From a bacterium (GTDB taxonomy: Bacteria; Patescibacteriota; Saccharimonadia; Saccharimonadales; UBA4665): a stretch of DNA of 36,415 nucleotides. Below, one piece after another: positions 1 through 36,415 of the stretch. Location: assembly GCA_021811625.1 (NCBI GenBank), contig JAJZNU010000010.1, positions 1-36,415 of the forward strand, in the 5' to 3' direction. Positions within the stretch are counted from its first letter, which is position 1; the number at the start of each line of letters is the position of its first letter. The notes under the pieces were generated by a model, which searched no databases, was not told the origin of the DNA, and saw nothing but the letters and a program-made list of their open reading frames with translations. The translations under genes were made by a program, and so were the position numbers.

Positions 1-201
1 AGTCTGTGGCAGAGTACTGTTTTTGGGGGAGTCTTCTGCAGTAACGCCACCGACCGTCGATCCGGGAGGATCTCGCTGTTCGGATAGCCTGCGGACATGC
101 CTAGCTAAACCCTCTGGCATATCGGGATATGCACCCAATACACTAGCGAAGGACGGAAGCTCTTGTGGGGGGGCGTCGACGTTTTCAAGTTGTTCGGGCA
201 T
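1..201 (-). CDS. N-terminal part of an unknown protein (runs off the left edge)
   Basis: An open frame reads leftward from an ATG at 201 to the edge of the window, 67 codons with no stop. The visible N-terminus (MPEQLENVDAPPQELPSF) is rich in Pro, Glu and Asp and lacks a signal peptide or membrane segment, so it looks like a cytosolic or disordered leader region. No strong Shine-Dalgarno sequence precedes the ATG, but an AT-rich -10-like stretch lies about 35 bases upstream. The opposite-strand frame over the same bases has an unnatural composition and is a shadow. I do not recognise the family, and the rest of the gene is outside the window. Confidence 0.5.
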   Translation of the reverse strand, partial: MPEQLENVDAPPQELPSFASVLGAYPDMPEGLARHVRRLSEQRDPPGSTVGGVTAEDSPKNSTLPQT

Positions 202-233
202 AATGGTGGCTAAATTGGCCTCTGTTTATGTTA

Positions 234-245
234 GTTATATATAAC
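234..245. promoter_or_regulatory. Perfect 12-bp palindrome in a promoter position
   Basis: GTTATATATAAC is a perfect inverted repeat in the gap 202-338, upstream of the leftward gene starting at 201. Its core can serve as a -10 hexamer, so a repressor bound here would cover the promoter. It is AT-rich, so chance occurrence is possible. Confidence 0.3.
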
Positions 246-338
246 CTCTATTTTACACCTGAGCTAATAATAGGTAAATCAGTGCGGCCGTACCCGACTC
301 GTATCTAACAGCTCAGGCCGGATGGAGATAGCCGCGGC

Positions 339-797
339 CTAAAATTGATACGAGCCGAAGGTGTTGGTGATAGTTTGACAGTTATCGCCCTTGTGATGAT
401 CCGGGGAGATGACAAGATACCCGTCTGATGACGTTAGCGAAGGATTGTCGCTGCCGATTGGTAACAAAGTCATAAATTCCGTCGGGCTGGGGGTCTGCGA
501 CAAGACGCTGGAGTTGGTTTTGTAATCAATGCAGAAGCGGTATTTAGTGGCGGATAGTTTTATGTATAGGATGCTGGGGGGAACATTGGTAATGCCGGCA
601 TCCGCTAGGGTGTTGGGCGGGGTGTAGCTGTTGTATGTATAGTTGTTAAGTTGATCGGCGATATTTACCGCCGCGTTATATGTAGCGATATCCTGCTTGG
701 TGGGTCCGGCCTGTATCAGCACAAACACCAGCAGTATTACCGTCAACAGCCCGATAACGCCCAAGCCTAGTTTGTACGATTTGAGTGATGGTTTCAT
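339..797 (-). CDS. Small membrane-anchored extracytoplasmic protein, possibly pilin-like
   Basis: This 152-residue protein has a short basic N-terminus (MKPSLKSYK) followed by one hydrophobic helix at about residues 11-30, then an extracytoplasmic domain rich in Asn, Thr, Ser and Tyr. Two cysteines (in RFCIDY and DNCQT) could form a disulphide. A long N-terminal helix followed by a Tyr/Asn-rich region with a PxxLxxAG motif resembles the small pseudopilin-like anchored proteins common in Saccharibacteria, but no prepilin peptidase site is obvious. It starts 11 bases after the stop of the 809-1441 gene and should be co-transcribed with it. Function unknown. Confidence 0.75.
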   Translation of the reverse strand: MKPSLKSYKLGLGVIGLLTVILLVFVLIQAGPTKQDIATYNAAVNIADQLNNYTYNSYTPPNTLADAGITNVPPSILYIKLSATKYRFCIDYKTNSSVLSQTPSPTEFMTLLPIGSDNPSLTSSDGYLVISPDHHKGDNCQTITNTFGSYQF

Positions 798-808
798 CGC
801 CGGGTTAA

Positions 809-1441
809 TTATGGCTGCTTATGTTCGTCTCGCCAGTAGTAAAGCAGTACCCCTACACCGATTACGAAGATGACTATAAAGTCTAGGAAGAGTTTAGTTA
901 TTGATCCGGAGTAACTCCCGCCCAGTTTATAAAAAACGCCGGTCAGAAAAGCGATAGAGGCTAAGAAAGTAACGACAAAGTTGGCAATCTGAATGAATTG
1001 AGTACTACGTCGCTTCGAGGGGTCAAATCGCTGCCGCTCCCCCCTTAGTTCGATTTTCTTAAGCCTAAGAAATAGAAAAGCAAATATCGGGAGAGAGATT
1101 AATAATACGGCGGTTGGAGAGGCTAAATCGGCAAACGCGGTCTTGCCGTTCAGAAGCACTATCAGCACGCTGGACAAGCCAAATTCAACCGCGAACAAAG
1201 CTATGGTCATGAAGACGTACTCGACACCGAACGGACTTAAGACTTTAACGACGGCCTGGGGGCTGAGCGAGGTGGCCGGTTCGGGAGAATATGGCGCCTT
1301 GGATGGCTCGGGTGGCTGTGGAGCGGGTTCGGAATGATAAATTATTGGTGGATTGGGTGTGGGCGAGACTACTGCCGGCGCCGGGGGCTGGAAATGGGTT
1401 TGAGGAGGATTCGGAGCGTAAGGAGGGCTTTGGTTATCCAC
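809..1441 (-). CDS. Four-helix membrane protein with Pro-rich N-terminus (DUF5671-like)
   Basis: The 210-residue product has a Pro/Gln-rich, probably disordered cytoplasmic N-terminus (residues 1-60) and then four hydrophobic helices at roughly 73-97, 105-125, 148-170 and 180-200. Between helices 2 and 3 is a charged stretch (LKKIELRGERQRFDPSKRR). This arrangement resembles DUF5671 membrane proteins of Patescibacteria; that assignment is from memory of the family and not certain. The start is GTG at 1441. An extended -10 promoter lies about 65 bases upstream. It heads a two-gene unit with the anchored protein at 339-797. The role is unknown. Confidence 0.72.
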   Translation of the reverse strand: MDNQSPPYAPNPPQTHFQPPAPAVVSPTPNPPIIYHSEPAPQPPEPSKAPYSPEPATSLSPQAVVKVLSPFGVEYVFMTIALFAVEFGLSSVLIVLLNGKTAFADLASPTAVLLISLPIFAFLFLRLKKIELRGERQRFDPSKRRSTQFIQIANFVVTFLASIAFLTGVFYKLGGSYSGSITKLFLDFIVIFVIGVGVLLYYWRDEHKQP

Positions 1442-1504
1442 TTTGCTTGATCTTTCTAGATCTTTACGGTAGTTATTTTGTTTATGAAATATTTAACCTT
1501 AAGG

Positions 1505-1510
1505 ATTATA
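1505..1510 (-). promoter_or_regulatory. Extended -10 promoter for the 1441-339 operon
   Basis: On the minus strand the sequence reads TGGTATAAT, a consensus TGn-extended -10 box, about 64 bases before the GTG start at 1441. The -35 region is weak, as is usual for extended -10 promoters. Confidence 0.5.
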
Positions 1511-1542
1511 CCACTATGACCAGGGCAACTTAAATGTTTTTC

Positions 1543-2157
1543 CTAGATCTTCTTAATTGGTTCGTTATTAAGTGAGCGCCATAAGTGCCAACAAGCTACC
1601 GTGCGGTAAGGTCGCCAGCCGTCGGCGATAGTGATGAGACCGGCCGTGTTTATGGGGTTGCCGTCGCCATATAGCCTGGCCATGGCCCGCTGCAAACCAA
1701 TATCGCCCGGAGCAAATACATCCAGCCGACAAAGCGTAAACATTATAAACATCTGGGTCGTCCAGACTCCGATCCCCTTAACGGCGCAGAGTTCCTTTAT
1801 AACGTCCTCGTCGCTAAGGGAATTGAGGTGATCGTAGACGGCGGGGTTCTGTACAAAATGAGCAGCCAGGTCGGTGATGTAGCCTTTCTTCTGCCGCGAT
1901 AGCCCTATAGCTTTGGCTTGCTCGTCGGTAAGGACGGCGACTCTGGCGGGTTCGAGGCCGCTAACGTCTTGTAGTCTCGAGAATATGGTCGTGGCCGCCG
2001 CAACCGATACCTGTTGACCAACGATGGATCGGCACAGGGAGTAAAAATAGTCAGTCCTAACAGCATGACTGATGTGCCCGTTGGTGACGATTAGTTGGCC
2101 GAGAACCGTATCAGCAGTCGACAATTGTTTTTCGGCTTTTTTAATTTTCTCGTCCAT
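1543..2157 (-). CDS. DNA-3-methyladenine glycosylase (AlkA/HhH-GPD family)
   Basis: The 204-residue enzyme belongs to the helix-hairpin-helix GPD superfamily of base-excision glycosylases, which remove alkylated purines from DNA in the cytosol. The hairpin is LCAVKGIGVWT at residues 123-133, and the catalytic aspartate of the family is D152 in FAPGDIGLQRA. An N-terminal substrate-pocket region (SIVGQQVS, 44-51) and a C-terminal WRPYRTVACWHLWR segment are typical of the AlkA branch. It lacks the extra N-terminal domain of E. coli AlkA, so it is a compact form. No Fe-S cysteines are present, which argues against a Nth/MutY enzyme. The ATG at 2157 lies 5 bases after TATCTA, suggesting leaderless transcription. 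It is divergent from the DUF218 gene. Confidence 0.92.
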   Translation of the reverse strand: MDEKIKKAEKQLSTADTVLGQLIVTNGHISHAVRTDYFYSLCRSIVGQQVSVAAATTIFSRLQDVSGLEPARVAVLTDEQAKAIGLSRQKKGYITDLAAHFVQNPAVYDHLNSLSDEDVIKELCAVKGIGVWTTQMFIMFTLCRLDVFAPGDIGLQRAMARLYGDGNPINTAGLITIADGWRPYRTVACWHLWRSLNNEPIKKI

Positions 2158-2277
2158 GTATATAGATAAGGTATCTGCATGCCGGCGGTTTGTCGAGCGT
2201 ATTGAGCGCTTGTTTACGTGACATTTTCTGTATTTGGTGTGGTAATATTGCCGCGATAGGAGTAGAATGGTTCGGTT

Positions 2278-2958
2278 ATGAGCAGAAGAAGTAAAAATAG
2301 CGTTATACTGGATGGCCGCACGGAAGAGGCCCGCGGGGTTTTAGAAGTAATAGGCAAATCTTTATTAAGTGACGGGTCGCCTACTCCGCAAACCATTAGC
2401 CGGGCGGAGACTGCGGCAAAGGTTTTTCATGCTAATCCGGGGATGTTCGGTAGGGTAGTTGTTAGCGGTCTGTATCAGAGAGATTTTACTCAAGAGCTAC
2501 TTCCCGCCGGTGCTTCAGAGGCTGCATACCAAAAAGAGGTCTTGGTCCGTCAGGGCGTGCCCGAGGAGTTTATTCGCGTGGATAGTGAATCGACAACAAC
2601 ATTTGCAAATGCCTATACGCCCCGGATGCTCGGACTTTTTGAGGGAGTTGTACTTGATGATGAGCACCCCTTTGCTCTGGTGGCCGGATATCCCCACGTG
2701 GTCAGGGCCGGCATAGTGGTCCGCAGGGCGCACGCTATTCCCTCCTCATTGTTCCTGCCGGTTGTCAGCCCGGGCGAAAATAATGTCAAAACATTCGCCC
2801 GCGAACTGGTTGGCATAGCCGCTACCCGGCTGGCCCTAATCGGCGTAGTACCCGGCGATCTTTACGGGGTTCAGGCTGCCGAGGATCGCTATCATGCAAT
2901 GATCGATCGTCTGGCGAGGAGCGATGAGACTGACGTCACCCTAGGCCAGGTCAATTAA
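2278..2958 (+). CDS. DUF218 (YdcF/SanA-like) domain protein
   Basis: The 226-residue protein shows the DUF218 pattern: SRAETAAKV (41-49), a strand ending in VVVSGLY (60-66), SEAAYQKEVLVRQGVPEE (80-97), and the ESTTTFANA motif (104-112), which is characteristic of YdcF-type proteins. It lacks the N-terminal membrane helix of SanA/ElyC, so it should be cytosolic like E. coli YdcF, which binds S-adenosylmethionine. A precise substrate cannot be given. A TAGAAT -10-like box sits 9 bases before the ATG. Convergent with the exosortase gene downstream. Confidence 0.85.
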   Translation: MSRRSKNSVILDGRTEEARGVLEVIGKSLLSDGSPTPQTISRAETAAKVFHANPGMFGRVVVSGLYQRDFTQELLPAGASEAAYQKEVLVRQGVPEEFIRVDSESTTTFANAYTPRMLGLFEGVVLDDEHPFALVAGYPHVVRAGIVVRRAHAIPSSLFLPVVSPGENNVKTFARELVGIAATRLALIGVVPGDLYGVQAAEDRYHAMIDRLARSDETDVTLGQVN

Positions 2959-3000
2959 TTATCGGCGACACCCGACAATGTTTTATAGATACGGGGTAAG

Positions 3001-3957
3001 TTAGGATTTTTTGGCGGGTGACTTAATCATCCAGCGGTAGCTGACGGCCCAAAAGATTGCGGAGTAGATAATGAAGAAGACCATCCCGGCGTAGGTATGG
3101 AAGAGGTTGAAGGCGATCTTCGGGTTAATGTAATAACCGGCGACAATCAGGACAAAAACCCTGAGGATGTTACAGGCAAAGAGGACGATGAGGGCTGCCG
3201 GGAAGATAGCCAGGTAACGACGGATGTTTAGTCTATGCCAATCGAGAATACCGACCAAGACGTACAAGGCCGTAAAGAGGGCTATGGAGTCCACTCCCGA
3301 GCAATACTTGGATATCTCGATCGAGAACTTGCTGAGTATCAGGGTCCTCGGGCTATGTACAAAAACGCTTAACCCGATAACTCCCAGCATCCCAGAAACA
3401 ACGTGAAGAACGATGGAGGAGAGAACGGCCCAGAGATCGTAAACGCCCGCCAGAAAAGCCCAAAAAGCGGCGGCCAGGGCGGTGGATAAGAGGAGCTCCC
3501 GGCGATAGGCTTTTCCCAGTAATCGTAAATTGGCTGGACCGAACGTTCCTCCGGCGGCAAAAATAACCGACGACAACATCAAGCTATTGGCCGCCACCGG
3601 CCAGAATATGCCGGTAGCGCCGCTCTCGATTTTGCCGATGGTCAACCAGGAGAGCACCGCGGCCGCGATTGACATTATTAACCAGGTTAGGTTGTTGAGA
3701 AGCCAGGCGTTTAATTTAGGTATATATTGGCGACGCCTTATTAAAAGGACCATGGCCAGGGCGCCGAAAAGTCCCGCCTTCCCTGCCCAACCGTAAACCC
3801 AAAACCCGTCTTTATCCACGAAGCCGCGGTTAATTATCCGCGGCCCGATAATGCCGGAATATATTACGCAGAGCAGCAAAAAAGCTGCCGTGCGCACTAT
3901 CAGCGGCCTGGCAGCCTTAAAGCTTAAACTTTGACTATTTGTTGATTGTTTGTCCAC
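3001..3957 (-). CDS. Exosortase/archaeosortase family membrane transpeptidase
   Basis: This 318-residue multi-spanning membrane protein carries the three invariant catalytic residues of the exosortase/archaeosortase family: C219 in SKYCSGVDSIALF, R266 in CNILRVFVL, and H287 in NLFHTYAGM, each next to or within a hydrophobic helix. Family members cleave a C-terminal tripartite signal on secreted proteins and probably attach the new end to an envelope anchor. The GTG start at 3957 overlaps the end of the upstream gene by 23 bases, so translation is probably coupled. That upstream gene encodes a secreted protein with a matching PEFG-helix-Arg tail, forming a dedicated enzyme-substrate pair. No Shine-Dalgarno sequence precedes the GTG. 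The subfamily is not one I can name. Confidence 0.9.
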   Translation of the reverse strand: MDKQSTNSQSLSFKAARPLIVRTAAFLLLCVIYSGIIGPRIINRGFVDKDGFWVYGWAGKAGLFGALAMVLLIRRRQYIPKLNAWLLNNLTWLIMSIAAAVLSWLTIGKIESGATGIFWPVAANSLMLSSVIFAAGGTFGPANLRLLGKAYRRELLLSTALAAAFWAFLAGVYDLWAVLSSIVLHVVSGMLGVIGLSVFVHSPRTLILSKFSIEISKYCSGVDSIALFTALYVLVGILDWHRLNIRRYLAIFPAALIVLFACNILRVFVLIVAGYYINPKIAFNLFHTYAGMVFFIIYSAIFWAVSYRWMIKSPAKKS

Positions 3958-4396
3958 GGAGCTGGCGTCGTCGTATCACAGTAATTGCTCCCACACCTGC
4001 TACCCCGGCGATTGCACCGGTCGCCAAACCGAATTCCGGCAAGGCTACCGATACGTTCACGATGGCGACGTTTAAGTCAGCCGACCCGTAGGGGGTCATG
4101 CTGCCTTTGGAGCCGCCGCTCAGCGCACCCTTAACGGCGTCGACAGTAACGGTCGAACCGGCCGGACAGGTGCTGGCCGGAGAGTAGGTTGCCAAATAAC
4201 TGCCGGTGGCGTCGGTGGTGGCGTCTTGAGAAATGTTATTACAGACTACCGTCACGGTGGCGCCGGCTACCGCTTTACCGTCCTGTGTCACCACGCCGGT
4301 GACATCTGAGTTTGTCGGGTATGCGAATGAGGTAGCTGTTGGTACGGCTACCAGTGCTCCAAGAGCCATTAATGCGACCAGAATTGTTTTTTTCAT
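3935..4396 (-). CDS. Secreted Ig-like/carboxypeptidase-regulatory-like protein with PEFG-CTERM-like sorting signal
   Basis: The 153-residue precursor has a classical signal peptide (MKKTILVALMALGALVAV, cleavage likely after SFA at residue 25). A small beta-sandwich domain follows (about 30-118) with the GVVTQDGKAVAGATVTV signature of carboxypeptidase-regulatory-like folds, and two cysteines, C52 and C77. The C-terminus is a sorting signal: PEFG at 120-123, a hydrophobic helix 124-141, then RRR at 142-144. This is the layout recognised by exosortases and archaeosortases. The gene for such an enzyme begins inside its 3' end. A near-perfect Shine-Dalgarno (AAGGAGGATAAA before ATG) predicts high expression, as expected for a surface protein. 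It is probably a surface-anchored adhesin or coat component; the ligand is unknown. Confidence 0.88.
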   Translation of the reverse strand: MKKTILVALMALGALVAVPTATSFAYPTNSDVTGVVTQDGKAVAGATVTVVCNNISQDATTDATGSYLATYSPASTCPAGSTVTVDAVKGALSGGSKGSMTPYGSADLNVAIVNVSVALPEFGLATGAIAGVAGVGAITVIRRRQLRGQTINK

Positions 4397-4596
4397 TTTA
4401 TCCTCCTTATTCGTTAAGTTAAATGCCCCCCAGCTTTTACTATTTAGTTTATATTTTCTGATATTGTAACTATGAAGCTGGCAACCATATATGTCAATAG
4501 CGAATTATACGTCCCGCCGACGCTGTTATACACAGGCTCCAATCTGGAAAAAGCGGTAGTACGCATCCACTTCTTCGTATATACTAATATGGACGT

Positions 4597-4821
4597 ATGA
4601 CTAGAAAACATTTTTGGCAATCGCTCACTCTCACGCTGTTCGTTTTTGGCCTGCTGGGTTGGGTGTATATTGTTATAAACTCCGAGGTTCACCCCTATAC
4701 GTTGGGCTGGCGTCTGACGCATTTTGCCAATTGGCCGCACGAGGATACCTTCGGGGAGATGTGTTTTGGAGTATCGTTTATCAGCTTCTTTATCTGGAAT
4801 TTGTTACGCGGCAAAAACTAG
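4597..4821 (+). CDS. Small two-helix membrane protein
   Basis: This 74-residue protein has hydrophobic helices at about residues 8-27 and 53-68, joined by a polar loop rich in His, Trp and acidic residues (HFANWPHEDTFGEM). A TATACT -10 box is centred about 14 bases upstream of the ATG. Overlapping frames on both strands give odd compositions and are shadows. It converges with the 4835-5452 gene. No family recognised. Confidence 0.65.
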   Translation: MTRKHFWQSLTLTLFVFGLLGWVYIVINSEVHPYTLGWRLTHFANWPHEDTFGEMCFGVSFISFFIWNLLRGKN

Positions 4822-4834
4822 ACAGGCTGAGTAC

Positions 4835-5452
4835 TCATTTGCGGTTTTTGAAAAAAAGCCACTTCGAGGCCATAATGCCTAAGGTGGCACCAGCCCCTAT
4901 CTCAAGAACTTCGACAGATACTTTACCAAGTTTTTGGGCGGTCCGGTAGAGTTGGCCCCAGCGGCTCCCTTTGGCTAATGACGCCGCCATACTGATGTCA
5001 TATATTAACCAATGCCCGTACTTGTCGAGGATCTCCGCGCTGATTGACGCCGGGTCCTTGTCCTCTTCCAGGTCTTCTCTTAAGGTAGCGGCGAATTTCG
5101 ATGGGTCGACGTTATATGTAAACTTTTGATCACCAGTCCCGGTCATCCGCCTCAGTGCGCCGATACGTTTTTGGTCATCATCAAGTAGTAAGCTCGCCAA
5201 CATATCGGCTCTTTTGTGATCGTCATCCACATAGGGATCAGTGAGCGTCACTCTCATGATGGCTCCCATGCTCTGCACCATAACGGTCGCCTTAAGAGCA
5301 ACTTTATCCTCGTTGACGTCAGAAGGCCATAAATAATGGGCCTGAACGCTCGCCAGCAGTTCTTCTCGATTTTTATCGGCAGCCGCTATAAGTTCCAATA
5401 GTGCCGGCTCGCCTTCCGGTGGAGACGGAATTTCCTCTAGATCAATGGCCAT
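4835..5452 (-). CDS. Unknown acidic protein with C-terminal hydrophobic segment
   Basis: The 205-residue product begins MAIDLEEIPSPPEGEPALLE and is acidic and helix-rich for about 165 residues, with a repeated Asp-rich stretch (DPYVDDDHKRADML and LLLDDDQKRIGALRRM). Near the end, VLEIGAGATLGIMASKWLFF is weakly hydrophobic and is followed by KNRK, which could be a tail membrane anchor. The ATG at 5452 lies 10 bases after an extended -10 box (TGTTATAGT, minus strand, hexamer at 5463-5468), so it has its own promoter. A structured element lies upstream. I do not recognise the family. Confidence 0.7.
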   Translation of the reverse strand: MAIDLEEIPSPPEGEPALLELIAAADKNREELLASVQAHYLWPSDVNEDKVALKATVMVQSMGAIMRVTLTDPYVDDDHKRADMLASLLLDDDQKRIGALRRMTGTGDQKFTYNVDPSKFAATLREDLEEDKDPASISAEILDKYGHWLIYDISMAASLAKGSRWGQLYRTAQKLGKVSVEVLEIGAGATLGIMASKWLFFKNRK

Positions 5453-5527
5453 TATTGTCTGTACTATAACACATATTATCGCGGTGTCACTATTTTGGTT
5501 AAATGGCTAGATTGTGGTCAGAGTGAA

Positions 5528-5640
5528 GGGAGCAATCGAAGACGTTAATATTTACCCTAAGTACTTCATTGATTCGCTCCCGCCCTCAGCAGCCTAGACG
5601 ACTCGGGGTCTGCCTAGGAAAAGAGTTTCCTGAGGGGAGC
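5528..5640. other. Strongly structured intergenic element with competing stems
   Basis: The gap 5453-5683 contains two adjacent compound hairpins. GGGAGC (5528-5533) pairs with GCTCCC (5576-5581), extended by AATC/GATT and GAAG/CTTC. CCCTCAG (5583-5589) pairs with CTGAGGG (5630-5636), enclosing CCTAG (5593-5597)/CTAGG (5614-5618). A second GGGAGC at 5635-5640 can compete for the same GCTCCC. It may be a non-coding RNA, or the 3' end of the leftward gene 5684-6418; the promoter for the gene at 5452 lies between the element and that gene, which argues against it being that gene's leader. The strand is undetermined. Confidence 0.45.
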
Positions 5641-5683
5641 CTAGCGACAACCCGGAGTTTATTGGTAATACGGGGGGCTCTCG

Positions 5684-6418
5684 CTAAAAGGCCCTGAGCT
5701 CCCCTTCCGGGGTCGGATACAGCCCGGTTTCGGCCACGGTTTCGCGAAGGGTTCTACGAACGGCTCTAGCTGGTCCGTATAGTCGTTCATCGGCGGCGGG
5801 TGGGGAGGAGCTTTGTTCATGGTCGGCTGGATAGTAACCTGCAATATGAGCAATCGATGACCATTTTGACAAAGCCTGGGGAGAAGTACTCCCGACGGGA
5901 ACAATGCCCGCTGCCGACATTAGAGCCGGCATGTCGGGCTGGTCAAGCTTCAGTTCAAGTATTCTGACCCACCCCATACCGGTCGATGTACCAACGCCCT
6001 CGACAGCGACATCTTGATCCTTGTCTATCTCTAGCTGACCCTCGAATACACAATAACCGCGGTGGTTGCCTGGTTCTTCGCCGCCTAGGGCCTGGTTTGT
6101 CAATAAACGACCGGCGTAAACATAGACGTTAGTCGTAAACGTCCAAGGACCGTGTTCGATCCTTTTGGTCTGAATCTCCTCTCTTAACTCAGAATCGAGA
6201 TCGCCAGAGGTGTAGTTTGCTAGGCTCATGGGTACAGGGAAGGGAATTTTGCCGATCAAAAGATACCGATGCATTTTATCGATGATCTCCTCGCCAAGTG
6301 GCAGCAAGTCGTAGACTGCCGTTTGGCCGTCTTCTGCTTGGTGAGGCGGGTAACCAATGGCTTCAGCCCCGTTCACTGTATAGTCCTCCCTAGGAGCATT
6401 AGGACGTATCATCATCAC
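5684..6418 (-). CDS. Unknown cytosolic protein
   Basis: This is a 244-residue protein without signal peptide or membrane helices. It has a mixed alpha/beta composition with an extended C-terminal linker (DHEQSSSPPAADERLYGP). The frame opens with GTG, ATG, ATG (6418, 6415, 6412). An AGAGGG motif 6 bases upstream favours the GTG, although either Met is possible. Codon use matches the neighbours. No enzyme motif stands out and I do not recognise the family. It is followed by the structured intergenic element and lies 24 bases downstream of the CPBP gene stop, so it may be the third gene of the 7513-6443 unit. Confidence 0.7.
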   Translation of the reverse strand: MMMIRPNAPREDYTVNGAEAIGYPPHQAEDGQTAVYDLLPLGEEIIDKMHRYLLIGKIPFPVPMSLANYTSGDLDSELREEIQTKRIEHGPWTFTTNVYVYAGRLLTNQALGGEEPGNHRGYCVFEGQLEIDKDQDVAVEGVGTSTGMGWVRILELKLDQPDMPALMSAAGIVPVGSTSPQALSKWSSIAHIAGYYPADHEQSSSPPAADERLYGPARAVRRTLRETVAETGLYPTPEGELRAF

Positions 6419-6442
6419 ATTATTCCCTCTTATGTGTATATT

Positions 6443-7282
6443 TTATCTGAAGACGAATCCAGCCATCAAGCCGACGTAGGCTAACTTCATGGCGGCGTTG
6501 ATAGTTATGGTCAGGATCAGGTTTTGTTTTTTGTAGTAGGTAAAGCTTAATACTATTCCAGCCAGTAAAGCGAAGAGCGGGGCCAAGATGGTTAGGTGTC
6601 CAATACTAACAAAAGTGTAGAGAATGACGCTGAGGAGCGCCGCCATAATGGGGTTCATGACTTGGGAGGCTTTTTGTTGGATCAAGCCCCGGAAAAAACT
6701 CTCCTCGGCTATGGCAAAGACAACACTTGAAGCGGCGACCAGCGGCAGAGAAACATTGTAGTAGGTATAGTGGTTGTGCAGCAGACCATATCCGATGACG
6801 CCGAGAATCTGACCGGCCACAACCATCAGCGGCAAAGCATAGGCGTAGCCTTTTGCGCTGAGCTTAGTAAAAGCGGTCGGAGTATCGAGGGTGAACATGA
6901 ATCTGTAAAGCAGAGCTAAAACCAATAAACCGTCATAAAAGACCATACTCTGGGCGAAGATCGAGGATTGCGGCAAAGATAGGGTTATCATATTGACGAC
7001 CGGTAGAATGGCTGCCGATATCGCCAGTTGACGGAATTGTCCCCGCCAGAGCGCTAAGCCGGCCAAAGCGATGAAGGCCGCGGCGTTTACATAAACTCCG
7101 ACCTGCTGATTAGTCAGAAGCGATATCTGAGTTCCGACGAGAGCGATAACAACCCAGGCAAATACCCAAAAATTTTTGGTCAATGGTTTCAGCTTCTTAA
7201 GGGTCGTTTGCCAAGTCTGCAGTGACCACTCCTCCAGATCAAAGCCTTTTTTTTGTTTAACGGCTTTAGTGGTTGCCGGCAT
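6443..7282 (-). CDS. CPBP-family intramembrane metalloprotease
   Basis: The 279-residue polytopic membrane protein carries the CPBP (CAAX protease and bacteriocin-processing, Abi) motifs: EEsffR at 193-198 (E193, E194, R198), a conserved histidine H229 in FVSIGHL, and N262 in TITINAAMK. These line the active site in Rce1-like glutamate intramembrane proteases. About eight hydrophobic helices are visible, after a soluble N-terminal segment of about 35 residues. In bacteria such proteins process peptides or membrane proteins or act in bacteriocin self-immunity; the substrate here is unknown. A Shine-Dalgarno (GAAAGGGG) precedes the ATG. It lies 3 bases after the small membrane gene at 7286-7513, clearly one operon. 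Confidence 0.88.
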   Translation of the reverse strand: MPATTKAVKQKKGFDLEEWSLQTWQTTLKKLKPLTKNFWVFAWVVIALVGTQISLLTNQQVGVYVNAAAFIALAGLALWRGQFRQLAISAAILPVVNMITLSLPQSSIFAQSMVFYDGLLVLALLYRFMFTLDTPTAFTKLSAKGYAYALPLMVVAGQILGVIGYGLLHNHYTYYNVSLPLVAASSVVFAIAEESFFRGLIQQKASQVMNPIMAALLSVILYTFVSIGHLTILAPLFALLAGIVLSFTYYKKQNLILTITINAAMKLAYVGLMAGFVFR

Positions 7283-7285
7283 TGC

Positions 7286-7513
7286 TTAGGCCCCTTTCGT
7301 TTGCTTGTAAGCAGCGTAAATTAATAGACCGATCATAACCAAAAACAGCGGGTAGAAATACTTCAGGTGTTGTCGCTTGTTTTTGGGTTGTTCGGAGTAG
7401 ACCAGCTCGGTGACTATCAGGGCCACGATCAGTATAACGGTATTAACCAGAAGAACAGTTTGCGCTAGATTGGTCGATAGATGGAACGGGAGCCTTAAAA
7501 ACACTTCGCTCAC
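7286..7513 (-). CDS. Small two-helix membrane protein upstream of CPBP protease
   Basis: The 75-residue product has hydrophobic helices at about 17-40 and 51-68, separated by a basic loop (SEQPKNKRQHLK), and ends in KQTKGA. The start is GTG at 7513 with a GAGGAG ribosome site just upstream. The stop is 3 bases before the CPBP gene, so the two are translationally linked. It may be a partner or substrate of the protease. A TATAGT -10-like box lies about 25 bases upstream of the start. Family not recognised. Confidence 0.7.
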   Translation of the reverse strand: MSEVFLRLPFHLSTNLAQTVLLVNTVILIVALIVTELVYSEQPKNKRQHLKYFYPLFLVMIGLLIYAAYKQTKGA

Positions 7514-7622
7514 TCCTCTTTAGTAATGTTTAGCAATGATACTATAGACAATACTACTAGTCAAGAATATGTCAATATATTAGTGTTTAAGCTTATTCTC
7601 TCTGATTGCCCGCTCTTAATCT

Positions 7623-7651
7623 TTGACGCACACTACTGATAATGTTAAAAT
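7623..7651 (+). promoter_or_regulatory. Sigma-70-type promoter for the 7796-8410 genes
   Basis: TTGACG (7623-7628), a 17-base spacer and TAAAAT (7646-7651) form the clearest -35/-10 pair in the window. It gives a 5' UTR of about 138 bases before the ATG at 7796. That UTR contains a second Shine-Dalgarno-like GAGGAGG near 7674 that has no start codon after it. Confidence 0.6.
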
Positions 7652-7795
7652 ATCTGAGTTTCGTTGAGGAGGTTAAACCGTCTTCCGAAGCACTTTAATA
7701 AGCCCTCTTCTGTTAAATATCTCCCTGGTTGTGGTTGGTAACTTGCCGGTATGGATACGACCGGCGGCTTTCCAACCAAAACAAAGGAGAGAAAA

Positions 7796-8194
7796 ATGGC
7801 CTATGCCAATGTGTATCGGGGTGACACGCTCTCGAAGGACAAGGAAGTTAATGCTGCGCTAGCGGCGGCACTATACCGATTCGGTCGCGATGCTGTAGTT
7901 AAACAGTTCTTCCAGCCCCAAGGAGTATTTGATACCCAAGTAATCTTTCATACAATCTCCGAAGGGTGTGGTCCTACCGATGTGGTTATAGTCGTATATG
8001 TCACCTGGCAGGAGACCGCCAAGCTCCCTGAGTGCAGCAAAGCGCGAATTCACCGCCTGACAAGACTCGTACAGGAGGAGTTAGAGAAACCTGACCTTGG
8101 CGCAGAGCTCAGAGTTAAGATTTGCCTCTCTGACGATCTAATTTACGAGAGCCGGGTCATCATCGCCGGCCGGGAATTCCCGTCTTTCAGATAG
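7796..8194 (+). CDS. Unknown small cytosolic protein
   Basis: I choose the ATG at 7796 because AAAGGAGAG lies just upstream. An in-frame ATG 45 bases earlier has no ribosome site. The 132-residue product (MAYANVYRGDTLSKDKEV...) has alternating beta and alpha segments, with a hydrophobic strand in the middle (DVVIVVYVTWQE) and a charged helix (KARIHRLTRLVQEELEK). This could be a small ferredoxin-like fold, but nothing identifies a family. The membrane-protein gene at 8207 follows 12 bases after the stop and is probably co-transcribed. Confidence 0.7.
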   Translation: MAYANVYRGDTLSKDKEVNAALAAALYRFGRDAVVKQFFQPQGVFDTQVIFHTISEGCGPTDVVIVVYVTWQETAKLPECSKARIHRLTRLVQEELEKPDLGAELRVKICLSDDLIYESRVIIAGREFPSFR

Positions 8195-8206
8195 ATTTGG
8201 AGAAAG

Positions 8207-8410
8207 ATGTTTAAGACCAGAACCACCAATGCGGTCAGCGTTGTGTTGTTTTTTGTAGCTCTCGGACTCGCTCCCGTCGAGCTCGTCGAGCAATTCAACA
8301 TCCCTGGCGGATCCCGAGGTATGGTCGTGCTGGGTACCGGCATAGTGCAGGCAACTATCATCGTCATACTCTACGGGATGAACTGGCGCTTGTTGCGGCC
8401 AAAAAAATGA
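8207..8410 (+). CDS. Small two-helix membrane protein
   Basis: This 67-residue protein has hydrophobic segments at about 8-25 and 38-58, with a short extracytoplasmic loop (EQFNIPGGSRG) and a basic tail (WRLLRPKK). TTGGAGAAAG precedes the ATG at good spacing. It lies 12 bases after the 7796-8194 gene, in one operon. It is followed by a large double-hairpin region. Family unknown. Confidence 0.65.
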   Translation: MFKTRTTNAVSVVLFFVALGLAPVELVEQFNIPGGSRGMVVLGTGIVQATIIVILYGMNWRLLRPKK

Positions 8411-8422
8411 CAGAGGGCTTTT

Positions 8423-8537
8423 CCAGAGGCGGGAACACTAGAGAGTGAGCGCTTTTTTAAGCGTTTGCAATCTTTTGTTCCCTTCCTCTGGCCTCTCCCC
8501 AAGCCTTATAACCGGATTTGGTGGTAGGCTTAGGGAG
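8423..8537 (+). other. Double long hairpin, possible terminator complex or non-coding RNA
   Basis: Two large stem-loops fill the gap 8411-8657. In the first, CCAGAGG (8423-8429) and GGGAACA (8431-8437) pair with TGTTCCC (8476-8482) and CCTCTGG (8485-8491), enclosing an inner hairpin around a TTTT loop (8448-8465). In the second, CTCCCCAAGCCT (8495-8506) pairs with AGGCTTAGGGAG (8526-8537) with one mismatch. No U-tract follows at once, so a simple intrinsic terminator is not certain; a stable 3' UTR or small RNA is equally possible. Confidence 0.5.
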
Positions 8538-8657
8538 GAAGAGACCTTTTAACCAGATAATTTAGATATTGGTCAGGTGTAAAGAGTGTAATATAGATGA
8601 TGAGCAATAAATCGCTACATAAACGGGTGCGGGCGGCTAAATATAATTGGAGGGACT

Positions 8658-9431
8658 GTGAAACATTTTGGACAATGGCTGGCGAGCAATCGCTCTCGGG
8701 AGTTATCTGCCGGAAGACTAACGAAACTGGCGAGAGAGACCCGGGCGGCGATTGGAATAGCGGCACATCGGGGGGCTAATGAGTTGGCTCGCCTGGATGA
8801 TGCTTACGACCCGCGGGCCGCTGTCGTGGTAAAAGCTGAGGGCACCGCCCATGGACTTCTCTTCCCTGATTCTCGGATCAACACAGTGCTTCATCCCGAC
8901 CCTGACAAAGCGCGGTCGCTACCAGGTTACCCGGGTCTGGTAGTCGGTCATGCCCGTCTCGCTCAACGTGCCCGGGTTCATATCTTTAGGTCAGAGTCCG
9001 GGCTGGTATTCATGCGTCTACCGGATTTATGGACCGGCGAAGAAGTTAGCATCGGCTTTCACGGACGTGGCGGGACATCAACAGCTAAAGACAATGTTAT
9101 CAGGGAGGCCAGAATAAACACCCGCGGTGAAGCAACTTTATGGACCGGCGATGTCCACTGGCCGAGTTCGACGCTAGAGTCTCAACCGGGTGAAATACCC
9201 GGAACGCTAGCGGCTCGGGAATATCTCCGGAGACTGGCGATCGGCGCTCTGGTAGTCGACGGACTCAATTCTGGATTTGGCTTTGACTTAGCCACCGAAG
9301 AGCTTGATAGGTTGTCGCGCAATTGGCAGATATATCTAGGGGAAAGAGTCACGGACTCGATCGGCGACTCGTACTTAAATAGTCATGTCGCGGAAGCTAA
9401 TTCATCCTCGCCGCCCAGCGGCCGAGAGTAG
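8658..9431 (+). CDS. Unknown cytosolic protein
   Basis: The 257-residue protein starts with GTG at 8658, supported by TTGGAGGG 4 bases upstream. The N-terminal 45 residues are a basic amphipathic helix region (RSRELSAGRLTKLARETRAA). The middle is beta-rich with Gly-Arg turns, such as EEVSIGFHGRGGTST, and the C-terminus (after 235) is a Ser/Pro-rich tail. It lacks a signal peptide and membrane helices. An overlapping upstream ATG frame at 8597 loses coding character after about 20 codons. Convergent with the lectin-CHAP gene, 3 bases between stops. I do not recognise it. Confidence 0.7.
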   Translation: MKHFGQWLASNRSRELSAGRLTKLARETRAAIGIAAHRGANELARLDDAYDPRAAVVVKAEGTAHGLLFPDSRINTVLHPDPDKARSLPGYPGLVVGHARLAQRARVHIFRSESGLVFMRLPDLWTGEEVSIGFHGRGGTSTAKDNVIREARINTRGEATLWTGDVHWPSSTLESQPGEIPGTLAAREYLRRLAIGALVVDGLNSGFGFDLATEELDRLSRNWQIYLGERVTDSIGDSYLNSHVAEANSSSPPSGRE

Positions 9432-9434
9432 TAT

Positions 9435-10481
9435 CTACGAACCGGCGGTTGGCGACATGTAATAAATCAGCTCGCCGGCGCTACCGTCGGATAGCATGGT
9501 GTTAGCCGCCATATCGCCGTTATTGGTGGTGGGATCGGTGACGTGCGAGTCACCGTAAATGAATGTCGGGTGAGGTCCACCGCTGACCACTATTTCTACG
9601 TGTCCGCCGTTATAGCTAAAGTAACCGACGTCACCTGGTTTGGGTGTATAGTTATCCGGCTGGTGGATGGTGAAGCCCATGTTCTGGATATTGTTGGCAT
9701 TGTTCTCGTCCCAGCCGTTGGTTTCTCCGCCGGAAAAAGGATAACCGGCTTCCTTATAGATATAGCTAACAAAGTCGGCGCACCACTCTTCGTAGGCGGC
9801 CCCGTCGGTATAACTGGTTAGTAGCGCCGGGTGCGAATAGACTCCGCTCTGCCAATTGGCCCATTCTTGTTCGGCATAACAAGCGACTTTTTGCCCCTCG
9901 CTGCCATGACAAGTTCCCGGTAGGGTTATGGTCTTACCGCTGGAAGACACCGCTGTCCAGCTTAAGTTGTCTGATGACGAGCAGGCCGCTATAGTAACCG
10001 GTGATCCGTCGTTATGGCCGGCGGCGTTAAGACATTTTCCAGAGTCCGGATTTAACAGTCCGCTGCCGTCCTCCAACCAAACTTGCGTCGGAGCGGTTGA
10101 TGAACAGTTGGCAATAATGGCATGTTGTTTATCAACCGCCAGACAATAGCTGCCGTCGATCGATATGGTGTTGCCGGAAAGGTTCCAATTCTGGGCCGGG
10201 GATTTATTGCATTTCCAGATGTCGACCTCGTTGCCAGAGATCGTTTTATTGTGCAGATTATCGAGACAGTAACCGCTTATTCCCGATCTAACTTCCTCAT
10301 AAGTGGATAAGGCATGGCCCTCCGACCGGGTTAACAAGAAGCCGGTGAGACCCAAAACGACGATAGCTATAAACCAACCGTAGTGTCGTTTCGGCTGCTT
10401 TTGCCTACTAACCGGGGGTCGAGTCTGACCGCCTGGGCGATAGTATATAAATTGTGATTTTTGTTTTTGTTTGTTGGTCAT
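9435..10481 (-). CDS. Secreted ricin-B-type lectin + CHAP amidase/peptidase
   Basis: The 348-residue protein has a basic cytoplasmic N-terminus (1-34) and one membrane helix (35-51), which acts as anchor or uncleaved signal. A ricin-type beta-trefoil follows (about 65-180), with QNW (97-99), QVW (133-135) and LSW (173-175) marking its three lobes and several paired cysteines. The C-terminal CHAP domain (about 205-345) carries catalytic C234 in EEWCADFVSYIYKEAG and H294 in NGGHVEIVV. CHAP domains cleave peptidoglycan cross-links or stem peptides; the lectin lobe probably targets glycans. A membrane-tethered lectin-hydrolase would suit cell-wall remodelling or contact with another cell. It has its own promoter (TGCTATAAT) about 60 bases upstream. 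Confidence 0.9.
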   Translation of the reverse strand: MTNKQKQKSQFIYYRPGGQTRPPVSRQKQPKRHYGWFIAIVVLGLTGFLLTRSEGHALSTYEEVRSGISGYCLDNLHNKTISGNEVDIWKCNKSPAQNWNLSGNTISIDGSYCLAVDKQHAIIANCSSTAPTQVWLEDGSGLLNPDSGKCLNAAGHNDGSPVTIAACSSSDNLSWTAVSSSGKTITLPGTCHGSEGQKVACYAEQEWANWQSGVYSHPALLTSYTDGAAYEEWCADFVSYIYKEAGYPFSGGETNGWDENNANNIQNMGFTIHQPDNYTPKPGDVGYFSYNGGHVEIVVSGGPHPTFIYGDSHVTDPTTNNGDMAANTMLSDGSAGELIYYMSPTAGS

Positions 10482-10541
10482 TGCTGTAACAACCGACTAC
10501 GGTTCTTGCCTTAATAGAACCGATGGTAGGCACTGTAGCGG

Positions 10542-10547
10542 ATTATA
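10542..10547 (-). promoter_or_regulatory. Extended -10 promoter for the lectin-CHAP gene
   Basis: The minus strand reads TGCTATAAT, a full consensus extended -10 element, about 60 bases upstream of the ATG at 10481 and just after the 3' end of the GT39 gene, so this gene can be transcribed independently of the glycosyltransferases. Confidence 0.55.
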
Positions 10548-10602
10548 GCACAAGTAGTATAGCGATGTTAATAGCCCCGCCCGATAACTTCCGGCTATTT
10601 CT

Positions 10603-12405
10603 CTAGGTGCGGAAAATATATATGGCGTCACCGACTCGGGCGATGGGTTTTATATGCCGGAGATAAGCCAGCGGATCGCCGGAGGTTTTTCCCCAATCGA
10701 TGGTCAGATTTGTTTCGCCGATGGCAAAGTAGGACCCCGGCGGCGGCAACTGGTTGGATGATATAAAACGGACTCGGGGGCAACCGTTTATGTTACCGCA
10801 GATGTAATAGGCGGAAGGATCTCCGTAATATTCATAGACTGGCGTAATGTTGGGATGTTGTTTGAGGTAGGAGGCTAAGTAACGTGAAGCCTGCCCCCAG
10901 TCCACGTTCGAGTCGTTATAAAAGAGGTAGTCGTTTTGGGCTCCCCCGACCAGCTCGTTGCTATACGGCAAGTAGTTTGGAAAGATAATGAAGACGATGC
11001 TTAAAAACCCGAGTGCGACGACGGCTGAAGCGATCTTGCCGGCCGGTACCTTTTTGATGCGCCACTTCTCGACGACGTGCACTAAGAACAAACCGGAGAA
11101 CAGCGACATCCATGGGAAAAGCGGCAGCAGATGTCGAATGCCGATGTCCAGTGAGCCGCTGCAAGCTATTATGAAGTAGAGGATGGTGAAAATGGCTCCC
11201 GAGGTAACAACCGTGTCGCTACCCATCCGCGACAGCAACCGGCGCCACAATTTTTTGACACTAAAGTAAGATTTCTTGAAATGGGCCAGCCCCACGACTA
11301 CAGCCGCGGCCCACAGCAGCAGCAATGGCGAGGGCGTTTTGAGGAAAGAGGCGACCGGGAAATAAAGCGGGGTGCTGCCGACGTAGTCCTTCCCTAGTAA
11401 ATTAGCGCCCTTGCTGTCAGCAAATCTCAGAAAGGCTTTCATGAAGCCGATAATATATCTGGCCACCGGTTGCATCAGGGGGACGTGGTTGAGCCAGACC
11501 ATAGCCGTGGCGGTCCAGGACCAGGAATGGACGGTGCCGATCATGGCCTCCTTGATCCAGGTGTCCTGAGCGCTCTGACTCAAATGGATCACCTGAAAGA
11601 CGTATGTTACGTACATAATCCCCAGCCCGATCAGAAGTATTTTATAGATCGATTTCATGGCCAGCAGAATAGTTTTTCGTTTGCTCTCGGCCCGCTTCGT
11701 AGCAAAAAAGTACAAAATTGCCAGGAGCGGATAGATAACGAATAAAATAGCGGCGCTGAACTTGCTGAGCTCGGCGATACCCATCAGGAAACCGGCCAGG
11801 AGCGCCATCTTCCACGACGGTTTCTTGAGGTAGGAGATAAACACCAGAATGGCAATTGTCATGGTGTTCATGACGATGACGTCGGTGGCAACCAAAGGAG
11901 TGTGAGCCAGAACCGTCGGGCTGAGAGCCGTGAAGAACAGGGTCAGTAGTGCGACCTTGGCGCCGAACAACCGTCTGACCAAAAGGTAGATGACGATCAA
12001 TAAAATAACGGCGAATATTATTAAGGGTAACCGGCTGCGGAAGAGAATGGAGTCGGGGTTGTTGCCGCTGCTATACAAAAAGGCGTTGCCGATTTGCCAC
12101 TCTCCTTGCCCGATATTGTTATCACGGTTTAGAAGATTAACCGGGAAGTTATAATGCGTCCCTATAAATGACAGTCCGGCGATCAGCTTAGCCAGCGGCG
12201 GGTGTTCCGGGTTCAGGCTGAAGTTGCCGTACATCACATAGGAATAGGCCGCCGGGATATGGGCTTGCTCGTCGGTCACAGCCGAATAGTGTGCCGCCAG
12301 ATTCAGGGATATTAGAGTAAATATCGAAATCGTGATGGCGGCCAGAATATCCCAGAGGTACTTTCTGGTTAAGGAGGCCAGTGATCGGGTATTGTCTTTG
12401 CTCAT
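10603..12405 (-). CDS. GT39-type (PMT/ArnT-like) membrane glycosyltransferase
   Basis: This 600-residue protein has about a dozen hydrophobic helices. The first outer loop carries the acidic motif SAVTDEQAHI (D45, E46) and NPEHPPLAKL (65-74), both typical of GT-C fold dolichyl/undecaprenyl-phosphate-sugar protein or lipid transferases. Near residue 490, EYYGDPSAYYICG lies in the C-terminal soluble region. Such enzymes transfer a sugar from a polyprenyl-phosphate donor to an extracytoplasmic acceptor. The gene follows the GT2 and GtrA genes on the same strand (69 bases after the GT2 stop), which would supply and flip the lipid-linked donor. The acceptor is unknown; O-glycosylation of surface proteins is one option. 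Confidence 0.85.
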   Translation of the reverse strand: MSKDNTRSLASLTRKYLWDILAAITISIFTLISLNLAAHYSAVTDEQAHIPAAYSYVMYGNFSLNPEHPPLAKLIAGLSFIGTHYNFPVNLLNRDNNIGQGEWQIGNAFLYSSGNNPDSILFRSRLPLIIFAVILLIVIYLLVRRLFGAKVALLTLFFTALSPTVLAHTPLVATDVIVMNTMTIAILVFISYLKKPSWKMALLAGFLMGIAELSKFSAAILFVIYPLLAILYFFATKRAESKRKTILLAMKSIYKILLIGLGIMYVTYVFQVIHLSQSAQDTWIKEAMIGTVHSWSWTATAMVWLNHVPLMQPVARYIIGFMKAFLRFADSKGANLLGKDYVGSTPLYFPVASFLKTPSPLLLLWAAAVVVGLAHFKKSYFSVKKLWRRLLSRMGSDTVVTSGAIFTILYFIIACSGSLDIGIRHLLPLFPWMSLFSGLFLVHVVEKWRIKKVPAGKIASAVVALGFLSIVFIIFPNYLPYSNELVGGAQNDYLFYNDSNVDWGQASRYLASYLKQHPNITPVYEYYGDPSAYYICGNINGCPRVRFISSNQLPPPGSYFAIGETNLTIDWGKTSGDPLAYLRHIKPIARVGDAIYIFRT

Positions 12406-12474
12406 CTATTTTTTAGATCGTAACTTTATCTAATTTATCATAAAAATTTCATAAATCATGGTGCGACGGGAAAA

Positions 12475-13239
12475 TTAGCCTGGTGTCCGGCGGCGATAGC
12501 TTCCACTCAGTCGGCGCCAGAATATCTGGAGAAGCTCGGCGGCGGCCTTAAAGCTGTTGCTTAAGATGCTCTCGTCGAATGATCCACCGTCAACCGGGTG
12601 CCAATCATCGATATGCACCGGGGTGATCGGGATATTTTGGGCTTTGGCGATAGATAACACTTCCATATCAAAACCCCAACCGGTTAGTTGGAGCCGGCTG
12701 AAACAAATCTTCGCCGCTTGGGAGCTGAACATCTTAAAGCCGCACTGGGAATCTTCGAGCCAGACTCCGCCCAGCAGCCGGTATAAAACATTGCCAACGA
12801 ATGAGACAGTTTCTCTCAAGATATCGTTACCGGGACGTCTGATGCCGCGGGTGGCGATGACGATTTGGGCTCCTCCGTCCATCAGTTTTAGAAATTGTTC
12901 AATATGTTGGAGCGGAGTGGCCAGATCGGCGTCAAAAAATAAGACCACTTCGCCACGGGCCGCTAGCATCCCGACCTTGACGTCCCGGCCCTTACCCACT
13001 TTCGGCCCCGACTTGATAAGTTCCAGGTGTTTAAACAGCCTGGCTTTGGCGGTGACGATTTCATGGGTGTTATCCGCGGAATCGGCGGATACTACTATGA
13101 CCTCGATCTCCTTAGCGCGGAGGCTATCGGCGCTCTTTAGATAGCGGCCTAGCTCATCGAGGGTCGCACCGATACGTTGGGCTTCTTTGTAGGCGGGGAT
13201 GACGATACTTACGTCAATCTTCGAGTGTTTTGGCGGCAT
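12475..13239 (-). CDS. GT2 polyprenyl-phosphate glycosyltransferase (dolichyl-P-glucosyltransferase-like)
   Basis: I place the start at ATG 13239 because GGGGAGGTGGCG lies directly before it; a longer frame reaches 13308 but adds a non-conserved leader. The 254-residue enzyme has a GT-A fold: VSIVIPAYKEAQRI (10-23), VIVVSADSADNT (47-58), GKGRDVKVGML (82-92), and the metal-binding FFDADLATPL (101-110). QCGFKMF and GWGFDMEVL match the ALG5/DPM-like polyprenyl-phosphate sugar synthases. It should load a sugar from a nucleotide donor onto undecaprenyl phosphate at the inner membrane face. The gene overlaps the end of the GtrA gene by 26 bases. Confidence 0.9.
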   Translation of the reverse strand: MPPKHSKIDVSIVIPAYKEAQRIGATLDELGRYLKSADSLRAKEIEVIVVSADSADNTHEIVTAKARLFKHLELIKSGPKVGKGRDVKVGMLAARGEVVLFFDADLATPLQHIEQFLKLMDGGAQIVIATRGIRRPGNDILRETVSFVGNVLYRLLGGVWLEDSQCGFKMFSSQAAKICFSRLQLTGWGFDMEVLSIAKAQNIPITPVHIDDWHPVDGGSFDESILSNSFKAAAELLQIFWRRLSGSYRRRTPG

Positions 13240-13687
13240 CGCCACCTCCCCGGAAGACCACGCGGTGATACCAGTTATAGTTCCAGACCATAGAGAATAA
13301 CGTCGCAATGATAGCGCTGCCGTTGATGAGGATGAAGGTCGGCTGGAGATTGACTATGGAGTTGAGCGCGTGGCTTATACCAACCGAGGCGCTTTTTAGT
13401 AAGAAGACACTGGCGGCATAGATGGAGTTATTAAGTATTAGACTACCGGCGACGGTTATGAGTGCGAAAAGCATAAACTGATGCCGCCAGTTACCTTTGT
13501 GGGCAAAGACAAACTTGCGGTTTAAAACAAAACTGATCAGCAGCGCCAGCGACGTCGCTATAATATTGGCCACTATCTTGTTGACACCCAGTTTGTAGTA
13601 GCAGAAATTCAGCACTAAGAAATTGAACAACGTATTGAAAACACCCACGACGGAAAAACGGGATACCCTGCCAATAGTAGTGCTCAT
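13214..13687 (-). CDS. GtrA-family membrane protein (putative lipid-linked sugar flippase)
   Basis: The 157-residue protein has four hydrophobic helices and the GtrA hallmarks: an N-terminal RFSVVGVFNTLFNF and, after helix 2, FVLNRKFVFAHKG. Family members are thought to flip polyprenyl-phosphate-sugars across the membrane. Its gene overlaps the GT2 gene by 26 bases, and the GT39 gene follows. The three together fit synthesis, flipping and transfer. The last helix is separated from helix 3 by an unusually long loop (about residues 98-122). The ATG at 13687 has no clear ribosome site; a TATAAA lies immediately upstream. Confidence 0.88.
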   Translation of the reverse strand: MSTTIGRVSRFSVVGVFNTLFNFLVLNFCYYKLGVNKIVANIIATSLALLISFVLNRKFVFAHKGNWRHQFMLFALITVAGSLILNNSIYAASVFLLKSASVGISHALNSIVNLQPTFILINGSAIIATLFSMVWNYNWYHRVVFRGGGDAAKTLED

Positions 13688-13775
13688 TGTTTATACGCTA
13701 TCTTCAACCTGCTGTTAACGCGCCCTATATTAGTACTAGACTAGTGTCCGAAATTGCGATTTATCATCTAGTAGT

Positions 13776-14060
13776 TTAGCAGGATAAGCTGAAAAGTTCC
13801 ATGAGGAGGACCGACTCTTTATCGCCCCGACGGGCCGCCAATAGTCGCCGCCCTTCCCGGAAGGATTTGTCCAGGGCAGTGTTAAATTTCTCACAATGCC
13901 GCGCGCTGCGGTTGGTTACTATAGACACTAGCGCCCCATCATTAGTGGAACGCTTTTGTAACCAGTGCTTTGAAGTCGACAGACAACCGTGCTTGGTTTG
14001 AACGCCGTATCTGAAAGGAACTGAGCTTGGTCCGGGTAATCTTACTTGTAGCGGAAGCAT
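13776..14060 (-). CDS. Possible small basic protein
   Basis: A 94-codon frame in an otherwise gene-free gap (13688-14123). Its composition is balanced (Lys, Arg, Asp, Glu all present) and the C-terminal half looks helical and basic (HCEKFNTALDKSFREGRRL). Codon choice resembles the neighbours. No Shine-Dalgarno precedes the ATG, and the frame on the opposite strand over 13801-14001 is Arg/Ser-rich and less convincing. I recognise no family, and it could be non-coding. Confidence 0.4.
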   Translation of the reverse strand: MLPLQVRLPGPSSVPFRYGVQTKHGCLSTSKHWLQKRSTNDGALVSIVTNRSARHCEKFNTALDKSFREGRRLLAARRGDKESVLLMELFSLSC

Positions 14061-14123
14061 TTTTTAAGCTTTTTAGCTATAAAAATATCATGCTAATACA
14101 ATTGCCAAACAGGACGATAATCT

Positions 14124-15065
14124 ATGAGTAAAGCGCCGTCGCAGTTCAGGAAAATGCCGAAAAATTTATCTCTCAAATTAAAACTGAGCATTGCTTATAT
14201 AATTTTCGTAGCGGTTTACGGCTTATTCGTTCTTCTTCCCCACCCCAACCCTATAACGCTGGCCAGATACGGTGTTAGTGTCACCGGACTGCGGCTTATT
14301 GATGTCTCGCTGATAGTTGTTCTGGCTCTTATCTGGCTGACGGGATTTTACGGCTATTTTAAACTGAAAAATTATTGCGAGTTAATAGCCAAGGATCGGG
14401 ACGGGAGGAATGTGGCGGTATTGAGCCGGGGCGTGCTCATGCTGGTACTGTGGCTACCGATATCCGGCAGTGTTATGGCCATTCTCGACTATCTGACGAT
14501 GCATAATCCGGGGATGAAAGTCGCTACGGACTTGATTAACGACTATATTAATCTGATCATACCCCTGATCGGCTTCGTGTTTATCAGCTTTGGTGCTCGG
14601 GGCTTAAGCGAACTGGCGCATAACCGGCCATCACACCGGGCGATAAATCTTATGGCCGGGAGCTTGATCTTTATCGGGTTGGCGTATTTTCAACTAGTAT
14701 CGACCATGCCGCAGCGCGAAACTATTTATCATATGTCGATATGGTTGATCCTGATAACCATAGCCACGCCGTACGTCTATATGTGGTTTATCGGGCTATT
14801 GGCGGTCTATGAAATTTACAATTACCGACGAAAAGTGGCCGGGTTAGTTTATCGGCGAAGCTGGAACTTATTAGCGGTTGGTCTGGGCTGGATCATAATC
14901 ACCTCGATCGGTCTGCAATATCTCGTCACCCTCTCTTCTTATCTGGACATGCTGTCAATATATGAGACCCTGCTCATTATCTATTCGCTACTTGTCAGTA
15001 TCGCCATCGGCTTCGTCCTGATCGCTGCCGGGACGAGAAAATTACAGCGTATCGAAGAGGTCTAA
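14124..15065 (+). CDS. Polytopic membrane protein of unknown function
   Basis: The 313-residue product has about eight hydrophobic helices (near 22-41, 54-75, 101-122, 138-155, 172-190, 204-230, 246-266 and 280-300), linked by short basic loops, and a basic cytosolic N-terminus. No transporter or enzyme motif stands out. AGGAC and GATAAT lie just before the ATG and may serve as ribosome site or -10 box. It stands alone between the GtrA-led operon and the convergent metal transporter. Family not recognised. Confidence 0.75.
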   Translation: MSKAPSQFRKMPKNLSLKLKLSIAYIIFVAVYGLFVLLPHPNPITLARYGVSVTGLRLIDVSLIVVLALIWLTGFYGYFKLKNYCELIAKDRDGRNVAVLSRGVLMLVLWLPISGSVMAILDYLTMHNPGMKVATDLINDYINLIIPLIGFVFISFGARGLSELAHNRPSHRAINLMAGSLIFIGLAYFQLVSTMPQRETIYHMSIWLILITIATPYVYMWFIGLLAVYEIYNYRRKVAGLVYRRSWNLLAVGLGWIIITSIGLQYLVTLSSYLDMLSIYETLLIIYSLLVSIAIGFVLIAAGTRKLQRIEEV

Positions 15066-15076
15066 TGTCTATCCGT

Positions 15077-15940
15077 CTAGGCCCGTGAACTACGGCTCTG
15101 GAGGAGGCGAACTATCAGGTAGAGCAAAAATACCGAGCTGACAATAAAGAAGCTTACCGGATAAGGTACGTAGAAGGCGACAAATAAACCGATCCAGGTG
15201 GCCAGGAGCGCAATCAGCACCGACACCGCAACACCCTCCAGCGGTCGATGGGTCAGGCGCTGAGCAATAGCTGCCGGGGTGACCATTAAAGCGAAGATTA
15301 ATAAAACGCCGACGATCTGTACGGCAATCGAGGTGGCCAGGGCGACCAGCAGTAAGAAGGCCACATTTATCCCGGTAATCGAGATGCCCTTAGCCTCGGC
15401 CACATCCTCATCCAGCGAGGTAAAAAGCAAGCGTCTATAGAGCAAAAGAACGCCGAGTAAACTGACTAAACCGGCAGCCATTGTTAAAACGATATTCGTC
15501 GAGCTGATTCCCAGTATCTCGCCGAATAATAACGAATAGGCCTCCGTAGCATAGCCTTTGTACAGGCTGATGAAAAGAACGCCCAATCCCAGCATAAACG
15601 CCAGGACGGTGCCGATCTGCACGTCTCGGTTGGCGGCCCGACGACCCAACGAGGCCATGGCTAGGCCGCCAGCGGTAGTGAAAGCCAGCAGGCCGACGAG
15701 CGGGTTTAGCCCCAGTAGGACGGCGCCGGCGGCCCCGGAGAACCCGGCGTGCGATAAAGCATGGGCAGCGAACGATAGCCGTCGGATAACCACGAAGTAG
15801 CCGATCATGCCGGCGATGACGGCGACTATTGTTCCGGCCTCAAAAGCGTGCTGCATGAAGCCGTAGTGCCACATGCTGACGAGATCGTTCCAAAGATTAA
15901 GACTGAATCCACTGCCTAATGTCGTAAGATTAGCTGTCAT
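15077..15940 (-). CDS. Metal ABC transporter permease (ZnuB/MntB family, ABC-3)
   Basis: The 287-residue membrane protein has eight to nine helices and the ABC-3 signatures, including SFAAHALSHAGFSGAAGAVLLG (about 55-76), LLFGEILGIS, and SIAVQIVGVLLIFALMVTPAA near residue 210. It forms the channel of a divalent cation importer with the adjacent ATPase and binding protein. The ATG overlaps the ATPase gene end by 11 bases and is preceded by GGAGGC, so translation is coupled. Gene order is binding protein, ATPase, permease, and all three are read leftward from the Fur-family operator. Confidence 0.93.
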   Translation of the reverse strand: MTANLTTLGSGFSLNLWNDLVSMWHYGFMQHAFEAGTIVAVIAGMIGYFVVIRRLSFAAHALSHAGFSGAAGAVLLGLNPLVGLLAFTTAGGLAMASLGRRAANRDVQIGTVLAFMLGLGVLFISLYKGYATEAYSLLFGEILGISSTNIVLTMAAGLVSLLGVLLLYRRLLFTSLDEDVAEAKGISITGINVAFLLLVALATSIAVQIVGVLLIFALMVTPAAIAQRLTHRPLEGVAVSVLIALLATWIGLFVAFYVPYPVSFFIVSSVFLLYLIVRLLQSRSSRA

Positions 15941-16718
15941 GATGCATTGCCTCCTCTACCCCGAGAACCGCTACTCGCCCGTGACTGTCGCGGAGAACCT
16001 CCACCGGGGCGTCGTAGAGGTCGGACAATGTTTCGCTGGTCACTATCTCATCAACCTTACCGCTGGCTATCTTACCATTGGCGATGTAGATGATCCGGTT
16101 GACGACCGGCAGTAGCGGGTTTATGTCGTGAGCAATTAAAATGACGGTAACTTGCTGGGATTTGGCGACGGCGTGTACTAATCGGGTAAGCTGGTGCTCT
16201 CGGCGGATATCCAGGTTGGCGAGCGGTTCGTCGAGCAGCAGGATGTCTGGTTTTCCGATCAGAGCTTGGGCTAAGAATACTCTCTGGACTTCCCCGCCGG
16301 ATAATTTAAACAAGGGCTTGTTGGCCAGCTCTCGACCGTCGACTAAGTCGAGCGCTTGCCAGGACTCTTCGTATTCTCGTTTCGCAGTGTTTGGCAGACT
16401 GATCCCCCATTTGTTGCCGTAAGCTCCCAGTCGGACATACTCGATAGCGTGGATTCGGCTGTCGCTGTCAATGAAGCGGCGCTGGGGAACGTAGCCGATC
16501 CGGGGATTCCCTTTGGTCGGCGTGCTCCCCAATACTTTCAGCTCCCCGCTTTGTGGTTGGGACAAGCCCAGCAGTAGTTTAAACAGTGTCGTCTTTCCGG
16601 CGCCGTTGGCCCCGAGCAAACCGACAAACTCACCGCGACTAAGCGTAAAATTTGCTCCCTTCCAGATAATTTTGTCCTGGTACCCGGCACTTAAATCCTT
16701 GGCTTCGATTACGGCCAT
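15930..16718 (-). CDS. Metal ABC transporter ATPase (ZnuC/MntB-type)
   Basis: This 262-residue ABC ATPase contains Walker A GANGAGKTTLF (about 35-45), Q-loop YVPQRRF, signature LSGGEVQRV (about 139-147), Walker B ILLLDEPLANLD, and the H-loop in VILIAHDINP. Architecture and neighbours identify it as the energising subunit of the zinc/manganese-type importer. A GGGGAGC ribosome site precedes the ATG. It lies 2 bases after the binding-protein gene and overlaps the permease gene by 11 bases. Confidence 0.93.
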   Translation of the reverse strand: MAVIEAKDLSAGYQDKIIWKGANFTLSRGEFVGLLGANGAGKTTLFKLLLGLSQPQSGELKVLGSTPTKGNPRIGYVPQRRFIDSDSRIHAIEYVRLGAYGNKWGISLPNTAKREYEESWQALDLVDGRELANKPLFKLSGGEVQRVFLAQALIGKPDILLLDEPLANLDIRREHQLTRLVHAVAKSQQVTVILIAHDINPLLPVVNRIIYIANGKIASGKVDEIVTSETLSDLYDAPVEVLRDSHGRVAVLGVEEAMHHDS

Positions 16719-16720
16719 CT

Positions 16721-17662
16721 CTACAAGCTCCCCGGCGCACCGGCTTCTTTATCGAGCGCCTGTTTAATACTCATCACCTGATTATTCATCCACTGCTCAA
16801 AGGTTATTCCCTGCGGCTCGATAATTTCGCTGACGCCGACGACCGGAATATGATGAGCGATGGCTAGTTGTTTCATACTGTTGGTTAGAGGAGTGATGGT
16901 TTGTTTATTATACACGAGCAGTTTAACGGAGGAACTGGTCAGTTGTTGCTCGAACTGGACGACCGCATCGGCCGGCGGGTCGTTGCCTTCGGCAACCGCC
17001 TGGGTGAAAGCCGTCGGCGATATCAGGTCCAAACCGGCGGCCTGCGCCAGATAGGTAAAAATATCCTCGGTGGCGGCGACCTTGGTGCCCCGGTACTTGT
17101 CTTTGATCGCGGCAATGGTCTGCTGGTAGGTGGAAAGTGCGCTGTTTAGCTTCATCGCCCGGCTCTCGAAATAGCTCTTATCTCTGGGGTCGAGGGCTAT
17201 GAGGTCGTTTTTCATCTGATTAACGACTCGGTTGACATCACCCGGGCTATACCAAAAATGCGGATTGTCACCAACTTTCTCTCCCAATAGAGTGGCGACA
17301 TTCAAAACTTTGCGTGAAGCGTCGGGACTGGAACTTAACAGTTCATCTCCCCAGCTGTCGTAACCCGCTCCGTTGAGGATGACGTAATTGGCCAGGGCGA
17401 AATTTCTCGCGTCGGTAGTACTGCTCTCATATTCATGAGGATCGGCGTTAGGATCGGTTACTATCGAGGTAACATTAACTTTTGACCCGCCTAACTGAGA
17501 GACCAAACTGCCCCAGAAGTCTTCGCCGGCCACGACATTCAGGGGAACCACGGGAACGTTATTGGCGCTGGTGTTGAGGTTGAAGACAGCTACTACCAGC
17601 AGTATCACCGCCAGCAGCGCCATCAGCCATGGTAACCGCGATCTTTTCATCCTGTCCATCAT
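16721..17662 (-). CDS. Metal ABC transporter substrate-binding protein (cluster A-I)
   Basis: The 313-residue lipidless precursor has an N-terminal membrane anchor (about 10-28) and no lipobox cysteine, so it is probably tethered by that helix. Metal ligands of the A-I family are visible: His in DPNADPHEYESS, His in GDNPHFWYSP, and a Glu in VAATEDIFTYLA where many zinc proteins have His. The fourth region is VVGVSEIIEPQGITF. There is no His-rich loop, which is common in ZnuA. A His-His-Glu set is more like manganese/iron binders such as PsaA, but metal choice cannot be settled from sequence. The gene heads the operon facing the Fur-family gene. Confidence 0.9.
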   Translation of the reverse strand: MMDRMKRSRLPWLMALLAVILLVVAVFNLNTSANNVPVVPLNVVAGEDFWGSLVSQLGGSKVNVTSIVTDPNADPHEYESSTTDARNFALANYVILNGAGYDSWGDELLSSSPDASRKVLNVATLLGEKVGDNPHFWYSPGDVNRVVNQMKNDLIALDPRDKSYFESRAMKLNSALSTYQQTIAAIKDKYRGTKVAATEDIFTYLAQAAGLDLISPTAFTQAVAEGNDPPADAVVQFEQQLTSSSVKLLVYNKQTITPLTNSMKQLAIAHHIPVVGVSEIIEPQGITFEQWMNNQVMSIKQALDKEAGAPGSL

Positions 17663-17694
17663 AGAACCCGGCTGGAGGAATTTGCAAATCTGTC

Positions 17695-17715
17695 GCAGTA
17701 ATATGTTATTATTGC
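17695..17715. promoter_or_regulatory. Fur-family operator-like inverted repeat
   Basis: GCAGTAATA, TGT, TATTATTGC form an inverted repeat with 8 of 9 paired positions, placed between the importer operon (start 17662) and the regulator gene (start 17719). It overlaps the presumed -10 (TATTAT, 17707-17712) of the regulator. AT-rich hyphenated palindromes of this size are typical for Fur, Zur and Mur boxes, so autoregulation plus control of the importer is likely. Confidence 0.7.
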
Positions 17716-17718
17716 TAC

Positions 17719-18153
17719 ATGGATAAAGACAAGCGAGAACTATTTCTCCGTATAGTGAAGCAAAACGGACACAGCGTTACCGGTCCCAGGCAGCTGGTTT
17801 TTGATTTATTGGCGGAGAGTCGGGAACCAAAATCGATGCGCGACCTATATGAACTATTGCAAGGTAAGATCGATCGGGCTTCTCTGTACCGGACAATTGA
17901 TCTATTTGAACAAATTGGCATCGCCCAACGGGTACCGATGGGATGGAAGTATAAGATCGAGCTGACAGATATATTTACTCATCATCACCACCACATAACC
18001 TGCATGAACTGCGGCCGAATAATACCGATTAGCGAAGATGAAGCGGTGGAAGGCTTGATCAAACTGATCGCCGCTCGGCATGAGGTGGTTCCCGTATCCC
18101 ATTTGCTGGAGATACAAGGCTATTGTCAGGATTGTAATTCCGGACAGTTATAG
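17719..18153 (+). CDS. Fur-family metal-responsive repressor (Fur/Zur/Mur)
   Basis: The 144-residue protein has the Fur winged helix: VTGPRQLVFDLL (20-31), then SLYRTIDLFEQIGIA (55-69) as recognition region. The dimer/metal domain has THHHHHITCMNCGR (87-100) and GYCQDC (134-139). C95/C98 and C136/C139 make the structural zinc site, and the run of five His is slightly longer than usual. It is divergent from a divalent-metal importer, so it probably senses that metal. The ATG is only 3 bases after the operator and 6 bases after the TATTAT box, with no ribosome site, which implies a leaderless mRNA. Confidence 0.92.
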   Translation: MDKDKRELFLRIVKQNGHSVTGPRQLVFDLLAESREPKSMRDLYELLQGKIDRASLYRTIDLFEQIGIAQRVPMGWKYKIELTDIFTHHHHHITCMNCGRIIPISEDEAVEGLIKLIAARHEVVPVSHLLEIQGYCQDCNSGQL

Positions 18154-18170
18154 CTCGACGACTTAAAGAG

Positions 18171-18797
18171 CTAGGAGGCGATCGATGCTGCCACTCTTGG
18201 TGCCGGACTTCTCCCTAAGACCTCTGTCCTGTCGGGCCTAAAGGTCCAGGCCGATTCCGGGGACTCAAAATCGAGCGGCTCAAGGGTAATGTATGTTCCG
18301 CAAGCAATAGCGCCGGCTATTTGTCTAGCGTAGTCGGATAAGTATCGCTCTCCCTCATGCCTTTCGCGGATAATTCTAGCTAATGTGATATGGGGAGTAT
18401 AATGATCATTCTGAAAACGTAAGTCACCCTCTTGTAATCCGCTTACGTTTTGAACCCATTCCCTTTCTCGGCATAGCCAGCCAGGTCGACTGGTGTGTAG
18501 AGCAAGAACTTTTTTTACGGCCCGGGCGTCATAAACGTGCACCACTCCCTGCTTACTGGGATGGTGAGATTCTGGCAATGATTTGCTACGCTGCTGGAAG
18601 GTTTCATAGTCCGTTACCATATCGTCGGTATTTGCATCCCTTGCAACGTGGTTGTTATTAAGCAAACTCATATGTAAGAGATCGGGCGGGACCGGTCTAA
18701 GATAACTAACACCGGCCAATACGTCTTGGACGGCAGCATGGATCGTTTCCGCCGATGATTTTGATACTTGACGATAAAAAGCAAACTGACGTGACAT
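18171..18797 (-). CDS. 2H phosphoesterase superfamily protein (LigT-like)
   Basis: From the ATG at 18797 the product is 208 residues. Two HxS/T motifs define the 2H fold: HMSLL (H42, S44) and HYTPHITLAR (H136, T138). Such enzymes hydrolyse 2',3'-cyclic phosphates or act on small nucleotide and RNA ends. A longer frame starts at TTG 18833, but that TTGACA looks like a -35 box, with ATTCTA just before the ATG, so I prefer 18797. The spacing between the motifs is longer than in small LigT proteins. Convergent with the Fur-family gene (17 bases). Exact substrate unknown. Confidence 0.78.
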   Translation of the reverse strand: MSRQFAFYRQVSKSSAETIHAAVQDVLAGVSYLRPVPPDLLHMSLLNNNHVARDANTDDMVTDYETFQQRSKSLPESHHPSKQGVVHVYDARAVKKVLALHTSRPGWLCREREWVQNVSGLQEGDLRFQNDHYTPHITLARIIRERHEGERYLSDYARQIAGAIACGTYITLEPLDFESPESAWTFRPDRTEVLGRSPAPRVAASIAS

Positions 18798-18896
18798 TGC
18801 TGATAGAATTGCATTATTACAAATCCGTGTCAAGAGAAATGCGCTATAACCTAAATATTTTGCCGCGAGCTTAACCCGGCGCCGTTGTTGTTGGCT

Positions 18897-20162
18897 TTAT
18901 TTTTTCAAGGGTAAGCTCTTATCGGCGGTTCTTTGAAACAATTCTTTTACCGATATTCGTCTAGTATAAGCCATCGCTCCGTAGCTGAAGGCGCGGACCG
19001 CGAACATAAGAGCGAGCGCCGCCGATACCACCAGGATGGCGATTGTGCCGTAAGCTTCCGATGTCGACAGGGTGCCGACGGCATTGCGGAGCAGGACTGT
19101 CGACGGGGCCGTCAACGGGAAATAGGTGAACACTTTAACGATTAAGGCATTCGGTGAGTTGACCACATAGCCTATGGCATAAAGCGGTATAAACGCCCAT
19201 AGGATGACGACTGCCAAGTACCGGCTGGCCTCCTGGGAGCTTGGAAACAATGAGCCAAAACCCACCAACACGCCGGTAAACATGATCAGTCCGAGAGCGA
19301 GAACAATGGCGCCGATGGCCAGCGTCGTGGGATTCAGCGGTAGATGGCTGAGGGTGACCCCGCCCGGTAGGGTTATGTGGTTATGAAACAGGGCGTAAGC
19401 GATAAGCAACGGCACCAGAATAACTATTACTTGAAGCACGCCGATAACAATGATAGAAAGGATTTTCCCGATAATTAGTTGTTTGGATTTGATGGTAGTG
19501 AGTAAAATTTCGGCTGCCCGGTTTTCTTTCTCTTCGGTCGTAGCCGAGATGGTGAAATACGAGATCATGGCGGCAAAGAATAGAAAGATCGCGAAGAAGA
19601 CTATCGGTGCGACAATTCCGGCCAGTCCGTTGGTCGGGGTGCCGTTCTTATAGGTGGTGGCGGTAACGCTAGGCGCTTTGGTTAGGATCTTGGCGGCTAT
19701 CGAGTCGTGGGTTTTAAGGTTAACCACGGCTACGGCGCTGTTACTAAGCAGTTGTGAAGCCAGGGTGTTATATGGCGGAGTAAAGGTTATTCCCTGGTCC
19801 TGAGCGAAGACCTTGATACCGGCCGTAGCGACATTCCCCGGGTAGTAGAAGAAAGCACTGACCAGGCCTTTTTTAACAGCGTTAATGCCGGCCTGCTCAG
19901 TGGGTTCAACGGTGATGTGGTGACTTAAGAGCGTGGCCCGGCTGATTAAACCGGTTTGATCGAGGACGGCCAGTTTAGCCGTTTTAGAGTAAGAAATCGT
20001 TTGTTGGACCGAGTTACTACTGGCATGGTTGGAAGAGGCGTGGCTGATAAGGGTGACGACTATAATTATGACCGGCAGTATCAAAGTGGTATACCAAAAG
20101 GTCTTCTTCTTGACGTTTCGCCGCACCTCAAAAAGGATTACCTCACCTATTTTAGACATCAC
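18897..20162 (-). CDS. ABC-2 family exporter permease (NatB-like)
   Basis: The 421-residue protein has one N-terminal helix (about 23-40), a large extracytoplasmic domain (about 45-175) and six C-terminal helices, the ABC-2 layout of NatB/YhaP proteins. TISATTEEKENRAAEILLTTIKSKQLIIGKIL is split across the conserved coupling region near residues 207-238, with EEKENR-E typical of this family. It pairs with the ATPase gene, which overlaps it by 11 bases. Such pairs export sodium, antibiotics or peptides; the substrate cannot be told. Confidence 0.9.
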   Translation of the reverse strand: MMSKIGEVILFEVRRNVKKKTFWYTTLILPVIIIVVTLISHASSNHASSNSVQQTISYSKTAKLAVLDQTGLISRATLLSHHITVEPTEQAGINAVKKGLVSAFFYYPGNVATAGIKVFAQDQGITFTPPYNTLASQLLSNSAVAVVNLKTHDSIAAKILTKAPSVTATTYKNGTPTNGLAGIVAPIVFFAIFLFFAAMISYFTISATTEEKENRAAEILLTTIKSKQLIIGKILSIIVIGVLQVIVILVPLLIAYALFHNHITLPGGVTLSHLPLNPTTLAIGAIVLALGLIMFTGVLVGFGSLFPSSQEASRYLAVVILWAFIPLYAIGYVVNSPNALIVKVFTYFPLTAPSTVLLRNAVGTLSTSEAYGTIAILVVSAALALMFAVRAFSYGAMAYTRRISVKELFQRTADKSLPLKK

Positions 20163-21090
20163 TCCCCTCCTGATCCTTGTACATCTGCAGGAAGATGTCG
20201 TTAAGGCTGGGAAGGCGGACTTCGAAACTCATCAGATGAAGGTTTTCGTCGTTGGCCAAAACCCTCAGAACATCGTCGGTAGTGACGTTGTTATTCCAGT
20301 GAAGCTCGGCGCTGTGTGGTAAATGTTTGGTGATTTTATACAGCTTGTCGTTGGTCTTTAGTTTACCGCTAAAGTTTATGGCGATAACTTTGGAGCCGAA
20401 CTGCTCTTTGACGGCGTCGATTTTACCGTACAAGGCCGCCGAGCCGTCTTTAAGCATGAGAATGCGATCGCACAATTGCTCGACTTCTTCCATGCGATGG
20501 GTGACTAACATAACCGTCGCGCCCTTGTTCCGTCGCTCGGTAATAATATCCATGAGCAGAGAGCGGTTTACGGGGTCCAGGGCCTCGGTCGGCTCGTCGA
20601 GTATCATGAGAGCGGGCTCGTGGAGGATAGTAACACCCAATTGGATCTTTTGCTGTTGGCCGCCGGACAGCTTTACCAGACGTTCATTGGCCTTATCCTC
20701 AAGCCCGACACGCTTAAGATACGCCAGTGCCCGTCTTTGGGCTTCACTCTGGTCCAGTCCATGTAAGACGGCGAAGTAGACCATCGTTTCCAGCACCGGT
20801 TCGTTGCGATAGAGCCCTCTTTCTTCCGGCAGATAGCCGATAGCGGCCGACATATCGGCATTGTAGCGGTGGCTGTTGATCAGCAATTCGCCGCCGGTCG
20901 GTTGGTAGAGTCCGAGAAGCGCTCTGATGGTGGTAGTTTTCCCGGCTCCGTTGGCGCCCAAGAAACCGAACACCTCGCCTTTTGTGACACTGAAAGATAA
21001 ATCCTTTATCACGACGTGCCGGCCGAATGCCATCGAGAAGGACCGGGCGTCGACAACTTTATCGGTATTCCCGCTTAAAACTACAGCCAT
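20152..21090 (-). CDS. ABC exporter ATPase (NatA-like)
   Basis: This 312-residue ATPase has Walker A FLGANGAGKTTTIRALLGL (about 43-61), Q-loop IGYLPEERGLY, signature KLSGGQQQKIQL (about 138-149), Walker B LMILDEPTEALDP and H-loop MLVTHRMEE, followed by a C-terminal regulatory domain of about 90 residues. YLPEERGLY is characteristic of the NatA/YhaQ branch. It energises the ABC-2 permease whose gene overlaps by 11 bases. A TATACT box lies 8 bases before the ATG with no ribosome site, so the operon mRNA is probably nearly leaderless. Confidence 0.92.
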   Translation of the reverse strand: MAVVLSGNTDKVVDARSFSMAFGRHVVIKDLSFSVTKGEVFGFLGANGAGKTTTIRALLGLYQPTGGELLINSHRYNADMSAAIGYLPEERGLYRNEPVLETMVYFAVLHGLDQSEAQRRALAYLKRVGLEDKANERLVKLSGGQQQKIQLGVTILHEPALMILDEPTEALDPVNRSLLMDIITERRNKGATVMLVTHRMEEVEQLCDRILMLKDGSAALYGKIDAVKEQFGSKVIAINFSGKLKTNDKLYKITKHLPHSAELHWNNNVTTDDVLRVLANDENLHLMSFEVRLPSLNDIFLQMYKDQEGSDV

Positions 21091-21157
21091 TATCTATAGT
21101 ATATACCGACTATACCAGCCAACTCTAACCGTCGATACTTGCCATAGACAGAATTAT

Positions 21158-21820
21158 TCAAACAGGATTCGACTTAAATAGCTTCTGGGTGTCAATTTCC
21201 AAAATGGTCATACGGGGGTTACGCACTATATTGGCGGTCTGCAGGTCTTTCATGACCAGTGCCGTGCTCTCTCTGGTGAGCCCGGCCATGTCGGCAAGCA
21301 ATTGATGCGTTGCCGAAAAGTTAACTCTCGACCATCCGGAATGCCTGAGCGTGGAGTGACAAACGGCCAGAAACTTTAACACGGCAATAATTTTATCTTT
21401 AGCGTTGGTCTTTCCCAGGCTGCTCAGTCGCACTAAAAGTTCGTGGACATTTTGCGAGAAATCACAGCCCAGCAAGTAGTATAGTTCCCCGTTCTTCTTG
21501 ACTTCTTCTGAGAGCTTTCCAGCATCGATTACATACACATCACAATCGGTGAGAGTGGAATAAAACCACTGCAGTGGGCTGGGGAGCCCTGAGAAGAAAG
21601 AGTATGGTATAAGCGACGGCGACTTGACGAGGTGAAGTATCTTCTCATTGCCGGCGTCATCGATATCGTGGATCTTCACCACCCCGGAATTAATAATATA
21701 CACTTGCGCGGGGGTATCGCCTTGGTACAACAAGATCTGCCCGCGGGGGACGTGTTTCATCCTGGCCTGACCAATCACCTGCCGAACTAGCGGTGGAATA
21801 GCATCTTGCTCTTGCGCCAT
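21158..21820 (-). CDS. Crp/Fnr-family transcription regulator
   Basis: The 220-residue protein has a cyclic-nucleotide-binding-like beta barrel (about 20-125: GQILLYQGDTPAQVYIINSG) and a C-terminal winged helix (about 150-215), with the recognition helix in LADMAGLTRESTALVMKDL. No Fe-S cysteine cluster of the FNR type is present. The phosphate-binding cassette of true CRP (GELALL...RAAS) is absent, so cAMP binding is doubtful. TAATAT lies 6 bases before the ATG without a ribosome site, indicating a leaderless mRNA. It is divergent from the DJ-1/PfpI gene. Targets are not evident. Confidence 0.9.
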   Translation of the reverse strand: MAQEQDAIPPLVRQVIGQARMKHVPRGQILLYQGDTPAQVYIINSGVVKIHDIDDAGNEKILHLVKSPSLIPYSFFSGLPSPLQWFYSTLTDCDVYVIDAGKLSEEVKKNGELYYLLGCDFSQNVHELLVRLSSLGKTNAKDKIIAVLKFLAVCHSTLRHSGWSRVNFSATHQLLADMAGLTRESTALVMKDLQTANIVRNPRMTILEIDTQKLFKSNPV

Positions 21821-21826
21821 ACTGCC

Positions 21827-21852
21827 ATATTACAGTTATTGCTCCCTGGGGA
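21827..21852 (-). promoter_or_regulatory. Promoter of the Crp/Fnr-type gene with an embedded 12-mer
   Basis: On the minus strand TAATAT (21832-21827) is the -10 box, 6 bases from the ATG. The 12-mer GCTCCCTGGGGA (plus strand 21841-21852) lies between -10 and the expected -35 position and recurs at 24666-24677. It contains a near-palindromic core and could be an operator. Confidence 0.4.
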
Positions 21853-21946
21853 TATCAAAAATCTTACAAGTGCCGTCAATAAACCTTTACAGCTTTAATG
21901 ATAATTCTCGACTAGTATAGGGACGTATCTAATTACAGGGGGCCAA

Positions 21947-22480
21947 ATGAGCTTAGCGAACAAACGTATGGCGATTCTAGTCGATAACTACTTTGAACAA
22001 GCAGAGTTTGAAGAGCCGCTCCAGTTTTTAAAAGCAAACGGTGCCGACGTTAGCGTGGTATCCTCATCGGGTTTGAATTTAAAAGCTATGCAGCATGCTG
22101 AGCCGTCGGAGGAATTTCGAGCCGATACGATCCTGGACAAGGTCAATATTGAGGACTTTGATGCTCTGCTGCTGCCCGGCGGAGCGATTAATGCCGATAA
22201 TCTGAGAATGGTGCCAAAAGCCAGAGAATGGGTTAGTGACTTTCTCGGCCAAGGTAAGTTGGTCGCGGCGATTTGTCACGCTCCCTGGCTGCTGGTCTCG
22301 GCTGACGAGGTCGAAGGCCGCCGCTTGACCAGCTGGCCGACTCTGCAGGACGATATCCGCAACGCCGGAGGAGAGTGGATCGACCAGTCCGTGGTAGTTG
22401 ACAACAACCTTATAACCAGTCGTAAACCCGACGACATCGGAGACTTTACCGGGGCTATAAAAAAATGGTTTAAAGATTGA
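21947..22480 (+). CDS. DJ-1/PfpI family protein (YhbO/general stress protein 18-like)
   Basis: The 177-residue protein has a DJ-1/PfpI fold: MAILVDNYFEQAEFEEPL with the conserved Glu near residue 21, LLLPGGAINADNLR (about 69-82), and the nucleophile elbow AAICHAPWLL with its Cys near 110 followed by His. This is the YraA/YhbO group, reported as deglycase/chaperone stress proteins, though the deglycase role is disputed. AGGGGG is the ribosome site before the ATG at 21947. It is followed by a hairpin terminator, so it is monocistronic. Confidence 0.93.
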   Translation: MSLANKRMAILVDNYFEQAEFEEPLQFLKANGADVSVVSSSGLNLKAMQHAEPSEEFRADTILDKVNIEDFDALLLPGGAINADNLRMVPKAREWVSDFLGQGKLVAAICHAPWLLVSADEVEGRRLTSWPTLQDDIRNAGGEWIDQSVVVDNNLITSRKPDDIGDFTGAIKKWFKD

Positions 22481-22491
22481 GCTTCGAAACG

Positions 22492-22545
22492 CGTCCGTAA
22501 ACAGCGGCGCCTGTAAGATAATTGGCGTTACGGACGTTGATTTTT
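22492..22545 (+). terminator. Intrinsic-type terminator after the PfpI gene
   Basis: CGTCCGTAA (22492-22500) pairs perfectly with TTACGGACG (22528-22536), with an inner CGCC/GGCG stem, followed by TTGATTTTTA. It lies 12 bases after the stop codon. Confidence 0.6.
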
Positions 22546-22632
22546 ACTTAGGCTGATTACCAAAAGCATTACTGTGCGTATATGAATACAGAGTTAAGCT
22601 GGTATTGCCAAGTTAATAGAAAGGAGGTCAAC

Positions 22633-22815
22633 ATGGCAGAAGGAAATCAAGGGTTCGCCAGCATGGACGAGGAGAAGCAGCGGCGGATTGCCAGTAAGGG
22701 CGGCAAAGCCAGCAGTTCCAAGCAGGACATGTCCGAGTTAGGGAAAAAAGGCGCGGCGGCCCAGCCCACCGAGGCTAAGCGCCGCGGCGGCGAGAACAGT
22801 CACCGCAATCGCTAG
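22633..22815 (+). CDS. KGG-motif small basic stress protein (YciG-like)
   Basis: The start is ATG 22633, preceded by a perfect AAAGGAGGTCAAC; an upstream in-frame ATG at 22582 lacks a ribosome site. The 60-residue product contains GFASMDEEKQRRIASKGGKA and a second degenerate unit (SELGKKGAAA), the repeat of the KGG (stress-induced bacterial acidophilic repeat) family represented by E. coli YciG. These are hydrophilic, largely disordered proteins linked to stress. A DUF6496 gene follows after two hairpins. Confidence 0.88.
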   Translation: MAEGNQGFASMDEEKQRRIASKGGKASSSKQDMSELGKKGAAAQPTEAKRRGGENSHRNR

Positions 22816-22821
22816 TCGCCC

Positions 22822-22877
22822 CGGGCAGAACTGCCCGCTCCACATCACGCTAAGGGGGCTTGAAGTGCCCCCTTAGC
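22822..22877 (+). terminator. Two perfect tandem hairpins between KGG and DUF6496 genes
   Basis: CGGGCAG (22822-22828)/CTGCCCG (22831-22837) and GCTAAGGGGGC (22849-22859)/GCCCCCTTAGC (22867-22877) are perfect stems of 7 and 11 bp. The first begins 6 bases after the KGG stop. No U-tract follows, so they may act as a partial terminator or as RNA stabilisers separating two highly translated cistrons. Confidence 0.55.
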
Positions 22878-22906
22878 CGTAGGGTGATATAGGAAGGAGG
22901 ACAGAC

Positions 22907-23068
22907 ATGGCGAGAAAGTATGATCCGAGGGCCGGCAAAGAGGTTGAAAAAACAATGCACGAATATAAGCACGGCGGAAAATTTAAGAGCCGTGAGCAGG
23001 CGGTCGCCGTTGGCCTAAGCAAAGCCCGGCAAAAAGGAGAACGGGTGCCTAAAAGGGAGGGAGGATAG
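22907..23068 (+). CDS. DUF6496-type small basic protein
   Basis: This 53-residue gene starts at ATG 22907 with GGAAGGAGGAC as ribosome site. The sequence MARKYDPRAGKEVEKTMHEY, a short linker (KHGGKFKSR), then EQAVAVGLSKARQKGERVPK matches the DUF6496 pattern: an N-terminal helix, then a Gly-Lys linker, then an AIAIGLSxAR helix. Function is unknown; such proteins are small, basic and often co-located with other stress proteins. It lies between the KGG gene and an uncertain short frame whose ATG is 2 bases after its stop. Confidence 0.85.
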   Translation: MARKYDPRAGKEVEKTMHEYKHGGKFKSREQAVAVGLSKARQKGERVPKREGG

Positions 23069-23070
23069 AT

Positions 23071-23304
23071 ATGCGTGAAGGTAGGAAAATTAATCAAAAG
23101 GCCGCAAGGACGGTCATGGCCCTGCCGGCTCATAGCTTAGAAGAGCTCCCCGCCGGCATAGTCGGGATGTCTCGGTATAGCCGCAGGGAGGGCTGTAGCT
23201 ATGTTACGCCGGCTTCGATTGCCCGGAGTAACTACCTGCCCTGCAGCAAGAGAGCTTCATGGCGAAGGCTGCTGCCAATGCGCTTATCGGTGAGTGCGAA
23301 TTGA
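23071..23304 (+). CDS. Uncertain short frame after DUF6496, perhaps decayed
   Basis: The ATG lies 2 bases after the DUF6496 stop and has GGGAGGGAGG as ribosome site, so translation is plausible. The 77-residue product starts MREGRKINQKAARTVMALPA, reasonable for a small basic protein, but the C-terminal 20 residues (SWRRLLPMRLSVSAN) look out of frame. In another frame from 23259, MAKAAANALIGECELSEP reads more naturally. A frameshifted remnant is therefore possible. Family unknown. Confidence 0.4.
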   Translation: MREGRKINQKAARTVMALPAHSLEELPAGIVGMSRYSRREGCSYVTPASIARSNYLPCSKRASWRRLLPMRLSVSAN

Positions 23305-23364
23305 GTGAGCCACGAAGTGCTTGAGCCTAGAGACTGAAGAAAAGGCCCCCGGACCGTTGGTCGG

Positions 23365-23667
23365 CTATTCGTTTTGGCGGAGTTTTGCATGTCTGGCGTC
23401 GAGTTCTTCGACGGTAAGGGTCAATACTATTATTAATCCCTCTTCGGTGTCGGCGTCGATAACCACGAAATCAGATGAGTTTTCGCGCGGAACCTCTTGA
23501 ACCAGGTGGTTGTCCATACGGTAGGCCATATTGAGGACGGCGTCTCCCATTATGAAGTGAAAAGCGTCCAGTTCACGTAGCGGCAAAGTGGCAATCCTGG
23601 AAATATAGCGTGCTCTAGCCTCCGCAAAAGTCATGCCGTTAGTTTCGATGGCCGGTCTGCCATTCAC
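23365..23667 (-). CDS. Unknown small cytosolic protein
   Basis: This 100-residue protein is acidic with an alpha/beta pattern: a helical N-terminus (FAEARARYISRIATLPLREL), then two strands (DFVVIDADTEEGLIIVLTLT) and a C-terminal helix (EELDARHAKLRQ). The frame opens at GTG 23667; an internal ATG at 23634 is the alternative start. No ribosome site is clear. It stands alone, and 277 bases with nothing recognisable follow before the next leftward gene's end. I do not recognise the family. Confidence 0.6.
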   Translation of the reverse strand: MNGRPAIETNGMTFAEARARYISRIATLPLRELDAFHFIMGDAVLNMAYRMDNHLVQEVPRENSSDFVVIDADTEEGLIIVLTLTVEELDARHAKLRQNE

Positions 23668-23944
23668 AAGGGTTCTCCCGACAGCCTTAACGTTTCATAC
23701 TCTACACGCTGCGGGGTGGATGCTTCTGTAACGATTGTCACCAACCCCACCCTATCCATCATTAAGTCGGCTCCTGACGCTCAAGATATACATTAAGTAG
23801 TGGTCTGTAATTTAAGTTATAGTGAAGTTAATTATTCGTCCGATCAGCTTTCCAGTGCCGCTGATTCCGGCCTCGAGCCGAACGGGTAAAGCCTCATCGT
23901 CTTCATCTTGGGATTCATACCGGCGGAGAACATAAAAAAGTTTA

Positions 23945-24568
23945 TTAAATGAGGCCTAGTCTACTGGCCGCGGCGTTTAGCTTGTCCAGCGAGACGGAGC
24001 CGCCGACGAAACTATACCGTTTCTTGTTGGATTCAAACGAGAGCATCGTCGCCGGATTATTGTAGGTAACTACGGCCACGCTACGACCGGTTGCTATGGG
24101 TACGGTATTCGTTCCCTGCACTCCGGCCGTAAAATTGGTGATGTCGCCAACCATAAAGGTCTGCACCGGTCGGCGATTATCGGGGGTAAGATTGTGTCGG
24201 ACGGGAGAAAATATAATCCGGTCGCTATAAAAGCTCATCAAGCCCTTATGACCCTTAAAAGTTGCTTTGTTGGCGTTGATGTAGAAGTTGCATAGCGAGT
24301 TGGGTATATCCAGCTCCTCGGCCTTGCTTTGGTACTTAACCATATTGACTTTCATGGCCTTTTGTCCGAAACGAACTATAAGAGCCGGTAAGGCAATAAA
24401 GAAGATCAAAATAACCATACCAAGAAGGACGTATCGTTGGTAGCCGGAATTTTTCAGATGCAGGGCAAGTACTAACAATCCAATTAGCACTACAGCGACT
24501 AGCGCGTATGGTACCCAGTATTTCTTAGTTTTTGAACTTTCTCGCTTATCAAGTCGGTCGTCGTTCAT
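23945..24568 (-). CDS. Two-helix membrane protein with C-terminal PH-like domain
   Basis: The 207-residue protein has a charged N-terminus, two hydrophobic helices (about 18-38 and 45-69) and a cytosolic beta-rich domain (about 90-207). Alternating strands such as MSFYSDRIIFSP and SVAVVTYNNPATMLSF suggest a bacterial pleckstrin-homology-like or GRAM-like fold. That is a guess from pattern only. It is divergent from the DEAD-box gene across 248 bases holding that gene's promoter. Function unknown. Confidence 0.68.
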   Translation of the reverse strand: MNDDRLDKRESSKTKKYWVPYALVAVVLIGLLVLALHLKNSGYQRYVLLGMVILIFFIALPALIVRFGQKAMKVNMVKYQSKAEELDIPNSLCNFYINANKATFKGHKGLMSFYSDRIIFSPVRHNLTPDNRRPVQTFMVGDITNFTAGVQGTNTVPIATGRSVAVVTYNNPATMLSFESNKKRYSFVGGSVSLDKLNAAASRLGLI

Positions 24569-24716
24569 ATGTTCCTTGTATCTTTTATCCAGCGGCTGAG
24601 TAAAAGCAACCCCGCGGTAATATAATCTTACAATAAAAATTATCTGAAAAGGATTTTTAGGCTCAGCTCCCTGGGGAGATATAACCCTTGCTTATATATC
24701 GCTAACGTGCTATTGT

Positions 24717-24722
24717 TATAAT
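24717..24722 (+). promoter_or_regulatory. Extended -10 promoter and long leader of the DEAD-box gene
   Basis: TGTTATAAT (hexamer 24717-24722) is a consensus extended -10. The predicted 5' UTR is about 88 bases, much longer than other leaders here, and ends with AAAGGA before the ATG. Long leaders are typical of cold-induced helicase mRNAs. The 12-mer at 24666-24677 lies upstream. Confidence 0.5.
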
Positions 24723-24816
24723 ATTGTTTCTAATGGATCCTGAGTAAAGTAATTTGACTCGACGTTCATTGTAAACAGTCGATTCAATACTTACTTAAAC
24801 AAAGGATTCATTTTTT

Positions 24817-26013
24817 ATGTATCAAAAACAATCATATCGCTCTTCGCGTGGCTCTGGTAGTAGAAGCTCTTACGGTCGCCCGCAAAACCGAGGTCGACAA
24901 CCCAAGAAGGACTATATTAACCCTTCGAAGTTTATTCAAAGGGCCAAACCAACTGCCGCTACAGAATATACGCCACAGCATAGCTTCGGAGACTTTGCAT
25001 TAAACAGCATTATTTCACGAAACCTGCTGGCAATGGGCCTGGATTCGCCGATGCCGATTCAGGACCAGGCTATTCCCTTCGGACTGGAGGGCAAGGATGT
25101 CGTCGGCGTCGCCAATACCGGCACCGGTAAAACGGCCGCTTTCGTTATTCCGGTGCTTAATAAACTTATGTCGGATCGTCAGAGTAAAGCTATTATTCTG
25201 GCGCCGACCCGCGAACTTGCCGAGCAAATCGAGCAACAGTGCCGTTTAATCGGTAAAGGTAGCGGGGTTGGCGGAGCCTTCTTGATCGGCGGGATGTCGA
25301 TAGGCCCCCAGCTTAAGGAGCTTCGTTACAATCCCCGGATGATTATAGGTACGCCGGGTCGGATCAAAGATCACCTTGAAAGAGGATCTCTCAGTCTAGT
25401 GGATTGTAATATGGTGGTGCTTGATGAAGTCGACCGGATGCTGGACATGGGCTTTGTTCATGATATTACCAAGATTCTCGGACATGCTAAATCAGATAGA
25501 CAGAGTTTTTACTTTACGGCTACGCTTGATTTTCGAGTCAAGAAAATTATCGAAAGCTTCTCCCGCGATCCGGTATATATTTCGGTAAAATCGGGCGATA
25601 CCAGCGATAGCGTTGAACAAAACGTCATCAACTTCTCTGATAGCGGGCATAAAATTGACAAGCTCCACGATATTCTAACCCAGCAAACTACCACCAAAAC
25701 TATCGTTTTCGATGATACCCATCGCAGTGTCGAAAAGCTTTCCAAGGAGCTGATTGCCAGAGGCTTCCAGGCTGATTCGATTCACGGCGGTAAGTCTCAG
25801 TCTCAACGGCAACGGGTTCTCAAAAAATTCAAAGATAGTGAAGTTACCGTGCTGGTGGCGACAGACGTGGCGGCTCGCGGACTAGATGTCCCGGACATCA
25901 GCCACGTTATCAACTATTCCCTGCCGCAATCTTATGACGATTATGTTCACCGGATCGGACGTACCGGCCGGGCGGGCAAAGTCGGCCATGCTCTAACCTT
26001 CGTCGAACAGTAG
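24817..26013 (+). CDS. DEAD-box-family ATP-dependent RNA helicase (DEVD variant)
   Basis: The 398-residue protein has an Arg/Gly/Ser-rich disordered N-terminus (1-30), then both RecA-like domains: F57 and Q82 of the Q motif, ANTGTGKT (99-106), APTRELAEQ (129-137), TPGR (179-182), DEVD (203-206) instead of DEAD, TAT (234-236) instead of SAT, ARGLD (353-357) and HRIGRTGR (378-385). It ends immediately after motif VI with no C-terminal extension, so RNA binding outside the core probably relies on the N-terminal RG region. It should unwind short RNA duplexes in ribosome assembly or decay. The long leader hints at cold control. Confidence 0.95.
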   Translation: MYQKQSYRSSRGSGSRSSYGRPQNRGRQPKKDYINPSKFIQRAKPTAATEYTPQHSFGDFALNSIISRNLLAMGLDSPMPIQDQAIPFGLEGKDVVGVANTGTGKTAAFVIPVLNKLMSDRQSKAIILAPTRELAEQIEQQCRLIGKGSGVGGAFLIGGMSIGPQLKELRYNPRMIIGTPGRIKDHLERGSLSLVDCNMVVLDEVDRMLDMGFVHDITKILGHAKSDRQSFYFTATLDFRVKKIIESFSRDPVYISVKSGDTSDSVEQNVINFSDSGHKIDKLHDILTQQTTTKTIVFDDTHRSVEKLSKELIARGFQADSIHGGKSQSQRQRVLKKFKDSEVTVLVATDVAARGLDVPDISHVINYSLPQSYDDYVHRIGRTGRAGKVGHALTFVEQ

Positions 26014-26059
26014 ATCTCCGGCGCCGATTGTTTCTTCGTAACTAACCGAAAATAATGTT

Positions 26060-26635
26060 TTAGGTTATTCTCTGATGAATGAAGTTAAGAATAAACTGAT
26101 AGTGGCTGATGCAAAACCAAATGTCGAACAAAAGAATGAGCGGGAAAAAGACCAATGTTTCAACAGCCTTACCGGTTGTTATGCGAAACGATTTATTCGG
26201 AAATCCAAATTTGGTTTTAAGCGGTAACAACCAGGGCACACCCTCTTTGGTCAAACTGTCCAGTATTAAATGAGAAAGCAGGCCGACAATAAATGCCCAC
26301 CAGACCAGGTAGATGTTAGTATGAGGCATAATCGGGTGCAGGAAGTTTAATAGGGCGAGAGCCAATGAACCGAATATGGCCACTCCAACAAGAGAATGGC
26401 TGATAAAGCGGTGACCACCCATCAGCGTATCGACCGATTTGCCGATATATTTCCCCACCGGGAGGTTCTTCCACAGTGGTGCCGTCGGTTGATCGATATC
26501 CGGCAAAATGCCGCCGATTTGGTTAGCTAAGATGGCGATTAAAGCCGTACCGAGGGTTAATGTTTGCGGAGGATCAACCCATACAACTATTCCCAAAGCG
26601 GTGACAGCTGCCAAGTCATGAGTTCTTCCGGTCAT
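26060..26635 (-). CDS. YdjM-like membrane-bound metal-dependent hydrolase
   Basis: The 191-residue membrane protein matches the YdjM/LexA-regulated hydrolase family (PF04307): His in MTGRTHDLAA, GGILPDIDQPTAPL with metal-binding Asp residues (about 42-55), HRFISHSL (75-82), and GLLSHLILDSLTKEGVPWLLPL (about 118-139). Four to five hydrophobic helices are visible. The conserved His/Asp set suggests a phospholipase- or phosphatase-like membrane metal site; E. coli YdjM is part of the SOS response, but no SOS box is seen here. Convergent with the helicase gene. Confidence 0.9.
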   Translation of the reverse strand: MTGRTHDLAAVTALGIVVWVDPPQTLTLGTALIAILANQIGGILPDIDQPTAPLWKNLPVGKYIGKSVDTLMGGHRFISHSLVGVAIFGSLALALLNFLHPIMPHTNIYLVWWAFIVGLLSHLILDSLTKEGVPWLLPLKTKFGFPNKSFRITTGKAVETLVFFPLILLFDIWFCISHYQFILNFIHQRIT

Positions 26636-26818
26636 TGATATATTATACCGCGGTCGTGCTCATGCTTTAGCGACAAATTCAACGTATTTAAAATAAGGCC
26701 GGTTTAACGATTTTGACAGGTTATCCGGCCGCCAGATTTTATACACTACCTCATCCTTAAGACTTCCCTGCCGGAGTTAACCTTGTTGACCTCTATCGCC
26801 ACTCGGCCGTGGGAGTGT

Positions 26819-26824
26819 CATAAT
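26819..26824 (+). promoter_or_regulatory. -10 box placing the start at 26831
   Basis: CATAAT with TGT just upstream (TGTCATAAT) lies 6 bases before the ATG at 26831. The predicted transcript starts at or next to that ATG, which argues against the longer frame from 26783. Confidence 0.45.
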
Positions 26825-26830
26825 ATCGAT

Positions 26831-27919
26831 ATGAGCGAGTATAGTAGCGGTAGCTGTCGCCCGGGTCTTTCCGAGCTGGAGGAAACGGCCGTAGATCAGG
26901 ACCTTGCGTTGCTGCTAGCAGAAGATCCGGTTAGAGTGGACCAGGAAGCGCTCATTGCCCTTAAGACTTCCGCCCGTGATCAAATAGCGGAGATGCTGGT
27001 AGCCGGCCCCGTGAAGGATGCCATGGCCCAGAGAATTATCGAGCACCACTACAGTATGCTCAACCCCCCTGATTACGCCGTTTACGCATATTGGTCGGTC
27101 ATCAGAAAAGCCCTTGCACTAAATCCCGGTTCCCCTCCCCCCTCATACTTACTGACTTTTGTGGAAGGGCTGGCCCATTCTCAAGGCGAGGCCGATGTTG
27201 AATTTCAGCTACGCATGGTTCTTTCATGGCTTAGAGTAGCCCCGCAAAGCAAGGAGGCGGGTATGACTTCGCAGCCTGCCGCCGCTCCGACCGACTTTTT
27301 CGAGTCAACGCTTACAGCAGAAGAGGGGCCCGCTGATGACATAACCAGTTTGGTGGCCCGCTTGGAGGAGAAATCCAGGTTAGCTAGAAATAGTCTTGAA
27401 GAGAGGCTTATGCGGGCTAGAGACAGGCTAGACAGGGGCATGAGTCCAGGGCACGTCCAAGACCGGCTGAGACTAGCAGCTCGCGACGGTAATTATGAAA
27501 GGATATATAGCGATATCAAAAATAAGCTGTTTACGACCGATGAGGGGCTGAACTGCGCCGTAACCAAGCAAGAGCTGGACCGGCTAGATCACTATTACCA
27601 AGACAAAAACCCTTTTAAGTTGCACGACGACATTATCAGCGGGCGGTTTATGACCCGCGAGGGTCATAAGGCGGCGATCGCTAAGTGTGATCGTGATCGT
27701 TTGGCGGTTCGCGAAGGAGATCCCGACAGGTTACTTAAAGATATTAAAGCTCATATTTTCTTTACTATTGAGGGCATCGGAACTGCTGTTCTTCAGCAGG
27801 ACAGAGATCGCTTAGTTCTTCATGCGGCTGATCACATCGAGCTAGCTAAAGACTTGCGGGACGGAAAGTTTTTGACGGATGAAGTCGAGTCTCAAGCGCT
27901 GCGCCTACTCCTGTCGTGA
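26831..27919 (+). CDS. Unknown protein with C-terminal tandem ~38-residue helical repeats
   Basis: From ATG 26831 the protein has 362 residues. The N-terminal 150 are helical and acidic, a Pro/Ala-rich linker follows, then a coiled-coil-like stretch (RLEEKSRLARNSLEERLMR). The C-terminal 150 residues hold four degenerate units of 37-40 residues, each opening with Asp-Arg-Leu and containing the core aromatic/hydrophobic-Thr/Leu-acidic pattern: NKLFTTDEG, SGRFMTREG, AHIFFTIEG, DGKFLTDEV. This looks like a helical repeat scaffold for binding proteins or nucleic acid. No signal peptide. I know no matching family. Confidence 0.72.
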   Translation: MSEYSSGSCRPGLSELEETAVDQDLALLLAEDPVRVDQEALIALKTSARDQIAEMLVAGPVKDAMAQRIIEHHYSMLNPPDYAVYAYWSVIRKALALNPGSPPPSYLLTFVEGLAHSQGEADVEFQLRMVLSWLRVAPQSKEAGMTSQPAAAPTDFFESTLTAEEGPADDITSLVARLEEKSRLARNSLEERLMRARDRLDRGMSPGHVQDRLRLAARDGNYERIYSDIKNKLFTTDEGLNCAVTKQELDRLDHYYQDKNPFKLHDDIISGRFMTREGHKAAIAKCDRDRLAVREGDPDRLLKDIKAHIFFTIEGIGTAVLQQDRDRLVLHAADHIELAKDLRDGKFLTDEVESQALRLLLS

Positions 27920-28261
27920 CTAAAACGTATACATTACTCTTTTGGTAGCGGCATAGGCTTAGGCTTTGGTGATAATTTTCTATTGTCCTGGCGTAGAGTT
28001 TACGGCGAGTGGCAGATTAAGGTGTCATGTTCAATGTTTGGAGAGTTGTGAATAGCTAACTGTGCCGGTGGAAGTCTGCTACGCCAAAAAATGTGATCTT
28101 ATCTGATGGCGCACTATTAGAGCGGGTACTCGGCTCCGGACTTCTATATCGCACCTCTCCCCGAGAAACACTAAACTAAAGAGTAAATAATAATGTTTCA
28201 AACCATCACCAGGTAAAAAACTTGTTAGGTTGATAGAATACTTATACAATATGGATAATTT
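27920..28261. other. 342-base gap before the ParB-like gene
   Basis: No open frame longer than a few codons with a ribosome site is seen on either strand. The only supported element is the promoter at its right end (28222-28250). Base composition is more AT-rich than in the flanking genes. Confidence 0.5.
28222..28250 (+). promoter_or_regulatory. Promoter of the ParB/BldC-like gene
   Basis: TTGTTA (28222-28227), a 17-base spacer and TACAAT (28245-28250) lie just before the ATG at 28262, giving a leader of only a few bases. Confidence 0.5.
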
Positions 28262-29695
28262 ATGAGGTCATCAGCTGAAGCTACTCCGTTACGTTTTGGT
28301 AATCAGGTGGAGATTATAGGTGAGCGCGGGGGTGGGCTTATTGAATGTAATGTACCGTTATCTTTGATCTGCACTGAGGACGTACCCGTAAATTACGAGC
28401 ACGTCCAACGACTAGCGGCCTCTATACGGGAAGAAAGCGACAAAACACAAGATGGCACCGGACAACTTAGTCCCATACTCCTTGGTGAAGTTAATAATGA
28501 GGGTCTTCTATACATAATTGATGGTTTTCACCGTTGTGCGGCGCTGAAAGAGGCAGAAGTAGACGTCGCTCATGCCACTATCCGTCAAAGTACTTGGGAT
28601 GACGTAATCGATTTGCGTATTCTTACTGCCCGCACTCATAAAACGGTTCAATTTGCTCGAATTGTCGATTGGGTGAACGATTCCTGGGCCAGGACTCCTT
28701 GGTCAGGAAAGCTTAGCGCGGCCCAAGCTTTCTATTTGTATAGGCATCCAGACTCTCGCTGGCGGGATATTGCTCCAAAAGACGTCGAAGGGATAATGGA
28801 TTGGGTCGAAGTAAAAAGCACGTTATGGAAAGCTTCGGCTAGTACCATTCAGTCTCATCTTTCCGTGGCTGGCGTGGCTGATCCCGAACTTGTAAAGGAA
28901 GCGAGAAACAGCCCTAGAGGTGACCGGATGACGAGAATTACGCCTGGCCACTTAAAAGTTATTGCTAAGGGACTGCCGCTGCGCTTTGATATACAGAGAC
29001 TGGTGGCTAATACGGCAGTGCAGCAAAATCTAACTATTCCCGAGACTAGATCACTCGTGGGTATGGTGGCGGATTGTAGAGATCGGGAAGAGGGTGTCAA
29101 GCTTATTGGTGAAATTAACTGGTCGGCACCGGTTCAAAGAGAATATTCTGAGAGTCAACAAAGACAACTGGCTGCAGCGACCTTTGGGGCCGTAGCTGTA
29201 AATTCGTCGAGGAAGGGCGTATTCGAACCGGCTCATGGAGCTATAAACACTGCAAAGCAATTGCTGGCGAGAATCCAAGCCAATCCCACCGGTACGGCAT
29301 ATTCACCAGAAGCTCTGCTCGCGGCCCGGGCTGAAGTTATGAGTCTAGCCAGAGGTTTGTTTGATGTCACAAAGATAATTGAATCGATTCTTGGAGATAA
29401 CCCTCCGCAAGCCGGAGTAGTACATACCGAAGGCCGAATAATCTCTCGGGAACGACAGCCGCATCAAGTTGCATCGCCTCGAGTTGAGACGAAGGCGCTT
29501 GGCGTAGAGGACCGAGATATTTCTAGTCTGCTCAGGACGAAAGATCTAGCTCAAATTTTCGACGTAACCGAGCGAACGATCACAAACTGGGTTGCTGATG
29601 GAAAGCTTCCATGTTTTAGAACTGCTGGTGGCCATATCCGTTTTCGACAGGGAGACGTAACGGAGTTTATGAATGCCCGATCGAAGCGCACCTAA
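28262..29695 (+). CDS. ParB-like (ParB/Srx) N-domain fused to BldC/excisionase-type HTH
   Basis: The 477-residue protein starts with a ParB/sulfiredoxin-like domain (about 30-125). VPLSLICTEDVPVNYEHVQRL is the opening strand-helix, and IIDGFHRCAALKEA (85-98) is the family's G-x-H-R motif, which binds nucleotide in true ParB. A long helical middle (about 130-390) includes a possible second HTH (WKASASTIQSHLSV). The last 55 residues (423-477) are a MerR/BldC/Xis-like winged helix: LLRTKDLAQIFDVTERTITNWVADGKL, then FRTAGGHIRFRQGDV. No ParA gene is nearby, so segregation is doubtful; a DNA-binding regulator is more likely. The leader is only a few bases long. Confidence 0.82.
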   Translation: MRSSAEATPLRFGNQVEIIGERGGGLIECNVPLSLICTEDVPVNYEHVQRLAASIREESDKTQDGTGQLSPILLGEVNNEGLLYIIDGFHRCAALKEAEVDVAHATIRQSTWDDVIDLRILTARTHKTVQFARIVDWVNDSWARTPWSGKLSAAQAFYLYRHPDSRWRDIAPKDVEGIMDWVEVKSTLWKASASTIQSHLSVAGVADPELVKEARNSPRGDRMTRITPGHLKVIAKGLPLRFDIQRLVANTAVQQNLTIPETRSLVGMVADCRDREEGVKLIGEINWSAPVQREYSESQQRQLAAATFGAVAVNSSRKGVFEPAHGAINTAKQLLARIQANPTGTAYSPEALLAARAEVMSLARGLFDVTKIIESILGDNPPQAGVVHTEGRIISRERQPHQVASPRVETKALGVEDRDISSLLRTKDLAQIFDVTERTITNWVADGKLPCFRTAGGHIRFRQGDVTEFMNARSKRT

Positions 29696-29938
29696 ACAAT
29701 CACAGGATCGCATACCGACTTCCCAACAATCTTAGGTGTCGAATTAGGCAGTAGCTGCATCTTAGTGGTTTGATAAAATCGTCAGGCATAATGCTGCTAA
29801 GTCAGTACGGGATCGAACTACAGCGCATATGGTCTTGGGGAGCCAGGTGAAATAAAGCTATTAACCAAGGTATATCACTAGCGGGGTTTGGGAGAAATAT
29901 GAGAGGTATTGGGACTATTGGCTGTAGATATCTGCAAT

Positions 29939-30433
29939 TTAATGGGCTTTTGACTGATTACCAGTAAGATCGTCGCCTTTTAGTCTAGATACCTTTAGCC
30001 CCAATATTAGCTTCCAAGTATATTCCCGGTACATTTTGCCGATTCGGTCGAAACCCAATTCCTCGGCAAGGCTTGGGCGATTGTACTCTAACGCGGCGAT
30101 CAGGAATCCAATAGCGGAAAGAAGTAGCATTAAGTCGTTAGCCGGACGCATGTATTTAGTCGTTATGCCGAAATAGGTCGGGTCAAAAATACCTATCGAC
30201 GAAAATATCAACAACAGCCCTCCGCCAATGCCGAGCCCTATCTTATAACCGCTTTTACGAAGCTTACTGGCAACGGCAAAATACATCAAAATACTAGCGA
30301 ACAATATCCCCGCTACCGCGTAGAAGCTGCTTGGTAAAAGAAAAGTAGGTGAAGACAGCGACCGCGGCACTACTAACCCGAGTAGGCTGGCTATCGCTAC
30401 AACTAGTCCTAAATAATATATAGTTCGATACAT
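29939..30433 (-). CDS. Small polytopic membrane protein of unknown function
   Basis: The 164-residue protein has four hydrophobic helices (about 6-24, 35-56, 64-82 and 97-115) and a cytosolic C-terminal tail with amphipathic helix (FDRIGKMYREYTWKLILGL). TATTAT lies about 20 bases upstream of the ATG. It is transcribed alone, leftward; the 243 bases to the ParB-like gene hold nothing I can name. Family not recognised. Confidence 0.68.
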   Translation of the reverse strand: MYRTIYYLGLVVAIASLLGLVVPRSLSSPTFLLPSSFYAVAGILFASILMYFAVASKLRKSGYKIGLGIGGGLLLIFSSIGIFDPTYFGITTKYMRPANDLMLLLSAIGFLIAALEYNRPSLAEELGFDRIGKMYREYTWKLILGLKVSRLKGDDLTGNQSKAH

Positions 30434-30668
30434 TCTTTTCGAAGTTAATTTATAATATCAGATAGTTTACTTTACGAAACTGCAAATTATCTGTAAGAAA
30501 TTAATCATCGTCCGCCACCTGACTGAAGTGTGGCTAAGGACGCTACGGCTAGTTGCCGGAGAGTGCGTCGGTACGATTTTGCGCGGTTTGGACAAATCTT
30601 CCCCGTTTGCAGGAGTTGCGGCAGAGGATACCGGGTCTCTCCAAGGAACAAAAAGAGTTAATTACAAT

Positions 30669-31064
30669 TTATTTAATGATCACCCCGATAACAAATGATC
30701 CTGTCAACACCAACAATACGAATAGCGTTACAAGAGTCATCGAGATATCGCGCTGACGTAGGAAAAGTAGAATCGATGTGGCCACTCTGAGAATCGGTGT
30801 TAAGATGAGCAACAATACCCCAAGCTCAATAAACCCGGTAGCCGCTCCGGCGCGAATAGAAGAATTAAGCGCCGATAGGTTGTGAGGGAACGAATATGTC
30901 GACGAAGTGAAATGGTGATACGAGCCGTTTAATGAGTTTTGATGGCTCTGAGTCAAGAAGAGCGCTATTCCTAACAAGATGACGGCAGAGCTGACTATTA
31001 CCCCAATTTGTAAAACCGAGCTTACTATTAGTTCCATGCGTCCAAGAGATTTTTGCCGGCTCAC
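30669..31064 (-). CDS. DUF1634 membrane protein, partner of TauE exporter
   Basis: This 131-residue protein has three hydrophobic helices (about 14-36, 70-98 and 106-130), the DUF1634 layout, with RMELIVSSVLQIGVIVSSAVIL at its start and GVLLLILTPILRVATSI in the second helix, both typical. DUF1634 genes regularly follow TauE/SafE genes, and here the ATG overlaps the TauE stop by 4 bases. It is probably an accessory subunit of the exporter. Confidence 0.85.
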   Translation of the reverse strand: MSRQKSLGRMELIVSSVLQIGVIVSSAVILLGIALFLTQSHQNSLNGSYHHFTSSTYSFPHNLSALNSSIRAGAATGFIELGVLLLILTPILRVATSILLFLRQRDISMTLVTLFVLLVLTGSFVIGVIIK

Positions 31065-31897
31065 GATAATCCCCTTTGCAGCATTTCGATAGCAACCACT
31101 ACCAACACGACAACGAATAGCACTTGAATATAACGGGAGTTAACCCGATTAAGCAGGCGCGACCCGATTACGGCACCTATCAGTACCCCTATGGCGATGG
31201 GTGCGGCAATGATAGGGTTAATTTGTCCTCGGGCGAAATATGCTCCTGCGCTGGCTGCTGCCGTTACTCCAATCATAAAGTCGCTGGTTGCCGCCGAGGC
31301 TTTGATGGGTATATGCATGGCCATGTCCATGGCCGGGACTTTTAGCGCTCCTGATCCTACGCCCAGCAGTGCTGAAATCATGCCGGCTATGTACATTAGT
31401 GCTAGGCCAATTTTTGTTCCCGTAACCTTATACGCCACCGTTTTTCGTTCGCTCTGGTCGTAATAGCTGCCGTGCAGATTAAAATAATTGGCTAAACGGT
31501 CGGTGGAAGAAGTGAGCACCATTTCCTGGTGACGTTTACGGAACATAGCGAATGCCGAGTACCCGAGAACAAGAGCGAACAATATAAATAGACTGTTACC
31601 GGATATTAGAGTGGTGATGTAGGCGCCGGTAACCGCCCCTAAGGTAGTGGCTATCTCGAGAAACATGCCGGCACGCAGGTTTGTTAATTTTTCTCGCACG
31701 TATGTTACCGCTGCCCCGGATGATGTAGCTATGACCGACAAAATGGAAGCCCCAATGGCTAGTCGAATGTCGACATGATAAAGCAGCGTCAAGACGGGGA
31801 CGATAATAATTCCACCGCCTAGGCCAACCAATGCGCCAAGCAACCCAGCGGCGATTGATATAATCCCGAGTGAAAGGACAAAATCGTGAAGAGGCAT
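31061..31897 (-). CDS. TauE/SafE-family anion (sulfite/organosulfur) exporter
   Basis: The 278-residue membrane protein has two halves of about four helices each. The duplicated signature is visible: GLLGALVGLGGGIIIVPVL (about 18-36) in the first half and SALLGVGSGALKVPAMD (about 170-186) in the second, with a soluble loop between (RKRHQEMVLTSSTDRL). Family members export sulfite, sulfoacetate or similar anions. A DUF1634 gene overlaps its end by 4 bases. Substrate not determinable from sequence. Confidence 0.9.
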   Translation of the reverse strand: MPLHDFVLSLGIISIAAGLLGALVGLGGGIIIVPVLTLLYHVDIRLAIGASILSVIATSSGAAVTYVREKLTNLRAGMFLEIATTLGAVTGAYITTLISGNSLFILFALVLGYSAFAMFRKRHQEMVLTSSTDRLANYFNLHGSYYDQSERKTVAYKVTGTKIGLALMYIAGMISALLGVGSGALKVPAMDMAMHIPIKASAATSDFMIGVTAAASAGAYFARGQINPIIAAPIAIGVLIGAVIGSRLLNRVNSRYIQVLFVVVLVVVAIEMLQRGLS

Positions 31898-32475
31898 AAG
31901 TGTATTCTAAGGTTAGCTATCGATTGGAGCAATCTAAATTGTAAAAATAGGCATGATGCCAGACAAGCAACACCCCAACAATTACCTAAGAGGATGATCC
32001 TAACAACTTCCGCGGCCGAATGAGGGTAAATTGCGAAACAGTTAATTCTCGTTGCCCTTGGTGATGTAACGGTTTTTTGTATTGGGCAACGGACGCATTT
32101 CTCTATGAAATGTTTATCCGTCAATCAACTGTCTCCGGAGGTCTCCAGTCGCTATCGCCGCAGATCCCCCAACAACCAACCGTTGAGGCCGGGGTTGATA
32201 ATAACCTATAGCGGACAGCCTTCCAGATACAGTGTTCCTTAAGAATGGTTGTATAAAGTAAGGATTGCGGCTTAATGTGGTGGATAGAGAGATGTTTCAT
32301 GAACGCTTTACCCGATCGTGCAACGAGTACACTTTCTGTTAAACATAACGAATTAGAACTGGCGAGGGCCTCTGCTAGCACTAGTGTTTTAGTGGCTGTT
32401 TGTTCTGCAAAAAAAGTCGGCACGAAAAAAGGTGATGCATAAGGTTACGGGAATAAAAATTGGTTAGCACGCCGG
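31898..32475. other. 578-base region without a convincing gene
   Basis: Frames on the minus strand (31819-32124 and 32121-32423) are Cys/Ser/Leu-rich with few charged residues and look non-coding. On the plus strand only the 47-codon frame at 32299-32442 has a protein-like composition. No tRNA or stable long hairpin was found by eye. Confidence 0.45.
32299..32442 (+). CDS. Possible 47-residue peptide
   Basis: A short plus-strand frame starts at ATG 32299, 8 bases after GAGAGA. The product (MNALPDRATSTLSVKHNELE... ending KKVGTKKGDA) has balanced charge and no membrane helix. It is the only protein-like frame in the gap between the TauE operon and the CYTH gene, but its length and isolation make it uncertain. 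Confidence 0.28.
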   Translation: MNALPDRATSTLSVKHNELELARASASTSVLVAVCSAKKVGTKKGDA

Positions 32476-33066
32476 TTACGATGTTTTTAGCAGGTCTGGC
32501 AATGGATCAGCGAATCTTACTTCTCGAATATCTGCCACTGTGTCTTTTTTTCTGAGATGGGGGTATTGTCGGCGATAAGCGGCCATGACATCACCAAAAA
32601 CAGCTTTATCCCAAGGAAGACCTAACGTGGAGGCCAATGATTTAACGTGTTCCTCGCCAGTGCCTTCAATCTCGATATAGGGGTTGAGCCATGGCCAGAT
32701 ATCAATGACGATTTCTCCGCCATCTAAATCCCAAGTCTCGCGTTTTGATTCTTGAAATGATTTATGGGCTAAGCCGGCTGCGGAGAATAGGGCAACCGTT
32801 TCATCGAAGTCGTTTACAATAATTTGATGCTCTTTTGCTCCATTAATAGAGAGTGAGTCAAACTTTTTATAGGTTATTGTCACTCTATCGCCTTCGTCGC
32901 GGACTCGCACATAGGCGTTTTGTTCGATGAGCCCGGGTGTGTCTATGATTACCCGTCGCATTAGTCGCATCGGGACCTTGAGATGTGCTCCGACGGCGCG
33001 TAGTTTACCACGAATGTCATCGATATTTATATCTACGAACTTTACCTCATACTCTGTTCTCATCAT
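32476..33066 (-). CDS. CYTH-domain triphosphate tunnel enzyme (class IV adenylate cyclase/thiamine triphosphatase type)
   Basis: I place the start at ATG 33066 (or 33063): TGCTATACT lies 4 bases upstream and the family motif follows at once. The product of about 196 residues opens with the diagnostic ExExK (MRTEYEVKFVDI). Further basic and acidic tunnel residues are in YVRVRDEGDRVTITYKKF, KRETWDLDGGEIVIDIWPW and YIEIEGTGEE. CYTH enzymes act on triphosphates: adenylate cyclase, thiamine triphosphatase or tripolyphosphatase. The product here is undetermined. It is divergent from the MazG-like gene, and both handle nucleoside or other triphosphates. Confidence 0.9.
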   Translation of the reverse strand: MMRTEYEVKFVDINIDDIRGKLRAVGAHLKVPMRLMRRVIIDTPGLIEQNAYVRVRDEGDRVTITYKKFDSLSINGAKEHQIIVNDFDETVALFSAAGLAHKSFQESKRETWDLDGGEIVIDIWPWLNPYIEIEGTGEEHVKSLASTLGLPWDKAVFGDVMAAYRRQYPHLRKKDTVADIREVRFADPLPDLLKTS

Positions 33067-33070
33067 TGGA

Positions 33071-33079
33071 AGTATAGCA
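33071..33079 (-). promoter_or_regulatory. Extended -10 promoter of the CYTH gene
   Basis: Minus strand TGCTATACT, with the hexamer at 33076-33071, ends 4 bases before the ATG at 33066. A transcript would begin at or just inside the first codons, implying leaderless initiation at 33066 or 33063. Confidence 0.55.
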
Positions 33080-33197
33080 AAATCTAGTTTCAGGGTGATA
33101 AGTCGGATCAAAGTTTGTCGGGTGAAGACAGACTAAACCAATAGTTTGCCCGATGGGATGTTTAACCGCGAGTCACTATATAACCCTGGCTGTCGTC

Positions 33198-33206
33198 TGC
33201 TACAAT
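33198..33206 (+). promoter_or_regulatory. Extended -10 promoter of the MazG/DUF2075 cassette
   Basis: TGCTACAAT (33198-33206) ends 7 bases before ATG 33214. The upstream ATG at 33205 overlaps the -10 box itself and cannot be the start if this promoter is real. No Shine-Dalgarno is present, so initiation is likely leaderless. Confidence 0.55.
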
Positions 33207-33213
33207 GATCTCG

Positions 33214-33582
33214 ATGAAGCAAGCCGATGCCACACTTACCGACCTCCAGGCTGATATCCGAAAGTTTATTGACGACCGAGACTGGGATCAATTCCACAAT
33301 CCTAAGGATTTATCTATTTCATTGTCGCTCGAAGCTGCCGAAGTTTTAGAGCATTTCCAGTGGAAGGATCTCCAGGAAATGAATCATTACGCGAAGGAAA
33401 ATAAAAATGAGGTTGGCGAAGAGCTTGCCGACGTGTTGTACTGGGTGCTTTTGCTGGCCAACAAATTAGATATAGACCTTGTCGAGGCTTTTAAACTTAA
33501 AATGCGGAAAAACGAAAATAAGTACCCTATCGCTAAAGCCAAGGGGTCACATAAAAAGTATAACGAGCTAGGTGACGAATGA
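33214..33582 (+). CDS. MazG-like nucleotide pyrophosphohydrolase
   Basis: The 122-residue protein is an all-alpha NTP pyrophosphatase of the MazG-like/RS21-C6 class. ISLSLEAAEVLEHFQWK holds the metal-binding ExxE-type helix, and VGEELADVLYWVLLLANKL the second EExxD helix. Such enzymes hydrolyse (d)NTPs to monophosphates, removing damaged or excess nucleotides. I start at ATG 33214 because of the promoter just upstream. The stop overlaps the next ATG (ATGA) with the nuclease-helicase gene at 33579, so the two are tightly coupled. Single-domain MazG proteins next to a DUF2075 helicase suggest a joint function rather than housekeeping. Confidence 0.92.
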   Translation: MKQADATLTDLQADIRKFIDDRDWDQFHNPKDLSISLSLEAAEVLEHFQWKDLQEMNHYAKENKNEVGEELADVLYWVLLLANKLDIDLVEAFKLKMRKNENKYPIAKAKGSHKKYNELGDE

Positions 33583-35438
33583 TTGTCTACGCAGCCACTA
33601 AGAAGCAATTCCAAGATGACGTCATGACTAACGACATCGCCGGTATTGTCGCCGCTAAGTTGAAAGAAAAAACGGCCCACCGAACCGGCCATTCCGAGTT
33701 TGAGTCATGGCAGAATTCTCTCCAGTATATGGACAGAATACTTAGTGACGTTACCATACCGCTCGATTCCGGGGTGGCAATAGAATACCATATCCCCCAG
33801 TCTGCAAAGCGCATCGACTTTATCCTCACCGGTAAGGACAAAATGCGGCAAGACAGCGTCATTCTAGTGGAGCTGAAACAGTGGCAAACTGCCGAGATGA
33901 CCGACAAAGACGGTGTCGTACGTACGAGGTTTAAGCATGGTGAAGCCGAAACCTCTCACCCTTCATACCAAGCATGGTCTTACAAATGTCTTCTCGAAGA
34001 CTATAACCAAACGATCCAGGAAGACGATATCCACCTGCACCCTTGCGCGTATTTACATAACTATGAACCGGACGGGGCTATCACGAATGATTTTTATGCC
34101 GCGTATACCTCCCAGGCGCCAGTTTTCTTAAAAGAAGATGCCCTTAAGCTACGGGAATTCATCAAATCATACGTTAAATACGGCGATAGCGATGGACTGA
34201 TGTATCGGATCGACCACGGCAAGATTAGGCCTTCAAAGAATTTAGCTGATCAGTTGGCGTCGATGCTGAATAAGAGCCAAGAGTTCGTTATGATTGATGA
34301 TCAAAAAGTGGCTTACGAGACTGCTCTAAAGCTAGCCCTAAACTCATCTACAAAAACTAAGAATGTCATGATCATTGAAGGAGGTCCCGGGACCGGAAAA
34401 TCGGTTCTCGCGATCAATCTTTTAGTCGAGCTGACTAACCGAGACATGGTCGCTCGTTACGTCACCAGAAACTCAGCACCTAGAGAAGTGTATAAAGCTA
34501 AACTAACCGGATCGCTCACCAGGTCACGGATAGATAATATGTTTAGTGGTTCGGGTACGTTCCATGCTGCACAGGAGGATGAATTCGATGTCCTACTAGT
34601 CGATGAGGCCCATCGTCTCAATGAGAAGTCCGGACTTTTTAGCCATCTGGGAGAAAATCAAGTAAAAGAAATTATTAAGGCTAGCAAACTAAGCGTGTTC
34701 TTCATCGACGAAGATCAACGGGTCACCCTCAAAGATATTGGCACAAAAGATGAAATCAGATTCTGGGCAAAGAACGCCGGTACGGATGTCACTACGATGG
34801 TTCTTGAATCTCAATTTCGCTGCAACGGCTCGGATGGCTATCTTGCCTGGCTCGATAATACCCTGCAGATACGAGAAACAGCTAACCCCGCGCTTGATGG
34901 CGGAGATTATGACTTTCGGGTGATAGATGACCCCGGGCAGCTTCACGATCTCATTAAGGAAAAGAATCAAGAGAAAAATAAGGCACGGTTAGTGGCGGGC
35001 TATTGTTGGAAATGGATTAGCAAACGGGAACCGGAGCTTAAAGATATCAAAATTGGGAGCTACGAAGCTACATGGAATTTAGACACCGATGGACAAGCAT
35101 GGATTATTCAACCCAACTCCGTTAGCGAAGTGGGGTGTATACACACCTGCCAAGGCTTGGAAGTAGATTATGTCGGTGTCATTATCGGGCCCGATCTTGT
35201 TGTTCGTGATGGAGAGATTGTTACCGTACCCTCGGCTCGGGCCAGTACCGATAAATCGATCCAAGGCTGGAAGAAACAAATTATCCAAAATCCTGAAGCT
35301 ACTACGGCTCTGCTCGACGCCATCATAAAGAATACTTATAGGACCCTAATGACTCGAGGACAAAAAGGCTGTTACATTTTTTGTACAGATCCTGAGACCC
35401 AGGCCTATTTCCGGATGAAGCTAGGTATCAAACAATAG
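33579..35438 (+). CDS. PD-(D/E)XK nuclease fused to SF1-type helicase (DUF2075 class)
   Basis: The 619-residue protein has an N-terminal nuclease-like domain with D80 in KRIDFIL and E98-x-K100 in ILVELKQW, matching the PD-(D/E)XK core, then a helicase: Walker A GGPGTGKS (268-275), Walker B LLVDEAHRL (339-347), motif III FFIDEDQRV (374-382), arginine finger region ESQFRCN (410-416), HTCQGLEVDYVGV (522-534) as motif V, and YRTLMTRGQKGCYIF (587-601) as motif VI. This is the DUF2075 class. Its start overlaps the MazG-like stop, so the pair is one unit. A DNA- or RNA-processing defence or quality-control complex is an inference. The protein appears full length with all motors intact. Confidence 0.9.
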   Translation: MIVYAATKKQFQDDVMTNDIAGIVAAKLKEKTAHRTGHSEFESWQNSLQYMDRILSDVTIPLDSGVAIEYHIPQSAKRIDFILTGKDKMRQDSVILVELKQWQTAEMTDKDGVVRTRFKHGEAETSHPSYQAWSYKCLLEDYNQTIQEDDIHLHPCAYLHNYEPDGAITNDFYAAYTSQAPVFLKEDALKLREFIKSYVKYGDSDGLMYRIDHGKIRPSKNLADQLASMLNKSQEFVMIDDQKVAYETALKLALNSSTKTKNVMIIEGGPGTGKSVLAINLLVELTNRDMVARYVTRNSAPREVYKAKLTGSLTRSRIDNMFSGSGTFHAAQEDEFDVLLVDEAHRLNEKSGLFSHLGENQVKEIIKASKLSVFFIDEDQRVTLKDIGTKDEIRFWAKNAGTDVTTMVLESQFRCNGSDGYLAWLDNTLQIRETANPALDGGDYDFRVIDDPGQLHDLIKEKNQEKNKARLVAGYCWKWISKREPELKDIKIGSYEATWNLDTDGQAWIIQPNSVSEVGCIHTCQGLEVDYVGVIIGPDLVVRDGEIVTVPSARASTDKSIQGWKKQIIQNPEATTALLDAIIKNTYRTLMTRGQKGCYIFCTDPETQAYFRMKLGIKQ

Positions 35439-35583
35439 TTGGTGTGTACTACTATCATCGAGAAACCATGGTGCAATGAACCGCATTTCACCGCTTGATC
35501 TTGACCTACTATTTGCATAAATCTAATTTTAATCCGTAAATATAAAAAGGTAGATAAAAAGTGCTATGACGGGATACGAGTAA

Positions 35584-35736
35584 GGTGGAAACGAGTTTAA
35601 GGTAGAAGCTAAAACTGCATTTATTGCCGAAATGGTAGGCCGCTAGGCTGCTGTTACAATTCGCTCAATATTCCTTCCTCATGTTGAAGCAGACCTAATC
35701 ACCAAGGAGCAGCCTGGCTGCTATCGCGGACGCTGA
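35584..35736 (+). pseudogene. Possible upstream remnant in a different frame
   Basis: One plus-strand frame reads FKVEAKTAFIAEMVGR, a TAG at 35644-35646, then AAVTIRSIFLPHVEADLITKEQ, and loses sense near 35712, where the next frame (35714 onward) takes over in a coding-like way. An in-frame stop and a +1 shift would explain this as a decayed 5' end of the following gene. It could also be chance. Confidence 0.3.
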
Positions 35737-36244
35737 ACAAGCCGGCTCCAAAACAAAGTTTAAGACCGAACGTGAAGCAGAGTTACATAATGACCCCTAT
35801 AGCGAAAGTGCCGGGGTGGTGGCCATTATAAACGAAAGGGCTAACAAACAAATCGAGCGGCAGATAGACGCTCGTCAAACGCCGCGAGATCTTAACGGGC
35901 CATTATTTACCGAAATACGGAATGGTGACGGGACGGATTCTCTTTATGAAATGGTATTGCCTATCGGAGGGGACGTAGCGTCAACAAACGAGGAAGACCC
36001 TTGGTCATCCGCTGAACCAGAATTCCAAATGATTTTCTTAACAGGTACCGCCTCTGCTCGAGATTGGTTTGTCTATGAAGATGGCGGACCCCGGATGACC
36101 GTGTACTGTCACGCTTGTGAGGTAATGCGTGTTACGGACTCGGGCGGTAGATGTGTGGCAGAACCCCGAATATACCCCGCAAGGTCAAAAAGCGGTACTG
36201 GGCCATCACCCTATAGATTTCTAGGTGAACGGCACCGCAGGTAA
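35714..36244 (+). CDS. Unknown protein with uncertain start, possibly 5'-truncated
   Basis: The safe minimum is GTG 35816 (142 residues), but coding-like sequence continues upstream in frame (LAAIADAEQAGSKTKF...HNDPYSES) back to a TAA at 35696. A strong AAGGAG at 35704-35709 sits 4 bases before CTG 35714, so a rare CTG start is possible; otherwise the gene has lost its 5' part by frameshift (see 35584-35736). The product is hydrophilic, with a central beta-rich stretch (EFQMIFLTGTASARDWFVYE) and a CHAC motif (VYCHACEVMR). Family unknown. About 275 bases before it hold no intact gene. Confidence 0.5.
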   Translation: MAAIADAEQAGSKTKFKTEREAELHNDPYSESAGVVAIINERANKQIERQIDARQTPRDLNGPLFTEIRNGDGTDSLYEMVLPIGGDVASTNEEDPWSSAEPEFQMIFLTGTASARDWFVYEDGGPRMTVYCHACEVMRVTDSGGRCVAEPRIYPARSKSGTGPSPYRFLGERHRR

Positions 36245-36371
36245 AAGACTGATCATACCGGGGAGTGACCAACGAGCTCTTCAGTAGTCAGAAACCATGT
36301 TGCCAAATAGCCCCAATGACCAGATAATATCCCTGTAGACTTTCCAAAAACAAAAAACAGGAGAAACAAAT

Positions 36372-36415
36372 ATGAACAAGAAACCAAACTTCGGCACTAT
36401 TTTCCGTATACGGGA
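36372..36415 (+). CDS. Start of a gene running off the right edge
   Basis: ATG 36372 follows a good ribosome site (ACAGGAGAAACAAAT). The first 14 residues are MNKKPNFGTIFRIR, basic, with no stop before the window ends. Nothing can be said about the family. Confidence 0.5.
   Translation, partial: MNKKPNFGTIFRIR

Follow-up and report, generated by a model that had tools for sequence, protein, structure and literature searches.

In a patescibacterial genome, a gene for a small MazG-like nucleotide pyrophosphohydrolase overlaps a gene for a protein that joins a nuclease to a helicase, which raises the question of whether the two act together and against what. The window, by which we mean the whole stretch of DNA analysed, is an entire contig of 36415 bases from an assembly of 0.64 Mb that is 74%-complete. 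A sequence-only reading of this locus had put the pair forward as a candidate defence system. Comparison with relatives leaves this proposal well supported, and we regard a defence role as quite likely. The more specific reading that the two genes together are a mobile module for defence against phages or other invading DNA, in which nuclease-helicase and MazG work as outlined below, appears moderately likely to us. As to whether MazG acts on the nucleotide pool within that defence, we see about an even chance.

Gene layout and conserved residues

Both open reading frames and their ATGA overlap, as described in the sequence-only reading, were confirmed. The upstream frame (33205-33582, + strand, 125 aa; PF12643 at 2.9e-19) encodes a predicted MazG-like (DCTPP1-type) NTP pyrophosphohydrolase, and the downstream frame (33579-35438, +; PF09848 at 3.3e-106) encodes a protein of 619 aa with a PD-(D/E)XK nuclease and an SLFN group 3 SF1 helicase. 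Stop and start codons share ATGA at 33579-33582 (+), and the same -4 overlap recurs in many relatives. The extended -10 promoter element TGCTACAAT is present as had been claimed (33198-33206, +). However, the first ATG of the MazG frame, at 33205, lies inside this element; 7 nt beyond it follows the ATG at 33214. Because of this overlap we moved the MazG start to ATG 33214, which is probably the true one and would yield a product of 122 aa, encoded at the extreme 5' end of the mRNA. At loci L010, L011, L012 and L015 a -10-like box is found at a similar distance 5' of the MazG ATG. Since a box ~7 nt upstream of the ATG, as in the window (33198-33216) and at these four loci, leaves no space for a Shine-Dalgarno sequence, the MazG mRNAs are probably leaderless in the lineage of the window. 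In the window, a CYTH-domain protein and a TauE transporter are encoded next to the pair; only 11 of 40 family genomes have the CYTH neighbour. No further defence gene could be recognised next to the pair in the window, and the contig stops ~1 kb downstream of it. An ORF of 142 aa in this terminal stretch (35816-36244) had no Pfam, PADLOC, NCBIfam or PHROG match.

The MazG protein scores 69.5 bits against PF12643, where the cut-off is 27 (3e-19), and also matches PF03819 (2e-7). Its neighbours in a phmmer search include 4qgp (6.7e-22) and DCTPP1 (1.7e-18), while none of the PADLOC models matches it. The E-x-x-E ... E-x-x-D pattern of metal ligands is present: E43 and E46 (33331-33342, +; codons 33331-33333 and 33340-33342) as well as E73 and D76 (33421-33432, +; codons 33421-33423 and 33430-33432) are invariant in 18 MazGs adjacent to helicases. 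The same holds for R25, W27, Q29, F30 and H31 in these partner MazGs, a stretch that is common to DCTPP1. The preferred substrates of DCTPP1 are dCTP and 5-methyl-dCTP (PMC4491611), and by analogy we infer that the MazG hydrolyses dCTP-like nucleotides.

The second protein matches PF09848 over the full length of the profile (positions 1-354 of 354; 356 bits against a cut-off of 24; 3e-106). This family, formerly DUF2075, is now called 'SLFN-g3_helicase' ('Schlafen group 3, DNA/RNA helicase domain'). AlphaFold2 modelled the whole protein with a pLDDT of 88 and the N-terminal nuclease domain (residues 1-210; 33579-34208, +) with a pLDDT of 94. In the model of this domain a helix (38-55) is followed by strands 65-71, 78-86 with D80, and 92-100 with E98 and K100, a further helix (128-142) and a strand (152-159). 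This is the order of the PD-(D/E)XK core, with D and ExK at the strand ends, and the nuclease that had been proposed from the letters is thus predicted to have that fold. Foldseek matches of residues 1-210 in the PDB with a probability above 0.5 were nearly all PD-(D/E)XK proteins such as Card1, Can2 and EndoMS, at weak E-values (3e-3). For the whole protein the nearest solved structures include human SLFN11, RecD2 and Dna2, with low TM-scores that result from differing domain arrangement; a sequence search of the PDB with the helicase gave nothing strong. The nuclease residues and helicase motifs are intact, as claimed before. In an alignment of 53 sequences from many phyla, whose identity to the window protein is 44-66% in the nuclease part and 52-69% overall, D80 (33816-33818, +) and E98-x-K100 in ELKQW (33870-33878, +) are invariant, as are E69 and H127. 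Within the Walker A motif GGPGTGKS (34380-34403, +) G268, G269, G271, G273 and K274 are invariant and P270, T272 and S275 are kept in at least 90% of the sequences; for motif II, DEAH (residues 342-345; 34602-34613, +), this applies to E343 and H345, and to D342 and A344, respectively.

Pairing of MazG and helicase across genomes

MazG and helicase could be neighbours by chance or for convenience within an operon, each with a function of its own. In a class sample of 295 genomes, where adjacency was defined as a MazG within 2.5 kb of a helicase and the MazG clade by E<1e-35, MazG adjoined the helicase at 39 of 45 helicase loci. A helicase neighbour was present for 39 of the 43 same-clade MazGs and for 0 of the 20 weaker ones. 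Co-occurrence in the 295 genomes (Fisher p about 1.7e-38, kinship ignored) rules out chance adjacency. Conserved adjacency had been set beforehand as a check on the pair, and it is kept across phyla. A linked MazG was found in 13 of 13 relatives in a phylum-wide sample, three of them already counted elsewhere, and at 64 of 80 cross-phylum loci, directly upstream at 51. These 80 loci come from named genomes of Patescibacteria, Thermodesulfobacteriota, Pseudomonadota, Bacteroidota, Bacillota, Acidobacteriota, Verrucomicrobiota and others; Halomonas and its relatives have MazG directly downstream of the helicase. The adjacent MazG is usually the sole strong match in its genome (30 cross-phylum genomes), and the divergences of MazG and helicase correlate across phyla with an r of 0.60, where the best of 2000 permutations reached 0.15. 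Among annotated E. coli genomes, none matched the Pseudomonas pair. Independent functions would agree with the few genomes in which MazG occurs alone or with other partners. However, this reading is hardly credible, given that adjacency in the class holds both ways at ~90%, is conserved across phyla and goes with correlated divergence of the two proteins.

Alternatively, MazG could be a control or immunity factor that hydrolyses a nucleotide which activates, or is needed by, a toxic nuclease-helicase. Such a toxin-antitoxin-like system would fire on loss or inhibition of MazG. The gene order would suit it, as MazG usually comes first and is coupled in translation to the effector, an arrangement often seen with antitoxins. 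An obligatory antitoxin is, however, difficult to reconcile with intact helicases that persist without MazG (6 of 45 loci in the class; at L009 a MazG remnant is all that is left), and we consider this explanation decidedly improbable. As those 6 class loci and 13-16 of the 80 cross-phylum loci (three of the 16 truncated by a contig end) have no linked MazG, MazG is, to judge from gene content, not strictly required by the helicase. Conversely, four clade MazGs in the class are without a helicase.

Some of these exceptional loci are worth describing. At L143, as at L009, the helicase is intact and the upstream MazG is a degraded remnant only. In Virgibacillus (L105:10081-13399) the genes after a helicase without MazG encode a NUDIX hydrolase and a PLD-SF2-DUF3427 protein, which again places a nucleotide hydrolase beside a nuclease-helicase. 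The idea that NUDIX stands in wherever MazG is missing was dropped as unproven, L105 being the sole clear case; a strict Nudix-box motif scan returned no further NUDIX cases, yet it also missed L105 itself.

Mobility, genomic surroundings and exchangeable domains

Retention of both genes in a reduced genome had been taken as a sign that they act together. The maximum-likelihood helicase tree favours a different reading, namely that a mobile cassette was acquired horizontally. In this tree the patescibacterial copies are polyphyletic: the window helicase and two relatives branch next to other CPR lineages, Thermodesulfobacteriota and Acidobacteriota, one further set lies inside a Bacillota cluster and a third at the base of the tree. 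Spread within the class is patchy, with a helicase in 44 of 295 genomes. Judged by these phylogenetic patterns, the pair is a horizontally transferred mobile cassette. Plasmid copies exist as well. One on a Hymenobacter plasmid lies beside a restriction-modification island, and the archaeal Methanosphaera plasmid pNP174 (L116) encodes a helicase 51% identical to that of the window ~8 kb from BREX-4 PglZ/BrxL genes. An IMG/VR scan with the helicase alignment yielded 33 pattern matches and 0 relatives; therefore, the helicase is not a typical phage gene. The pair is present in the Microcystis phage Mwe-JY31 (PP438423.1; L117:7657-9863), where both genes are annotated as hypothetical.

The expectation that relatives of the pair lie in defence islands held in the relatives and was not seen in the window. 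At E<1e-20 the flanks of 20 relatives (up to 4.5 kb, 119 genes) gave matches to 112 PADLOC families, compared with 8 families, mostly DinG-like and exonuclease models, in control stretches of the same contigs with 122 genes; these counts refer to families rather than genes, as a single gene may match many models. Among the flank families are AbiEi and AbiEii (four genes each), both Gabija genes, SAVED, a type I REase, a methyl-directed REase, KwaB and a dCTPase. For 19 relatives from the class, the 148 flanking genes gave matches to 64 families, including type II restriction-modification, PDC-S41, PDC-S11 and a GajB-like family.

The nuclease head of the helicase is exchangeable. In a second helicase branch of the class a GIY-YIG nuclease replaces PD-(D/E)XK, and the same MazG is still found upstream. 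Patescibacteria reshuffle MazG and helicase types, so that L019 and the window share 70% identity in MazG and 42% in the helicase. At L181:5622-6945 a same-clade MazG shares one base not with a helicase gene but with a split gene in which HNH-like motifs are discernible by eye; the first part of the split gene had no Pfam match. It is possible that this gene represents a third effector for the same MazG. At the other end of the helicase a C-terminal LexA/UmuD-like S24 domain is present in 35-37 of the 80 cross-phylum proteins (about half). These domains keep the A-A-G site, the GESM serine and the YTVK lysine of LexA/UmuD, and the fusion suggests an SOS-like self-cleavage switch. S24 fusions were seen at L036, L048, L090 and about 35 other cross-phylum loci as well as at L021, and they occur in both the PD-(D/E)XK and the GIY-YIG branch. 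The window helicase ends at residue 619 without a C-terminal S24 and is thus not of the LexA-like variant.

These observations bear on a further explanation, in which the pair would be a mobile module for stress response or DNA repair: a Dna2/SLFN11-like nuclease-helicase would handle stalled forks, MazG would clean damaged nucleotides and the LexA-like domain would tie both to the SOS response. It would agree with Dna2, RecD2 and SLFN11 being among the nearest folds and with the S24 domain and its conserved A-A-G site, Ser and Lys in about half of the cross-phylum relatives, and MazG proteins are known as house-cleaning enzymes (for example PMC3855555). However, it is conflict systems, and not core repair, that typically show a patchy distribution (here 44 of 295), transfer between phyla, flanks rich in defence genes and exchange of the nuclease. 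A repair module therefore appears unlikely to us, and we return to the reading as a defence module.

Proposed function and known systems

The pairing, the intact active sites, the transfer between phyla, the defence-rich flanks in relatives and the exchangeable nuclease can be read directly from the compared sequences. From there we infer phages as the target, DNA as the substrate of the nuclease-helicase, a dCTP-like pool as the substrate of MazG and a coupling of the two activities. In the proposed mechanism, the SF1 helicase, which has the C-terminal helicase fold of SLFN11, and its N-terminal PD-(D/E)XK domain would be loaded onto invader DNA that is replicating or single-stranded, translocate along it and cut it. 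The invader DNA would be degraded as by Nhi and Hna, possibly on SSB-coated ssDNA (PMC10732053, PMC13381803). The DCTPP1-type MazG would hydrolyse dCTP, C5-modified dCTP and possibly other dNTPs. This hydrolysis might deprive replication of its precursors, prevent invader DNA from incorporating protective modified cytosines and/or lower the level of a nucleotide that restrains the nuclease, comparable to ATP in Hna and, as proposed, nucleotides in Gabija.

If this holds true, a nucleotide-pool enzyme would be a dedicated partner in nuclease-helicase immunity, and bacterial helicases related to SLFN11, an antiviral protein of humans, would be linked to nucleotide metabolism. MazG, so far merely a predicted defence domain, would gain a concrete, testable context: DefensePredictor has it among its predicted, unvalidated defence domains, in a text that names no partner (PMC13092281). 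As the cassette is small, widespread and found in cultivable genera (Pseudomonas, Halomonas, Brevibacillus), it could be tested easily. We advance more tentatively, and with slightly less than even confidence, the idea of a widespread and undescribed immune family. It would combine an obligatory-looking dCTP-type pyrophosphohydrolase with a prokaryotic SLFN11-like helicase whose nuclease head can be exchanged (PD-(D/E)XK or GIY-YIG) and which may or may not have a LexA-like autoproteolytic switch, with nucleotide hydrolysis gating or complementing DNA degradation. Our literature search found no description of the MazG-helicase pair, and none of the DUF2075 papers that it returned was relevant by title and abstract; an earlier mention is possible, as coverage of bioinformatic surveys is incomplete.

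The nearest characterised relatives of MazG are the dCTP pyrophosphatases DCTPP1/RS21-C6, with 115 residues aligned and the metal ligands conserved, but these are eukaryotic house-cleaning enzymes without linkage to a nuclease. For the helicase, PADLOC returned only partial matches, to PDC-S41, AbiO and Nhi, and no full-length system. PDC-S41, a candidate phage-defence protein, matches the nuclease and the start of the helicase (residues 23-299, 2e-16). However, this covers only positions 20-275 of the 657 in its profile, a close member at another locus scores 7e-247, and PDC-S41 is modelled as a single-gene candidate without MazG. Human SLFN11 and SLFN14 (Schlafen group III) share the family name of PF09848 and are among the top structural matches, whereas their N-terminus is a Schlafen RNase core rather than PD-(D/E)XK or GIY-YIG. 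Nhi and AbiO likewise unite nuclease and helicase in a single protein, but the PADLOC matches (4e-12 for Nhi, 7e-13 for AbiO) are confined to the helicase core at residues of about 235-416, and Nhi has been described as a single enzyme without a MazG partner (PMC11811056). Gabija (GajAB) also employs a nuclease and an SF1 helicase with the nucleotide level as control variable, and inhibition of its nuclease by high nucleotide levels has been proposed (PMC10568477); in contrast, its OLD/TOPRIM nuclease is a separate protein and MazG is absent. Hna is a PD-(D/E)XK nuclease-helicase too, whose nuclease is held inactive by physiological ATP and triggered by phage SSB (PMC13381803), but it has an SF2 helicase and a C-terminal nuclease, encoded in one gene. 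Overall, the pair resembles nuclease-helicase immunity of the Nhi/AbiO, Hna and Gabija kind to which a MazG has been added, with a putative function in defence.
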